In this document: piece after piece, positions 1-64,000 of the stretch
Layout of the letters: every line of letters starts with the position of its first letter
Numbering within the stretch: position 1 is the first letter of the stretch
Source of the DNA: a bacterium
GTDB taxonomy: Bacteria; Armatimonadota; Fimbriimonadia; Fimbriimonadales; Fimbriimonadaceae
Reading direction: 5' to 3'
Assembly (NCBI GenBank): GCA_027483535.1
Contig: JAIXUN010000002.1
Span: 1,860,001 to 1,924,000, forward strand
DNA: 64,000 nucleotides
Notes under the pieces: model-generated
What the model was told of the DNA's origin: nothing
Seen by the model: only the letters and a program-made list of their open reading frames with translations
Databases searched by the model: none
Program-made: the position numbers and the translations under genes

Positions 1-312
1 GAAGACATCGCGGTTGCCGAAGCTCGAAAGCTTGGTATCCCGATCGTCGCCATCGTTGACACGAACTGCGATCCTGAGCTCGCTGACGTCATCATCCCTG
101 GCAACGACGACGCCATCCGCGCGATCCGACTTGTCACCCAAAAGATGAGCGAAGCGATTCTTGAAGCACGACCGCTGAGCGACGCCGTCACCGAAGGAAC
201 GATTTCCGAAACTGAAGAAGGAACGGAGATTCTTGACGACGCTCCGATCCACATTGACGAGGAATTCGCCAAGGCTTTTGGCGCTGAACTAGGAACTGAG
301 GAAAGCAAGTAA
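1..312 (+). CDS. rpsB: 30S ribosomal protein S2, C-terminal part
   Basis: This is the last 103 codons of ribosomal protein S2; the start lies before the window. The reading frame opens with [20 protein letters not shown], followed by TNCDP and a DDAIRAI segment, which is the conserved C-terminal half of S2 (the region after the coiled-coil insert). It ends in an acidic tail of about 45 residues that is longer than in Escherichia coli. The stop codon TAA shares its last A with the ATG of tsf (TAATG), so the two are translationally coupled, as expected for the conserved rpsB-tsf pair. Identity is secure; only the 5' part is missing. Confidence 0.93.
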
Positions 313-1124
313 TGGCCGGTTACACCGCAGCAGACGTTAAGCGACTTCGAGAAGAAACCGATGCACCTATGATGGAGTGCAAAGCTGCCTTGGAAGAGGC
401 AGGTGGCGACTACGAGCGAGCAAAGGAAGTCCTTCGAGAGAAGGGCAAGGCTTCGGCAGGCAAGAAAGCAGGCCGAGCAACCAACGCCGGCGCGGTCGCA
501 TTTGCCTCATCGGAGAGCGGAAACGTTCTTGGCGTGGCACTTGTCGAATCTGAGACAGACTTCGTTTCCAACAACGAAAAGTTCGTCGCAATGGTTCAAG
601 AGATCGCCAACTGGGCTCGAGACAACGGCACCGCAGACGAAGCGAAGAAGAAGGAATTCTCCGACGAGATCATCGCCGCCTTCCGCGAAAACTGCGTGGT
701 CAAAGTCGCCGAACAACTCACTTCGGACAGCAAGATTGCCTACTACCTCCACCACGACAAGACCAACGGCGCTGCCGTTATGTCATCGGGTGAGGGCGCA
801 GGCTCCGAAGCTATCCGAAAGGTTGCGGTCCACATCTCGTGGGGCAAGCCGGAGTTCACGTCCAAGGATCAACTTCCGCAAGAGAAGCTTGATGCTGAGT
901 ACAAGATCGAGTTCGAGCGAGCTCTCAACGAGGGTAAGCCTGAGAACATCGCGAAGAACATTGCTCAAGGTCGCGTGAACAAGGAGTACATCAAGCAGGT
1001 GGTTCTCCTGGAGCAGCCGTTCTACGTCGATCAAGGCAAGACGGTCAGCCAGTACATCGCCGAAGAAGCGAAAGGAACCCAAGTCACGGGCTTCCGATAC
1101 TTCGCCGTCGGTCAAGACGCGTAA
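312..1124 (+). CDS. tsf: Elongation factor Ts
   Basis: Nucleotide exchange factor that regenerates EF-Tu-GTP in translation. The 270-residue product has the N-terminal UBA-like helices with TDAPMMECKAAL (residues 16-27, normally TGAGMMDCK) and the EF-Tu-contacting core signature TDFVSNNE (82-89). Length is close to the E. coli protein (283). The start overlaps the rpsB stop. A strong terminator follows 20 bases after the stop, closing the rpsB-tsf unit before pyrH. Nine of its eleven arginine codons are CGA, which is unusual for a highly expressed gene. Confidence 0.96.
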   Translation: MAGYTAADVKRLREETDAPMMECKAALEEAGGDYERAKEVLREKGKASAGKKAGRATNAGAVAFASSESGNVLGVALVESETDFVSNNEKFVAMVQEIANWARDNGTADEAKKKEFSDEIIAAFRENCVVKVAEQLTSDSKIAYYLHHDKTNGAAVMSSGEGAGSEAIRKVAVHISWGKPEFTSKDQLPQEKLDAEYKIEFERALNEGKPENIAKNIAQGRVNKEYIKQVVLLEQPFYVDQGKTVSQYIAEEAKGTQVTGFRYFAVGQDA

Positions 1125-1144
1125 GCGATTCTGGTCCGAAAGAG

Positions 1145-1180
1145 ACGCCTCTTCGCCAACTTGGCGGAGGGGCGTTTTTT
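1145..1180 (+). terminator. Rho-independent terminator after tsf
   Basis: A 13-bp stem (1145-1157 with 1163-1175, two G-T wobbles) closes a 5-base loop AACTT and runs directly into TTTTTT (1175-1180). It separates rpsB-tsf from pyrH. Confidence 0.92.
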
Positions 1181-1266
1181 GTTCTTGGAGTCGCTTTTGA
1201 ACGCGAGTGAGGTCTGGGTCTCCAGGCATTACGGCGGGTGGTAAACTCCCCTTCTGAGGGACATCC

Positions 1267-2007
1267 TTGGCGCAACAACGAAGATCTTACAGACGGGCAC
1301 TTATCAAACTGAGCGGCGAGGCTTTAGCCGGTGATCTTCGATTCGGACTTGATCCCCACATCCTCAACTACATCGCCCACGAGATCGCTGCGGTTCAACA
1401 GGCCGGCATCGAGTGCGCCATCGTTGTTGGTGGAGGCAACTTCATTCGCGGTGAAACCTTCTCTGCCGAAGGTGGCATCGACCGGAGCGTTGCCGACCAA
1501 ATGGGCATGCTTGGCACCCTGATGAACTCCCTAGGCCTTCAATCTGCGATTGAGAAGCAGTCTATTGAGGTGCGCGTTCAGAGTGCGATCACCATTTCGG
1601 CAGTGGCCGAGCCGTTCATCCGTCGCCGAGCAATTCGACACATGCAAAAAGGCCGAATGGTCGTTTTTGCGGCAGGAACGGGCAACCCCTTCTTCTCTAC
1701 CGATACGGCCGCTGTTCTTCGCGCACTCGAGATCGAGGCCGACGTTTTGGTCAAAGCGACCAAGGTCGACGGCGTTTACGACAGCGATCCCAAGAAGAAC
1801 CCAGAAGCCAAACGATTTGACACGCTCAGTTACGATCGAGCCATCTCGGATCGACTCAAGGTCATGGATCAAACCGCATTCACGATGGCTCAAGACCATC
1901 GCCTGCCGTTGATCGTCCTTGATTTCCATAAGCCGGGCGCATTGCTAGACGCGCTCACAGGCGGAAGCACCGGAACGCTCGTGGCTGACGAGCACAAGCC
2001 CGTTTAA
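1267..2007 (+). CDS. pyrH: Uridylate kinase (UMP kinase)
   Basis: Phosphorylates UMP to UDP with ATP, feeding UTP and CTP synthesis. The 246-residue protein belongs to the amino-acid-kinase fold: phosphate-binding KLSGEAL (14-20), VVGGGNFIRG (53-62), ADQMGMLGT around 77-84, GTGNPFFSTDTAA (137-149) and KATKVDGVYDSDP (163-175), all diagnostic of bacterial PyrH. The start is TTG at 1267 with GAGGG a few bases upstream; no better ATG is available in frame before the KLSGEAL motif. It lies between tsf and frr in the classic order, 30 bases before frr. Confidence 0.95.
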   Translation: MAQQRRSYRRALIKLSGEALAGDLRFGLDPHILNYIAHEIAAVQQAGIECAIVVGGGNFIRGETFSAEGGIDRSVADQMGMLGTLMNSLGLQSAIEKQSIEVRVQSAITISAVAEPFIRRRAIRHMQKGRMVVFAAGTGNPFFSTDTAAVLRALEIEADVLVKATKVDGVYDSDPKKNPEAKRFDTLSYDRAISDRLKVMDQTAFTMAQDHRLPLIVLDFHKPGALLDALTGGSTGTLVADEHKPV

Positions 2008-2037
2008 CTCTCTTCAGACCCAACCAAACGAGAACCC

Positions 2038-2598
2038 ATGAACCCACAAGAAATTCTGAATGACGCTGAACATCGCATGGCACAATCCGTGGAAGCAATG
2101 GTTCACGACTTCGCCTCGTACCGAACGGGTCGAGCGACCCCGGCCGTCCTTGACCGAGTGCATGTGGACTATTACGGTACGGAAACTCCGATCAGCCAAG
2201 TCGCGAACATCAGCATCCCTGAGCCGCGACAACTGCTCATCCAACCGTACGAGAAGAGCATGACCACTACGATCGAACGAGCGATCATGAAGAGCGACCT
2301 CGGGATCAACCCGGTGAACGATGGGACAGGCATTCGCCTCACCTTCCCGCAAATGACCGAGGATCGTCGAAAGGAAATGGTCAAACAGGTCCACGCTCGA
2401 ACCGAGCAAGGACGAGTCTCCATCCGGAACGTTCGTCGCGACGCGATCGATCAAATCAAGGGTCTCGAGAAGAAGAAAGAGATCACGGAAGACGATGTGA
2501 AGGGCTATGAAACCCGGATTCAAAAGCTTACAGACACCTTTGTTCACAAGGCCGACGAGCTAGGAAAGAAGAAAGAAGAAGAACTCATGCAGGTTTAA
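2038..2598 (+). CDS. frr: Ribosome recycling factor
   Basis: Splits post-termination ribosomes together with EF-G. The 186-residue product matches the family length (185). It carries the hallmark segments FASYRTGRATPAVLD in the first helix, YYGTETPISQVANIS in the beta domain, and RVSIRNVRRDA followed by a lysine/glutamate-rich helical hairpin at the C terminus. It sits 30 bases after pyrH, the usual arrangement, and is probably co-transcribed with it. Confidence 0.96.
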   Translation: MNPQEILNDAEHRMAQSVEAMVHDFASYRTGRATPAVLDRVHVDYYGTETPISQVANISIPEPRQLLIQPYEKSMTTTIERAIMKSDLGINPVNDGTGIRLTFPQMTEDRRKEMVKQVHARTEQGRVSIRNVRRDAIDQIKGLEKKKEITEDDVKGYETRIQKLTDTFVHKADELGKKKEEELMQV

Positions 2599-2607
2599 TC
2601 CTGCGTT

Positions 2608-2640
2608 GCCCCGAACCCCTCCGTTCGGGGCACCTATTTT
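2608..2640 (+). terminator. Hairpin between frr and uppS
   Basis: A perfect 9-bp GC-rich stem (2608-2616 with 2623-2631) encloses CCCTCC and is followed by CACCTATTTT. The U-tract is short, so it may be a leaky terminator or an attenuator, because the annotated uppS start is only six bases further on. Confidence 0.6.
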
Positions 2641-2645
2641 CCCCC

Positions 2646-3410
2646 ATGCCCACGACTCCCTCCGTTGCCAAAATGAACCCCATCCAAAAACGCGCCGTTG
2701 AAATGGGGATCGACCTTCATGCGCTTCCCTCTCACGTCGCCATCATCATGGACGGCAATGGAAGGTGGGCTAAGAAGAACGGCTGGCAAAGGCTACTTGG
2801 CCATCGCGAAGGCTACAAGGTACTGCGTGGAGCGCTCCTCGACTGTAGCGAGATTGGGATCAAGTACCTAACCGTCTACGCCTTCAGCGCGGAGAACTGG
2901 CGACGTCCGAAAGACGAAGTCGATGGGCTGATGAAGCTCATCGAACAAGCGGCGAAGGACGAATTGCGAACGATGCACAAAAACAACGTTCGCGTGAACG
3001 TAACAGGAAGGATCGAAGAACTTCCGAGCGGGCTCCGAGCGGCACTTGAGGATGGAATCGAGACCACGTCGGAGAACACGGGAATCGTCTTTACGCTCGC
3101 CGTCAACTACGGTGGACGAGCGGAAATTGTGGATGCGGTGAAGGACCTCATTGCGGCAGGGTTTGATGCCGAAGAGATCACCGAGGACCTGATCAGTGCA
3201 CACCTCTACAACCCTCACCACCCTGAACCCGACCTGATGATCCGCACCGCAGGTGAGATGCGCTGGTCCAACTTCCTGATATGGCAAGGTGCCTACTGCG
3301 AACTCTGGGTAACGCCCGATCCATGGCCGGATTTTTCGACCGGACACCTGTTAGAAGCACTAAAAACGTATCAAAACCGAACCCGAAAGTTCGGTGCAGT
3401 CGTCGAATAA
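2646..3410 (+). CDS. uppS: Isoprenyl transferase (undecaprenyl diphosphate synthase)
   Basis: Condenses isopentenyl diphosphate onto farnesyl diphosphate in cis to make the C55 carrier lipid for peptidoglycan. The protein has HVAIIMDGNGRWA (30-42, catalytic Asp36), LTVYAFSAENWRR, and a C-terminal RTAGEMRWSNFLIWQ then CELW block; all are UppS signatures. The first ATG (2646) has no ribosome-binding site and abuts the preceding hairpin, so translation may start at ATG 2673 or 2703, either of which keeps every motif. It follows frr, a position often taken by uppS-cdsA; cdsA is absent here (dxr and rseP lie about 42 kb away). Confidence 0.94.
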   Translation: MPTTPSVAKMNPIQKRAVEMGIDLHALPSHVAIIMDGNGRWAKKNGWQRLLGHREGYKVLRGALLDCSEIGIKYLTVYAFSAENWRRPKDEVDGLMKLIEQAAKDELRTMHKNNVRVNVTGRIEELPSGLRAALEDGIETTSENTGIVFTLAVNYGGRAEIVDAVKDLIAAGFDAEEITEDLISAHLYNPHHPEPDLMIRTAGEMRWSNFLIWQGAYCELWVTPDPWPDFSTGHLLEALKTYQNRTRKFGAVVE

Positions 3411-3457
3411 GTGGGAGAAAGCCAGATCGGCACGGATTCTGCGCTTAAAGGGTTTCG

Positions 3458-3706
3458 ATGTACGGAATAGCACTCGCCATTTCTTCGGTTCTCAGTTGCA
3501 TGGGACCGGTTGTTCAGGGCACCGCAGTCGCGCGGTTTGCGCCGGAATCCATTAAGGCGTCGGCTCCGGTCATCCTTCAATCGAAAGCCGAAAAGGTGGA
3601 GATTGAACTCGTCGAAGTTCAGGTTCGGGCAATTTTCCGGATTCCCTTCGAGTTTCTCACGAGGTCTGCGAAGTCCAAAACCACGGCTTCGACCTGGCGC
3701 CCTTAA
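3458..3706 (+). CDS. Possible small secreted protein, unrecognised
   Basis: An 82-codon frame in the 383-base gap between uppS and the next clear gene. The first 25 residues look like a signal peptide (MYGIALAISSVLSCMG, small residues after), and AAGGG lies about 6 bases before the ATG. The rest (KVEIELVEVQVRAIFRIPFE) suggests beta structure but matches nothing I know. It could equally be a chance frame or a decayed gene. The remainder of the gap (3707-3793) shows no feature. Confidence 0.3.
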   Translation: MYGIALAISSVLSCMGPVVQGTAVARFAPESIKASAPVILQSKAEKVEIELVEVQVRAIFRIPFEFLTRSAKSKTTASTWRP

Positions 3707-3793
3707 GCTCTCATCTGCCTTTAGGGCACCTGAGTCACATTTTTCTGGGAAAATCAGTCTATTCGCGGCTTCGGCTCGTCTTAATGATGAGTT

Positions 3794-4291
3794 ATGATTC
3801 GCGTTACCCGCCTTGCTATTCTTGCCACGGTTCTCTCGGCTTCGGTGTTGTCCCCCGCTATTGCCGGGCAGCAAAAGGCTATTCAAGTGGTTGTAGACGG
3901 TGACGTCGTCAACTTCGCCAACGAGAAACCTCAGTTTGTTGGCGGACGAACCCTTGTTCCAATGCGCCCCATCTTTGAAGCTCTCGGTGCGGAGGTGGAT
4001 TACGACTTAGTTCACAAGCGGATCTTTGCTCGCAAAGACAATCTGGAAATCGAGCTGACGATCGGCGAGTTGATCGCCAAGAAGAACGGCGCTGAAATCA
4101 CTATGGATGTCGCCCCGCTTCTCCGCAAGGGCTCCACCTTGGTTCCACTTCGGTTCGTCGCGGAATCGCTAGAAGCGGATGTGAACTTCGACAAGGCGAA
4201 GAACATCATCACCATCTCGACAGAACAGGGCCCTACTCCCACCGAGCCGGACAAGAACGACGGCGGAATGGGCGACGGCAATCTGCGCTAG
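3794..4291 (+). CDS. Secreted protein with copper amine oxidase N-like (stalk) domain
   Basis: The 165-residue product starts with a signal peptide (MIRVTRLAILATVLSASVLS, cleavage probably after AIAG). Residues ~30-140 form a single 'copper amine oxidase N-terminal domain' of the stalk type: VVVDGDVVNF, then GGRTLVPMRPIFEALGAEV, a beta-rich middle, and the second half-repeat STLVPLRFVAESLEADV. A short acidic, proline-rich tail follows. Such domains are frequent in Gram-positive and Armatimonadota surface proteins and are not enzymes; the role is probably cell-wall or matrix binding. Its stop overlaps the stop of the opposite-strand gene in the shared tetramer CTAG. Confidence 0.85.
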   Translation: MIRVTRLAILATVLSASVLSPAIAGQQKAIQVVVDGDVVNFANEKPQFVGGRTLVPMRPIFEALGAEVDYDLVHKRIFARKDNLEIELTIGELIAKKNGAEITMDVAPLLRKGSTLVPLRFVAESLEADVNFDKAKNIITISTEQGPTPTEPDKNDGGMGDGNLR

Positions 4292-4665
4292 GACCCCTCG
4301 GTCGGGCTCGCCTTTGTCCAAGCTAGGGCGAATGCGAGCCAACCAAGGATGAGCAGACTCCCTCCAATGGGAGCGATCGCGCCCATGATGCGCAGGTCCA
4401 GAAGCACCAACAGGTAGAGACTTGCCGCAAAAACAATTGTGCCAGCCAGCCACAGGCGGCGACACCAGGTGACGTCGATTCGGTCCGCGAGCGCCATCGT
4501 AACGGCAAGAGCCAAAACGTGGGCAAGGTGGTAGAAAACACCCGTCTTCCAGGTCTCCAGGCGATCCGGTGTTACCCTGCTCTTGATCACGTGGGTGCCA
4601 ATCGCGCCGAGGGCGACGCCAACTGCTCCGAGGACTCCTATAACCGTTCCCCAACGTCGATTCAT
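4288..4665 (-). CDS. DUF423 family small membrane protein
   Basis: About 125 residues with four hydrophobic helices. It opens with VIGVLGAVGVALGAIGTHVI, the DUF423 signature (usually G..GALGVALGAFGAH), and closes with GAIAPIGGSLLILGWL. The function of the family is unknown. The start is taken at ATG 4665 (ATG 4668 is equally possible) rather than the upstream 4695, because the longer version would begin inside the terminator of the preceding gene. It is convergent with the stalk-domain gene and overlaps it by four bases. Confidence 0.82.
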   Translation of the reverse strand: MNRRWGTVIGVLGAVGVALGAIGTHVIKSRVTPDRLETWKTGVFYHLAHVLALAVTMALADRIDVTWCRRLWLAGTIVFAASLYLLVLLDLRIMGAIAPIGGSLLILGWLAFALAWTKASPTEGS

Positions 4666-4693
4666 CATCTTCAAGTTTGAACGACGGGGCATC

Positions 4694-4716
4694 AAAAAGG
4701 GAGGCTCTCGCCTCCC
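4694..4716 (-). terminator. Terminator after the STN-like gene
   Basis: Perfect 7-bp stem (4699-4705 with 4710-4716) with loop TCTC; on the minus strand it is followed by TTTTT (4698-4694). It separates the 4744-5742 gene from the DUF423 gene. Confidence 0.85.
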
Positions 4717-4743
4717 TATCGTTTGCCCAAGGGCGTGGACTTG

Positions 4744-5742
4744 TTACTTCGATCGGATTTCGATCTTCTCGCCATCGATATTGATCACGATGGAGATCGT
4801 CGCGTCTTTCCCAACCTCTTTGAGGCCAAGCATCGACTGCTGCTCCTTGGTGAGTTCATCGATCTTCAGGTATCCACGCTCCTTCAGCGTTTTCTTTTGA
4901 GAGTCGCTGAGCGATTTCGAGATCTTTCCAGGATCACCAGGTGTGATTCTCAAACCCGGCTCCGGGGGCAACATTTTCCGCTCCTTCAGAAACCGAAGCT
5001 TCTCTCCGTCTTTCCCGAAATCCTTTTCCATTCGCTCGCTGAACTCCTTCGCCCACTTTTCTTGTCTCTTGGCGAACTCTTCAATGACCTTCTCGTCGAT
5101 CTCTGGAACCCGAACCTTTTGCTTTCCACCGTTGCCGTCCGGTACCTCGATTTCTTTCCAGCCCTTGATCATCTTGTCTGTATCGAACTGGAACATCTCG
5201 ATATCCCGCTCGGTGAAGAGTCGAGCCCCTTTTGATCCCGGTCCGCTCACTTTTGGCGGCATCGGCGGTTTTGCTGGAGCAAACACTCGTCCTGAATCGA
5301 ACCGGAACTCAGCCGTTCTTCCGGAGCGCCAGACCAGCATGCCGCCTTCCGACTCCCAGTGACCATCCATTGCCGTAGCAAGTGCCTGGAGAACTTCCTT
5401 CAATGGGCGATCGACGACGTTCAGCGTGATCTTCTTATCCTTGGGCAGCTTGGACTCGTCTGCAACAAAGGAGACACCTTGCGAAGTCAGCCAGCGCAAG
5501 ACATCTTGTAGAGAACTTCCACGGAAAGACGCCGTGACCTTTCGGTCGTACTTTTCTTCCGCAAACTCTGGATGCGACGCCAAAGAGGCAACAACGTTCT
5601 GCCCTTGACCTCCAAAAGTGGCAAGGTCATTCTTCGCCGAGCTTGGGTAAGCAAGCGCGGTGTCGATGGTCGGTTCTTGACCGTGAGAAACGCCGAGAGC
5701 AGCCAACACACCTGTTACGGCCGCTAATTTCCAACTTTCCAT
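4744..5742 (-). CDS. Secreted protein with an STN/secretin-N-like domain
   Basis: A 332-residue protein with a signal peptide (residues 1-21, ending SHG-Q). Residues ~68-140 resemble the short STN domain of secretins and TonB receptors: VTASFRGSSLQDVLRWLTSQ, VSFVADES, ITLNVVDRPLKEVLQALATA, then MLVWRSG. The middle is proline-rich (FAPAKPPMPPKV), followed by a charged helical stretch (180-260) and a C-terminal beta strand pair (ISIVINIDGEKIEIRS). There is no secretin pore domain, so this is not a secretion channel. The SD GAGGAG lies 9 bases before the ATG. Role unknown. Confidence 0.7.
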   Translation of the reverse strand: MESWKLAAVTGVLAALGVSHGQEPTIDTALAYPSSAKNDLATFGGQGQNVVASLASHPEFAEEKYDRKVTASFRGSSLQDVLRWLTSQGVSFVADESKLPKDKKITLNVVDRPLKEVLQALATAMDGHWESEGGMLVWRSGRTAEFRFDSGRVFAPAKPPMPPKVSGPGSKGARLFTERDIEMFQFDTDKMIKGWKEIEVPDGNGGKQKVRVPEIDEKVIEEFAKRQEKWAKEFSERMEKDFGKDGEKLRFLKERKMLPPEPGLRITPGDPGKISKSLSDSQKKTLKERGYLKIDELTKEQQSMLGLKEVGKDATISIVINIDGEKIEIRSK

Positions 5743-5827
5743 ATGAGAAAACTCCTCGCTCTCGCCCTATTTTGTTGGGGCGATTACGAGGAGTTACAGG
5801 GCCTGACTGGGCTGGCGTTTCCAGAAC

Positions 5828-7576
5828 TTAGCGTTTGCGCGCTTCGAACTTAGATCGTAGGAACTTAGCCCTAGCTGTGACGTTGGGAAGGTCGACGATC
5901 TTCTTTACGTCGATGATCTGAGCTGAAACCGGGACCGTGATTTCCAAGTCCTCGCTTCCGCGCTTGATCTTCAACGTCATTCGGTCTCCAACCTTCAAGT
6001 CCTTCGTGGCCGCTTCCCAAGATCGAGACAAGGTCACGTTGGTCGTGCCCTCAACTTTCTTCCCGCCGACACTGACGACGAAGTCACCCGATTTGAGCGG
6101 GCTATCTTTCACCTCCGCGGCGATCGAAATGCGCATTTGCTTGGCGGTGAGATCGGGCAAGGCGCGGAAGCCAAAGTCGGGGCGACTCTCCTTCACGTCC
6201 ACCATCTGCAGACCGAGTTTCGCCAGATGCTCTTCCACCGGGAGTTCGCCGGGTTTCATGACGATCTTGTCGTAGAGGTACGCCACTTCGAGACCGCCAA
6301 ACTTGGAACATTGATTTCGGATTTCACCCTCATCGAATCCCGGCTTGTTGTTTTCGCAAAGCTTCCAAAGAGACTTTTCAACATCGTCCAGCGAGTGCTT
6401 TCCGTTGGTCGCATCCAGCAGCGCGATGTCCAGAATCATTCCCACAACCCATCCCGTGTTGTAGTAGCTCACTCCAAAACCTTGGCTGTTTCCACGACCG
6501 TTGTTGGCATCTGCCACGCGATAGCTGGATTCGTAAGGGGAGACTTCGAAGCGCTCGGGGCGTCTTCGAACGGAGTTTACGTTTCGCAGAACGTCTTGGT
6601 AAAGATCCTCGGTTTTCCACCAGCCGTATCGGCTAAGAAGCGTGTTGGCGTAGTAGTCCGTCACTCCTTCCAGCCACCAAAGGGCGCCCGTTTTGGGGAG
6701 TGTCGTGTAGTCGAAAGGCCCCAGAACCGCAGATCGAATTCGCTTCACGTTCCAGAGGTGGAAGAACTCGTGCGAGAGAACCGACACCGCACGCGGACCG
6801 ACACCGGAAGACAACGAAATCTGCGTGCTGGAAAGGTGCTCCAAACCACCGGCACCATCCACACGATCGTTCGTCTGGAAGTGCCATACGTATCGGTTAT
6901 AAGGCACCCCGCCGAAGAAGTCACTCTGGCTGGCAGTGACAAAACTGCACGCCTTGCGAACATAGCCGAGGTCAACATCCTTTCGCGCCGGACCACGATA
7001 GGCGATGTAGTGGGTTTTCCCGCCGAACTTGTACGTATCGAGAAGGAAATCGCCGTAAGTGACAGGGTTGTCGGCGAGAACGTCGTAATCGTCCGCTTTG
7101 TAGCTCTTGTGTTCTTCGATTGGGTCGAGACCAACCGCGATCGGAGTCTTCTTTTCGAAAGCGAAGACGAGCTTGCAGGCTTCGTTCTTCCTGCCGACCA
7201 AGTACATGTAGGTGCTCGGTCCGCTAAAGTGTCCGATGTTGTCCGCGAATTGCGCCGGCACTTCGTAAGAGATTTTAAGGTTGGTTCCCTTTCGAGTGGA
7301 GATGGGCCAGGTGTAGTTGTTTGGCTTTTCGCCGAGTTTGCCGCCCTGAAGAACGAAGTTCTCTACTCGACGCCAGTTATCGGCATAGGAGTAAGAACCA
7401 GGGGCCCAGTTGGGCATCTGAAGGGCCAGTTCGTCTTTGTCCGCTTCAAACTCAATGGCGACGGACAGTTTAGAGCCGTCGCCAATAGACTTCACGGTGT
7501 ACGTGATCTCGGCCTGAGCGAGACCGAAGAGAACGGATGCAATACAACAGGCGGTAAAGGTCAATTGGCGCCGCAT
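5828..7576 (-). CDS. M61 family metallopeptidase with PDZ domain
   Basis: A 582-residue secreted peptidase of the glycyl aminopeptidase type. ATG 7576 is chosen because it begins a clean signal peptide (MRRQLTFTACCIASVLFGLA-QA); the open frame runs further upstream into the neighbouring gene. The protein has the M61 N-terminal beta domain (WAPGSYSYADNWRRVENF), GGLEH (243-247), zinc-binding HEFFHLWNVKRIR (269-281) and the downstream glutamate in LEGVTDYYANTL (~304). A PDZ domain (about 455-540: SPLKSGDFVVSVGGKKVEG) follows. It probably trims peptides outside the cytoplasm. Confidence 0.92.
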   Translation of the reverse strand: MRRQLTFTACCIASVLFGLAQAEITYTVKSIGDGSKLSVAIEFEADKDELALQMPNWAPGSYSYADNWRRVENFVLQGGKLGEKPNNYTWPISTRKGTNLKISYEVPAQFADNIGHFSGPSTYMYLVGRKNEACKLVFAFEKKTPIAVGLDPIEEHKSYKADDYDVLADNPVTYGDFLLDTYKFGGKTHYIAYRGPARKDVDLGYVRKACSFVTASQSDFFGGVPYNRYVWHFQTNDRVDGAGGLEHLSSTQISLSSGVGPRAVSVLSHEFFHLWNVKRIRSAVLGPFDYTTLPKTGALWWLEGVTDYYANTLLSRYGWWKTEDLYQDVLRNVNSVRRRPERFEVSPYESSYRVADANNGRGNSQGFGVSYYNTGWVVGMILDIALLDATNGKHSLDDVEKSLWKLCENNKPGFDEGEIRNQCSKFGGLEVAYLYDKIVMKPGELPVEEHLAKLGLQMVDVKESRPDFGFRALPDLTAKQMRISIAAEVKDSPLKSGDFVVSVGGKKVEGTTNVTLSRSWEAATKDLKVGDRMTLKIKRGSEDLEITVPVSAQIIDVKKIVDLPNVTARAKFLRSKFEARKR

Positions 7577-7605
7577 GGCGGAGTTTAGACCGAAATCCTG
7601 CTTTA

Positions 7606-7935
7606 CTAGGCACCCGTAGCCGAAAAATCTTGATCCAAATCTTCGGTTCGCTCGGCGTGAGGGTTCATTGTGTTGAATACGCCCTGCATCATTCGTCGCT
7701 GTCGGCGTCGAACCATGGCATCCCGAGCCGTCACCAAGCCTGTCAGCGCCTCTTCGTTTTCTCGACACGCGAGGGGACCCTCTTGGTACGCGTTGAGTTT
7801 TGCGATCAAGACATCGAGCACATCTTCGATCCGGACGCCGTTGATTCCGACTTCGTGAGGAAGTCCTTGCTGGAATTGAATGCGAAGGAACTCGGTTTCG
7901 ATCAAGGCCATTGGACTAACTTCGACATTTTCCAT
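7606..7935 (-). CDS. Small helical protein of a phage-associated type (NG-ED-xGPxACREN pattern)
   Basis: A 109-residue soluble protein. The core reads INGVRIEDVLDVLIAKLNAY (31-50), QEGPLACREN (51-60), EEALTGLVTARDAMVRRRQR (61-80), then RMMQGVF. The order NG..(D/E)(D/L)LL..(I/L).RL..(F/Y)Q.GP.ACREN..AL...(A).......R...RGV is one I recognise from short hypothetical proteins of tailed phages. It may be related to the hairpin proteins that sequester cyclic nucleotide signals (Acb2/Tad1), but I cannot settle this from sequence alone. An SD (AAGGA) sits 7 bases before the ATG, and the frame lies between two unrelated housekeeping genes. Confidence 0.75.
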   Translation of the reverse strand: MENVEVSPMALIETEFLRIQFQQGLPHEVGINGVRIEDVLDVLIAKLNAYQEGPLACRENEEALTGLVTARDAMVRRRQRRMMQGVFNTMNPHAERTEDLDQDFSATGA

Positions 7936-8082
7936 GCTTTTTTCCTTACGGGAGAGAATTTCCCCGCCGCCTCTAACTGACGCCTGGGAAATCTAATGGT
8001 ATCTCAGAAAGGCTCTTCTGACGGAGACTTTTAAAGTTGCCCTCGGGAATTTGCGCTCCCATATCGCAGGTAAAACCCGGAT

Positions 8083-9129
8083 ATGAACGTTTCATTGCTG
8101 CGAGAACTGGTCGAAGGTCATGGCATTCCCGGACAAGAAGACGCCATTCGAGCGATCGTCCGCCGAGAGTTAGGACCCATCACCGAGTGTCGAACCGACA
8201 TGATGGGCAACCTGATCTGCGTCAAGAAGGGCAAGCCCGGTGCGCGCCGAGTGATGGTTGCCGCGCACATGGACGAAATCGGGTTCTTGGTGAAGTTCAT
8301 CGATAACGATGGCTTCCTTCGCCTGCAACCGCTGGGGGGCTTCGATCCGCGGCAGATGAATAGTCAACGGGTGATCGTTCATACCGCTTCTGGACCGAAA
8401 AACGGTGTGCTCATGTACGGTACGAAGCCGAAGCACCTGCTCACCGACGCCGAGGCGGCTGCCCCTCAAAAGGTAGAAGGATTCTTCGTAGACTGCGGTC
8501 TTTCCGGTGAGTCGGCGAAGGAACTCATATCCATCGGCGATATGGTCACGATGGATCGAAACATGATCCAAATGGGCGACCTATTCACCTGCAAATGCAT
8601 GGATGATCGCGTTGGCGTGTTTGTCATGATCGAGGCGGTCAAGAAGCTGGTCGACCAGGATTGCGAAGTCATCGCCGTTGCTACAGTGCAAGAAGAAATT
8701 GGTCTTCGAGGAGCCGCTGCATCGGGGTCGTCCGTGCAACCAGATGTTGTGATTGCTCTCGATGTCACCCTCGCAAACGACATTCCAGGCGTTCCCGAGC
8801 AGGATCACATCACGAAACTTGGTCGAGGAACCGCGATCAAAGTGATGGACAGTTCGCTCGTTTGCCACCCGAAACTGGTGGAGCACTTCCGCCAAGTGGC
8901 TATCCGTGAAGGCATTCCGTATCAAATGGAAGTGCTTCCGATGGGTGGCACCGATGCAGGCGCCATTCAGCGCTTGAACGGTGGCATCCCTGCCCTCACA
9001 CTATCGATCCCAACCCGCTACGTCCACACCGTCAACGAGACGGTTCACGCCGGAGACGTTCAAGCCTCCATCGATATCTTGGCGGCGTATCTTCAAGATG
9101 CCCACAACGGCGTTTACTCTTACGAGTAG
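8083..9129 (+). CDS. M42 family glutamyl/endo-aminopeptidase
   Basis: A 348-residue cytosolic dinuclear metallo-aminopeptidase (tetrahedral peptidase type). Metal ligands and catalytic residues are visible: AHMDEIGF (61-68, His62, Asp64 general), CMDDR (bridging Asp174/175), VQEEIGLRG (catalytic Glu204 and ligand Glu205), LDVT (Asp227) and YVHTVNE (His315). The interrupting PDZ-like insert (75-160) is present. It probably degrades short peptides released by the proteasome-like or Clp proteases. It starts an operon-like run with yggS and sepF, 18 bases apart. Confidence 0.94.
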   Translation: MNVSLLRELVEGHGIPGQEDAIRAIVRRELGPITECRTDMMGNLICVKKGKPGARRVMVAAHMDEIGFLVKFIDNDGFLRLQPLGGFDPRQMNSQRVIVHTASGPKNGVLMYGTKPKHLLTDAEAAAPQKVEGFFVDCGLSGESAKELISIGDMVTMDRNMIQMGDLFTCKCMDDRVGVFVMIEAVKKLVDQDCEVIAVATVQEEIGLRGAAASGSSVQPDVVIALDVTLANDIPGVPEQDHITKLGRGTAIKVMDSSLVCHPKLVEHFRQVAIREGIPYQMEVLPMGGTDAGAIQRLNGGIPALTLSIPTRYVHTVNETVHAGDVQASIDILAAYLQDAHNGVYSYE

Positions 9130-9147
9130 ATCCTCGTAGACGATCCA

Positions 9148-9798
9148 ATGGGCGAAATCGCGACCAACCTCTCCGCTATTCAAGACCGAATAGCGGAGGC
9201 GGCCACTTCCGTGAATCGAAAGCCGGAAGAGATTACGCTCATCGCCGTCTCCAAAACGGTTCCTTTAGAGGGTCTTTTCCAGGCGTACGAGGCGGGACAG
9301 CGGCACTTCGGCGAGTCTCGACTCCAAGAGGCGCTTCCGAAAATTCAGGCAATGCCGGAAGACTGCGTTTGGCACTTTATTGGCCCGTTGCAATCCAATA
9401 AAGCAAAGGCAATTGGAAACCTATTTCATATCATCCACACGGTGTACAACGAGCGTCAACTGAAAGAAATTGAAAAATGCTCGCGTCAAGTGGACGTATT
9501 CATCGAGGTCAATATTGGAGAAGAAGAACAAAAAGCAGGAATTTTGTTGAAAGATATTGACGATTTCTATCAATCTCTCATACACTGCAAGCAAGCAACT
9601 TTCCGGGGACTGATGACGATTGGCCCTCGAGTGGAGAGTTCGGAAGAGTCACGAAGATTCTTTCGAGCCCTCAAAGAGCAAAATGCTCGACTCGGTGGTA
9701 CGTGCATCAGCATGGGAATGAGCGGAGACTTTGACGTGGCCATCCAGGAAGGAGCCACCCACGTTAGAGTTGGGAGCGCGATCTTTGGGTCGCGTTAA
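9148..9798 (+). CDS. YggS family pyridoxal phosphate-binding homeostasis protein
   Basis: A 216-residue PLP-binding TIM-barrel protein involved in vitamin B6 and amino-acid homeostasis. The PLP lysine is Lys36 in LIAVSKTVP. HFGESRLQEA replaces the usual FGENYVQEA, WHFIGPLQSNKAK is the strongest signature, and the phosphate-binding end reads SMGMSGDFDVAIQEGATHVRVGSAIFG. The stop overlaps the ATG of sepF (TAATG). The yggS-sepF pairing matches the ylmE-ylmF arrangement of Gram-positive division clusters. The stretch 9400-9600 is slightly more AT-rich than its surroundings. Confidence 0.93.
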   Translation: MGEIATNLSAIQDRIAEAATSVNRKPEEITLIAVSKTVPLEGLFQAYEAGQRHFGESRLQEALPKIQAMPEDCVWHFIGPLQSNKAKAIGNLFHIIHTVYNERQLKEIEKCSRQVDVFIEVNIGEEEQKAGILLKDIDDFYQSLIHCKQATFRGLMTIGPRVESSEESRRFFRALKEQNARLGGTCISMGMSGDFDVAIQEGATHVRVGSAIFGSR

Positions 9799-10238
9799 TG
9801 GGAAAAGCAATCATGGATGATGTCTTCACTTCGGAAAAGCCGGGTCTTTTTGGTCGTCTCGCTGAAATGTTTCAGCGCCCAGAGTATGTAGAGGGCGACG
9901 ACAACCCTACAGAAACCCGTGAGTATGAAACCACCTCTTCGGTTTCGCGCATGCAGCCTTGTTACCGATACACGGTGACCGTTCGACGCCAAGTTTCGTC
10001 GTTCGAGGACGCCATGTCTGCAGCAAATGGTCTTAAGCGCGGCGAGAGCCAAATCGTAAACCTCAACGGTCTTGATGCGGTTACCAAGCAAAAGATCGTC
10101 GACTTCATGAGCGGCGTCAACTACGCTCAAGAAGGAACTTGGGAGGAAGTCGGTACCGACGTTTATCTGATTGCTCCCTCACACGCCTTGGTAGAGGTCG
10201 CTCCCGCGACACCCAAGATGAACGCGATCCGCAACTAA
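9798..10238 (+). CDS. sepF: Cell division protein SepF
   Basis: FtsZ-anchoring septum protein. The 146-residue product has a short N-terminal amphipathic, membrane-targeting type segment, a linker, and the SepF core: FEDAMSAANGLKRGESQIVN, NLNGLDAVTKQKIVDFMSG, YAQEGTWEEVGTDVYLIAP. This is the DUF552 fold that forms rings around Z-filaments. Start ATG 9798 overlaps the yggS stop; ATG 9813 is an alternative. SepF substitutes for or assists FtsA in phyla such as Actinobacteria, Firmicutes, Cyanobacteria and relatives, which fits a non-proteobacterial host. Confidence 0.93.
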   Translation: MGKAIMDDVFTSEKPGLFGRLAEMFQRPEYVEGDDNPTETREYETTSSVSRMQPCYRYTVTVRRQVSSFEDAMSAANGLKRGESQIVNLNGLDAVTKQKIVDFMSGVNYAQEGTWEEVGTDVYLIAPSHALVEVAPATPKMNAIRN

Positions 10239-10274
10239 GCAAAGAATCGCGATAGCACGACAAGCACCCTAATT

Positions 10275-10302
10275 GGCCCAGGCGAAAACCTGGGCCTTTT
10301 TT
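10275..10302 (+). terminator. Terminator after sepF
   Basis: Perfect 8-bp GC-rich stem (10275-10282 with 10289-10296), loop CGAAAA, then TTTTTT (10297-10302). It closes the M42-yggS-sepF run. Confidence 0.93.
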
Positions 10303-10334
10303 GTTGCATTCGTTGCAGGAGTAAGATTCTTTCT

Positions 10335-10649
10335 ATGCCGCGGCACGAGCAGATCTATGAGATAGTCGCCCGAATCCCTCATGGAAAGGTGGTTTCTTAC
10401 GGAGACATTGCCAAGGCGGTACGGGTTCCTCCCAGAGCAGTTGGAGGCGCGATGAAACAGTGCCTGGAACTGTCTGCCACTCCGCTTCCGTGGTGGCGAG
10501 TGGTAGGTCACGATGGTCGCTTCCCGCTTGCCAAGTATCGACCCGACCTCGCCCTTGAGCAAGAGCACTTACTCAAGGGCGAGGCGGTGGAGTTCAAAGA
10601 GAGCGGGCGAGTTGCGATCGACACCGCTCGCTGGGAGATTGACTTTTAG
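10335..10649 (+). CDS. Alkyltransferase-like protein (ATL, MGMT DNA-binding domain)
   Basis: A 104-residue homologue of the C-terminal domain of O6-alkylguanine-DNA alkyltransferase: IYEIVARIPHGKVVSYGDIA (7-26), RAVGGAMKQC (34-43, helix-turn-helix), then PWWRVVGHDG (52-61). The catalytic PCHR motif is absent; Cys is replaced by Trp53 and His by Trp54, as in ATL proteins (E. coli YbaZ also has Trp). ATLs cannot remove alkyl groups; they bind O6-alkylguanine and hand it to nucleotide excision repair. The stop overlaps the opposite gene by four bases. Confidence 0.9.
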   Translation: MPRHEQIYEIVARIPHGKVVSYGDIAKAVRVPPRAVGGAMKQCLELSATPLPWWRVVGHDGRFPLAKYRPDLALEQEHLLKGEAVEFKESGRVAIDTARWEIDF

Positions 10650-11695
10650 ATCGTCAGAGCCTTCAGCTTCTCTTCGACTTCGTCCTTATCGAACCCGGGG
10701 GATCGATACTGCACCTTGCCGTTGCGGTCGAGAATAAAGGTAGAGGGCAAGACGTTCACGTCGTAAGCCTCTTTCACCCCATTCGTGAGGCCAGAGTTCA
10801 GAACAGGCACCGTGATCTTGTAAATCTTGTTCATCACCGTCACCTCGGACTGGGTCATGCCAACGGTCACGAAAATCACTTTCGCGCCCGATTTCCTGAC
10901 TTTCCCAAAAAGGGCTCCAAGTTGCACGATCGCTTCACTGCTCGTTTGCTGCTTGGCGTTGACGAATGCGACGACCGTAGGCTGGGTCTTCGATCGGACG
11001 GTTGACAGCTTTCGAGTCGATTTTGGAGAGATGTCGACAATCTCGGGGGCTGCGTCGCCAACTTTCAACTTTTGGCTTTCGCCACCCTCTGTTGTGTCCA
11101 GCTTGGTGTAGTCGCCCGATGGTTGGAAAGAAAACGCGTCTGCACTCAACGATGCATTCACGACCACATCCTTGAATCGAGCAACCGCTCTGGTTCCCTC
11201 TCGTGACCAATCCCAACCCTTAGGAAGGCGCGTTTCGGGATCGATGTACACCTGAATGGCATCTTTACCGTCCGTGTAGCTCACCTCAACGAGTCTGAGA
11301 CCCTCCTGCTCCACGAATCGGGCTGCCGAGTACAGAGGGATATCGCCCATCGGATACTGCTCGTTAGGGCGAACAAATGCTTCAAAACCAATAATGGTCG
11401 GGACTCCGAACAGTTTTGGATTGCGGATCTCGTAAGTCCGCTTGCGGGCATCGACACGGTAGTACGTCGATCCATCGAAGTAATCGGACATGGTGGTGCC
11501 GATCATCGCAAACCGATTGTCCTTGGCCAAACGGAACTCGATCTTCTGAGATGGCCCTGCATTGGAAGCCAAATAGAAGGTTCCGGTGACCGTGGAGGCC
11601 TCTTGCAACTTCTTTTGGCAAGACTCCCATATCTCCTTTGGGCTCGCTCCCCCTTGTAGGATCGCAGCCGACGCTAAAACTTTCAAAACCACCAT
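10646..11695 (-). CDS. Exported LolA-like plus thioredoxin-like protein without CxxC
   Basis: A 349-residue protein. The first ~17 residues are a weak signal peptide. Residues 20-200 look like the LolA/DUF2092 lipoprotein-carrier fold (beta strands with FRLAKDNRFAMIG, VYIDPETRLPKGW). Residues 215-349 are a TlpA/ResA-type thioredoxin domain: LKVGDAAPEIVDISPKS, PTVVAFVNAKQQTSSEAI, VLPSTFILDRNGKVQYRSPG. The active-site CxxC is replaced by NAKQQTSSE, so it cannot act as a disulfide oxidoreductase. The SD GGAGG is 8 bases before the ATG. Possibly an envelope sensor or carrier; the role is unknown. Confidence 0.8.
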   Translation of the reverse strand: MVVLKVLASAAILQGGASPKEIWESCQKKLQEASTVTGTFYLASNAGPSQKIEFRLAKDNRFAMIGTTMSDYFDGSTYYRVDARKRTYEIRNPKLFGVPTIIGFEAFVRPNEQYPMGDIPLYSAARFVEQEGLRLVEVSYTDGKDAIQVYIDPETRLPKGWDWSREGTRAVARFKDVVVNASLSADAFSFQPSGDYTKLDTTEGGESQKLKVGDAAPEIVDISPKSTRKLSTVRSKTQPTVVAFVNAKQQTSSEAIVQLGALFGKVRKSGAKVIFVTVGMTQSEVTVMNKIYKITVPVLNSGLTNGVKEAYDVNVLPSTFILDRNGKVQYRSPGFDKDEVEEKLKALTI

Positions 11696-11724
11696 TAATG
11701 AATCCTCCCCCTAATTGCGGATCA

Positions 11725-11757
11725 CGCTTAGGCTGGAGCCAGTCCTTTTCCTAAGCG
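11725..11757 (-). other. Leader hairpin before the LolA/thioredoxin-like gene
   Basis: An 8-bp perfect stem (11725-11732 with 11750-11757) encloses a second small 4-bp hairpin (CTGG-AG-CCAG, 11733-11742). It lies 30 bases upstream of the minus-strand start at 11695, just before its SD. The rest of 11696-11928 holds only a weak 6-bp hairpin at 11796-11820 and no gene. Confidence 0.35.
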
Positions 11758-11922
11758 CAAACTTCGTGCCGGTCGATATGTCCTGCATGTGGTTTGACCC
11801 TGGGAAGAACAAAAAGGGTCCACCGTTGCCATGCTCTCCACCAGGATTATAGGCATTCTTACCTACTGTTAAGGTTCTGAGCATTGACGAAACTGACGCA
11901 AGAAGAAACACATTGCGTTTTC

Positions 11923-11950
11923 TTGGCGTTAGCACTCTTTGCGGTAAACT
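11923..11950 (+). promoter_or_regulatory. Candidate groES promoter
   Basis: TTGGCG (11923-11928) and TAAACT (11945-11950) are separated by 16 bases and overlap the CIRCE element, the geometry expected for HrcA occlusion of sigma-A RNA polymerase. The match to consensus is only moderate. Confidence 0.4.
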
Positions 11951-11955
11951 GCTAA
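11929..11955 (+). promoter_or_regulatory. CIRCE element (HrcA operator)
   Basis: TTAGCACTC (11929-11937), a 9-base spacer, and AACTGCTAA (11947-11955). The left arm is a perfect CIRCE half-site and the right arm matches 7 of 9 positions of GAGTGCTAA. It lies 61 bases before groES. By family knowledge HrcA represses groESL here and is released by heat stress. No such element is visible before dnaK. Confidence 0.88.
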
Positions 11956-12016
11956 CGCTCAAGTTTGAAGCTGTCTTGCTTGCAATCGAGCGAAATCTTA
12001 CCGGAACGAAACGCAC

Positions 12017-12307
12017 ATGAACCTACAACCTCTTCACGATCGGATCATCGTTGAAGCCGCGGCCCGAGAGGAAAAGTCGGCGGGAGGAATTATCCTTCCC
12101 GACACCGCTCAGGAAAAGCCTCTCCGCGGCAAAGTGCTTGCTGTTGGTCCCGGCAAGCGACTGGACAGTGGTTCCCTCGCACCTATCGACGTCGCAATTG
12201 GTGACGTGATCCTGTACGGCAAATATGGCGGTACGGAGGTTAAGGTTGAGGGCAACGACTACATCATCTTGCGCGCCGACGAAGTGTTGGCGGTTATCGA
12301 GGGTTAA
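12017..12307 (+). CDS. groES: Co-chaperonin GroES
   Basis: The 10-kDa lid of the GroEL chamber. The 96-residue protein shows the full signature: LHDRIIVEAAAREEKSAGGI with the mobile loop (AGGIILPDTAQEKP), GKVLAVGPGKRLDSG, IGDVILYGKYGGTEVKVEG and DYIILRADEVLAVI. It lies 61 bases downstream of the CIRCE element and 3 bases before groEL, forming the heat-shock bicistron. Confidence 0.97.
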   Translation: MNLQPLHDRIIVEAAAREEKSAGGIILPDTAQEKPLRGKVLAVGPGKRLDSGSLAPIDVAIGDVILYGKYGGTEVKVEGNDYIILRADEVLAVIEG

Positions 12308-13912
<1,605 letters not shown>

Positions 13913-13932
13913 GAGTTAACTCTCAATGTGGA

Positions 13933-13963
13933 AGCCCCCTCGATCTTCGAGGGGGCTTTTTTT
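13933..13963 (+). terminator. Terminator after groEL
   Basis: Perfect 11-bp stem (13933-13943 with 13947-13957), three-base loop TCT, then TTTTTTT (13957-13963). Confidence 0.95.
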
Positions 13964-14439
13964 CATTTGAGGTTGCCAAAATTCTCGGCGAGGAGTCGAT
14001 AGTGCAGCCACTCCTTGGTTTCGAATGCGCCAAGCGACTCGTAAAAGTCGATTGCAGGCTTGTTCCAGTCAAGGACGGACCACTCCATCCGACCGCAACC
14101 GTGCTCGGTCGCGACAGCGCCTAGAGCGGCGAAGAGCTTCTTTCCTACTCCCTTCCCTCTCTCCGACTCCAGGACAAAGATGTCCTCGATGTACAGAGTC
14201 GGTCTTGCCAAGAACGTGGAGTACGTGAAGAAGAAGAGGGCAAACCCTATCGCACGGTCTCCTTCTTCCGCAAGAAGGACCCGGGCGTATCGATTCTCAC
14301 CAAAGAGATGCTCCCGAATCTGGTCTTCGGTGCCTAAGCTCTCGTGAAGCCGCTTTTCATAGTCGGCGAGAGCGTTGATCATTTGCAGGATTGTCGAAGT
14401 GTCTTCCTGCGTCGCGGGTCGAATAACAACCGAAGCCAT
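13963..14439 (-). CDS. GNAT family N-acetyltransferase
   Basis: A 158-residue acetyl-CoA-dependent acetyltransferase. The GNAT core is clear: VIRPATQEDTSTILQMI at the start, LYIEDIFVLESERGKGVGKK with the pyrophosphate-binding RGKGVGK in motif A, and WNKPAIDFYESLGA in motif B. The sequence is closest in style to the diamine/spermidine acetyltransferase branch (ARPTLYIEDIFV, FYESLGA). The ATG at 14439 is preferred over the upstream TTG at 14445. Its stop falls at the base of the groEL terminator, so the two transcripts converge tightly. The substrate is unknown. Confidence 0.88.
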   Translation of the reverse strand: MASVVIRPATQEDTSTILQMINALADYEKRLHESLGTEDQIREHLFGENRYARVLLAEEGDRAIGFALFFFTYSTFLARPTLYIEDIFVLESERGKGVGKKLFAALGAVATEHGCGRMEWSVLDWNKPAIDFYESLGAFETKEWLHYRLLAENFGNLK

Positions 14440-14496
14440 GTCCAAAATGCTGACACATCTTAGGACATGGCACGGTTTGCAATCTTTGGCTAAGCC

Positions 14497-16755
14497 CTAC
14501 GGATTGATCTTTGCAGGCCGCTGGCGAGCGCCCATCTGAATGTTCCCCATCGCTTTCGCCATCTCTTCCGCTTGAGTTCGGAAATCTTGGGGCATCTGGT
14601 TGTAGGAATATTCCTTCGTTACATCGACAAAGCGGTTTTTGAGGCCGTTGGACATCGAAATCGTCTGGTCGTACTGGATGGTCAGATTGATGTCTTGCTC
14701 GGTTGCAGAGCGGAATCGATCGTAAGAGGTTTTCGTCAGGAACCGCTTCAACTCGGGAGGCGCCTTGTCGTAGAAGGATCCCATTGCAATCAGCTCCGGA
14801 CCTCCGAATGCAGATCGCCCGGTGTTGGATTCTCGTGCCTGCCAAGTGTTTCGCGTGCTGAGATCCATCTTGAGCACACCACGAGGCGGAACGCCCTGAC
14901 CAAGGAAGATCGTTCGCTCATTCGCAAGAGAAAGGCCATCGCCCATGAGCATCGAAACCATGGGCATATTCGAGAGTCCCATGGGCAATTTGCCATCGCC
15001 CGCACCGGTTGACTTCTGCGGTCCCGCATTGTCGTTGTACGTCAGCGATCGAACGATTTCCATCTGAGGACCGCTGAGCGAAGACAAAGAAACGGCCGCT
15101 TTGCCCGCAAGAATCCGTCGCTGCTCGGGGTTGAACGTCCCGTACAAGCGCACCCAAGGGAATGTTTCCTGGGAGAGCGAGTTTCCGAACTCCATGGTCC
15201 CATCCTGGGTAACCAGACTGACGATCGCCTGAGCGAATGTAGAAGCGCCCAGGGGTCGAACTTGCTCCACGGCGAAATTGGCGTAGTCGTCCAGAGTGCC
15301 GTAGCCTTTGGCTACGATCGACTTAACGAGTTTCCCGAGTGCCGGGCGGTCGACGTAGGCCTCGTCGTAAGCGCTCACACTCGTGGAGGAAATCTCAAGC
15401 CATCCATCCTTTTCAGCGACGACGATGCCGGTTTCGGCGTCAATCTGGCTAAGCACAGTCTCGCAATCTTTGCCTCCCTTGGCAATTTTCGAGGCGACGG
15501 TGGCAAACGTGTTATCGGGAAACATCGCGACGACGTTCTTGTCACCCGCCACCGAATCCAAAAGCGGCTTGGTCAGCAAAGACCAAGGTTCCACGGCGGG
15601 GACTTTCGCCAGTTGAGCGGCAATCGCGCCAGGAACCGCCTTGGTCTCTCCGCTTCCGCCAAAGGAAAACGAGTTGCCCGTGGATCCGGCGATCATCATT
15701 CGAACCCCACCCATCATTCCTCCGGCACCGGGGAGAACAGTTGCCAACTCTTTGGCCGTAGGATTGGCGACGTAGGGGGTTTTCTTCTCCGATTTGTAGG
15801 AAGTGGCTCCCTCAAAAACCGGGAAGACGGTCGAGCCCTGAGTGATCGTTTCGCCCTTGTCATCGGCAACGAGGAGCGAGCAACTGATGGAGTCGCCGAA
15901 TTGGCGATGCAGCACCACCATGCCCATTTCGGGTCGATTAGGATTGCCCTTGCCCATCCCCCCGACCGGACCACCGAAAGCGATTTGAACCCGGCCCCCT
16001 TCTTGAACTCCAGGACGGCCCTGCTCACGGTTGGCGTTGAGCACCTGCTGATCACGCACGAACTCGCGGAAAACTTGACCGGCGTTGTTCGGCAACTTGC
16101 CTTGTACCGAGGTAGGACGGGTCGAAAGAACAACCCGCTGTCCTGCCTTTAGCGTTGAAAGCGCTTCTGATCCAATGGAGCGAAAAATCTTAGTGAGAGC
16201 CCGGGAAGCAGGATCAGCACTGGCGGCCGCACCCATTTCATCTCGCACATTGAGTCTAATTTCGCCGCCGCCGCTCTCGAACTGCTTCATCATCTCGGCA
16301 GCACGATCGTTTTGCTGCTTACGAGTTTCTTCGACAAGTTTGGTGGTGATGGGACCATCCTTTGCAAATTGGGCCTCCATCTCCTTGAGCCGAGTTGCGA
16401 TGGCGTTTGCCTTTACGAGATCCGCCTCGCGTTCGATTTTTCGAGACATCCCTGGCGTCCGTGTCAGCGACTCGGGTCCGGACGTAGGCTTCACCCATTC
16501 GGCACCAACCAGGGTCGCAAGGCGGGTCATAAGCTCCCTAGGGTTGTTACCGCTATAGGAAACGTACACGGGATAGTCCGCGATTTCGCCTCGTACTTCC
16601 AGTGCCAAACCGCTTGCCTTGGAGAGTTCAGCTACGACTTCTCGAAGAGCACTGTATCGCTGAATCTTCATAGGAGCCGGAGAGTCTTGGGAAGGCGTCA
16701 TCGGGCTACCGCCAAGGGCGATGACGAGTGCAAGGGTCGAAGTAGATAAGGGCAT
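14497..16755 (-). CDS. Large secreted protein with an STN-like N-terminal domain, unrecognised
   Basis: A 752-residue exported protein. After a signal peptide it shows an STN-like module (about residues 30-90: YSALREVVAELSKASGLALE, YPVYVSYSGNNPRELMTRLA), then a charged helical region (105-165), glycine/methionine-rich loops (GGPVGGMGKGNPN, GAGGMMGGVRMM) and a long C-terminal half with no match I know. Similar STN-like sequence occurs in the 4744-5742 protein. SD GAGAGA precedes the ATG. It is divergently arranged with rluA (109-base gap). It may be an outer-surface or assembly protein; no enzymatic motif is visible. Confidence 0.65.
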   Translation of the reverse strand: MPLSTSTLALVIALGGSPMTPSQDSPAPMKIQRYSALREVVAELSKASGLALEVRGEIADYPVYVSYSGNNPRELMTRLATLVGAEWVKPTSGPESLTRTPGMSRKIEREADLVKANAIATRLKEMEAQFAKDGPITTKLVEETRKQQNDRAAEMMKQFESGGGEIRLNVRDEMGAAASADPASRALTKIFRSIGSEALSTLKAGQRVVLSTRPTSVQGKLPNNAGQVFREFVRDQQVLNANREQGRPGVQEGGRVQIAFGGPVGGMGKGNPNRPEMGMVVLHRQFGDSISCSLLVADDKGETITQGSTVFPVFEGATSYKSEKKTPYVANPTAKELATVLPGAGGMMGGVRMMIAGSTGNSFSFGGSGETKAVPGAIAAQLAKVPAVEPWSLLTKPLLDSVAGDKNVVAMFPDNTFATVASKIAKGGKDCETVLSQIDAETGIVVAEKDGWLEISSTSVSAYDEAYVDRPALGKLVKSIVAKGYGTLDDYANFAVEQVRPLGASTFAQAIVSLVTQDGTMEFGNSLSQETFPWVRLYGTFNPEQRRILAGKAAVSLSSLSGPQMEIVRSLTYNDNAGPQKSTGAGDGKLPMGLSNMPMVSMLMGDGLSLANERTIFLGQGVPPRGVLKMDLSTRNTWQARESNTGRSAFGGPELIAMGSFYDKAPPELKRFLTKTSYDRFRSATEQDINLTIQYDQTISMSNGLKNRFVDVTKEYSYNQMPQDFRTQAEEMAKAMGNIQMGARQRPAKINP

Positions 16756-16864
16756 ATTTCTCTCGCAATGAGACTAGTAACTGATAAGACGTGCAGGGAG
16801 GGCCAATGTTTTCCCTGGCAGGTCTTCCGGTTCAAGAGAGAACATAGTTGGTATCTTCTCTCTA

Positions 16865-17776
16865 ATGGAGTTCGTTGTCGACGCCGTCGATCGCTTGGAT
16901 CGATTTGTAGCAACCAAGCTTTCCGAACATTCTCGGTCGAAGCTGGTGCGACTCATCGAAGCGGGCGAAATCCTTTTGGACGGGCAACCGGCAAAGTCCT
17001 CCATAAAGCTTTCGATTGGGCAAACCGTTTTTGTGCCCGAAATTGGCGATAGTGAGCCTCATGACCTATCGCCCGCCGAGATTCCGCTTGAAATCGTGTT
17101 CGAAGACGAGGATTTGTTGGTCGTCAACAAGCCCCGAGGATTGGCTTCTCACCCAGCGGCTTCTCTCAAGGAGCCATCTTTGGTGAATGCCCTCCTCGCC
17201 CGTGGACAGGATCTGAGTCAAGTGGCGGGTTCGTTCCGGCCCGGTATCGTTCACCGGCTGGATAAAGAAACAACGGGCTTGATGGTGGTAGCAAAGAACG
17301 ACCAAGCCCACGTTCTCCTAGCAAAGCAGATCGAGAGCAAATCTGCCGAGAGGCGATACTTCGCCGTTCTTGCCGGAGAGATCATTCGAGAGAAGTTTGC
17401 CGTGGACGCACCGATCGCTAGGTCCAAACAGAATCGACAACTCATGACGGTCGATCCTAAAGGAAAACGGGCGGTAACGCACCTTCGACGCGTTGCCCGA
17501 CTCTCGCAGGGGACCCTCATCGCGGCTCGGCTCGAAACGGGTCGAACTCACCAGATCCGTGTGCACTGTCGATCTATCGGGCACCCCGTGTTGGGCGACA
17601 ATCTGTACGCTCCAAGGGAATGGTCCAGCGGCGACATGCAACTGCATGCGGCTTTTCTTGCTTTCGATCACCCTCGAACGGGTGAGCGTGTGACCACGTT
17701 CGCCGCGCCTCCCGAAGACTTCCTCGGTTACGAGTTCGCAACTCGCGAGGTTATTGAAGCCTTCGATAGAGCCTAA
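16865..17776 (+). CDS. RluA family pseudouridine synthase
   Basis: Isomerises uridine in 23S rRNA or tRNA. The 303-residue protein has an N-terminal S4 RNA-binding domain (DRFVATKLSEHSRSKLVRLI, residues 12-31) and the RluA catalytic signature HRLDKETTGL (130-139) with catalytic Asp133. RTHQIRVHC and the GHPVLGDNLY block complete the fold. The S4 domain and length fit the RluD (23S helix 69) branch best, but the exact target cannot be read from the sequence. Confidence 0.92.
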   Translation: MEFVVDAVDRLDRFVATKLSEHSRSKLVRLIEAGEILLDGQPAKSSIKLSIGQTVFVPEIGDSEPHDLSPAEIPLEIVFEDEDLLVVNKPRGLASHPAASLKEPSLVNALLARGQDLSQVAGSFRPGIVHRLDKETTGLMVVAKNDQAHVLLAKQIESKSAERRYFAVLAGEIIREKFAVDAPIARSKQNRQLMTVDPKGKRAVTHLRRVARLSQGTLIAARLETGRTHQIRVHCRSIGHPVLGDNLYAPREWSSGDMQLHAAFLAFDHPRTGERVTTFAAPPEDFLGYEFATREVIEAFDRA

Positions 17777-17789
17777 CGGTCACTTGCCC

Positions 17790-17817
17790 AGATGATCATC
17801 TGCGGGGATGATCATCT
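17790..17817. other. Double-palindrome hairpin between rluA and thpR
   Basis: The 12-base palindrome AGATGATCATCT (17790-17801) is followed 17 bases later by GATGATCATC (17807-17816). The two copies also pair as a perfect 11-bp hairpin with loop TGCGGG. The thpR stop codon (17814-17812) lies inside the second arm. No U-tract follows on either strand. Confidence 0.6.
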
Positions 17818-18351
17818 ACCAAGCGGGAAGCGGTGGATGATCTTGTAGGAGTTGTCGAGCTGAGTCTCGACCAGGCAGATCTCGTGGACCATCCAAGCTG
17901 CCTCCTCGTACTTCGCAATCGGAAAGTAATTGCTGAGCACCATCCCGAAGGGTCGCGAGGCGGGTCGCATGCGAGCAAGCGTCACGTGAGGCACATACGG
18001 ATCGTCCAGTTCGGCGTCTAACGCGTCTGCAAACTTCAAATGCAGATCAGCGAGCAGTTCGGGCTGATCAGCGTCTACGCCCCACCAGAGAACGCCCGGA
18101 CGACGAAAATCGGGAAAACAGCCGAGTTTGCTCATGGAAAGTCGGAACGGCTTCGTCTCACTACAGATCGCCTCGACCGAGGTCCAATCGCTGGTTTCAG
18201 AACCTCCCAAGAACAGAAGGGTCAAATGAAGCTTGTGACTCGGAACCCATTTAAGTCCTTGCCGATCCAGCTTTTCGTGCCATCGTCGGATGGATAGCTC
18301 CATCGGCTCGAGGCCGTCGTCGGGCGGGAAAATGGCAAGAAACCTTTGCAT
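17812..18351 (-). CDS. thpR: RNA 2',3'-cyclic phosphodiesterase (2H family)
   Basis: Opens 2',3'-cyclic phosphate RNA ends to 2'-phosphates (formerly LigT). The 179-residue protein has MQRFLAIFPPDD at the start and the two catalytic HxT motifs, HLTL (42-45) and HVTL (122-125), about 80 residues apart as expected for two-lobed 2H enzymes. It shares RNA-end chemistry with rtcB further along the window but is not adjacent to it. The gene is convergent with rluA. Confidence 0.9.
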   Translation of the reverse strand: MQRFLAIFPPDDGLEPMELSIRRWHEKLDRQGLKWVPSHKLHLTLLFLGGSETSDWTSVEAICSETKPFRLSMSKLGCFPDFRRPGVLWWGVDADQPELLADLHLKFADALDAELDDPYVPHVTLARMRPASRPFGMVLSNYFPIAKYEEAAWMVHEICLVETQLDNSYKIIHRFPLGR

Positions 18352-18402
18352 GAAACCTAATAATGGCGCATTGAGGCACAGGCGAACTCGTTGATGGAGT
18401 GT

Positions 18403-19104
18403 TCAGGCATTCGTCCGGATGTCTCGAAGCCACTTTACGTGCCCGTCAAGAAACAATCGGTTTCGACCGCCCAGATGAGGTGTGACTCCGCGAACGGCAG
18501 CGGGAACGGTCGGGATGGTTCGCGGGAAGTAAGGGTCAACCGCCAATTCGATGTCGGCCACGCCCTGTGGGAAACCGACCTGCGGGTTGTTCGCCTGCTG
18601 AAGGTCGGCAACAATTTGCTCGGCAGATTTATTCCAGAAGTTATCGAGCGGCGTGATCGGGTCGATCCGATCGAATCGCCAAACCCAATATCGAGCCGTT
18701 GCCGATGCACCCGAAGCTCGCGGATACTCCTGGGCTACCTGAACGATCCTCCCCAACGACGATGCCTGGATGCTCGGGCAATCCCAGATCTCGGCTTTCA
18801 CGTAGGGATCCAGAATCTGCGCTGCCCAACCACCTCGGGGGTCGCTCGGTGGCCAAGTGGTCCAAGGTCGATAACCACCCGGAAGGAGCGACTTGAGATC
18901 CTTCCGGTCCGGCATTCTGTCGTCCCAGTCTGCTTGGTAGAGAACGAACGCGGTTCCAATTTGCCGGAGGTTGGAAGTGCAGGTCGCTTTCTTCGCCGCC
19001 TCTTTAGCCTGGCTGAACACGGGAAAGAGGATCGCCGCCAAGATCGCGATGATCGCAATGACCACTAGCAGTTCAATCAACGTGAAGGCGCGACCCATTT
19101 TCAT
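18403..19104 (-). CDS. Prepilin-type protein with C-terminal DGH motif (DUF1559-like)
   Basis: A 233-residue type IV pilin-like protein. It begins [18 protein letters not shown], i.e. a prepilin peptidase site followed by a hydrophobic helix, then [20 protein letters not shown] and the C-terminal [15 protein letters not shown] block typical of Planctomycetota and Armatimonadota pseudopilins. ATG 19104 is chosen: it overlaps the stop of the upstream beta-lactamase-fold gene (TAATG) and gives a normal prepilin leader, while the longer frame does not. It probably joins a surface filament or type II secretion-like apparatus. Confidence 0.85.
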
Positions 19105-20036
19105 TAACGAATAATCCCAATCGCTTTCAGGGTTTCCTTCGCCATGAAAGGAACGATCGTTTCGTTTGATGCATGCCCCTTGCAAAACACGGCGATAATC
19201 GCCTTTCGACCGTCTTGCGTTTGGACGAGAGCGAGGTCATGGTAAACGGTCGACGTCCAACCCGCCTTCGACCAGAGTTTGTAGCCGGAAGGCAAAATGC
19301 TTCCCGTGAATCCCTTCGACTGGCTATCTGCATTCTTAGAATCGGCGACGATCTCTCGTTTCATGTAACCGAGGATCCAATCGGTCCGATCTTTGGAGAC
19401 CAACTTTCCTTCAGAGATCAAGCTGAGCAATTGCACGCACGAATCTGGCGTGAGTGAGTTGCGAAACTCGAAATTGGGGCCATACCCCTGTCGCTCTCGA
19501 CCATACGGGCCCTCATTCCAAGTCTTCTGGTTCGCGTTGATTCCCTTGAATCCGAAACCCTCCAACCAGCGATTGACGGAGCGCCGCTTCTCCATCCAAG
19601 CCTTGAGTTCGCCTTCCGATAGTTCTGGACCACCCGTGGTTGCCGTCACCGCGTCGAGCACCAGAGCGGTGGCATCGTTGCTGGACTCGACGATCATGTC
19701 TTTGAATCCACGCTCCAGTTCGGGAGTCATTGTGAGCTGCTTTGCATCGAGCAAATGCGCTCCGTAGGCAATGTAGAAAAGCTTAACAACGCTTGCCGGA
19801 TACATCGCGACGTCGCCCCGATAACTCCCACCAAGGTTTAGGCTGGGAACGTAGACGGAGATCCCGATCTCGTCGGGCTTCAAATTCTCGCTGCGGAACT
19901 GAAGGGTTACCGCCTTCGCGACGTCCATGAGCTTGGAATTGATCAACTCATTGTTCAGAGTTGGCACTTGGATTTTTTCGTTCGCAGGAGCATTCATGAC
20001 CGAGGCGCATAGGATCGCAGGGAGAACAGACGGCAT
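19104..20036 (-). CDS. Secreted serine hydrolase, class A beta-lactamase fold
   Basis: A 310-residue exported protein with the three active-site motifs of the penicillin-recognising serine enzymes: SVVK (82-85, nucleophile Ser82) in [13 protein letters not shown] (118-120), and KAG (257-259) in SKAGWTS. The omega-loop ExxLN of true class A beta-lactamases is not evident, so it may be a peptidoglycan-related hydrolase rather than a resistance enzyme. It is translationally coupled to the downstream prepilin gene. Confidence 0.82.
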
Positions 20037-20144
20037 TGACTTCGTTATACCGGGCGAATTTAACGATCATCATTTACGACGAACTTGGAGCCTCTTCCCT
20101 GTTCACAAAATTCACGACACGAAACTGCCTACACAAAGCCCGCG

Positions 20145-20816
20145 ATGTCGAACGCTTCGAACCATCAAAATAGAGTCATGGCACTCGTAAGCAGAACTCG
20201 CCCCGGAGCCGACCCCAACCTTCACATGATTCTCCTCCACGGACTCGGCAGCGACGAATTGGACATGTACGGCCTGGCTGAGACCCTTTCGAAGGAATGG
20301 AACATCCACTGCCTGCGAGCACCTATCGAGTACGTCCATGGTTACGCTTGGTTCGAGATCGACTGGGATGGCCACAACATAATGGTCCATGAAGACCAGG
20401 TTGATACGGCTGCCGAACAACTAGAAGCCTGGATCGATGCGATGCACGTTCAATGCAAGCCCGTCATCGGTGGCTTCAGTCAGGGCGCCATCATGTCGGC
20501 TGCAGTGGCGGCTCGTGTAAAGCGTGAAAAGATCGGGGGTGTAGTTTGCCTCTCCGGTGCCCCGTGCAACGCCCTAGAGGGCATTCAGGGTGCCTTGGCG
20601 GGCCTTCCCGTCTTCATTGCCCACGGTATTCAAGACGATGTCATTCATCCGACCTACGGCACCAACCTTCGGGATCGGTTTGAAGAGGGACATGCACTTG
20701 TGGAGTACACCGAATACGACCACGGCCACCACATCACGATGGAGCAGGTGGCGGACTTGAATCGGTGGCTGGCAAAACAGGAGAACCTGATCTCTCCGCT
20801 CGTCCCTCAGGATTAG
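20145..20816 (+). CDS. Phospholipase/carboxylesterase-like alpha/beta hydrolase
   Basis: About 223 residues of the YpfH/carboxylesterase type. The oxyanion region is ILLHGLGSDELDM, the nucleophile elbow is GGFSQGAIM (Ser at about residue 112 from this start), the acid lies in HGIQDDVIHP and the histidine in DHGHH. The open frame begins with a TTG at 20085 but the first 20 residues look unconserved; ATG 20145 or 20178 is more likely, and none has a convincing SD. No signal peptide is visible, so it is likely cytoplasmic. The substrate is unknown. Confidence 0.85.
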   Translation: MSNASNHQNRVMALVSRTRPGADPNLHMILLHGLGSDELDMYGLAETLSKEWNIHCLRAPIEYVHGYAWFEIDWDGHNIMVHEDQVDTAAEQLEAWIDAMHVQCKPVIGGFSQGAIMSAAVAARVKREKIGGVVCLSGAPCNALEGIQGALAGLPVFIAHGIQDDVIHPTYGTNLRDRFEEGHALVEYTEYDHGHHITMEQVADLNRWLAKQENLISPLVPQD

Positions 20817-20837
20817 GAGTCCTTGATCCGGCTTGGG

Positions 20838-21314
20838 CTAAAGCTTGAAGGTGGGGCGAGAACCCTCACCTTCTTTCGGTTTGAGGTCGCCGCCTTTTGT
20901 CACCGTCGATCCGAGATATCGTGCCTTGAACTCAGGTCGAATCCACTCCTTCATGAGCCATGCGCAGTACGGCGTGAGAACGCAACTAGAGATTCCTGCG
21001 GCGATGTTGGCGACATGAAGGGCGTAACTTGTCTCGCTCCGATTCCTCTTCAGAGCCAATAGCGCAAGGGCGATGAGGACCGTTGCGACGATGGCGACGC
21101 CGTACCCAACAAAGCGCAGGGCTGAAGGATCGAATGCGAAGACAAGCCCGGTATCGACCAACTCCGGATCCGAAGCCTCAATGCCACCGGGTGCGGGAAG
21201 AAACGCCACGCCAAGACCCGAAGCCAGCAACAATCCGTAAATCGAAACGTTGAGCCAACAGTAGGTTCGATAACCTTTCATGGCTCGCTCGAACCTCATC
21301 TCTTCGTTGATCAA
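20838..21314 (-). CDS. Membrane protein with three predicted helices, unrecognised
   Basis: A 158-residue protein. Hydrophobic segments lie at about 20-40 (WLNVSIYGLLLASGLGVAFL), 67-87 (VGYGVAIVATVLIALALLAL) and 100-118 (HVANIAAGISSCVLTPYCAW), with a charged C-terminal tail (FKARYLGSTVTKGGDLKPKE). No family is recognised. ATG 21299 is an alternative start. It converges on the esterase gene with a 21-base gap. Confidence 0.6.
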   Translation of the reverse strand: MINEEMRFERAMKGYRTYCWLNVSIYGLLLASGLGVAFLPAPGGIEASDPELVDTGLVFAFDPSALRFVGYGVAIVATVLIALALLALKRNRSETSYALHVANIAAGISSCVLTPYCAWLMKEWIRPEFKARYLGSTVTKGGDLKPKEGEGSRPTFKL

Positions 21315-21497
21315 TCGCTTTCCTCTCCCGTCTCGGCGCTACAAGGATCGAATGTCCAGGGCCCCACTCCGCTTGTATCTTTCACCAAGACGCAACGAAG
21401 TTTCACTTTTATTCAGGATTTGGGAACAACCAGCCCCTTTTATGTCTTAGGATCATATTGGAAGGGGAAAGTCTAGCGCTCTCCCGATGGAATTACT

Positions 21498-22058
21498 ATG
21501 AACAAGAAACTCGTTATCGGAAGTATCGCTCTCGTTGGTGCGGCAGTCGCAGTCGCGCTTGCACCGTCCTCTGGCCTGAAGAAGGGTGAGAACGTCTCCG
21601 CATTCCACCCAGAGCACGTTGCAGGTCCTCTTGCCAACTCCACCAAGTGCTTCCCTTGCACGTTCCAAAACCGACCGCAAGCACAGGTCTGGGTCAACAG
21701 CGACTCCATGACCAACGTTGCTGCCATCGCAAAGGTTCTCGACAAGGCTATGGACGCTCACAAGGGTTCCGAGTTCAAGGCCATGATCGTTATGCTCACC
21801 GACAGCAACAAGGTTGCTGCCACCAAGACCGCCGCCAAGGAGTTCGCTTCCAAGTCCGGTCTCAAGAACATCGCCGTTTCGGTTCTCTCCAAGACCGACG
21901 ATGCGGTTTCTGCATACAAGATCAACCTCTCCAACGATGTTAAGAACACCGTTGTGGTTTACAAGGACTGGAAAGTCGCCGCTTCGATGGTTAACCTCGT
22001 AGCCGACGAGAAGGGTGCCGCGGCTCTGTCCGGCGCAATCTCCTCCGTCGCCAAATAA
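21498..22058 (+). CDS. Secreted thioredoxin-like protein with CFPC motif
   Basis: A 186-residue exported protein. The signal peptide (MNKKLVIGSIALVGAAVAVA) is followed by FHPEHVAGPLANSTKCFPCT, where CFPC (51-54) resembles a redox CxxC, then NRPQAQVWVNSD and an alternating helix-strand pattern (AMIVMLTD, IAVSVLSK, NTVVVYKDWKV) consistent with a degenerate thioredoxin fold. Such 'GP...CPPCxxxNRPQ' proteins recur in Planctomycetota-like genomes; the function is unknown. A strong terminator follows. Confidence 0.75.
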   Translation: MNKKLVIGSIALVGAAVAVALAPSSGLKKGENVSAFHPEHVAGPLANSTKCFPCTFQNRPQAQVWVNSDSMTNVAAIAKVLDKAMDAHKGSEFKAMIVMLTDSNKVAATKTAAKEFASKSGLKNIAVSVLSKTDDAVSAYKINLSNDVKNTVVVYKDWKVAASMVNLVADEKGAAALSGAISSVAK

Positions 22059-22078
22059 GGTCGACTCGCGAAACAAAA

Positions 22079-22111
22079 AGACCCCGGCAAAGTTTGCCGG
22101 GGTCTTTTTTT
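22079..22111. terminator. Bidirectional terminator
   Basis: A 13-bp perfect inverted repeat (22079-22091 with 22093-22105) is followed by TTTTTTT on the plus strand and, read from the other side, by TTTTT on the minus strand. It serves both the convergent secreted-protein gene and the TPR gene. Confidence 0.93.
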
Positions 22112-22121
22112 GTTTGATTCT

Positions 22122-22871
22122 CTATTCGGTCTTTACGCCAAGAAGAGCAGCCAGACCGCGAGCGGTATCGTCGGTTGGATCCAATTCCAATGCCGAGATC
22201 ACATCTTTCTTGGCCTCGTCCGTTTTCTTCAGTTGCAAAGCGGCTCCCGCCCTTGCCGTGAGGTACTTCACGGAATTCGGGATCACCTTTACCGCCTGAT
22301 CCGCCCACTGATAAGCTCGGTCGTAGTAAAGGGGCACCTTGGCAAGTTCCACCTCGTCTTTCGACTGATTTGCCATTTGGGCAAGCTTCTGGAGAGTCAT
22401 GCTCAGAGAGCCCTTCGCCTCGACGACCGTCTTCTTGAGGGCATCCGAATCGCGCATCGAGTCTTTTGTCTCGTTTAGGATCGCCTGCTCATAGTTTCGA
22501 GCGGCGTCCTCCGGTTGGTCCAAGACGTCGTAGATTCTCCCCAACGCAAAGAAGGGCGCCACTTGCAGAGGGTTCGACTTTGAGAGAGCGACGAAGTAAT
22601 TCTTGCCTTCCTCGAGGGCCTTCTTATCCTCTTCCGCAAGGGTTTCGCCCGCAGCGAGCTTCTGTAGCGGCTCTTTCGTTAGCTCTTCCGCCTTTGTGAC
22701 CACTTTGGAGTACTCGTCCATCGTCGTGATGAGCGGGACACCCGGTGCGACCTCCGTCTGCGTGTTGGAGAACACAATTGCGCCGGCGAATGCAATGACA
22801 ATCGCCGACGGAACGATTGCTCGCTTCCACCTTGCGTTAGACAGGGGCTTTCCAGACTGCATGGCACTCAT
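22122..22871 (-). CDS. Membrane-anchored TPR protein
   Basis: A 249-residue protein with one N-terminal membrane segment (RAIVPSAIVIAFAGAIVFSN, about 17-36) and a helical repeat region. TPR-like units are visible around 100-130 (VAPFFALGRIYDVLDQPEDA) and 195-245 (VKYLTARAGAALQLKKTDEA, then ISALELDPTDDTARG). It starts 3 bases after leuS and is probably expressed with it. It may scaffold an envelope complex; no partner can be named. Confidence 0.75.
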   Translation of the reverse strand: MSAMQSGKPLSNARWKRAIVPSAIVIAFAGAIVFSNTQTEVAPGVPLITTMDEYSKVVTKAEELTKEPLQKLAAGETLAEEDKKALEEGKNYFVALSKSNPLQVAPFFALGRIYDVLDQPEDAARNYEQAILNETKDSMRDSDALKKTVVEAKGSLSMTLQKLAQMANQSKDEVELAKVPLYYDRAYQWADQAVKVIPNSVKYLTARAGAALQLKKTDEAKKDVISALELDPTDDTARGLAALLGVKTE

Positions 22872-22874
22872 AGA

Positions 22875-25586
22875 TTAGTCGCTCACAACAACGTTTACCA
22901 ATTTTCCTTGGACAACGATGACCTTGCGGATAGTCTTCCCGTCAGTGAAAGTCTTGACACGATCGCTGGCAAGGGCAAACTCCTGGAGCTGAGCATCGCT
23001 CGAACCCGCCGCCACTTCCAAGGTGTCGCGGAGCTTTCCGTTCACCTGAACGGCAACGGTCACCGAATCGGACTTCGCAAGTTCGGCGTCAAACTTCGGC
23101 CATTCGGCAAGGTAGGTCCCCCCTTCCTTTCCGAGGGATGTCCAAAGCTCATCCGCGCTGTGCGGTGCACCCGGCGAAAGGAGAAGCACCAGCGTTTCCG
23201 CCGCTTCCGAGAGGCATGCCTTTCGCTCCGGCGACATCGTCGCCAGATCAGCGCCTTTCAGCACATCGTAAAGCTCGTTCACGTACTTCATCAACCACGA
23301 AACGTAGGTGTTGAAGCTGAACCGCTCGATGTCGTCGGTGCAGTTCTTGATGGTCTGGTGAGTGACCCTTCTGACCCTCTTCACGAAATCGTCTGCTTCG
23401 CTGAATGCCAGCGCGCCCGACCAGTTCGGGTTGTAGTGGGGCTGAAGGTCGCTGATCCATTTGAAGATTCGCGAAAGGAACCGGACCTGACCTTGCATGC
23501 CCTCGTTTTGCCACTGAACATCGGCGTTGAACGGGGCGACAAAGAGCAGATACATTCGCAGGGCGTCTGCGCCGCAAAGCTCAACCGCTTCATCTGGGGT
23601 CACGACGTTGCCCTTCGATTTGCTCATGCGCACCCACTTCCAGGTGAGTTCGCTCTCCGGGAGGGTCTTTGCTTCTTCAAACGAGCAAAGAATTCCGTCT
23701 TCTCCCACGCCGAGCCTTTCGCCTTCTCGGGGCTTTCGGTACGGCGTATTCGCCAAGACTTGACCCTGGTTGAGCAACCGCTTGAACGGCTCTTTCACGG
23801 GAACGAGCCCTTCATCAAACAGCACCTTCGTCCAGAATCGAGCGTAGAGCAAGTGCATAACGGCATGCTCGGCACCGCCCACATAGCAGTCGACCGGCAT
23901 CCAATACTTCACCGCATCCGGACTCCAACCCTGATCTGGGTTGTGAGGATCGCAGAAGCGAAGGAAATACCAAGACGAGCAGGCGAAGCCGCCCATCGTG
24001 TCGGTTTCGCGTCGACCAAGGCGACCGTCGCGATCGGTCACGTTCACAAAGCTATCGATTCGTGCGAGAGGACTGGAGCCATCGTCCGAGGGCTCGTAGT
24101 TCTCTACCCACGGCAGCTCTACGGGCAACTCCGACTCGGGCACGAGCTGTTCTTCCCCATCGGCGCTGTGGATCACCGGGATCGGGCAGCCCCAATACCG
24201 CTGCCGAGAGATCAGCCAGTCGCGCAGCTTGTACTGAATCTTCCTTTCGCCGATTCCAAGAGCTTCCACCCACTCACCCAGAGCTTGCTGGGCTTGGGAA
24301 ACGGGTTGTCCGGAATACTCGCCACTGTTCACGAGAACTGAATCTTTGGATTCGAAAACGGTCGTGAACCGCTTCACATCGGCCAGGTACTCCTCCAGAG
24401 TCGCGCCCTGCTCCTTGAGATATTCAGGAGTCGGTTGAATGACGGGGATGACGTCCAATCCGAACTTAACGGCGAAGTCGAAGTCTCGTTGGTCATGACC
24501 GGGGACGGCCATGATCGCACCCGTTCCGTACGTCGCGAGAACGTAGTCGGCGATCCAAATCGGTACCTTCCCACCCGTTGCAGGGTTGATCGCATAGGCT
24601 CCGGTGAAGACTCCCGACTTCTCGCGAGTTGTCGCAGTTCGATCCGCATCGGAGAGCGCTTTTGCCTCGTCCTGATACGCCTTGATCCGTGCTCGATCTT
24701 CTTCGTTCACCGGGAGAAGGTCGACGAGGGCGTGCTCAGGAGCCAACACGCAGAAGGTCATGCCAAAGATCGTGTCAATTCGCGTGGTGAATACATCGAA
24801 GTAGCGCGCCTTGTCTCGTACGTCTGAATCCTCGGAGTCCAGGTCGAGTCGCTTCCCTTCGCGCTCGCCCGTTCCGGCAACTCGCATGGAGAACTGCACA
24901 CCCTCGCTGCGACCGATCCAGTTGCGCTGCATCGCTTTGATGCCTTCCGGCCAATCGAGAGTATCTAGATCATCGAGTAGTCGCTGAGCGTAATCGGTGA
25001 TCTTGAAGAACCACTGCGCGATCCACTTCTTCTCGACTACGGCACCGGAACGCTCGGCTCGACCACCGATCACTTCTTCATCGGCAAGAACGGTTTTGTC
25101 GATCGGATCCCAGTTGACGGCGGCGAGCTTTCGATACGCCAGCCCGCGCTTATAGAGGATGGAGAAAATCCACTGCGTCCACTTGTAGTAGTCGGCATCG
25201 CTGGACTTGAACGATCGGGACCAGTCGTACGAGATGCCGACCATGTCGATCTGTCGACGGTAGTTGTCGGCATAGCGATCGATCATCGGCGCCGGGTGGC
25301 TTTTGCGCTTGATCGCCTCGTTCTCGGCTGGAAGACCAAAAGCGTCGAATCCCATCGGGTGCAGAACGTTGTAGCCCTGCATAAACTTCATGCGGCACAG
25401 AACGTCGGTCGGGATGTAGTTGCGGCAGTGGCCAACGCTCAGGCCCGCTCCGGACGGATACGGGAAGAAATCCATCCCGTAGAACTTGGGTCGGTCGGCA
25501 TCGACGCGGGTTTTGAAGAGGTCGGTTTCCGTCCACTTCTGGCGCCATTTGGACTCAAATTCTTTCGGTTCGTAGCGGTCGAGCAT
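22875..25586 (-). CDS. leuS: Leucyl-tRNA synthetase
   Basis: Charges tRNA-Leu. About 903 residues from ATG 25586 (MLDRYEPKEFESKWRQ); the frame extends 13 codons further but the extension looks unconserved. Class I features: PYPSGAGLSVGHCRNY, where the HIGH motif reads SVGH rather than the usual H(M/V)GH, GFDAFGLPAENEA, the editing domain in the middle with TTRIDTIFGMTF, and RMSKSKGNVV. The C terminus has the usual anticodon-binding helices. No T-box is visible upstream. Confidence 0.95.
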   Translation of the reverse strand: MLDRYEPKEFESKWRQKWTETDLFKTRVDADRPKFYGMDFFPYPSGAGLSVGHCRNYIPTDVLCRMKFMQGYNVLHPMGFDAFGLPAENEAIKRKSHPAPMIDRYADNYRRQIDMVGISYDWSRSFKSSDADYYKWTQWIFSILYKRGLAYRKLAAVNWDPIDKTVLADEEVIGGRAERSGAVVEKKWIAQWFFKITDYAQRLLDDLDTLDWPEGIKAMQRNWIGRSEGVQFSMRVAGTGEREGKRLDLDSEDSDVRDKARYFDVFTTRIDTIFGMTFCVLAPEHALVDLLPVNEEDRARIKAYQDEAKALSDADRTATTREKSGVFTGAYAINPATGGKVPIWIADYVLATYGTGAIMAVPGHDQRDFDFAVKFGLDVIPVIQPTPEYLKEQGATLEEYLADVKRFTTVFESKDSVLVNSGEYSGQPVSQAQQALGEWVEALGIGERKIQYKLRDWLISRQRYWGCPIPVIHSADGEEQLVPESELPVELPWVENYEPSDDGSSPLARIDSFVNVTDRDGRLGRRETDTMGGFACSSWYFLRFCDPHNPDQGWSPDAVKYWMPVDCYVGGAEHAVMHLLYARFWTKVLFDEGLVPVKEPFKRLLNQGQVLANTPYRKPREGERLGVGEDGILCSFEEAKTLPESELTWKWVRMSKSKGNVVTPDEAVELCGADALRMYLLFVAPFNADVQWQNEGMQGQVRFLSRIFKWISDLQPHYNPNWSGALAFSEADDFVKRVRRVTHQTIKNCTDDIERFSFNTYVSWLMKYVNELYDVLKGADLATMSPERKACLSEAAETLVLLLSPGAPHSADELWTSLGKEGGTYLAEWPKFDAELAKSDSVTVAVQVNGKLRDTLEVAAGSSDAQLQEFALASDRVKTFTDGKTIRKVIVVQGKLVNVVVSD

Positions 25587-25674
25587 GAATTCTAAAGGTA
25601 CCAGACGAGCTGGGTTTGACCGCAAACGACGTTGGCGAGCTCAAGGATCTCAATCGTCTTGGGTTGAAAACAAA

Positions 25675-25705
25675 AATGAGCGATCCCGGAAAGGGATCGC
25701 TCATT
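25675..25705 (-). terminator. Terminator after the acyl-CoA dehydrogenase gene
   Basis: 13-bp stem (25675-25687 with 25693-25705), loop of five bases, followed on the minus strand by TTTTTG then TTTT. It separates the dehydrogenase from leuS. Confidence 0.9.
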
Positions 25706-25724
25706 TCCGAGATGCAATCGGGCC

Positions 25725-26915
25725 TTACTCGAACGGATAGGTCGGCAGATTCCGGGCGATCGGCTTGTCCGATCGGTAGCCGAGCGCGTACTCGCCTTGC
25801 ATGATCGTGTGGATCTCGTGGGTGCCTTCGTAGATCATCGCGCCACGCGAGTTTCGGAAGTATCGCTCCACCGGGAATTCGTCGCTGAAGCCATATGCAC
25901 CGTGGATCTCGACTGCCTTGTTCGCCGCATCGAAGGCGGCTTCGCAGTTCGTCCACTTCGCCATCGAGACCTCGCGGGTGTGTCGAAGACCGACGTTCTT
26001 CATCCAGCCCACTTGATAGTACAGGAGGCGACCTATGTCTCTCCCCCGCGCCATAGAGGCGATCATCTGCTGAACCAACTGCTTCTTGCCGATCGCCTCG
26101 CCCTGGACGGTTCGATCGTTCGCATACTTCACGCTCGCGTCTAGACAAGCGGTGATGATGCCAACCGCACCTGCCGCAACCGTGTACCGACCATGGTCGA
26201 GAGCGGACATGGCGACCTTGAAGCCGTCGCCTTCCTCACCGAGCATGTTCTCAGCCGGAACGCGCATGTTCTCAAAGAAGATTTGACCCGTGTTGCCGGC
26301 CCGAACGCCCAGTTTGCCCTTGATCGCTCGGGAGGAAAACCCAGGGGTGTTTCGGTCGACGATGAACGCCGCGAAAGGCGACTTCAGATCGGAGTTAGCA
26401 AGTCGGGCGATCACCAAAAACTGGTGAGCGTAGTCGGCAAGCGAGATCCAAGTCTTTTCGCCGTTGAGAATATACGAATCGCCGTCTTTGGTCGCCGTCG
26501 TTCGAAGGCTAGAGGCATCCGATCCGGCGTTCGGCTCGGTAAGGCCAAACGCTCCCCATCGGTCGCCCTTTGCCAATGCGGGAAGCCATCGCTCTTTCTG
26601 CTCGTCGGTTCCCCATTGCAAAATGGTCATGCAGTGCAGGCCGCTGTGAACGCTCATCACTACGCGAGCGGTCGTATCGGCCCGTTCGAGCTCCTCGCAC
26701 ACGATTCCAAGGGAGATGTAATCGGTGTTCGACCCGTGAAACTTCTCCGGAATGGACATGCCCAAGATGCCCGCTTCCGCCATTTTCTCGAGCATCGTTG
26801 CGTCACTCGTATGCTCGCGGTCTCTCTCGGCGAGTCCGGGAAGAACCTCGTTCTGACCGAACTTGTACGCCATTTCACGAATCAGTTCGTGCTCCTGCGT
26901 CAGGGCAAAATCCAT
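25725..26915 (-). CDS. Acyl-CoA dehydrogenase
   Basis: FAD enzyme that oxidises acyl-CoA thioesters to trans-2-enoyl-CoA. The 396-residue protein has the two ACAD signatures: FGLTEPNAGSDASSLRTTAT (middle domain) and the C-terminal block with IHGAYGFSDEFPVERYFRN, then catalytic Glu363 in IYEGTHEIH. It resembles short/branched-chain acyl-CoA dehydrogenases; the exact substrate cannot be read from sequence. It is a lone gene with its own terminator, and no electron-transfer flavoprotein or beta-oxidation partner lies nearby. Confidence 0.93.
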   Translation of the reverse strand: MDFALTQEHELIREMAYKFGQNEVLPGLAERDREHTSDATMLEKMAEAGILGMSIPEKFHGSNTDYISLGIVCEELERADTTARVVMSVHSGLHCMTILQWGTDEQKERWLPALAKGDRWGAFGLTEPNAGSDASSLRTTATKDGDSYILNGEKTWISLADYAHQFLVIARLANSDLKSPFAAFIVDRNTPGFSSRAIKGKLGVRAGNTGQIFFENMRVPAENMLGEEGDGFKVAMSALDHGRYTVAAGAVGIITACLDASVKYANDRTVQGEAIGKKQLVQQMIASMARGRDIGRLLYYQVGWMKNVGLRHTREVSMAKWTNCEAAFDAANKAVEIHGAYGFSDEFPVERYFRNSRGAMIYEGTHEIHTIMQGEYALGYRSDKPIARNLPTYPFE

Positions 26916-26993
26916 CCCATGATGTTATCCGAATCGAGCGATGTTTCAGGTTTCAGTTTTCAACTTTTTCTGAAATCTGGACCGTTTTGACGC

Positions 26994-27029
26994 AAAAAAG
27001 GTCGCTTGCGAGACTTCGTAAGCGACCTT
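26994..27029 (-). terminator. Terminator after the DUF4332 gene
   Basis: 10-bp stem (26998-27007 with 27020-27029) with a partly paired 12-base loop, followed on the minus strand by TTTTTT (26999-26994). Confidence 0.88.
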
Positions 27030-27045
27030 AGCTTTGGGTTGAGGA

Positions 27046-27450
27046 CTAGTGAGTGACGACCTTTGGGAGGTCCTTGGCTTGGCTGATCCAGTCTTCGACT
27101 TCTTTCTCGGAAGGAACTCGTCGAACCAGGCTCTTTGCCTCGTTGACCTCTTCCATCTTGGCGGTCAGGTTTGCCGCGTTTCGCTGAGCCAACTCAGGGA
27201 CAGAATCAACGCCGGATGCCTCAAGAAGATCGGCATATTCGGAACCGATTCCTTTGATGCGGGCCAGGTCCGCTCGATTCACCCATTCGAGAACGAGCTT
27301 CTCGCTGATCCCAGTCTTCTCTGCCAATTCCTCTCGACCGTTCTTGGATGCTCCTGCTTCGAGCAACGCCTCGACGGTCTTAACCCCAGCAGCCTCAAAC
27401 TTCTCGGCATACGCATCGCCGATTCCTTCAATATCACGAATATTCGCCAT
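27046..27450 (-). CDS. DUF4332 helix-hairpin-helix protein
   Basis: A 134-residue protein with two tandem helix-hairpin-helix-like units: IRDIEGIGDAYAEKFEAAGV (4-23) and ARIKGIGSEYADLLEASGVD (63-82), each followed by T/SV..L helices. This is the DUF4332 pattern, related to the HhH regions of RNA polymerase alpha CTD and DNA repair proteins. It probably binds nucleic acid or protein, but no function is established. SD AGGA precedes the ATG. Confidence 0.8.
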   Translation of the reverse strand: MANIRDIEGIGDAYAEKFEAAGVKTVEALLEAGASKNGREELAEKTGISEKLVLEWVNRADLARIKGIGSEYADLLEASGVDSVPELAQRNAANLTAKMEEVNEAKSLVRRVPSEKEVEDWISQAKDLPKVVTH

Positions 27451-27572
27451 TGGATTTCCTAAAGCGACGAAACCGCCGCTACGATCAGCCTAGCTGATTC
27501 AACGATTTCAGACAACGACTCTTAACGAAAGGTTCCAGCGACTGGACCTCAAATTCGGTACCCTTTTGCACC

Positions 27573-28559
27573 ATGAAGCGGTACGGGCAAGCAATGGAGC
27601 GAGAGATCCTGGAGCAGAGTTCCAGGCTACAGGAAAACGCGTTTCGGTACTACGAGGAAGCTCTCCAAGCCCTTCAGTCCAAGGCTTCAGGCTTCGACAT
27701 GGTCCTACTCGCGGCACGAGGTTCTTCCGATAACGCCGCCCTCTTCGCTCGTTACCTTTTTGAAGTGCATCTCGGTATTCCCGTTTCGCTGGCTGCCCCG
27801 AGCGTTGTCACTCGGTTCAACCGTTCGGTGAAGTACTCGAACTGTCTCGCGATTGGAATTTCGCAGTCGGGCGCGGCTCCGGATGTGGCTGAGGTTCTTT
27901 CCAACCTGAAGGCGAACGGCCACACCACGCTCGCGATCACCAATACGCAAGGATCGCTTCTCACCGAGATTGCCGATGCTTCCATCTTGTTGGGAGTTGG
28001 AAAAGAGGAGAGCGTAGCCGCGACAAAAACATACACCGCGTCTCAGGTGGCGCTTTACCAGATCGTCCGGGCGCTCGGCGACTCGGTTGGCGGAGACGTC
28101 ACTCATTTACCCGTGCCTGAATTGCCGACTCCGGAGTGGATTGAAACCGCCCGAGTCGCCGCTGAGGAGGTCTCGGGAACGGTCGTTCGCTCAAACCCAG
28201 TTTTCTCCCTCGCGCGTGGATACGGTTTCGCCACCGCTCTGGAGACAGCCCTGAAGCTCATGGAATGCGCCCTCATTCCTTGTAAGGCGTATTCCAGTGC
28301 CGACTTCGAGCATGGCCCCAAGGCCCTTGCCGGCCACGGGAGCGCAGCGATCAGTTACGTCGGGGCGATGGACGGCCTTGCTGCGCAAGGGTGCGAGATT
28401 CTGCAGTCTCCGATCCCTCCGCTTGGTGCGGATCAACAGCCGATTGCTCCGGTTTGGGACGTGATCTTTGGGCAATGGCTCGCCCTGCAAACAGCGCGGG
28501 CGAGGGGACTCAACCCAGATAAGGCTCGTCATTTGAGCAAGGTCACTGAAACCCTCTAG
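27573..28559 (+). CDS. SIS-domain sugar-phosphate isomerase/deaminase (GlmS C-terminal-like)
   Basis: A 328-residue protein made of the two SIS domains of glucosamine-6-phosphate synthase, without the glutaminase domain. MEREILEQ at the start, LLAARGSSDNAALFARYLFE, GISQSGAAPDV (SIS sugar-phosphate loop), VAATKTYTASQ, and the second domain LARGYGFATALETALKLMEC with SSADFEHGPKAL are diagnostic. Such stand-alone proteins act as NagB-II glucosamine-6-phosphate deaminases or AgaS-type isomerases. The hairpin at 28597-28620 follows. Confidence 0.88.
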   Translation: MKRYGQAMEREILEQSSRLQENAFRYYEEALQALQSKASGFDMVLLAARGSSDNAALFARYLFEVHLGIPVSLAAPSVVTRFNRSVKYSNCLAIGISQSGAAPDVAEVLSNLKANGHTTLAITNTQGSLLTEIADASILLGVGKEESVAATKTYTASQVALYQIVRALGDSVGGDVTHLPVPELPTPEWIETARVAAEEVSGTVVRSNPVFSLARGYGFATALETALKLMECALIPCKAYSSADFEHGPKALAGHGSAAISYVGAMDGLAAQGCEILQSPIPPLGADQQPIAPVWDVIFGQWLALQTARARGLNPDKARHLSKVTETL

Positions 28560-28596
28560 TCCGGAGGGGAAACTAAAGGCTCATTGCAATAAAGTT

Positions 28597-28620
28597 GCCC
28601 CCGAGGAAACCCTTGGGGGC
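28597..28620 (+). terminator. Hairpin between the SIS and CocE genes
   Basis: 10-bp stem (28597-28606 with 28611-28620, one G-T pair) with loop AAAC, followed by TATATTGTTT. A weak U-rich tail makes it a probable terminator; it argues against the upstream TTG start (28595) of the next frame. Confidence 0.6.
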
Positions 28621-28636
28621 TATATTGTTTGCTATC

Positions 28637-30586
28637 GTGCCTCAGATACGAAAGCAATTCTCCCTCACTCTCCAAACCAGCTTGAAAGTCGCCGCTATCG
28701 CGACCGTCTGCTCTCTCTTGGCTACCGGCGCCGTTGCCTCTAGCACCGCCCTAGCTTCGATCGAAAACGCTCTTCAAGCGGGTCAGCGACAGTCGATTCG
28801 AGAGCTTTACAAGCCCGTGGAATACATGATTCCGATGCGGGACGGCACCAAGCTGTACACCATTGTTTGGATCCCTCTGGCGAAGCCGGGCAAGCACCCG
28901 ATTCTCATGGAGCGGACTCCGTACGGAGCAGGAAGCCCTTCCACCGGTCCACGACGGGCGTACAAGGAACTGGTTGACGCGGGGTACATCCTCGCCTTCC
29001 AAGATGTTCGCGGAAAGGGCAAGAGCGACGGAAAGTTCGAGAACGTCCGACCTCAGTTGAAACCCGGTCAGACAGGGATCGACGAGTCCACCGACACCTA
29101 CGATACGGTCGACTTCTTGGTAAATAACATTTACGAGACCAACGGTAACGTCGGTCTTTGGGGCATTTCGTATCCGGGCTTCTACGCGGGTGCAGGCGCT
29201 ATCAACAATCACCCGAATCTCAAAGCGGTGAGCCCTCAGGCGCCGGTCACCGACTGGTTCTTAGGTGACGACGTGCACCACAACGGTGCGTTCTTCATCC
29301 AAGAGTCGTTCGACTTCATGGCCAACTTCGACATTCCTCGCGGGGGCCAACGTCCGGTGATCGATCGAGGCACCAAGTCGGCTTACGACTTCTATCTGGA
29401 AACGGGCGCCGTCCGGAACTTTGACGAAAAGCACTACAAGGGCTTGGTCGAGTTCTGGAAGGACATCATGGACAACGGTACCTACAACGATTTCTGGAAG
29501 GACCGTTCTCTGTCTCGCAACTTCAAAAACGTGAATTGCGCCGTGCTCACCGTAGGTGGGTGGTTCGATAAAGAAGACATGTGGGGCGCGCTCAACCTGT
29601 ACAAGTACGGCGAGCGACAGAACCGCGGAATCGACAACTTCCTGGTGATGGGTCCCTGGTCGCACGGTCAGTGGAGCGGCGGCACGGCCGGCAATCTCAA
29701 CGAGGTTCCGTTCGGTCACCTTACGGGTCGGTACTACCAAACCAAGCTCGAGTTCCCGTTCTTTGAGCGATACCTGAACAACAAGAAGGACGTCGCAAAA
29801 CCCGCCGAGGCCGCCATCTACGAGACGGGCGCCAATGCCTGGCACGAGTTCGCTACCTGGCCTCCCAAGGGCACGAAGAGCGTCGATCTTTACCTAGATG
29901 CTTCGACAGGCAAGGTCGATTTCGCCAAGCCTGGTACCGCTGCGGCGGCGAAGTACGTGAGCGATCCGGCCGCACCGACCCCTTATCTCGAAGATTGGAA
30001 AACGAATCGACGGGCTCCGGGTGACTGGCTCATTCGCGACCAAAAGTGGGGGATCGACCGAAAGGATTCGGCCGTGTTTACCGGCGCACCCCTCACAGAA
30101 GATAAGCAGTTCGTGGGCGAGTTGGAGGTCGATCTATGGGTGAAAACCACCGGAACCGACGCCGACTTCGTGGTGAAACTCATCGATGTCTTCCCTGCTG
30201 ACGACGCCACCAAATCGGCGAGTGGAACTCGAACCATGGCCGACTATCATCTGATGGTCCGCAGCGATATCTTTCGGGGCAAGTTCCGAAACTCTTTTGA
30301 GAAGCCCGAGCCGTTCAAACCCGGTCAGCCGACTCGAGTGAAGTTCAAGCTGAACGACATCATGCACACCTTCAAGAAGGGGCACCGAATTCTGGTGCAG
30401 GTGCAAAGCTCTTGGTTCCCAATTGCCGACCGCAACCCGAACGTGTTCACCGACATCTACTCGGCTCCGGATTCAGCCTACAAGGCGGCGGATATTGAAA
30501 TCTTGACGGGCGGTTCCAGTGCAAGCAAACTTGTGCTCAACGCCTTCCCGAAGATCAAACCCGGGCTCATCCCCACGAATCTCTAA
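28637..30586 (+). CDS. Secreted CocE/NonD family hydrolase (X-Pro dipeptidyl-peptidase-like)
   Basis: About 649 residues. GTG 28637 is preferred: it gives a plausible signal peptide (KVAAIATVCSLLATGAVA) and lies downstream of the hairpin. The alpha/beta hydrolase core shows FQDVRGKGKSDGKFENV and the nucleophile elbow GLWGISYPGFYAG (Ser178 from this start). The C-terminal jelly-roll domain characteristic of CocE/X-Pro dipeptidyl peptidases follows (DLWVKTTGTDADFVVKLIDV). It probably cleaves esters or prolyl peptides outside the cell. Confidence 0.9.
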   Translation: MPQIRKQFSLTLQTSLKVAAIATVCSLLATGAVASSTALASIENALQAGQRQSIRELYKPVEYMIPMRDGTKLYTIVWIPLAKPGKHPILMERTPYGAGSPSTGPRRAYKELVDAGYILAFQDVRGKGKSDGKFENVRPQLKPGQTGIDESTDTYDTVDFLVNNIYETNGNVGLWGISYPGFYAGAGAINNHPNLKAVSPQAPVTDWFLGDDVHHNGAFFIQESFDFMANFDIPRGGQRPVIDRGTKSAYDFYLETGAVRNFDEKHYKGLVEFWKDIMDNGTYNDFWKDRSLSRNFKNVNCAVLTVGGWFDKEDMWGALNLYKYGERQNRGIDNFLVMGPWSHGQWSGGTAGNLNEVPFGHLTGRYYQTKLEFPFFERYLNNKKDVAKPAEAAIYETGANAWHEFATWPPKGTKSVDLYLDASTGKVDFAKPGTAAAAKYVSDPAAPTPYLEDWKTNRRAPGDWLIRDQKWGIDRKDSAVFTGAPLTEDKQFVGELEVDLWVKTTGTDADFVVKLIDVFPADDATKSASGTRTMADYHLMVRSDIFRGKFRNSFEKPEPFKPGQPTRVKFKLNDIMHTFKKGHRILVQVQSSWFPIADRNPNVFTDIYSAPDSAYKAADIEILTGGSSASKLVLNAFPKIKPGLIPTNL

Positions 30587-30603
30587 AGAGACTGCGCTAA
30601 TCC

Positions 30604-30641
30604 AGAACGCCTTTCACACGAAACCGTGTGGGAGGCGTTCT
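30604..30641. other. Long hairpin without U-tract after the CocE gene
   Basis: A 17-bp stem (30604-30620 with 30625-30641, two G-T wobbles), loop AAAC, flanked by a second short pairing (CGCTA 30595-30599 with TAGCG 30641-30645). Neither strand has a T-run after it. It sits between convergent genes and probably ends or stabilises both transcripts. Confidence 0.6.
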
Positions 30642-30652
30642 AGCGTGGGAGC

Positions 30653-30910
30653 CTAATCAAGTTCAACTTTGCGCGTGCAACAAAACGCGGCGACAGACGC
30701 CACGCACAGTAAGAATCCACACGTTCCGCGCAGATAACGGCCCTGATCTTCCGGCGTGGCGGTACGGATATGGGCCGCTCGAGAAATCTCCTGAGCCGTT
30801 CGCACTCCGCGAGAGGTGTTTGGCTGGATAAGAATCGAGCCGATCCCGATCATGAGCAGAACGGCCGCGATGAACCGAACAATTGTCTTATCTCCAAGAA
30901 CGTGTTCCAT
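30653..30910 (-). CDS. Small membrane protein, unrecognised
   Basis: An 85-residue frame with two hydrophobic helices (FIAAVLLMIGIGSILIQP, about 13-30; GFLLCVASVAAFCC, about 65-78) joined by a polar loop. AAAGAG precedes the ATG by a few bases. It has no recognisable family. It is divergent from the prepilin gene at 30981 with a 70-base gap, which must hold both promoters. Confidence 0.5.
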   Translation of the reverse strand: MEHVLGDKTIVRFIAAVLLMIGIGSILIQPNTSRGVRTAQEISRAAHIRTATPEDQGRYLRGTCGFLLCVASVAAFCCTRKVELD

Positions 30911-30980
30911 AGCAAAACTCTTTCAATGTGGAAAGAAGGAACTGTCTATACGAACGTCGGCGGAGAGGATCATCGGGCAA

Positions 30981-31436
30981 ATGCACTCCAGAAAAGGATT
31001 CACACTGGTTGAGCTGTTGATCGTGATAATCATTATCGCGGTCTTGGCGGCGGTGGCGGTCCCGAAGATCAGTCACGGCAAACGGGCGTCCCACGAATCC
31101 TCGCTCAAGTCGAAGCTTCGCACCGTGCGCGACGCAGTCGAAAGAGCCAAGCAAGACACTGGGCTCTACCCTTTGAATCTCGCCGATTTGGTGAAGTCTG
31201 CCGCGCCTAAAAGAATGATGAATCAGAGCGGAGCTTCGGTTGGCGTTCCTGCAGGCACATGGCAGGGACCGTATCTCGACGACCGAACAGCGGGAGTTCA
31301 CGACAATGGAAAGGATCTGTACGATCCGGTCTGCGGCGGCACGTTCGACTACGAGAAGTCAGGGGCTCACATCGGAAAAGTCAAGGCGTGTGCGTCCGGA
31401 AAAGCGCTCGATGGAACGGACTTCGAGGACTGGTAA
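30981..31436 (+). CDS. Type II/IV pseudopilin (GspG-like)
   Basis: A 151-residue protein: MHSRKGFTLVELLIVIIIIA, a prepilin peptidase site and hydrophobic helix, then SLKSKLRTVRDAVERAKQDT as in major pseudopilins, and a C-terminal region with GPYLDD and NGKDLYDPVCGGTFDYE. ATG 30981 with GGAGAGG upstream is the real start; the open frame extends about 55 codons further without support. It is likely a subunit of a type II secretion-like fibre or pilus. Confidence 0.87.
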   Translation: MHSRKGFTLVELLIVIIIIAVLAAVAVPKISHGKRASHESSLKSKLRTVRDAVERAKQDTGLYPLNLADLVKSAAPKRMMNQSGASVGVPAGTWQGPYLDDRTAGVHDNGKDLYDPVCGGTFDYEKSGAHIGKVKACASGKALDGTDFEDW

Positions 31437-31438
31437 AG

Positions 31439-31472
31439 AAAAACTCCCGGCGACATTCCTGCCACCGGGAGT
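31439..31472 (-). terminator. Terminator after dnaK
   Basis: 8-bp stem (31443-31450 with 31465-31472) with an additional inner GGC/GCC pairing; on the minus strand it is followed by TTTTTCTTT (31443-31435). Confidence 0.85.
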
Positions 31473-31495
31473 CTCGTCTGCGTCCTTAAGAGACC

Positions 31496-33385
<1,890 letters not shown>

Positions 33386-33455
33386 CTAATCTGATTGTGC
33401 TAGAGGCAAACCACTTGAGCCTTTTACACTCAATTGTTCAGAACGATTATGACAG

Positions 33456-33494
33456 AAAAAGGGTTCCACTCTCACGAGTGAAACCCCATTTTTT
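33456..33494. terminator. Bidirectional terminator between the CAP-M23 gene and dnaK
   Basis: 11-bp stem (33461-33471 with 33476-33486, one mismatch), loop TCAC; the minus-strand side is followed by TTTTT and the plus-strand side by TTTTTT. Confidence 0.88.
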
Positions 33495-33506
33495 CTTACC
33501 AAGGAC

Positions 33507-35237
33507 CTATCGACGGCCCGGTTGAGATGGATCGATGACGGTGGGAATGGTGGTCGAAGAGGCGGATGGCTTATCGGCAAGTGCGATCGCGGTATCGAAA
33601 TCTCGACCCGGTTTCGGCTTTCCAATCACCACAATTCGATCCCCAGGAGCGAGGGTTGTCAGGTCGATTGCCTCGGTTGGCAGATAGACCGATTTCACTC
33701 CATCTGGACCAAGATTGAGAACTTTGCGCTGGGGTTTGGTCACCATCTTCGTCTTGCCAGACTTCTCGGTTTCTGAGATGACAAAGCCGTAGATTTGGTT
33801 TTTCTCGGCGTCGAAGCGCTCGAAGTGAAGATCGATCCGCTTCATTCCGCCACCCGGAAGCGTGTCTGGGAACATCAGAACGGGCTTCGCCGCTTGGATC
33901 TTTTGCGCTCTCATCAACGAGGAGTACGCATTCACCGTTCCGTAACCCGCCACGTGAAGCTCGAAGTGCAAATGAGGGATTGTTTGCTCGGCATTGCCGC
34001 TATCGCCGTTGTAGCCCACAAACTGCCCCGCTTCCACACGATCACCGGATTTGAGCCCAGGGGCGAAGGTGAACTCCGGTCCTGCCTTGCCATCGTCCGT
34101 GCCGGGGAGATCGTTGTTCAAGTGGATGTACGTACAAGCCACCCCGTTATCCCCTTGGATCGAAAGCGTGTCGCCGCCCATGTAAACCGTGCCCGAAATC
34201 GCCGCGACCAGGGGGCGCATCTTCTCCGCCGGAAGATCCTGGCCCATGTGCTTGCGCTTTCCTCCGTCTCTAGGAGCGCCGAACGTATCGGACCATTTCA
34301 CCGGGCCGAGCACAGGAAAGACGAGAGGCACGATCGGGACGCCCTTCTTATCCAATGGCCATTTCGGCATCTCGGGAGCCACGGTTTCGTTCCCCTGATC
34401 CTGAAGCACTCGCATGTCCCCGCCCATGACCTGCCGAGTCGAAGCCTCGTCACTCGTCGGAAGGACCTTCGCGGGCTCGTCGGAGTCGTTGAAGATCGAG
34501 TCAAACACCGTGATCACGTTTCCAGTTTCGCTCTCTACCTGGACGTAGACAACGGTCATGCCTTTCGGTCCTGGCAGGTACAGGTTCGCGGTGGACGAAT
34601 AAGGGCGCCAAGTGGACCATTCCGCTCCGTCGAGCGAGTGTCTCATGCGCTTCATCCGTTCGAAGCCGTTGAGGGTGACATTCACGTTTCTTCGGGTCGT
34701 GATCGGTAACTCATTTTCGATCACAACGTTCATGGTCTCGTTCGAGCGCCCGAATACTTGCACCATGATCACGCCACGTTTGCCCGCCGCGATTCCGACC
34801 CCGGTTTCAACAAACTTGCCATCCAAAATGTTGGATCGATGCCCAGGTGAGTCCATCCAGAGCTTCGTCGCCATGTCGGCCGTACGCGCACCTAAGACGA
34901 TGTTCTCACCCACATAGTTGTATCGATAACCCGCCTGCTCTACCCTTTGCCAGGGCTGAACCCCTTCTGGTGATGAGTGAGCAAAATAGCCGCGCCGAGC
35001 CATGTCTTCCGCATGAGCTTGGGCCGTTTTCATCAAGCTTCCGTTGGCGCGAAGAGGTCGAGCCCCGGTGCGGGTTCTCTCTCGATTGATGCGGTGGATC
35101 AGATTGTAAAGGGGTGCTTCCTGGCGCACTCCCGGCGGAACCGCTGCCGAGTAACGCGGCGCCGCATACTGACCGATTCCGAAAGTGGTCAGTAGTCCCC
35201 CGACAACTGCGATTGATGCCCAATAATTTTTTTTCAC
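33507..35237 (-). CDS. Secreted CAP-domain plus M23 peptidase fusion
   Basis: A 576-residue exported protein with two hydrolase-type domains. After a signal anchor, residues 44-164 form a CAP/SCP domain (RINRERTRTGARPL, His75 and Glu77 region, YVGENIVLG with Glu111, SPGHRSNIL with His133). A beta-rich middle (175-300) follows. Residues ~315-430 are an M23 endopeptidase: RKHMGQD (His330, Asp334), and the HxH signature PHLHFELH (His422, His424). It probably cuts peptidoglycan cross-links. The start is GTG with AGAGGA upstream. Confidence 0.88.
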   Translation of the reverse strand: MKKNYWASIAVVGGLLTTFGIGQYAAPRYSAAVPPGVRQEAPLYNLIHRINRERTRTGARPLRANGSLMKTAQAHAEDMARRGYFAHSSPEGVQPWQRVEQAGYRYNYVGENIVLGARTADMATKLWMDSPGHRSNILDGKFVETGVGIAAGKRGVIMVQVFGRSNETMNVVIENELPITTRRNVNVTLNGFERMKRMRHSLDGAEWSTWRPYSSTANLYLPGPKGMTVVYVQVESETGNVITVFDSIFNDSDEPAKVLPTSDEASTRQVMGGDMRVLQDQGNETVAPEMPKWPLDKKGVPIVPLVFPVLGPVKWSDTFGAPRDGGKRKHMGQDLPAEKMRPLVAAISGTVYMGGDTLSIQGDNGVACTYIHLNNDLPGTDDGKAGPEFTFAPGLKSGDRVEAGQFVGYNGDSGNAEQTIPHLHFELHVAGYGTVNAYSSLMRAQKIQAAKPVLMFPDTLPGGGMKRIDLHFERFDAEKNQIYGFVISETEKSGKTKMVTKPQRKVLNLGPDGVKSVYLPTEAIDLTTLAPGDRIVVIGKPKPGRDFDTAIALADKPSASSTTIPTVIDPSQPGRR

Positions 35238-35377
35238 GATTTCCTCTCCCCAAAGGAAGGCCGTCGATTGCGTGTTCGTAGCCTCTTCCTACAGACGAGC
35301 GACCTTTGCAATCGACATGTGAAACATTGAACCGTAAGGGCAAAAAGGCCCTCGGTGACATTCCTCACACCCTCTGA

Positions 35378-38300
35378 TCATTGGAGCGAAGCGTTCGCTT
35401 GGACAAGTGCTTCGACTTCAGGAGTTTCCAAGGCGCTGTCCGGATCGATAGCCGAACCCTCCCGGACCACCGTTTTAGATTCGGGCAGCCTCGCCGGAAC
35501 CAGGGTAGATACTCCGGGCTCTTGCATGGTGACACCCAGCCACGTTGGCGCAACTTCAATGGTCACCGGATTGTGCGTGATCACGATGAATTGGATCGAC
35601 TTGCTGAATTCGGCAAGGAGTCCTGCAAACCGTTCGACGTTTCGGCCGTCAAGCGGCGCGTCCACCTCATCGAGCACTACCAATGGCGCAGGCTTCACTT
35701 TAAGCAGCGAAAACAGGAACGCCGATGCGCAGAGCGATCTTTCTCCACCCGAGAGAAGCTGGAGGGGCTGCTTTCGCTTACCGGGAAGTTGAACCGATAT
35801 ATCGACGCCCGACTCCAAGACACGCTCCGTATCCGTAAGCGATAGCTCGGCGCCTCCTCCTCCGAAGAGTTGGGTGAACAACTCGGAGAACGCGACTCGC
35901 ACCTGCTCAAAGGTGTTGAGAAACTTGTCTCGGGTCAGCTTGTCCAGTTCGGCAATCGAACTTTCAACCTGCTTGATGCCGCCAAAGATATCTTCGAGTT
36001 GCACCGAGAGTTCTTCGTAGCGCTGGGTCAACCGCTCATAGGCTTCGATGGCACCGACGTTCACATCGCCCATCGCCCGGATTTCCCTTCGTAGGCGACC
36101 CACGACCATTGCAGCGTCGGCGGGAACCTCGTGCTGACCTTCCTGTTCAAGCGCGTCTGTCTCAGAGAGTCCATAGGCGTCCATGAGCCGCTCCGCCGCA
36201 TTGGCGCGCTTCGATTCCGCTCTCGCACGAGCTAGCTCCGATCGATGGTTCGCGTCGCCAAGAGACATCGCGGTGGCGCGTGCTTCTTTCGACTCCTCCG
36301 TCAATCGAAGGCTCGTTTCCAGCAATGTTCGTCGCTCCGCCTGTAGCCGATTCAGCTTGGATTCAATGCTCTCTCGCTCCTGCAAGGACTCGCTGAGCTT
36401 CTGTCTTAGCTCCTCGATATGGGCGAGAACCTTTTGCCTTTCCGGTTCCAGGTTATCGATTCGCTTGCTCCGGTGCTCCTTGGCATCCTTCGCCGCTTGA
36501 AGTCGTCTTTCCGCAGCACTGAGTCGGAGATGCGCCTGATAAACCCTGTTCTTGGAGTCCTTTAGGCGTCCCTCAAACTGCTCGGCATCTGCACTTTTCG
36601 CGGCAACGGCTTTGAGGATTTCGTCTCGCTTCGCCTCCAACTCCACCAGATCGACGGCTTGTGGGATCTCCGATTCAACTTGCTTGAGACGCCCCATCTC
36701 TGCCACCAGACGATCTCGATCACGAATGGCACCGTTTCTTTCTGAGGCGAGCCCGTCACGATACTCAAGAGCCTCCTTGAGTGGCACTTTGATCTTCGCA
36801 AGTTCGGACTCCTTAGCAACCACGGCGTCTTGCGCCGATTGCACTTGCGAATTTCGCTTCTCGTTACGAGACTCGTACTGGCCGATAGTCTTGTTCACTC
36901 GTTCAAGCGTTTCTTCAATCTCAGCGAGATCGGCCTTTCTCTGGACGAGACCATACCCTTGCCGAGCCTGCTTGCCACCCGTGACCGCACCACTGGAGTG
37001 CACCACTTCGCCATCTAGGGTGACCATTCGGCTCCAGCCGTAGGTCTTTGCGAGAGCAAGGGCATGATCGATTGTTTCAACAACAACGATCCGCCCTAGC
37101 AAGCTATTGATAACGGGTCGAACCCGCTGTTCGCAATCGACCAGCTTCGACGCCAGGCCCACGACTCCGGGCTTCATGAGCACCTGCTCAAGTTCGCGGG
37201 ATGGCTCGCTGGGGCGCATGAGTGAGATCGGCTGAAAAGTGGCTCGCCCGGCCTGATTCTCTTTCAAATATCGAATCGCGGATTTGGCATCCGATTCATG
37301 ATCCACGATCAGGTCGTTTGCGGAAGCTCCCAAGGCGGTTTCGATCGCGAGGGCAACCTCTCTATCGGCCTCGATGACCTCGGCAACAGCCTCATAGCGT
37401 CCCTTGAGTTGCCCTCTTTCGCACGCTTCAAGAACAGCTCGGGCGCCCTGACTCATTCCCTCGTGCGTCTCAAGGGTCGCCTCAATTCCCCGCTTACGAC
37501 CCTCCAGCGAGGCTCGCTCGCTCATGGCTCGGCGGACTTCTTGCAGGTCGGTCTCTTCAGACTCGCGAACCGCCGCGATCTCCGAGCGGAATGCCTCGAT
37601 CTCCGAAATCAGGGCCGTCCGCTTTGCTTCGTATTCCTGAAACTCGGACTCCGCTTCTTGGAGCGCGCCTTCTAGGTCTGGGAGGGACTTTTCGATTCCG
37701 TCCAATTCCCGCTGGGCGGCTTGCAAACGGTCGTTCCTGGCCTGCGATTCCGCCTCCAATTTCAGGCGAAGGCGGTCTGCCGCTCGCGCCTGCTCCAGAA
37801 CTCGTTCAGCGTCTTTGAGGGCGGCCCTAAGCTGCTGGGCTTCCGTATCGATTCCTGATCCCTCGACCGAAATGCGCTCAAGCTCTTCCGACTCTCGCAC
37901 ATGGTCTCCACGCGCCTCGCCAAGCTCTTTCTCTGCTAGCTCAATGCGCTCGTCGTCCTGGCCGGAATCCGTGCGCAGGTTCTGTTCGGTTTCGGCTAGC
38001 GCAGCGAGTTTTTGCTCGCTGAGGCGGATGTCTGCTTCCAGCCGCTCTATTCCAGTGAGGAGCTTTTGCTGGAGACCGCGTACATCGTCCATTTCCAGTT
38101 CAAGAGAACTGATCGACTCACCGGTCGATTTCACCTCTCGGTCAAGTTTTTCGGCGCGGTCCTGCTCTTGCTTGAGCAAACGGAGCGACTCCTGAATGCG
38201 CGTTTCCAGTTCCTCCGATTCGCGAACCGCCGCACAAAGCTCGTTGACCAACAACCCCAGTTCAACTTCTCGAAGAGAGGCAACGAGGCTCTTGTATCGA

Positions 38301-38938
38301 ATGGCAAGCTCCGCCTCTTCTCGCATGGGATCGCGCTGCTTCTCGATCTCGGCGAGAATGTCGCTGACGCGGCTGAGGTGCTCTTGTGCCTGAGAGAGGC
38401 GTTTCAAAGATTCGACTTTTCGGCTGCGGTAGCGCTGAACTCCCGCCGCTTCGTCGATCCATCCGCGACGATCTTCGGCACTGGCGGCAAGCGCCTGATC
38501 GATCTCCTTCTGACCAACGATCGCATAGCCCGCACGACCCAGACCGGAGTCGGCCAAGAGTTCCAAAACGTCTCGTTGGCGCACCGATTGACGGTTGATG
38601 AAGTAGTCGCTGTCGCCGGCTCGGGTTAATCGACGCGTGAGCCACACTTCCGACGCGTCAACAGGAAGGGTGCCGTCCTCATTGTCGAAACAGAGAGAGA
38701 CTTCGGCATAACCAACCGCCCGGCGCTTTGTGGAGCCGCTGAAGATGACGTCTTGAGAGTGGGCGGCTCTTAAATGTCGTGAATTGACTTCGCCAAGACC
38801 CCACAGCATGGCGTCCACAAGATTGGACTTGCCGCAACCATTGGGACCTACAACCGCAACGATCCCTCCGTCGAGATCGAATTCCGTCTTGTCGGCGAAG
38901 GTCTTGAAACCGAACAGCTTGACCCGTTTAAGGCGCAT
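35378..38938 (-). CDS. smc: Chromosome segregation ATPase SMC
   Basis: Condensin subunit of 1186 residues. The N-terminal head has the P-loop GPNGCGKSN (31-39) with the Q/R region VIFSGSTKRR. Long heptad coils (170-500 and 650-1000) flank a hinge around 500-650 (RGQLKGRYEAVAEVIEAD). The C-terminal head has the signature LSGGERSLCASAFLFSLLK and Walker B VVLDEVDAPLDGRNV. Neither scpA nor scpB is nearby. The gene is divergent from the 39021 gene. Confidence 0.96.
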   Translation of the reverse strand: MRLKRVKLFGFKTFADKTEFDLDGGIVAVVGPNGCGKSNLVDAMLWGLGEVNSRHLRAAHSQDVIFSGSTKRRAVGYAEVSLCFDNEDGTLPVDASEVWLTRRLTRAGDSDYFINRQSVRQRDVLELLADSGLGRAGYAIVGQKEIDQALAASAEDRRGWIDEAAGVQRYRSRKVESLKRLSQAQEHLSRVSDILAEIEKQRDPMREEAELAIRYKSLVASLREVELGLLVNELCAAVRESEELETRIQESLRLLKQEQDRAEKLDREVKSTGESISSLELEMDDVRGLQQKLLTGIERLEADIRLSEQKLAALAETEQNLRTDSGQDDERIELAEKELGEARGDHVRESEELERISVEGSGIDTEAQQLRAALKDAERVLEQARAADRLRLKLEAESQARNDRLQAAQRELDGIEKSLPDLEGALQEAESEFQEYEAKRTALISEIEAFRSEIAAVRESEETDLQEVRRAMSERASLEGRKRGIEATLETHEGMSQGARAVLEACERGQLKGRYEAVAEVIEADREVALAIETALGASANDLIVDHESDAKSAIRYLKENQAGRATFQPISLMRPSEPSRELEQVLMKPGVVGLASKLVDCEQRVRPVINSLLGRIVVVETIDHALALAKTYGWSRMVTLDGEVVHSSGAVTGGKQARQGYGLVQRKADLAEIEETLERVNKTIGQYESRNEKRNSQVQSAQDAVVAKESELAKIKVPLKEALEYRDGLASERNGAIRDRDRLVAEMGRLKQVESEIPQAVDLVELEAKRDEILKAVAAKSADAEQFEGRLKDSKNRVYQAHLRLSAAERRLQAAKDAKEHRSKRIDNLEPERQKVLAHIEELRQKLSESLQERESIESKLNRLQAERRTLLETSLRLTEESKEARATAMSLGDANHRSELARARAESKRANAAERLMDAYGLSETDALEQEGQHEVPADAAMVVGRLRREIRAMGDVNVGAIEAYERLTQRYEELSVQLEDIFGGIKQVESSIAELDKLTRDKFLNTFEQVRVAFSELFTQLFGGGGAELSLTDTERVLESGVDISVQLPGKRKQPLQLLSGGERSLCASAFLFSLLKVKPAPLVVLDEVDAPLDGRNVERFAGLLAEFSKSIQFIVITHNPVTIEVAPTWLGVTMQEPGVSTLVPARLPESKTVVREGSAIDPDSALETPEVEALVQANASLQ

Positions 38939-39020
38939 GGCGAGAGAAGATCGCTAAGGATACTCCTTCAACGTGCCGATGATCCTACCGGTAAGTGTCC
39001 TTTTGTGGATCGAGGTGGGA

Positions 39021-39578
39021 ATGAGAGTGCCAAGAAACGTCGCGATTGTCATGGGTGTCATCACCCTCGTTGGAATCTTTGGTGGGGCGAGTGCTTCCGC
39101 TGGCTTTGGTCCGCAGTCTTCTAAAGGCTCTTCTGCCGCGTCACCCGAGGTTCGAAAGAAGCTCCAAGTTTTGTACGACAAGATGGGGCGTCTGGCGAAA
39201 ACCAAGAACGTCAACGGGTTGGTAGCGGTATTTACTCGCACGGCGACCCCTGACTTTCTCTACTACGACAAGCAGGGCTACTCGAAGGATCGTAGCGAGA
39301 TGGCCAAGGACATGAAGAAGCAGTTCCAAATGGTGACGAGCGTGGCGACCACCACCAACAAGATCGTTAAGATCAAACCTGCGAAGAACGGCTACAACGT
39401 GACCGTGAAATCGGTTTACGACATGAAGGCAAAGAATCCCTCGACGGGCAAGTCGATGCGAATCCAAGGGAACTCGATCTCGATCGACACTTGGGTGAAA
39501 ACAGGGTCGGATCTCAAGCTCAAGCAGGTTGAGATCACCCGCGAATCGTACATGATCGACGGCAAGAAAGTGGACTAA
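39021..39578 (+). CDS. Secreted SnoaL/NTF2-like protein A
   Basis: A 185-residue exported protein. ATG 39021 has GAGGTGG just before it and opens a signal peptide (MRVPRNVAIVMGVITLVGIF, cleavage near ASASA). The mature part resembles an NTF2/SnoaL-like cone fold with KKLQVLYDKMGRLAKTKNVN, VAVFTRTATPDF, and the C-terminal strands ISIDTWVKTGSDLKLKQVEI. It is paralogous to the next gene (ISxDTWVK, KLKxVx, E.YxxxGKK). No catalytic residues are obvious; the function is unknown. Confidence 0.75.
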   Translation: MRVPRNVAIVMGVITLVGIFGGASASAGFGPQSSKGSSAASPEVRKKLQVLYDKMGRLAKTKNVNGLVAVFTRTATPDFLYYDKQGYSKDRSEMAKDMKKQFQMVTSVATTTNKIVKIKPAKNGYNVTVKSVYDMKAKNPSTGKSMRIQGNSISIDTWVKTGSDLKLKQVEITRESYMIDGKKVD

Positions 39579-39638
39579 GCTTTCCATAACCAATCGATTC
39601 CAAGCCCTCTTTGTCCATTCCGGTTTATATTGGAAGGG

Positions 39639-40154
39639 ATGAAGAGGGTTTCTTTTTTGATGACGCTGGTTGGGGCAACCGTTTTAGCACTTCCCGCATT
39701 CTCCTTTGCTGACGCAAAGGGGGAAATCTCCAAGGCGTACGACACTCGCCTGAAGCTGTTCAAGGCAAAGGATGCGGCGGGCATGACCAAAATGTTCACC
39801 GATCTGACCACCGAAGACATCTCGATGGAAGGAACGGGCATGGCAGGCATGAAGAAGGCGGAAATGGCGAAGATGATCAAATCTCAGCTAAGCCTTGTTC
39901 AATCGGTCAAGGGAGGCTCCATGACCCTAGCAAAGTGGAACATCAAGGGCAACACCGTTTCGGTAGAAGCGACCGAGAAAATGGAGTTCACCATGGCAAA
40001 TCCACAAGACCCGAAGAAGCCAATGGTGATGAAAGGGATCACGATCAGCACCGACACCTGGGTGAAAGTTGGTGGGAAATGGAAGCTGAAGAAGGTGAAG
40101 GTCTCGAAAGAGGAGTACACGATGAACGGAAAGAAAATGTCCGAGGCGGGCTAG
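39639..40154 (+). CDS. Secreted SnoaL/NTF2-like protein B, paralogue of A
   Basis: A 171-residue exported protein with signal peptide MKRVSFLMTLVGATVLALPA (ATG 39639 preceded by GGAAGGG; an earlier TTG at 39630 is unlikely). The mature part, ISKAYDTRLKLFKAKDAAGM followed by the C-terminal ISTDTWVKVGGKWKLKKVKV and YTMNGKKM, aligns with the preceding gene. It is a tandem duplicate 60 bases downstream. The stop codon lies within the palindrome CGGGCTAGCCCG (40147-40158). Confidence 0.78.
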   Translation: MKRVSFLMTLVGATVLALPAFSFADAKGEISKAYDTRLKLFKAKDAAGMTKMFTDLTTEDISMEGTGMAGMKKAEMAKMIKSQLSLVQSVKGGSMTLAKWNIKGNTVSVEATEKMEFTMANPQDPKKPMVMKGITISTDTWVKVGGKWKLKKVKVSKEEYTMNGKKMSEAG

Positions 40155-40183
40155 CCCGTCTCGACTGATTCCGCTCCCAGTGC

Positions 40184-40801
40184 CTAACTCAGTGGACGAG
40201 AAACTTCAAAAACTTCGGTCTCGTCCACGTACTCTGCCCCGCCAAGCCTGCCGATGAGGCGAATAGGATCCGTCTTGAACGCCTCTACGGTTTGAGAGAT
40301 GTGAATTCGGAGGACTTCCCCAACCACGTATCGGGCCGAACCTACTCCTTCTCCGTGGTGGACGACTTCGTGAAGTTTGCATTCGAGAGACGCGAGACTC
40401 TCGGCGACTCGCTGGGGGGTGACAACATCCGAGGGAAGCGGCGTCAGTCCAGAGAGTTCCCACTCATCGGTTTCGAACGGTACTGATCGACCCGCCTGGT
40501 TCATCGGATCGATCATGTCTCGATGAACGGTGTTCACTACAAACTCGCCCGTCTCTCGAATGTTCCGAAGTGAGTCCTTCTCGCCCCGACTCCCAAGCAC
40601 GGGCGAGAAAACGATGGAGGGGGGATTTGTGCCACCGAGCATGAAGAAACTGAACGGAGCCAGGTTACGAAGACCGTTCGCGCTTATCGACGAGACGAGC
40701 GCAATGGGTCGCGGATGGACGATGGACGTGAGCAGTTCGTACAGAGCCATCGGGTCTAAATCCCCAGGGGCTAAACAGATCTTCGAGTCGCTCGCGTTCA
40801 T
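40184..40801 (-). CDS. Flavin reductase-like FMN-binding protein
   Basis: A 205-residue protein of the flavin reductase (split beta-barrel) family: YELLTSIVHPRPIALVSSIS (20-39), NLAPFSFFMLGGTNPPSIVF (46-65), DSLRNIRETGEFVVNTVHRD, and the dimer region SLASLECKLHEVVHHGEGVG. It binds FMN and probably uses NAD(P)H; the partner oxygenase is unknown. No signal peptide is seen. It is convergent with the secreted paralogue pair. Confidence 0.88.
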   Translation of the reverse strand: MNASDSKICLAPGDLDPMALYELLTSIVHPRPIALVSSISANGLRNLAPFSFFMLGGTNPPSIVFSPVLGSRGEKDSLRNIRETGEFVVNTVHRDMIDPMNQAGRSVPFETDEWELSGLTPLPSDVVTPQRVAESLASLECKLHEVVHHGEGVGSARYVVGEVLRIHISQTVEAFKTDPIRLIGRLGGAEYVDETEVFEVSRPLS

Positions 40802-40935
40802 GATTCCCTCACTCTACGACTCTTCTGTGGATTTGAATCGAGGCAATTCACCTCTTTTCCAATATTTTTAACAACAATCCGTAGATTAATCGAAACTGTT
40901 ATCGAGCATAATCATCTCAATAACGGAGACTCGTC

Positions 40936-41061
40936 ATGAACCACCACTTTTTTAATACCAATCGAGGAGATCGCGCCTATCAGGCCGCGATGCCCGATTG
41001 CGTGGTGAGTTTGGACGGTACTTCCCCTCGGGGCATATCCGCAAACAGTCGAGCCAACTAA
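40936..41061 (+). CDS. Possible 41-residue leader peptide before rtcB
   Basis: ATG 40936 has GGAG seven bases upstream, a better SD than rtcB itself. The peptide begins MNHHFFNTNRGDRAYQAAMP and ends at TAA 41059-41061. It has no homologue I know. The stop lies within the loop of the inner stem of the structured segment, so translation would unfold the 5' arms of both stems. It could be a leader peptide for attenuation, or merely a chance frame. Confidence 0.3.
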   Translation: MNHHFFNTNRGDRAYQAAMPDCVVSLDGTSPRGISANSRAN

Positions 41062-41095
41062 GCACGAGCTCTTCCTCGACTCCCCCGAACTCACC
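41004..41095 (+). ncRNA. Structured element upstream of rtcB (three-way-junction fold)
   Basis: An 11-bp closing stem (41004-41014 with 41085-41095, one G-T pair) encloses two internal hairpins: CCC/GGG around a CTCG loop (41024-41033), flanked by CGG/CCG (41016-41018 with 41039-41041), and a perfect 7-bp stem (41047-41053 with 41075-41081) with a 21-base loop. It is not a tRNA: no TTCGA T-loop and no D-loop GG. It could be a cis-regulatory RNA, a Y-RNA-like molecule or a large operator. Confidence 0.45.
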
Positions 41096-41140
41096 TAACT
41101 CGCACAAGTAAGTGTCTCAGCACGTGTTCTTGCGCATCTA

Positions 41141-41150
41141 GACCTAGGTC
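41141..41150. promoter_or_regulatory. Perfect 10-bp palindrome GACCTAGGTC
   Basis: Lies 95 bases before the rtcB start, just after another palindrome CACGTG (41121-41126). It could be an operator for a dimeric regulator. Confidence 0.3.
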
Positions 41151-41245
41151 CAGTTGCTCGATACCGCCTGCTCTCTCCTCTCTTCGAACTTGTTTCGCAT
41201 TTGCGACCACGTTCCCATGACCATGAACACACAGGACAAACCACC

Positions 41246-42427
41246 ATGAAAATCATTGATGAAGTACCGATCTGGGGCGACCCGATCTTTCCGGAAGCGC
41301 TCGCGCAGATTCAAAATGCGCGATTCACAGGGGCAACCCACATGGCACTCATGGCCGACCACCACGTTGGCTACGGCGTGCCGATTGGCGGAGTTGTGGC
41401 GTACGAAGATCGGATCTCTCCGAGCGGTGTCGGTTACGACATTGCTTGCGGAAACAAGGCTGTAAAGCTGGATGTCGACGCAAGAAAGGTCCGCTCGCAA
41501 ATCCACAAAATCATGGATGAGGTCGTTAAAAAGATCTCATTCGGCGTGGGAAGGAAGAACCAAGATGAAATGGTCGACAACTCATTGTTCGACTCAGATC
41601 TGTGGCTACTTCCGCACATGAAAAGACTTAAGGAGAAGGCACAAGAGCAACTAGGCACCGTTGGTAGTGGAAACCACTACGTAGACATTTTTGTCGACGA
41701 ATCGGAGAACATTTGGGTTGGAGTTCACTTCGGCTCACGTGGGCTCGGGCACGGGATTGCGACCCACTACATGGACATTGCGAAGGCAAAGGGCCATGAG
41801 CACGGGCATATCACGTGGTTGCATCAAGATTCGGAAGAGGGTGCGGAGTACATCGAGTGCATGAACCTGGCGGGGCAATATGCTTACGCAGGTCGAGACT
41901 GGGTGTGCCAACGAGTGGCTAAGATTCTTGGAGGAAAGATTGTGGAAGAGGTTCACAACCACCACAACTTCGCTTGGAAGGAGAACCACTTTGGTCGGGA
42001 TATGTGGGTGGTCCGAAAGGGCGCAACACCGGCTTTTCCGGGTCAAAAGGGGTTTGTAGGCGGCTCGATGGGTGAAGAATCGGTGATTCTGGAAGGGGTC
42101 GAGGACGAAGATGGAAAGCACTCGCTTTACTCAACCGTTCACGGCGCGGGTCGGGTCATGTCGAGGACTCAAGCAACCGGGCGAGACCGACGAGGGAAAT
42201 CGAAGCCGGGCGTTATCGGAGCGATCCATCCGGATGCAATGAAGCGCTGGCTGCAAGATGCCGGAGTCGTTTTGCGCGGGGGAGACGTCGACGAGGCGCC
42301 TCAGGCGTACAAGCGACTGAACCACGTGCTCAACCACCACGCCAACAGCATCAAAATCCTACATCGACTCAAGCCACTTGGCGTAGCGATGGCAGGTGCC
42401 GGGGAATACGACCCGTACAAAGATTGA
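41246..42427 (+). CDS. rtcB: RNA-splicing ligase RtcB
   Basis: GTP- and Mn-dependent ligase joining RNA 2',3'-cyclic phosphate (or 3'-phosphate) to 5'-OH ends, used in RNA repair. 393 residues from ATG 41246 (AGGA 10 bases upstream; the 41201 extension is unsupported). Signatures: MADHHVGYGVPIGGV (36-50), DIACGNKA (65-72, metal Cys68), GSGNH (140-144), HFGSRGLGH (161-169), NHHN (238-241) and VHGAGRVMSR with the guanylylated His299. No archease or rtcA is adjacent. Confidence 0.95.
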   Translation: MKIIDEVPIWGDPIFPEALAQIQNARFTGATHMALMADHHVGYGVPIGGVVAYEDRISPSGVGYDIACGNKAVKLDVDARKVRSQIHKIMDEVVKKISFGVGRKNQDEMVDNSLFDSDLWLLPHMKRLKEKAQEQLGTVGSGNHYVDIFVDESENIWVGVHFGSRGLGHGIATHYMDIAKAKGHEHGHITWLHQDSEEGAEYIECMNLAGQYAYAGRDWVCQRVAKILGGKIVEEVHNHHNFAWKENHFGRDMWVVRKGATPAFPGQKGFVGGSMGEESVILEGVEDEDGKHSLYSTVHGAGRVMSRTQATGRDRRGKSKPGVIGAIHPDAMKRWLQDAGVVLRGGDVDEAPQAYKRLNHVLNHHANSIKILHRLKPLGVAMAGAGEYDPYKD

Positions 42428-42429
42428 AA

Positions 42430-42472
42430 CCCACACAACCTTCGAGGAATCCTCGAGGGTTGTGTGAGTTTT
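42430..42472 (+). terminator. Terminator after rtcB
   Basis: A long stem of up to 19 bp (42430-42448 with 42450-42468; one mismatch and one wobble; the innermost pairs open as the loop) followed by TTTTAA. It lies between convergent rtcB and trpS. Confidence 0.85.
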
Positions 42473-42493
42473 AACGGGACGACTTTTGAGGAG

Positions 42494-43513
42494 TTAGAGG
42501 CCGTAAGAAAGACCCATTGCGTCTCGAACCAATCGCATGGTCTCGACAGCGACCGCCGTGGCTTCTTCCCTTCCCTTTGCCAGAACCTCAAGGATCGCAC
42601 CGTCATCCAGAGCCGCGCGACGCTCGCGCATGGGCCGGAAGTATTCGTTGACCGCTTCGATGCACTCGGTCTTGTTTTGCATGCATCCCCGCTCTCCAGC
42701 GCGATCTTCTTCCCAGAGCGGCTGCCAATTGGGGTGGTAGATCTTGAGATACTGACAAACGGCGCATCCTTCTGGAATCCCAGGATCGGTTTTGCGCTGC
42801 TTGCTCGGAGTCGTATAAGCCGATTTGATCTTCTTCGCGGTTTCGTCTTCAGAGTCGCTCAGGTAGATGCAGTTGTCGTAAGACTTCGACATCTTCCGCA
42901 TGTCTAGGCCGGGGAGCTTCGCCCTGCTCTCGTCCTCCGGAATCATGTACTTGAACGCCGGGAAGACATCTTGCCCGTAAAGTCGATTGAAGCGTCCACC
43001 AATGTCGTTTCCGATCTCCAAGTGAGGTGCCTGATCCCGACCGACGGGCACTCCCCAGGGTCGATACAGAAGAATGTCGGCCGTTTGGAGAACCGGATAG
43101 CCAAGAAGACCGTACGGCTCGCGCTCGGCGACTCCGATGTCTTGCTGCTTCTCCTTGTAGGTTGGGTTCCGCTCCAACCATCCGAGCGGGGTCATCATGG
43201 AAAAGAGCAGGTGAAGCTCGGCGTGCTCCTTGACCTGGCTCTGAATGAAGATGGTGCTCTTTGCGGGGTCGATTCCGGCTGCCACGTAGTCCTTAGCAAC
43301 CTCAATCGCATTCCGGCCAACCTCGCCTGCTTGCTCGTACATGGTGGTGAGGGCATGCCAGTCGGCAACCATGCAAAACATCTTGAACCCCTGGTTTTGG
43401 AGTTCGACCCAGTTGCGAAGCGCCCCTTCGTAGTTCCCAATGTGAAGACGAGGGTTGCTGGACCGCATTCCGCTGAGAATGCGTCTTTCGGTGGTGGATT
43501 GATCGTTGCCCAT
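42494..43513 (-). CDS. trpS: Tryptophanyl-tRNA synthetase
   Basis: Charges tRNA-Trp. The 339-residue class Ic protein has RRILSGMRSSNPRLHIGNYE with the HIGH-type HIGN (24-27), PVLQTADILLYRPWGVPVGR, DQAPHLEIGNDI, and KMSKSYDNCIYL. Length and motif order match bacterial TrpRS. It is in a minus-strand run lysA-M50-trpS with short gaps; no trp attenuator or T-box is visible upstream. Confidence 0.95.
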   Translation of the reverse strand: MGNDQSTTERRILSGMRSSNPRLHIGNYEGALRNWVELQNQGFKMFCMVADWHALTTMYEQAGEVGRNAIEVAKDYVAAGIDPAKSTIFIQSQVKEHAELHLLFSMMTPLGWLERNPTYKEKQQDIGVAEREPYGLLGYPVLQTADILLYRPWGVPVGRDQAPHLEIGNDIGGRFNRLYGQDVFPAFKYMIPEDESRAKLPGLDMRKMSKSYDNCIYLSDSEDETAKKIKSAYTTPSKQRKTDPGIPEGCAVCQYLKIYHPNWQPLWEEDRAGERGCMQNKTECIEAVNEYFRPMRERRAALDDGAILEVLAKGREEATAVAVETMRLVRDAMGLSYGL

Positions 43514-43567
43514 ACGACTCGGGACAGTTTAGCCGAGGATCCGGGTTCTTTTCCGAACGACCACCTG

Positions 43568-44218
43568 CTACAGACTCTTGCCGATCAATAGATCGGTGAA
43601 GAAGTCGTGAAAGGGACCGATGAGTTGACCAAGCAAACCAGAACCTGGCAGGAGCACCAACAGAAGCAGAATCAAGGTTCCCGGACCCTGATTGAAGCGA
43701 TACCACTGAATCCGATACTTCTCTGGCATGAGTAGCCCCAACAGCCAGTGACCATCGAGCGGGCCAAGCGGGATCAGGTTGAAAAGGAAGAGTGAGACGT
43801 TGATGAACACGCCCGTCAAGCAGATCATCATCAAATACGGTCCGCCCAAACCGCCTGTCGCCATGATGATCCTTAGAAGGACTGCGTAAATAGACGCTTG
43901 CAGGAGGTTTGAAATTGGACCTGCCGCGACCGCTGCAAAGTGATCCCACCGGGGGTTTTTCATGCGCTCGGGCCGCATGGGAACGGGCTTGCCCCAGCCA
44001 ATGCCGAAACCAGAGAAAACGGTAATGGCCATGAACAGGGTCCCCATCGGATCGAGGTGCTTCAGCGGGTTTAGCGTGACTCGACCCAACATGCGGGGAG
44101 TGTCGTCTCCGGCGAGGTCCGCAAACTTGGCGTGCGCGAACTCGTGAATGGCGATCGAGAGACAGATCACCAAGAAGGAGATCAGTTTGAATTCAAAGCC
44201 GTTTGGATCGAAGGGCAT
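43568..44218 (-). CDS. Site-2 protease family (M50) integral membrane peptidase
   Basis: A 216-residue protein with about six hydrophobic helices. Zinc site HEFAH (25-29) lies in the first, and the third ligand motif NLIPLGPLDG (147-156) in a later helix. It lacks a PDZ domain, unlike RseP, and belongs to the small SpoIVFB/YwhC-like group. The substrate is unknown. It starts 5 bases after the lysA stop and is probably co-transcribed with lysA. Confidence 0.9.
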   Translation of the reverse strand: MPFDPNGFEFKLISFLVICLSIAIHEFAHAKFADLAGDDTPRMLGRVTLNPLKHLDPMGTLFMAITVFSGFGIGWGKPVPMRPERMKNPRWDHFAAVAAGPISNLLQASIYAVLLRIIMATGGLGGPYLMMICLTGVFINVSLFLFNLIPLGPLDGHWLLGLLMPEKYRIQWYRFNQGPGTLILLLLVLLPGSGLLGQLIGPFHDFFTDLLIGKSL

Positions 44219-44223
44219 GTGGT

Positions 44224-45564
44224 TTACACCGTCTCCCGTCGGAAAAGATCGTCCCAGCTTTCCCGTTCGGCGAGGGTCTTGAAGGCACCATCCAGTTGGA
44301 CAAGTACGACCGCCGGTCTCGGAAATCGGTTGTAGTTACTTGCCATAGAAGAATTGTATGCCCCGGTCGAGAGCACCTGGAGGAGGTCGCCAACCGCGAG
44401 GTCTTTAGGTAAGGATACGTCCGCGAACAGCCGGTCCGTTTCACAATGCCGACCACTTACAGTCACCACCTGGTCACCAAGAGGCGCCCCAAACGCGGCT
44501 CCTGGTCCATCGGTGACGTATTCCCATGCCGGATCGCGCTTCACGACTCGCTCCACGGTGTACTGAGCGCTGTACAGTGCGGGTCGAGGATTGTCGCTGA
44601 CGCCACCATCCACTGAAACGTAGGTTCGACGCGCCCCATCCGCCATTTCGATGGTTTTGATCACGCCCACTTCGTAAAGAGTGACGCCCGCCTCGCCGAC
44701 CAACGCTCGTCCAGGCTCTTGGGCGACGATGGGATCAAGGCCGCTACCCTCCAGAATTCTGGCGACAGCATCAAGAACGAGCGGGCAATACTCCTCGATG
44801 GTCATCGGATCGTCGGCATCCACGTACTTCACGCCCAGACCGCCCCCAACGTTGATGTAACTGATCTCAAAGCCCAGGTCGGTTTTTAGTCGCGCGGCAA
44901 ACTCGGCGATGGCTTCCCCGCCCTGTCTTTGGGCGGTTGGGTCGATGAGTTGTGAACCCACGTGGCAATGAACGCCAACTAAGTTCAGGCCGGACGCAAG
45001 GCATCGTTTGGCCGCCTCAAGTGCCGAACCATCGGTGATGTTGAAACCAAATTTGGTATCTGCCTGTCCCACCCGGATCTTTTCGTGCGTCTTGGGGTCC
45101 ACGCCGGGCGCAAGTCGCAGAACGCATTGAGGCCCTACGGCATCACCCTTCAGTTCCTTCAGTCGATCGATCTCTTCAAAGTTATCGATGACGAAGATGC
45201 CGACGCCTACTTCCAGACCGTAAGCCACTTCCGACCGAAGCTTGTTGTTGCCGTGAAAGACGCACTTCTCAGCCGGTACTCCCGCGAGCAGCGCGGCTCT
45301 CAGTTCCCCTTCACTGGCGACGTCGATCCAGCATCCTTCTTCGTAGGCGATCTTGAGCAGTCCAAGAGTTGAATTTGCCTTACTGGCGTAGCAAATCTGC
45401 GACTTCGGATTCGCCTTGAGTGAAGCTTCTCGGTACCGACGAATACGGTCTCGGAAGGTGCGTTCGTCGATGACGTATAGCGGCGTGCCGAACTTCTCTG
45501 CGAGTTCGCGCGCCTGGGATTCCACCAAGCGAAAGCGAGAGTCGGCACGAGTCGCAGGAGCCAT
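44224..45564 (-). CDS. lysA: Diaminopimelate decarboxylase
   Basis: PLP enzyme making lysine from meso-diaminopimelate. About 446 residues. ATG 45564 is preferred over ATG 45603 because GGGGCGGA precedes it. The PLP lysine is Lys62 in CYASKANSTL, followed by WIDVASEGELRAALLAGVP, the catalytic GVHCHVGSQL, GGGLGVKY and EPGRALVGEAG, ending in VGAFCETD-like GRHCETDRLFADVSLP. It is divergent from dxr with 62 bases between the starts. Confidence 0.95.
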   Translation of the reverse strand: MAPATRADSRFRLVESQARELAEKFGTPLYVIDERTFRDRIRRYREASLKANPKSQICYASKANSTLGLLKIAYEEGCWIDVASEGELRAALLAGVPAEKCVFHGNNKLRSEVAYGLEVGVGIFVIDNFEEIDRLKELKGDAVGPQCVLRLAPGVDPKTHEKIRVGQADTKFGFNITDGSALEAAKRCLASGLNLVGVHCHVGSQLIDPTAQRQGGEAIAEFAARLKTDLGFEISYINVGGGLGVKYVDADDPMTIEEYCPLVLDAVARILEGSGLDPIVAQEPGRALVGEAGVTLYEVGVIKTIEMADGARRTYVSVDGGVSDNPRPALYSAQYTVERVVKRDPAWEYVTDGPGAAFGAPLGDQVVTVSGRHCETDRLFADVSLPKDLAVGDLLQVLSTGAYNSSMASNYNRFPRPAVVLVQLDGAFKTLAERESWDDLFRRETV

Positions 45565-45626
45565 TCCGCCCCAGAGTATAGCCCCCGCTTGCCGCCAACC
45601 CATTCAACGATGATGAGGATGCCAAA

Positions 45627-46742
45627 ATGGATTCCATGAAGCGCGTGGTGGTTCTGGGAAGTACGGGCAGCATCGGCACCCAAACCTTGGACATCGTCCG
45701 AATGTTTCCCGACCGCCTCAAGGTTGTCGGTCTTGCCGCCGCGCAGAGCCGGGACCTGCTGAACCAGCAAGCTCAAGAATTTGGCGTGGATCGGACCGTC
45801 CTCTTCGCTGAAGACGGCATGGAGGCAATGGTCGATCTTGCAACCATGGAGGAGGCGGATATCGTCGTCACCTCGGTGGCGGGAGTCATTGGTCTGGAGC
45901 CGACCTTCGCCGCGATCCAAGCGGGCAAAGCGATCGCCCTTGCAAGCAAGGAGGTTCTGGTCGCGGCGGGTGAAGTTGTGATGCCGATGTGCGAGCAGCA
46001 CAACGTGCTCATGACTCCCATCGACAGCGAGCATAGCGCGGTGTTTCAGTGTCTGCAGGGCTATTCAAACGACCAAATCGACAAGGTCATCCTCACCGCG
46101 AGCGGGGGTCCTTTCCGAGGGAAAACCCGGGCCGAGCTAGAGCAGGTTTCGCTGGAAGACACTCTCAACCACCCCACATGGCGAATGGGCGGCAAGATCA
46201 CGGTGGACAGTGCAACCCTCATGAACAAAGGCCTCGAAATGATCGAGGCTCGGTGGCTGTTCGGCGTTGAAATGGACCAGGTGGACGTAGTGGTTCATCC
46301 TCAAAGCATCGTTCACAGCATGGTGAGATTCACGGATGGGTCAGTGCTGGGGCAACTCGGCTGGCCCAACATGAGGCTGCCGATTGTTTACGCCCTTCTC
46401 TACCCAGAACGCCCAAGGAACGAGTTGCCCATCTGGAATCCGGTCGACACGCCAACCCTCACGTTTGAGAAGCCCGACACCGAGACCTTCTCCGCTCTCA
46501 ATCTGGCTAGAGAGGCGGCAAAGATTGGAAAAACCATGCCCGCAGCCCTTAATGCGGCCAATGAGCACATTGTTAACAGCTTTTTGAAGGGTCGATTGCC
46601 ATTCCTTGGAATCGCGAAGGCCGTTGAATACGTTATGAATAAGCACGTCCCAACGGAAACCACGCTAGAGTCCATTCTCGATACCGATCGATGGGCTCGC
46701 ACGGTGGCGGAAGATTGGGTTCGGAAGTTCGGATTGCAATGA
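45627..46742 (+). CDS. dxr: 1-deoxy-D-xylulose 5-phosphate reductoisomerase
   Basis: Second step of the non-mevalonate isoprenoid pathway (makes methylerythritol phosphate with NADPH). The 371-residue protein has LGSTGSIGTQTLDIV (10-24, nucleotide binding), ALASKEVLVAAGE, MTPIDSEHSAVFQCL, ASGGPFRGKTR and HPTWRMGGKITVDSATLMNK. SD GAGG sits 8 bases before ATG 45627. The stop overlaps the rseP start (ATGA), a common dxr-rseP pairing. It supplies precursors for the uppS product. Confidence 0.96.
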   Translation: MDSMKRVVVLGSTGSIGTQTLDIVRMFPDRLKVVGLAAAQSRDLLNQQAQEFGVDRTVLFAEDGMEAMVDLATMEEADIVVTSVAGVIGLEPTFAAIQAGKAIALASKEVLVAAGEVVMPMCEQHNVLMTPIDSEHSAVFQCLQGYSNDQIDKVILTASGGPFRGKTRAELEQVSLEDTLNHPTWRMGGKITVDSATLMNKGLEMIEARWLFGVEMDQVDVVVHPQSIVHSMVRFTDGSVLGQLGWPNMRLPIVYALLYPERPRNELPIWNPVDTPTLTFEKPDTETFSALNLAREAAKIGKTMPAALNAANEHIVNSFLKGRLPFLGIAKAVEYVMNKHVPTETTLESILDTDRWARTVAEDWVRKFGLQ

Positions 46743-47819
46743 CGATCGCTACCCTTGGACACTATCTGCTCACCGCGATCGTCTTCGTGGTCATTCTCGT
46801 TGTGCTTGTAGGAGCGCACGAGTTGGGTCACTACTGGTTCGCTCGGCTCTTCAAGATGAAGGTGGAAGAGTTTGCCATTGGAGTTGGCAAGCCCATTCTT
46901 TGGACATTCGCAAAGCCAAAGCAGCCCCTTGAAGGTGAGGAAGACCACGTTGTCCCGTTCAACCTAAGACCCTATCCTCTCGGCGGATTCGTTCGAATCT
47001 CGGGCATGGAGCCGCAAGAGAACGGTGAAGAGGTTGCGGTGAATCACGGATTCTTCAGCAAAGCTCCTTGGCAACGCATCGTGGTTCTCTTTGCCGGACC
47101 CGTATTCAGCGTTGTGGCGGGCATGATAGCCCTGTTGCCCATCTACGCAACCATGGGCGTAACTCGGCAGGTGAATACCGTTGAGGGACTGCTCAGCACG
47201 GGCGCCGCTTACAAAGCGGGGGTTCGACCCGGCGACAAGATTTTGGCGGTTAATGGTCAGCCGGTGAAAATCGCTTTTGATGCGATCAAAGTCATTCGAG
47301 ACTCGAACGGGAAAGAAGTCGATTTCCGCATTCAGCGCGGACCGCAAACCTTCGATCTAAAGGTTCAACCGGAATACCAAAAAGAGGCGACTCCCCTTCT
47401 GGACGAACGAATGATGCCGACCGGAGAGAGAAAGCGGCAATACAAAGTCGGTCTGCTCTTCAAAACCGAAACGGTGAAGGTCTCGTTCCCAGAAGCTCTT
47501 TTGGCAACGTACGAGGAACCCAAGAGCGCATTGGTCGGAATGATCGGCCTGATCCGCAATCCTCAACGCGCCGAACAGCAAGCGGGTGGCGTGGTCACGA
47601 TGGTCGCTGCAACGAGCGCAGTGGTCACCCAAGGCTTTGATCGAATTGTCTGGTTTGCGGCCCTGCTCAGTATCTCTATCGGTTTCTTCAACCTGCTCCC
47701 CATTCCGCCGCTGGACGGTGGACAAATGCTCATCGCGTTCTTGGAAATGTTGAGAGGTGGCAAGAGGCTGCCGCTAAAGCTTCAGTTGGCGATCTTCCAA
47801 ACCGGATTTTTCTTGCTGA

Positions 47820-50866
<3,047 letters not shown>

Positions 50867-50873
50867 CTACGCC

Positions 50874-51416
50874 TTAATCTTCAGCCAGTGCAGATTCGAA
50901 GACGTTTGTGTTCACGAAAATCGGAGCGTCGAATCGAACCGCAATGGCGATCGCATCGCTCGGTCGGGCGTCTATTTCGACTTCTTCCGTTCCGGTGTGA
51001 AGATGGACCTTCGCGTAGTAAACGCCGTTCCAAAGATCATCGATGGCCACACGGGCGACCGTGGCACCGAGTCGGTCCACGATGTTTTTGATGAGGTCGT
51101 GAGTCATCGGGCGATCCGGACGATCACGCTCAAGCGAGACCAAAATCGCGTTTGCCTCAAACGGTCCGATCATGATCGGAAGTTGCCGATCTTCGTATTG
51201 AAGAACCACGAACTGAGAAGGTTGACCGCCTGCATCGCCGCGATAAATGCCGTCGATGCTCACTTCGACCATCTGCCCAGGCCCAAGTTCATCGGGCACA
51301 TCGTGCCCCTCTCGCGGGAAGAATGCGGGCGGTTCCTCTAAGGATTCGTCACCAGAATTGCCCTCTTCGGGTTCTTCAGGTCCTTCGTATTCTTCCGGCA
51401 TATCGTGATTCATCAT
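50874..51416 (-). CDS. Bifunctional nuclease family protein (DUF151)
   Basis: About 180 residues. An acidic N-terminal tail (EEYEGPEEPEEG, 6-25 region) precedes the DUF151 core: MVEVSIDGIYRG, FVVLQYEDRQLPIMIGPFEA, ILVSLERDRPDRPMTHDLIK and ARPSDAIAIAVRFDAPIFVN. Plant and bacterial members have been reported to cut both DNA and RNA. ATG 51416 (or 51413) is preferred over TTG 51449, which lies inside a tandem repeat. The gene starts just downstream of three 16-base repeats. Confidence 0.88.
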   Translation of the reverse strand: MMNHDMPEEYEGPEEPEEGNSGDESLEEPPAFFPREGHDVPDELGPGQMVEVSIDGIYRGDAGGQPSQFVVLQYEDRQLPIMIGPFEANAILVSLERDRPDRPMTHDLIKNIVDRLGATVARVAIDDLWNGVYYAKVHLHTGTEEVEIDARPSDAIAIAVRFDAPIFVNTNVFESALAED

Positions 51417-51425
51417 ACCAATACA

Positions 51426-51473
51426 GACCCCAAACTGGGCAAACCCCAAACTGGGCAGACCCCAAACTTGGCA
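51426..51473. repeat. Three tandem 16-base repeats upstream of the bifunctional nuclease gene
   Basis: Units at 51426-51441, 51442-51457 and 51458-51473 each contain CCCAAAC(T/T)GGG-like sequence; a decayed fourth unit lies at 51474-51489. Each full unit holds a small dyad CCCA-N3-TGGG. The array lies in the promoter/leader of the minus-strand gene starting at 51416. Confidence 0.85.
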
Positions 51474-51543
51474 GACTCCCCAAATGGAAATCCAATCGAG
51501 GGGTTCCTTCCACGAAGATATGGGACAGAGTTAAGAAACCTTA

Positions 51544-51575
51544 GGGGGATTCACTGACAGAATTGAGAATCCCCC
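51544..51575 (-). terminator. Probable terminator after rho
   Basis: 9-bp stem (51544-51552 with 51567-51575) with a 14-base loop; the minus-strand tail is TAAGGTTTCTT, so the U-tract is weak. Confidence 0.5.
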
Positions 51576-51589
51576 GGGTGGCGATGCGC

Positions 51590-52981
51590 TTAAACGGTTG
51601 CCCGGGTCCGCTGGATAACGCCTTCCACGAACGCCGCGTTATTCGGGGTTCGCTTGATGAGTTTGATGAACGATTCGGTCGCATCGAGGCTGTTCTGCTC
51701 TTTCGCCATGAGACGGCGAAGTTGAACAACGCCTTCATAGATGTCTTTATCGAACAGGAACTCCTCGTGCCGAGTGGAACTTCGGCGAACGTCAATGGCA
51801 GGCCATATTCGGCGCTCGGAGAGGTCTCGATCGAGGATGATTTCGCAGTTGCCTGTTCCCTTCAGTTCCTCGAAGATCGACTCGTCCATCTTCGAACCCG
51901 TATCGACGAGGACGCTCGCGACAATGGTCAGCGAACCGCCTTCTTCAATGTTTCGTGCCGCACCGAAGAATCGGCGAGGTCGGTATAGGGCGGAAGGATC
52001 GAGACCACCCGTGAGGGTTCGACCCGATGGGTTGATGGTCAAGTTGCTGGCCCGCGAAAGTCGCGTGAGCGAGTCGAGAACGATCACGACGTCTCGTCCG
52101 GATTCCACCAGTCGCTTGGCTTGCTCCAAGCAGAGGTCGGCGACACGCATGTGGCTCTCGGCAGGCTCGTCAAAGGTAGAGGAAATCACCTGACCGCGAA
52201 CCGATCGTCGCATATCCGTGACTTCTTCCGGTCGCTCATCGACCAAGAGAACCATGAGATAAACCTCGGGGTGGTTGGAAGTGATCGCGTTTGCAATCGA
52301 CTTCATCATCGTCGTCTTGCCAGCTTTTGGAGGAGAAACGATAAGGGCGCGTTGTCCCTTTCCGATGGGCGAAATCAGGTCGACAATCCGCGTGGAAATG
52401 TTGTCGGCGGTCGTCTCCATCTTAAGCCGCTCGTTTGGATAGAGCGGGGTCAGCTCGTCGAACTGCTTTCGATGTTTATTTTGGAGAGTGTCGGTTCCGG
52501 CGTTGTTCACGCTCTCGACTCTCAGCATTCCGCGATACTTCTCGCCTTCCTTCGGTTGGCGAACCAATCCGAAAACGAGATCACCCGCCCGAAGTCCAAA
52601 CTTTTTGATCTGGCTTTGGCTGACGTAAACGTCTTCCGGCGAAGGGAGGTAGTTGTCTCGACGGAGGAATCCCCAGCCGTCGTTCATGACTTCGAGAATG
52701 CCTTTGCCGTAGTGCGCTTCCTCGTTTACCTTGGTGAGAAGCCGCTCGATGATCTCGTGCTTCAGTAGGTCTGGAGAGAGCTTCGCCTTTTTCGCCTCTT
52801 TCAAGAGGTTGGCGGGCGTCATCAGGTCGAAATGGTTGAAATCGACTTCTGGAAGGTTTTCTAGATCGGCCTGAAGATCGCCCTTCGGCAATCCGTCTTC
52901 TTTTCGCGAACGGTGTCGGCGTCGATTGTTACCGCCTCCACTGTTTCCGCTACCGCCTCGGGGTCTAAATGTAGGAGTCAT
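51590..52981 (-). CDS. rho: Transcription termination factor Rho
   Basis: RNA-dependent hexameric helicase that ends transcription. 463 residues from ATG 52981. The N-terminal low-complexity region is glycine/arginine-rich (RPRGGSGNSGGGNNRRRHRS) before the cold-shock-like RNA-binding domain (YGKGILEVMNDGWGFLRRDN). The motor has P-loop PPKAGKTTM, LVDERPEEVTDM, VIVLDSLTRLSRA and the Q-loop RNIEEGGSLTI. An in-frame extension to 53035 is possible but not supported. Confidence 0.96.
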   Translation of the reverse strand: MTPTFRPRGGSGNSGGGNNRRRHRSRKEDGLPKGDLQADLENLPEVDFNHFDLMTPANLLKEAKKAKLSPDLLKHEIIERLLTKVNEEAHYGKGILEVMNDGWGFLRRDNYLPSPEDVYVSQSQIKKFGLRAGDLVFGLVRQPKEGEKYRGMLRVESVNNAGTDTLQNKHRKQFDELTPLYPNERLKMETTADNISTRIVDLISPIGKGQRALIVSPPKAGKTTMMKSIANAITSNHPEVYLMVLLVDERPEEVTDMRRSVRGQVISSTFDEPAESHMRVADLCLEQAKRLVESGRDVVIVLDSLTRLSRASNLTINPSGRTLTGGLDPSALYRPRRFFGAARNIEEGGSLTIVASVLVDTGSKMDESIFEELKGTGNCEIILDRDLSERRIWPAIDVRRSSTRHEEFLFDKDIYEGVVQLRRLMAKEQNSLDATESFIKLIKRTPNNAAFVEGVIQRTRATV

Positions 52982-53215
52982 ATCCGTAGTTTGTGATGGA
53001 GAGATAAAGTGTCCGATCAGTTGATCGATGCCCAAGTCCGCCCGGTAAGAGAGACTCTCAATAAGGAACTCTGGGCTGGGGAAATCCGCGAATCGCGCAG
53101 GGACGAGTTATCGGGAGTGACGTCAGTAGGACAACAAAACCGATCCCACTTTGTTCGTCACTGGCAATTTACCACAATCTGGCATTTCCGCAAGACCGAA
53201 TTGCTACCGTGAAGT

Positions 53216-53743
53216 TTACGAGTCCTTAACGACCCCGATATACGGTAGCTGTCGATACTTTTCCGCATCATCGAGACCGTATCCCACCACGAAAACATTC
53301 TCAATCTCAAAGCCCAGGTATTCGACTGGAACTTCGACCCGTCTCGCTTCCGGCTTGCTCAACAAAGAGGCGATCTTTAGGCTTGCAGGCTTACGCGTAC
53401 CAAGGAGATCGATGAGGTGACTCAGCGTCGTGCCGGTATCGACAATGTCTTCGACCAGAAGAACGTCCACGCCCTCGATATTGACGTCCACATCTTTTCG
53501 AATCTGGACCACGCCCGTCGTGCTGCGCCCACCGTGGTAGCTGGAAGTCTGCAAGAAGTCGATGATGACGTTGTTGTCCAGATGCTTACAGAGGTCGGCA
53601 AGGAATAGGAACGATCCTTTGAGAACCCCGACGAGCACAAGCGGCTTGCCGTCATAGTCTTTTCGAATCTGGGTCGCTAATTCGGCGATGCGCGCCTGGA
53701 GTGTATTTGCATCGATAAGGACTTCAATCGTGGGTTCGGACAT
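53216..53743 (-). CDS. hpt: Hypoxanthine phosphoribosyltransferase
   Basis: Salvages hypoxanthine and guanine to IMP and GMP using PRPP. The 175-residue protein has LVGVLKGSFLFLADL, SSYHGGRSTTG, and the PRPP-binding VEDIVDTGTT (97-106). It lies 20 bases downstream of guaA on the same strand, so purine salvage and GMP synthesis are probably co-transcribed. A GAGAAAA SD precedes the ATG. Confidence 0.95.
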   Translation of the reverse strand: MSEPTIEVLIDANTLQARIAELATQIRKDYDGKPLVLVGVLKGSFLFLADLCKHLDNNVIIDFLQTSSYHGGRSTTGVVQIRKDVDVNIEGVDVLLVEDIVDTGTTLSHLIDLLGTRKPASLKIASLLSKPEARRVEVPVEYLGFEIENVFVVGYGLDDAEKYRQLPYIGVVKDS

Positions 53744-53763
53744 ATCTATGTTTTCTCTGGAAA

Positions 53764-55290
53764 CTACTCTAGTTCAATGGTCGCGGGCGGCTTGCTCGTC
53801 AGGTCATAGAACACGCGATTCACTCCCTGAACTTCGTTGACGATTCGGGTTGCCACCCATTCAAGCACATCGAAAGGAATCGCGACGGCGCGAGCGGTCA
53901 TGGCGTCTTCGCTTTCAACGGCACGAAGAACGATCGGTTGCTCATAGGTGCGTTCGTCGCCCATCACGCCGACGCTGCGAACATCTAGCAGAGCCGCATA
54001 CGACTGCCAAATACCTTTGTGCAGGTCCCGACTTCTCAGCTCGGATCGGAAAATCCAATCCGCTTCCTGAACCATGCGCACACGGTCTGGGGTCACTTCT
54101 CCCAAGACTCGAACGCCAAGCCCAGGACCGGGGAACGGCTCTCGGTCGACCATTTCATCGGGCAGACCAAGAAGCCTTCCAACCGCTCGGACCTCGTCTT
54201 TAAACAGCCATCGAAGCGGCTCGATGAGTTTCAGTCTCATCCAGTCCGGCAATCCGCCAACGTTGTGGTGAGTCTTGATCTTTGCCGCAGTCGGTGAACC
54301 CGATTCGATGACGTCTGGATAGAGAGTTCCCTGCGCAAGCCAGTCGCAACCCTTCAGCTCGTCGGCGTGGTCTTCGAAAACCTGAACGAACTGTGCGCCG
54401 ATGGTTTTTCGCTTTGCTTCGGGATCCTTGATTCCCGCGAGGGCTCCAAAAAACCGATCGTGCTCTTTGAAGACTTTCAGGTTGGCTCCGAAGTGCCCGC
54501 CAAAAGTTTCTTCGACCTGTTCCGCCTCATTCTTGCGAAGGAGGCCGTGATCGACGAATACGCACAGCGCCCGATCACCGATCGCTTTGATCAGCAGGGC
54601 CGCCATGACCGAAGAATCGACGCCACCCGAAACGGCGCAAAGGACTCGCTCCTCTGGACCCACCGCGGCTCGGATCTTTTCGACCTCTTCATCAATGAAG
54701 TTCTGAGCCGTCCAGTCGCCAACGATCCCGGCGTTGTCCAAGAAGCCCTTCAAAATTGCTTTGCCGCCCGGCGTGTGCGTGACCTCTGGGTGGAATTGAA
54801 CTCCCCAACGCTTGATCCCCACGTTCTCCATGGCAGCGACGGGGCAAGTTTCAGTCGAGGCGGTCACCGTAAACCCAGCGGGAACCTCAACAACTTGGTC
54901 GCCGTGGGACATCCAAACCGAGTTCGAGCCCATGTTCGATACCAGCGAACCGGGCGTGATCGTGGTCAATTCTCGCTGACCGTACTCTTTGTGATCAGCA
55001 CCCGTGACTCGTCCACCCGTTCGGTGGGCCATCAACTGCTGTCCGTAGCAAATACCAAGGGTCGGAATCCCCTCAAGGACCGAAAAATCGAGCGTTGGTG
55101 CGTTCTCTTCCAGGACGGAACGGGGTCCACCGCTGAGAATCACTGCGGTTGGCTTCTCCGCCGCGATCTTCTCCGCGGCGGTTGTCCACGGGACCATTTC
55201 ACTGTACGCGCCAAACTCGCGGACGCGGCGAACGATAAGTTGGGTGTACTGCCCCCCAAAGTCGACGACGATAACGCGCTGGTGGGACAT
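53764..55290 (-). CDS. guaA: GMP synthase (glutamine-hydrolysing)
   Basis: Converts XMP to GMP. 508 residues: class I glutamine amidotransferase with FGGQYTQLIVRRVREFGAYS, GGPRSVL, catalytic Cys81 in LGICYGQQLMAH, and HPEVTHTPGG; then an ATP-pyrophosphatase domain with [13 protein letters not shown] (about 218-230) and a C-terminal dimer domain ending in PPATIELE. SD AAAGGT lies just before the ATG. It is upstream of hpt. Confidence 0.97.
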   Translation of the reverse strand: MSHQRVIVVDFGGQYTQLIVRRVREFGAYSEMVPWTTAAEKIAAEKPTAVILSGGPRSVLEENAPTLDFSVLEGIPTLGICYGQQLMAHRTGGRVTGADHKEYGQRELTTITPGSLVSNMGSNSVWMSHGDQVVEVPAGFTVTASTETCPVAAMENVGIKRWGVQFHPEVTHTPGGKAILKGFLDNAGIVGDWTAQNFIDEEVEKIRAAVGPEERVLCAVSGGVDSSVMAALLIKAIGDRALCVFVDHGLLRKNEAEQVEETFGGHFGANLKVFKEHDRFFGALAGIKDPEAKRKTIGAQFVQVFEDHADELKGCDWLAQGTLYPDVIESGSPTAAKIKTHHNVGGLPDWMRLKLIEPLRWLFKDEVRAVGRLLGLPDEMVDREPFPGPGLGVRVLGEVTPDRVRMVQEADWIFRSELRSRDLHKGIWQSYAALLDVRSVGVMGDERTYEQPIVLRAVESEDAMTARAVAIPFDVLEWVATRIVNEVQGVNRVFYDLTSKPPATIELE

Positions 55291-55419
55291 AGACCTTTCG
55301 GAGTAAACCTAGAAAGAGATAGGGGAATCAACCCAGCGACTTCTCCACCGAGGAGCCTTCACTGATATAGCGCGAATGAACTCGGGGTTCGGCGAGTTAC
55401 CGGTCGGTAAAATGAAGTT

Positions 55420-56304
55420 GTGAATCCGGAACAACTGGCGAGCCTTATCGAGGAAGTCTCGGCAGACCTCGAGGTCCGTACTCCTGATTCCATGAGGCTA
55501 TTGAAGCGAATCCTGAAAGGCGCCGCAACGGCCGATCAGGTGATTGGCCATTTCCGAACTCCGGCTCGACCTCCAAGAAACGCCGTCCAACCTCCTATTT
55601 TCGAGCGTGCCGAAAAGATTCGAATCATGGATCAGGGGGATGCGATCACCTTGCACCGATTCCGATCGCCACTCTCCATCGAGCGGTTCGTTCTGTTTGT
55701 CCACGGATGGGGTGGTCGAGCGTGGAATTTTGAGGGGTTCATCTCCAAGTTCCTTGAGAAGCGCTACGGCGTGATCGCCGTCGATCTCCCCGCTCACGGA
55801 GACTCTGAGGGGAGTTTTTGCGACGGTCTGCGATCAGCGAAGCTCATCCAGAACATCTGCTCCGAAATTGGCCCGTTTGAGGGAGCGGTCGCCCACTCGT
55901 TTGGGGCAGCCGCCGTCAATCTCGCGGTGTTTGACGGTGCGCCGTTGGGTCGGATCGTCCACATCGCCCCGTTTGTAAACATTCCCCACCGAGCGATTGA
56001 GTTTGCGATGTGTTTGGGCTTAGAGGGCGATGCGCTCACCGAGTTCTGGAAACTCTGTGACCAGAACTGGGGGATTCAAAGGATGCTCAACAGCAGTGGG
56101 CACGTTTTGGCGCCGTACATGTCCAACTCGATGCTCACGATTTGGGATCAGGACGATTCTGAGATTCCTGAACGCCACGTGAAATCCCTCGTGAACTCTT
56201 GGCCCGAGGCTCAACTGCATACGACCCACGGCCTCGGACACGTAAAAATTCTCGCCGACGAGAAGGTTCAGTTGATCACGAGCGTATTCGTCACGGGCAA
56301 CTGA
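55420..56304 (+). CDS. Alpha/beta hydrolase
   Basis: A 294-residue serine hydrolase. VLFVHGWGGRAWNF (91-104) is the oxyanion region, VDLPAHGDSEGS (121-132) the usual strand 4 motif, AHSFGAAA (158-165) the nucleophile elbow with Ser160, and HGLGHVKIL contains the likely catalytic histidine. The start codon is GTG 55420 without a clear SD; ATG 55489 is an alternative. There is no signal peptide, so it is probably cytoplasmic. Substrate unknown. Confidence 0.85.
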   Translation: MNPEQLASLIEEVSADLEVRTPDSMRLLKRILKGAATADQVIGHFRTPARPPRNAVQPPIFERAEKIRIMDQGDAITLHRFRSPLSIERFVLFVHGWGGRAWNFEGFISKFLEKRYGVIAVDLPAHGDSEGSFCDGLRSAKLIQNICSEIGPFEGAVAHSFGAAAVNLAVFDGAPLGRIVHIAPFVNIPHRAIEFAMCLGLEGDALTEFWKLCDQNWGIQRMLNSSGHVLAPYMSNSMLTIWDQDDSEIPERHVKSLVNSWPEAQLHTTHGLGHVKILADEKVQLITSVFVTGN

Positions 56305-56313
56305 GATGCGACT

Positions 56314-57093
56314 TTAGCCCTTTCGTTTGATCGTCAGAATGTTTTTGAGAGTTCGCTCGGTTGGCAAGCTGCCCGGCTTTTTGAGATCAAAAACCTTCGC
56401 CTTGGAAACGGCGGTGACGGTAAAGACCTGGAAAACTCCTACCTTCCGGGAGAACTCGCCCGAGCCTTCCCCGCTCAGGACGGTCTCGACCTTCTTTGAT
56501 GCTTCTTTCTCGGACGGGACCGGATTTCCAAAACCATTCTCGAAGCTATCGAACTCTTGATTCAAGGTGAACGAAATCTTCACGGTTTCATCGGTCACGG
56601 CTTCGACTTTGGCGACATACCGCACGGGCGATCCTCCAAAAGATTTATCGAATTTGTAGGTCTTCCCCACCTCCGCACCGTCTGGCGGGAGCTGAATGGG
56701 AAGGTAGCTCACTTCCGGAAAGCGCTGACTGTCGAGACCAGGAAGTCGAACGGGCATTGCCACTTTCGGGGCGTCGTTCCGGACCATCTCGCCAGAGGCC
56801 TTAAACTCGGCGATCGCTTTCGGAAAGAACGATTGAACGTTGTCTTTGGTGAACGGGAGTTCGTTGCCGTTCATTTCCACACCGAACTCTTCGATCTCGC
56901 TTTCAACGGCGAAGTTGCCAGACTCCTTCGGCTCAACTCCAGAGGCGATAGCGACGATCTTAACCCGTGCCTCGCCTTCCCTGCCCCCAAACAACGGGAG
57001 GAACCCTTTGAACTGGACATCGACATCGAACCGATGAACGGTGCTAGGAGTGAAGCCAAAAACTATCGCGGCAGCAAGAGAGGCGAATGTCAT
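56314..57093 (-). CDS. Secreted protein, unrecognised
   Basis: A 259-residue exported protein. A short signal peptide (MTFASLAAAIVFGFTPS) precedes a beta-rich body (VHRFDVDVQFKGFLPLFGGR, AKVEAVTDETVKISFTLNQE, FSRKVGVFQVFTVTAVSKAK). It has no family I recognise. The ATG overlaps the stop of the upstream AI-2E gene (ATGA), so the two are translationally coupled. Confidence 0.65.
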   Translation of the reverse strand: MTFASLAAAIVFGFTPSTVHRFDVDVQFKGFLPLFGGREGEARVKIVAIASGVEPKESGNFAVESEIEEFGVEMNGNELPFTKDNVQSFFPKAIAEFKASGEMVRNDAPKVAMPVRLPGLDSQRFPEVSYLPIQLPPDGAEVGKTYKFDKSFGGSPVRYVAKVEAVTDETVKISFTLNQEFDSFENGFGNPVPSEKEASKKVETVLSGEGSGEFSRKVGVFQVFTVTAVSKAKVFDLKKPGSLPTERTLKNILTIKRKG

Positions 57094-58295
57094 GCGAGTT
57101 CTCGACGGTGTCGACTTGGGATGACTGGCAACGAGAAAACCTCGTCCGGTCGGTTTGTATACGTAAGTACCCTGTCCAAAACAACCTTGATCGCGCCTGC
57201 CATCGGGAAGGCGAGGATCATGCCCGGCAACCCAAACAGGGCACCGAAGCTGAAGATCACGAACATTGAAACTAACGGATCGAGCCCTACCGCGGTTCCG
57301 ACAATGCGAGGATAAAGCAGCATGTCGAACACTAGGTGACAGAGCACGAAAACGACCGCCATGGCGATGGCTGCCGCAACGGGCGACGGAAGGACCATGA
57401 AGAGGAAGGTGCTTTTGCCGCTGAAAATGGTCACCGCGATCAAAACGGTGGCACTTATAATCGAGTTGAGATACGGCACCAGATACACCGTCCCGGCCAG
57501 TAGTCCAAGGACCAATCCGTACGGAGCGCCAATGAGGGTCAACAGGATCATCATTGTCACCGTGTATGCAGAAACGGCGATGCTCACACCGCGAAGGTAG
57601 TCGCTAAAGACGTCGCCAAGCTTATCGGTGAGGTCGGTCGCCCCCTGTCGTAGCGCGGGCGGGATGAGATGCATCAACCGCGTCCGAATCTCTTCGGTCC
57701 TTGGAAGAGACATGAGAACGATTATCGGCACGAAAGCCAACGTAAACAGTTGTGAGACCAGTCCCGAAGCGATCCCTACGAAGCTGTTTACGAACGTTTG
57801 GAACGACTTCCCGAACTGCCCTCGCTGGGGTTCGATGTACTGGGAATACAGACCGCGCTTGGTGGTCGGTAGGTTCAGGCGTTCAAGAAGGTCTTTTTGG
57901 TCGGTAAGAAGCCGCTCAACCCAGTCCTTCTTCGCGGGCATCGCCAATCGGTGGTCCACACTGGCCCGAACAAAGAAGTTGGACTTTGGGTCGGGCTTCG
58001 TCACGCCTTCGACAACTTCCCGCGCCTTAGACTGAAACCCGGCAACCTGTTCCGTCGCGTACGGCGTGATAAGAATCAGCGCCACGAGGATCGAACCAAA
58101 GAAGGCGAAGATCGGAATCCCCGAAGCAAATCCGTTGGACCAGCCCTTTTTCAGCAATTTGCGGCGGACGGGCGCCAAGATCGCCGTGATCAGGAAAGCG
58201 ACAATGAAAGGCAAAAGAATGCCTCTCACCGCGTATAGAAACGCGAAGAGCACCGCTACGATAACGAGCCAGAGGGCAATCCTTCGTCCAAGCAT
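57090..58295 (-). CDS. AI-2E family transporter (PerM-like)
   Basis: A 401-residue integral membrane protein. The family pattern is clear: paired N-terminal helices (LWLVIVAVLFAFLYAVRGIL, LPFIVAFLITAILAPVRRKL), a large extracytoplasmic domain (about 90-190), then LTLIGAPYGLVLGLLAGTVY and LDPLVSMFVIFSFGALFGLP with AFPMAGAIKVVLDR at the end. The substrate is unknown; the AI-2 export name comes from E. coli TqsA and need not apply. Coupled to the downstream secreted protein. Confidence 0.92.
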   Translation of the reverse strand: MLGRRIALWLVIVAVLFAFLYAVRGILLPFIVAFLITAILAPVRRKLLKKGWSNGFASGIPIFAFFGSILVALILITPYATEQVAGFQSKAREVVEGVTKPDPKSNFFVRASVDHRLAMPAKKDWVERLLTDQKDLLERLNLPTTKRGLYSQYIEPQRGQFGKSFQTFVNSFVGIASGLVSQLFTLAFVPIIVLMSLPRTEEIRTRLMHLIPPALRQGATDLTDKLGDVFSDYLRGVSIAVSAYTVTMMILLTLIGAPYGLVLGLLAGTVYLVPYLNSIISATVLIAVTIFSGKSTFLFMVLPSPVAAAIAMAVVFVLCHLVFDMLLYPRIVGTAVGLDPLVSMFVIFSFGALFGLPGMILAFPMAGAIKVVLDRVLTYTNRPDEVFSLPVIPSRHRRELA

Positions 58296-58315
58296 TCCGT
58301 AAAGACCTACAAAGA

Positions 58316-58344
58316 GAGACGCTCAGAGTTCCTCTGAGCGTCTC
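58316..58344 (-). terminator. Hairpin after the YtxH gene
   Basis: Perfect 13-bp stem (58316-58328 with 58332-58344), loop TTC; minus-strand tail TCTTTGT is only weakly U-rich. It separates ytxH from the AI-2E gene. Confidence 0.65.
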
Positions 58345-58372
58345 ACAAGTTTAATCGGTTTGGCTAGTGCCC

Positions 58373-58603
58373 TTAGGCGCCTGCCTCATCTGCCGGCACA
58401 ACGGCTTTCTTGTTCTTCTGCTCGGCGATCCACTCTTCGGTCTTCGACTTGAGTTCCTTGAACTTATCGTTCAGTTCGTCTCGCGTCTCGTTGCCCGCCT
58501 TGGGGGCGAAGAGAAGTCCTGCGGCTGCTCCAATGATCGCGCCGAGGCCCACGCCTGCGAGCATGTAAATCAGAGCATTGTTGTCGTCGTTTTGTTGGCT
58601 CAT
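58373..58603 (-). CDS. YtxH-like small protein
   Basis: 76 residues. One membrane segment with the YtxH glycine/alanine pattern AGVGLGAIIGAAAGLLFAPKA (16-36), followed by NETRDELNDKFKELKSKTEE, a charged amphipathic helix. The gene has a textbook SD (AAAGGAG, 6 bases before the ATG). YtxH-like proteins are general-stress-associated in Bacillus; the molecular function is unknown. Confidence 0.88.
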   Translation of the reverse strand: MSQQNDDNNALIYMLAGVGLGAIIGAAAGLLFAPKAGNETRDELNDKFKELKSKTEEWIAEQKNKKAVVPADEAGA

Positions 58604-58694
58604 CCTTATCTCCTTTGGATAGTTTACGAAATTCTTAACCTTAAGGATACGTTTTAACTTCGATTAGGGACACTTGCCCAGCAATTTTGCGAGT

Positions 58695-59828
58695 CTAGAG
58701 ACTCGCGCCCACCAATTTGGGAGCAATCGCCTGCGAATATCGGCCCGGCATGTTCTCATCAGCGATGATGCCGCCTCCGATTACGGTCGCTCCTCGATAC
58801 GCAACCGCCATTTGTCCGGGAGTGACCGCTCGGACAGGCTCGTTAAAGACCAGTTTCGGGACCGGACCGGGGATGAACTTCGCCTTCTGCGCAACCATGT
58901 TGTAGCGAATTTTTGCGGTGACATCGATCGGCTCCGTGACAGGCACGGAGAGGTAAAGATCTTCGAGCAACACTTCGTTTCGCAGAAGGTCGTCTTCTGA
59001 TCCAAGCACCACCCGCTGTTCGTTCGGCATCAGGTCGATGACGTATAGCGGTTTGCCCGTTGGCGACGAGACGCCCACGCCTCTACGTTGACCAACCGTA
59101 AATCCAGCCGTTCCTTCATGACGGCCTAATCGGTTGCCTTCTTTGTCAAAGACTTCCCCGCCTTGGAAAAGTTCAGGGCGCTGTTTTCGAAGGAACTCGG
59201 CGTACCCACCCGCTTCGCTCACGAAGCAAATTTCCTGTGAATCGGGCTTGTTGGCCAGGTGAAGCCCAAGCTTCACTGCCAGCGCGCGAACATACGCCTT
59301 GCCAGGGAGTTCACCCATCGGGAACGAGACATTTTGGAGTTGCTCGTGACCCAGCATGTACAGAACGTAGCTCTGATCTTTGTCTTTCGCACGCGCCTTC
59401 AGCAGAGCCCTTCGACCGTCTCTCTCTCGAATGCGAGCGTAGTGACCCGTCACGAGCAGATCGCAGTCGAGCTCTTTCATCTTCTGCATCAAGATCTCGA
59501 ACTTAACGTGGCGATTGCACTGAACACACGGGTTGGGCGTTCTTCCTTTTGCGTACTCGTCCACGAAGTTGTCGATCACCGAGGCGCGAAACTCTTCCTT
59601 GAAGTTCATCACGTAGTGAGGAATTTTCAAAGCGGCAGCCACGCGCCGTGCGTCTTCAACGGCTCCTAGAGAGCAGCATCCGGCATGACGGGGATCGGTT
59701 TGGCTTTCTTGCCAAATCTGCATCGTCAGACCGATGACGTCGTAGCCTCGATGCTTCATCAAGGCGGCGGCGACACTGCTGTCGACGCCGCCCGACATGG
59801 CGACAAGAACGGTTTTCTTCTTGGCCAT
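58695..59828 (-). CDS. mnmA: tRNA 2-thiouridylase MnmA
   Basis: Thiolates U34 of tRNA-Lys, -Glu and -Gln. 377 residues: PP-loop [10 protein letters not shown] (12-21), [15 protein letters not shown], the first catalytic cysteine in [25 protein letters not shown] with the second cysteine (SQEICFV), and the C-terminal beta domain. The start overlaps the stop of the VKOR-DsbA gene (TGATG), so the two are translationally coupled. Confidence 0.95.
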
Positions 59829-60997
59829 CAGTCGATGAGGAGGTCCTTCATTCGGCCCTTTTCAATTTCGTCAATCGCGGTTTGGAGATTTGCCTTTAAC
59901 ATCGGCTTATCTTTGCCCACCACAACAAAGGTCGGGGTTGTGTTGATTCCTAAGAAGCGGGCGTCGTCGAAGTCGCGTTGCACACGGTCGAACGGACCTC
60001 CCTTCGGATCGTCCAGGAGAGCATTGAGCTCCTTCAGATCTAGGCCGACTCCCATTGCCGCGGCCTTAACTTCGTCGATCGACTTCGGGACGTCCTTGGT
60101 GCCCATGAACGAAAGGGTGTAATCCCAGAACTTGCCCTTTTCTGCAGCAAACTCCGCCGTGAATGCGGCGGGACCTGCCATTTCGTGGCCCGGTGTATTC
60201 AGGAGCGGGTAGTGCCGGAAGATGACTCGAATGCTCTTCGGGTGCTTGAGCTGGAACTCCTTTACCTTCGGAGTCGAAAGTCGGCAAGGAGGACAGGTCA
60301 TGTCCGCGAACTCAACAATGGTGATCGGAGCATCGGAGGGACCGACCTGGTTGAGAGGTCCTGCCGGTATCACCCGGTCCTTAGCATCGACCTTAACCAC
60401 TTCGGCGGGTTTGTAGTTGGCTTTTTGAGCTCCAGAGGAAACTCCGGCTACTCCGAGGATTGCAACACCCACGGCCGTGGGAACAAAGATGCTCTCAAAC
60501 CGCCGCTCTTCACCCGGTGCGGCAACCGATTTGTTCCCCGAAACATATTGGGCGTAGGCTGTGTAAACCAAGAAGGTCAACACCATCGTGACGGCCGAAG
60601 AGAAGCACCAAGGGCAGAAAGCCTTGATCTCGGTGAACGACACGTACTGCAGGTAAAGGCTGTAAAACGCCCCTAGAGCAGCCATCGCAAAGCCTGGCAT
60701 GACGAGTTTTGCGTTTGTCTCAAGCTTCAAGAACGCCCGAACTGCGGCCAGACCGAAGAGCGCCAAATACCCGGCGAGACCCACATAGGCAACCGCAATT
60801 TGAGGCGTGATGTACGAGGTAGGGTGCATCGCCACCTTCAAGCAGCCGCCTTCTTCGCCACAAGGGGGAATGAGACTGAGGGCGTGTTCGACGCTCAAGA
60901 CGCCCGCCACAAAAATCCCGATCGCGCCGAGCGCAAGCAGGACCCTATTGAAGGTGATTGGATTCACGCTTCGATTATACGTTGAGGATGATTGCAT
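59828..60997 (-). CDS. VKOR plus DsbA-like thioredoxin fusion
   Basis: A 389-residue membrane enzyme for disulfide formation. The N-terminal half is a four-helix VKOR domain: loop cysteines Cys46 and Cys52 ([10 protein letters not shown]) and the quinone-side CPWC (128-131). The C-terminal half is a DsbA-like domain: [20 protein letters not shown], active site CPPC (235-238), [19 protein letters not shown], and TPTFVV with the cis-proline. It would oxidise exported proteins using membrane quinone. It is translationally coupled to mnmA. Confidence 0.93.
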
Positions 60998-61040
60998 GAT
61001 TCGATCAGCATTAACCCTAGCGGTATTCTCTTAAGTTCCA

Positions 61041-62441
61041 ATGTCGCTCCCAACGATTCAAGGTCTCACCTTGCTGAACCCTTCGAATCAACCCGCTCGA
61101 CTGCGCCAAAAGCGGGGGACCTACTTCGTTCAAACCTGGGGATGCCAGATGAATGAAGAGGACAGCGAGCAAATGGGTCTGTACCTAGAACAGATGGGCT
61201 TTGAGAAAGCCCAGAGTCTGCAAGAAGCTCAAATCGTGCTTCTGAACACCTGTTCCGTGCGGAAGAAACCCGAGGACAAGGCGTTTTCGATGCTCGGTGC
61301 ATTGGAGCGGATGAAAGAGAAGCACCCAGATAAGGTGATAGGAGTTTGCGGATGCATGGCGCAACTCCGAGCGAAAGAAATTCGACAACGCGCTCCCCTC
61401 GTCGATTTTGTTCTAGGAACTGGAAATCTGGCGGAGTTACCTGCGCTAGTAGACGAAGCTCTGACGGCAGGAAAGTTTCGAAGCCGCATCGAGTTGCCAG
61501 AGCGTAAGGGGTCGGTGGTCACAGACCTTCCGAGTCGAGCGGTTGGTCGCACTCCCAAGCTCAAGGCGTACGTGCCCATTCAATACGGTTGCGACAAGTT
61601 CTGTACGTTCTGCATCGTCCCCACCACCCGTGGCCGAGAACGATCTAGACCCACCGAAGAGATACTTGCCGAGGTGAGGGAGTTGGCGGCCGGAGGAACT
61701 AAGGAGATCACTCTGCTCGGTCAGACCGTCAACAGCTACGGAAAGAACCTGGCTGAAGGCAAGGTTCCGTTCAGCGAACTGCTGAAACTCGTTGCGGAAG
61801 TCCCGGGTATCGAAAGGATCCGTTACACCTCTCCCTACCCGCGAGACTTCAAGGCCGATGTCATTCAAGCCCACCGCGATATTCCGGAGGTCATGGAGCA
61901 CGTTCATATGCCGCTCCAAGCAGGTTCAAATTCTGAACTGAAGCGGATGCGGCGACTCTACACGATCGAGAGTTTCAAGGAGATCGTTGCCGAACTCCGG
62001 GCAACCGTTCCTGGAATCACTATCACCACCGATATCATCGTGGGCTTTCCTGATGAGACGGAGGAAGAGTTTCAGGCAACCCTTCAAGCAGTTCGCGATA
62101 TTCGGTTCGACGGGGCTTTCATGTTCGCCTACTCGCCAAGACCCGGAACGCCTGCATCCGATTGGGAGAACCAGATTCCTGCCAACGTCAAAAACAGTCG
62201 GCTCAACGAGCTGATCGAGTTGCAAAACACGATTACCGAAGAGATCAATCAGACCTATGTCGGTCAAGAACTAGAGGTTCTCATCGAGGGAACTTCGAAC
62301 AAGAACCCGGATACGCTTCAGGGCTTCACTCGGGAATTCAAGATGGTTCACTTCAAGGGTGGGGCGGATCGGTACGGGCGAATTGCCAAAGTGAAGATTA
62401 ACGAAGGCCATCGATGGGGTTTTCGTGGTGAACTCGTTTAA
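61041..62441 (+). CDS. miaB: tRNA-2-methylthio-N6-dimethylallyladenosine synthase MiaB
   Basis: Radical SAM methylthiotransferase acting on A37 of tRNAs. 466 residues: N-terminal cluster cysteines Cys35 (WGCQMNEED), Cys71 and Cys105, the radical SAM triad Cys184, Cys188, Cys191 (CDKFCTFC) and a C-terminal TRAM domain (QTYVGQELEVLIEGTSNKNP). The spacing of all six cysteines matches E. coli MiaB. It is followed 43 bases later by ppa. Confidence 0.95.
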   Translation: MSLPTIQGLTLLNPSNQPARLRQKRGTYFVQTWGCQMNEEDSEQMGLYLEQMGFEKAQSLQEAQIVLLNTCSVRKKPEDKAFSMLGALERMKEKHPDKVIGVCGCMAQLRAKEIRQRAPLVDFVLGTGNLAELPALVDEALTAGKFRSRIELPERKGSVVTDLPSRAVGRTPKLKAYVPIQYGCDKFCTFCIVPTTRGRERSRPTEEILAEVRELAAGGTKEITLLGQTVNSYGKNLAEGKVPFSELLKLVAEVPGIERIRYTSPYPRDFKADVIQAHRDIPEVMEHVHMPLQAGSNSELKRMRRLYTIESFKEIVAELRATVPGITITTDIIVGFPDETEEEFQATLQAVRDIRFDGAFMFAYSPRPGTPASDWENQIPANVKNSRLNELIELQNTITEEINQTYVGQELEVLIEGTSNKNPDTLQGFTREFKMVHFKGGADRYGRIAKVKINEGHRWGFRGELV

Positions 62442-62484
62442 GTCGGTCCAGATTCCCGGTTCCTAGGGCGATAATCAAAGAGCT

Positions 62485-63003
62485 ATGTCGCTAAGAAACG
62501 CGCGGATCGGCAGTCAGGCCCCCGACATCGTCAACGTCGTCATCGAGATTCCGCGCGGAAGTACAAATAAGTACGAAGTGGATCAGGAGACGGGCATCAT
62601 CAAGCTCGATCGAGTGCTCTATTCCCCGCTTTTCTATCCTTTCGACTATGGCTACGTGCCTCAAACGCTGTACCTAGACGGTGACCCGGTGGACGCGCTC
62701 GTCATTCTTTCTCATCCAACTTTCCCGGGCTGCATCATCGAGGCGGCACCGATAGGCGTGCTTGAGATGACCGACGATAAGGGTCCGGATGAAAAGATCC
62801 TTTGCGTGGCTCTGACCGACCCCCGGTTCGGCTACCGCCGCTCGATCAAAGAACTGAACAACCACACCACGCGCGAGATTCAGCACTTCTTTGAGGTCTA
62901 CAAGGATCTTGAAGACAAGTTTGTCGAAGTCAAAGGCTGGCACGATCGAGACGTCGCCATCGACATTCTCTCGCGCTATCGAACCGACGGCAACGAAGCT
63001 TAA
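62485..63003 (+). CDS. ppa: Inorganic pyrophosphatase (family I)
   Basis: Hydrolyses pyrophosphate, pulling biosynthetic reactions forward. 172 residues: IEIPRGSTNKYEVDQETG, RVLYSPLFYPFDYGYVPQTL, the metal signature DGDPVDALV, and DKGPDEKILCVALTD, then the helix EIQHFFEVYKDLEDKFVEVK. Length matches E. coli (176). The stop overlaps the corA stop from the other strand in the tetramer TTAA. Confidence 0.96.
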   Translation: MSLRNARIGSQAPDIVNVVIEIPRGSTNKYEVDQETGIIKLDRVLYSPLFYPFDYGYVPQTLYLDGDPVDALVILSHPTFPGCIIEAAPIGVLEMTDDKGPDEKILCVALTDPRFGYRRSIKELNNHTTREIQHFFEVYKDLEDKFVEVKGWHDRDVAIDILSRYRTDGNEA

Positions 63004-63971
63004 ATCCACCGTTTGCGGCGGAAGAACCAGATGATTCCGAGCCCCGAAACGACCATCAGCCCGAGCGCGAAGGGGTAGCCGTACAGCCATCTCAGCTCGG
63101 GCATTTTGTCGAAGTTCATGCCGTAGATCCCCGCGATCAGTGCACAGGTCATGAGCACGGTGGAGATCACGGTCATCTTCTTCATCACCTCATTGAGGCT
63201 GTTACTGACGGCCGAAAGGTGAACGTCTAGGAGTCCGGTCAGAACATCTCGATTGATGTCGACAAGTTCCATCAACCGTAACGCTCCATCATAGGCGTCG
63301 TGAATGTACGGACGACTCATTGGCGTGAACACGGGCAGATCGCGCCGCATCAGTGAGTTCGCCACATCCCTTAGCGGCGAAAGACGACGCCGATACTCCA
63401 ACAAATCTCGCTTTACGGCAAGCAGTTCTCGAAGGTGCTGTGTGTCACCCTGAAAGATCTGATCACTCAGGAGATCGATCCGATCTTCAAGTCTCTCCAA
63501 CGCGGGAAAGTAGCCATCGATCACGGAGTCCAAGACGGCGTGGAACATCATGCCCACCTCCTTCTCCGCGACTTGAGGTCGCTTTTCCCATCGGTCGATG
63601 ATGGTGGTAAACGCGGGCATCTCCTTGGCGGAGACGGTCAGCATGAGATGGGTACGAAGGAAAACGGCGAGTTCAAAAAACTCCGGTTCTTCACCACTCT
63701 CTCTTAGGACGGGCAGAACCAAAAAGAGGTCGTCGTCGATCTCCTTTACTTCCGGGCGCTCGTTTGTGCTGAGAGCATCTTCGACCAAGAGCGGATGGAA
63801 ACCAAACGTTCCAAGCAGGAAGCGTTTCGCATCCTCTACATCAACGACTTCGAGGTGAATCCAGGAAACTCCGACCGCGTCGCGAGCACGTTGCACCGCC
63901 TCCTGCTCCGTGACTGGGATCAGGCTGTGCGCATCCACGCACGCGACAAGAAGACGATTAGGACCGGTCAC
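63000..63971 (-). CDS. corA: Magnesium/cobalt transporter CorA
   Basis: Pentameric Mg2+ channel. 323 residues: a cytoplasmic alpha/beta domain, long stalk helices (about 160-260), then two C-terminal membrane helices with the pore signature YGMNFDKMPEL and a final basic tail RRKRW. The start is GTG 63971; a perfect SD AAAGGAGGTGA (63979-63969) overlaps it, leaving no spacer. GTG 63938 is the next in-frame start. A TGA lies upstream in frame, so no earlier start exists. Confidence 0.93.
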   Translation of the reverse strand: MTGPNRLLVACVDAHSLIPVTEQEAVQRARDAVGVSWIHLEVVDVEDAKRFLLGTFGFHPLLVEDALSTNERPEVKEIDDDLFLVLPVLRESGEEPEFFELAVFLRTHLMLTVSAKEMPAFTTIIDRWEKRPQVAEKEVGMMFHAVLDSVIDGYFPALERLEDRIDLLSDQIFQGDTQHLRELLAVKRDLLEYRRRLSPLRDVANSLMRRDLPVFTPMSRPYIHDAYDGALRLMELVDINRDVLTGLLDVHLSAVSNSLNEVMKKMTVISTVLMTCALIAGIYGMNFDKMPELRWLYGYPFALGLMVVSGLGIIWFFRRKRWI

Positions 63972-64000
63972 CTCCTTTGAAGACGCGAATCAGCCTTCAA

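What the first reader, a model, noticed from the sequence alone, without database searches (positions are those of the whole stretch)
41004..41095. Three-way-junction RNA-like fold just before rtcB
An 11-bp closing stem, a perfect 7-bp inner stem and a small GC hairpin fit inside 92 bases of otherwise non-coding DNA, about 150 bases before rtcB. rtcB-linked Y-RNA-like molecules are known in other bacteria (with Rsr/Ro60), and RtcB is an RNA ligase, so this could be a partner RNA, a cis-regulatory element or a substrate. The T-loop and D-loop of tRNA and YrlA are not visible, so it would be a different type.
Basis: partly seen in the sequence, partly recalled or inferred. Interest (0 to 1): 0.7.

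Follow-up and report, generated by a model that had tools for sequence, protein, structure and literature searches.

The report
Structured rtcB leader with short ORF
A stable RNA fold lies in front of an RNA-repair ligase gene; it is unique to this genome and overlaps a possible short leader ORF, so it is most likely part of the gene's own 5' leader and not a separate partner RNA, while related bacteria show a clearer on/off switch of that kind before the same gene.

Summary
The fold is real. Bases 41004-41095 fold as a three-way junction (-35.1 kcal/mol, z -3.9), about the best 2-3% of windows in this 64 kb, so notable but not extreme. It is single-copy. No sequence or structural relative was found in 19 other genomes of the genus or at 76 other rtcB-locus stretches, so covariation cannot be tested. 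It is not cleanly non-coding: it overlaps a 41-codon ORF (40936-41061) with a Shine-Dalgarno site and a -10-like box. That ORF has no homolog and no gene-like codon usage. A Y-RNA role is unsupported: no Ro60 (TROVE) gene, no Rfam match, no flanking promoter or terminator. The best reading is an element of rtcB's 5' leader. Its 5' arm can pair with its 3' arm or, more weakly, with rtcB's start codon, so a ribosome on the short ORF could tune rtcB. Support by analogy: in the class, 11 rtcB loci in 7 genera show promoter, short ORF, intrinsic terminator, then rtcB; two more in this genus have ORF-bearing structured leaders without a terminator. RtcR, the known damaged-tRNA sensor, was found in none of 113 genomes. 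The switch in this window is a hypothesis (about 0.4); a functionless stable leader is the main rival.

The parts
40907..40912 (+). -10-like box CATAAT; likely start of the rtcB leader transcript near 40919
   Evidence: Read directly; no good -35, and not found by the consensus scan, so weak. The same CATAAT box precedes the leader ORF in L019, L063 and L170.
40925..40928 (+). Shine-Dalgarno GGAG of the short leader ORF, 7 bases before its ATG
   Evidence: Sequence. An SD-bearing ORF of 41 codons or more in this place occurs in about 1% of shuffles.
40936..41061 (+). Short ORF, 41 codons (MNHHFFNTNRGDRAYQAAMPDCVVSLDGTSPRGISANSRAN), candidate leader peptide
   Evidence: codon usage not gene-like; no homolog in 113 genomes of the class.
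41004..41095 (+). Three-way junction RNA fold
41004..41014 (+). 5' arm of the closing stem (GGTGAGTTTGG), inside the short ORF
41085..41095 (+). 3' arm of the closing stem (CCGAACTCACC)
41024..41033 (+). GC hairpin of the first branch
41047..41081 (+). Second branch, perfect 7-bp stem 41047-41053/41075-41081
41237..41248 (+). rtcB start region (CAAACCACCATG), alternative partner of 41001-41013: 12 bp with one bulge
   Evidence: duplex -21.4 kcal/mol, 0 of 1000 shuffled leaders, but 2% of native segments; less stable than the junction by 2-5 kcal/mol.
41246..42427 (+). rtcB, RNA ligase
   Evidence: PF01139, E 9.9e-72.

Best explanation
The junction is part of the 5' leader of the rtcB mRNA, not a free-standing RNA. 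Transcription probably starts near 40919 and passes a short ORF whose second half forms much of the junction. Left alone, the leader folds into the junction, which keeps its 5' arm (41001-41014) occupied and rtcB's ribosome-binding site mostly open. Ribosomes moving through the ORF open the junction, and the freed 5' arm can then pair with rtcB's start region (41237-41248). Ribosome stalling early in the ORF, as broken or scarce tRNAs would cause, would favour the junction and hence RtcB synthesis. Shown: the fold, the overlap with an ORF, the alternative complementarity, and attenuator-like leaders at rtcB in relatives. Inferred: transcription from this start, translation of the ORF, the switch and its signal.
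For: Fold stable and dominant in the whole leader. ORF with SD overlapping the junction, about 1% in shuffles. Complementarity of the 5' arm to the rtcB start has the lowest z (-4.6) of about 55 class rtcB loci tested, the next being -2.9. No consensus promoter or terminator bounds a separate RNA. In the class, 17 of 62 rtcB loci have an intrinsic terminator close upstream against 6 of 109 other genes; 11 of these, in 7 genera, have -10 box, short ORF, terminator, rtcB, with ORF stop to terminator 7-32 nt and complementarity of the leader to the terminator's 5' arm (combined p 1e-4). L063 and L064, same genus, carry a similar antiterminator-like segment (TCGTCGTTYGGG) inside the ORF. L022/L023, same genus, have an ORF-bearing leader without terminator whose predicted fold pairs with the rtcB start. 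RtcR, which senses broken tRNAs for rtcB in Salmonella (PMC7790460), was not found in 113 genomes.
Against: No conservation of this leader anywhere; the nearest rtcB relatives (L003-L008) have no such leader and seem to start leaderless from a box just before the gene. The ORF has no gene-like codon usage. No terminator in this leader. The rtcB-blocking helix is weaker than the junction in almost every simulated ribosome position, and 2% of unrelated native segments match the ribosome-binding site as well. The -10 box lacks a good -35. Leader ORFs in relatives are individually unremarkable in length (combined p 0.005).
Confidence: 0.4

Rival explanations
1. A stable but functionless fold in the 5' leader or intergenic DNA; the short ORF and the complementarity to the rtcB start are coincidences.
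For: Fold only in the top 2-3% of windows; no conservation; ORF not codon-biased; 2% of native segments pair with the rtcB start as well; close relatives do without it.
Against: Several mildly unlikely features coincide in one 330-base leader, and other rtcB genes of the class have switch-like leaders.
Confidence: 0.4
2. Autoregulation or substrate: RtcB (or a nuclease) acts on the junction in its own mRNA.
For: Position just before rtcB; RtcB acts on structured RNA (general knowledge).
Against: No tRNA-like features and no conservation at any other rtcB gene, which autoregulation by a conserved enzyme would usually leave.
Confidence: 0.07
3. A separate ~90-nt non-coding RNA working with RtcB (Y-RNA-like).
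For: Compact closed fold next to rtcB.
Against: No TROVE protein in the genome, no Rfam hit, no promoter/terminator pair, single copy and no relatives.
Confidence: 0.04
4. Remnant of a mobile element (inverted-repeat unit) or of a decayed gene.
For: The outer stem is an inverted repeat.
Against: One copy in the genome; no protein or DNA relatives.
Confidence: 0.05

Closest known systems
Ribosome-mediated attenuators (trp/his leader peptides; BmrCD leader, PMC4191407; MsrD leader, PMC10314930)
   Same: Short ORF overlapping one arm of mutually exclusive helices in a 5' leader.
   Different: No intrinsic terminator in this window; the proposed output is ribosome-binding-site access; no run of one regulatory codon; target gene is an RNA ligase.
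RtcR-controlled rtcBA / rsr-yrlBA-rtcBA operon (PMC7790460)
   Same: Regulates rtcB; the proposed signal is tRNA damage.
   Different: RtcR is a transcription activator that binds tRNA fragments; no RtcR found in this class.
YrlA / bacterial Y RNAs with Rsr (Ro60)
   Same: Small structured RNA near rtcB.
   Different: No tRNA-like module, no Ro60 gene, no independent transcription signals.

Membership tests
YrlA / Y RNA | tRNA-like domain / match to the family model | tested here: not met
   Rfam: no match even at E 5; ARAGORN none
YrlA / Y RNA | Ro60/Rsr (TROVE) partner in the genome | tested here: not met
   PF05731 absent, control genome positive
Ribosome-mediated attenuator | Translatable short ORF overlapping the regulatory structure | tested here: inconclusive
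   ORF with SD present and overlapping; codon usage not gene-like; translation not testable here
Ribosome-mediated attenuator | Mutually exclusive alternative helices | tested here: inconclusive
   Alternative helix with the rtcB start exists but is 2-5 kcal/mol weaker
Ribosome-mediated attenuator | Intrinsic terminator before the gene (transcriptional type) | tested here: not met
   None in 40800-41300; met in 11 related rtcB leaders
Ribosome-mediated attenuator | Expression responds to ribosome stalling | not testable with these tools
   Needs reporter or RNA-seq data
RtcR regulon | RtcR regulator encoded in the genome | tested here: not met
   PF06956 absent from 113 genomes, E. coli control positive
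Conserved structured RNA | Covarying homologs | tested here: not met
   No homologs by blastn or covariance model

The most novel reading that the evidence does not exclude
In Fimbriimonadia, which appear to lack RtcR, rtcB is often controlled by leader-peptide attenuation: ribosomes slowed by broken tRNAs on a short, non-conserved ORF switch on the ligase that mends those tRNAs. The window carries a terminator-less, translational version built on the three-way junction.
Probability: 0.25. Interest if true: 0.65.

Novelty: new member of a known kind. Interest (0 to 1): 0.35.

Why it matters
How rtcB is switched on where RtcR is missing is an open question. A leader that reads ribosome stalling would tie tRNA damage to tRNA repair without a protein sensor. 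The class-wide pattern of promoter, short ORF, terminator, rtcB makes this directly testable with reporters. The three-way junction itself, being unique to one genome, is of limited interest alone.

Tried and rejected
Y-RNA or other known RNA: no Rfam, tRNA or TROVE evidence. Conservation of the fold: single-sequence covariance model found only itself and hits at chance level. Repeat or mobile element: single copy. Short ORF as a conserved small protein: no homologs, atypical codons. Intrinsic terminator in this leader: none. One amino acid shared by the leader peptides of relatives: arginine is the most common residue (41 of 258) but shuffling predicts 34, so no clear signal. A general excess of pairing between leader and rtcB start in the class: none; the distribution centres on zero and only the window stands out. 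First z-scan timed out. Papers joining RtcB with leader peptides or attenuation: nothing relevant in the held library.

Full report
Setting. The window lies in a Fimbriimonas-like genome (loci of the same genus retrieved by rtcB are named Fimbriimonas or Armatimonadetes). rtcB runs 41246-42427 (+) and encodes a 393-aa RtcB protein. Upstream, on the other strand, is a flavin-reductase-like gene (40184-40801); downstream, convergent, is a class I tRNA synthetase (W/Y family). The space 40802-41245 is unassigned.

The observation. The junction folds as described. It is also the minimum-energy fold within longer stretches. A scan of the 64 kb puts it among the best 2-3% of windows of the same length. 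On its own that is weak evidence of function, since the segment was picked by eye from a long sequence.

It is not isolated non-coding DNA. A 41-codon ORF (40936-41061) begins 7 bases after GGAG and ends inside the second branch of the junction. A CATAAT box lies 23 bases before the ATG. Shuffles of the leader give an SD-bearing ORF this long in about 1%. Against this, its codons do not look like those of the window's genes (lower than 98.6% of in-gene stretches) and it has no homologs. Leader peptides often lack both, so this is not decisive.

Conservation. One copy in the genome. No DNA relative in 60 related genomes above chance. A covariance model made from this one sequence finds itself at E 1.5e-27 and nothing convincing in 76 other locus stretches, mostly rtcB regions of the class (some from the same genomes), or in 19 other genomes of the genus. 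Covariation therefore cannot be tested. The six closest rtcB genes (67-71% protein identity, L003-L008) have unrelated upstream DNA and share a TATCCTTG box a few bases before the start codon, suggesting leaderless transcription.

A possible switch. The 5' arm (with three more bases, 41001-41013) is complementary to 41237-41248, which includes rtcB's start codon: 12 pairs with one bulge. No shuffled leader of 1000 reached this energy, and among about 55 class loci the window has the most extreme value. But 2% of unrelated native segments pair with this site as strongly, and the junction beats the alternative by 2-5 kcal/mol, the alternative reaching appreciable probability only with a ribosome at codons 30-32. 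This was also noticed after the fact. It is a hypothesis, not a result.

What relatives show. Reading the upstream DNA of all class rtcB loci gave a clearer pattern than the junction itself. Seventeen of 62 have an intrinsic terminator just before rtcB, against 6 of 109 other genes with room upstream. Six of the 17 belong to related species in which a longer gene ends before the terminator. The other 11, in 7 genera, have a -10 box, a short ORF of 10-33 codons ending 7-32 bases before the terminator, and in most only about 28-50 bases from terminator to rtcB, too short for a full separate promoter. Their ORF sequences are not alike. Leader complementarity to the terminator's 5' arm exceeds shuffles overall (combined p 1e-4), strongest in L063 and L153. 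L063 and L064, from the window's genus, carry a matching segment in the ORF (CGTTTGGG and CGTTCGGG) that pairs with the terminator's 5' arm (CCCGAACG and CCCGGACG) (read). L022 and L023, also in this genus, have a leaderless-looking ORF and a long structured leader with no terminator, predicted to pair with the rtcB start. Caveats: the -10 boxes were picked by eye, the ORF lengths are individually unremarkable, related loci are not independent, all six control hits lie in the window itself, and a terminator can belong to a small upstream gene.

Regulator context. In Salmonella, rtcB is switched on by RtcR after binding tRNA halves (PMC7790460). RtcR was found in none of 113 genomes of the class, with the E. 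coli control positive. TROVE/Ro60 is absent from this genome.

Judgement. The fold exists. As a partner RNA it is unsupported. As an element of rtcB's own leader it is plausible, and regulation by translation of the overlapping ORF is the best mechanism on offer at about 0.4, equal to the rival that it does nothing. The more solid lead is the attenuator-like architecture before rtcB in relatives, for which no report was found in the held library; that library lacks most subscription journals.

Noticed in passing
L015, L019, L063, L064, L074, L077, L080, L087, L153, L170, L174 (upstream of rtcB): Promoter-like box, short non-conserved ORF, intrinsic terminator, then rtcB within tens of bases: attenuator-like leaders in 7 genera of the class.
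   Followed up: partly
L022 and L023, about 280 bases upstream of rtcB: Open frame of 33 codons kept in two sister species (about 82% leader identity) but with a changing peptide; conserved CAAAAAGTCTTCC can pair with the first codons of rtcB.
   Followed up: partly
L003-L008, last 25 bases before rtcB: Shared TATCCTTG-like box a few bases before the start codon, suggesting leaderless rtcB transcripts.
   Followed up: no
L069, L070, L072, L075, L076, L148: rtcB follows, across a strong terminator and with no clear promoter of its own, a gene whose product ends in DGPPPPP(S/T)(G/S)C.
   Followed up: no
window 22874-25586 (-), 57089-58295 (-) and 31495-33376 (-): Leucyl-tRNA synthetase, AI-2E family transporter and Hsp70 genes also have terminator-like hairpins 20-120 bases before their (approximate) starts.
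   Followed up: no
window 42428-42475: Near-perfect hairpin CACACAACCTTCGAGGAATCCTCGAGGGTTGTGTG between convergent rtcB and the tRNA synthetase gene, likely a two-way terminator; among the strongest folds of the window.
   Followed up: no
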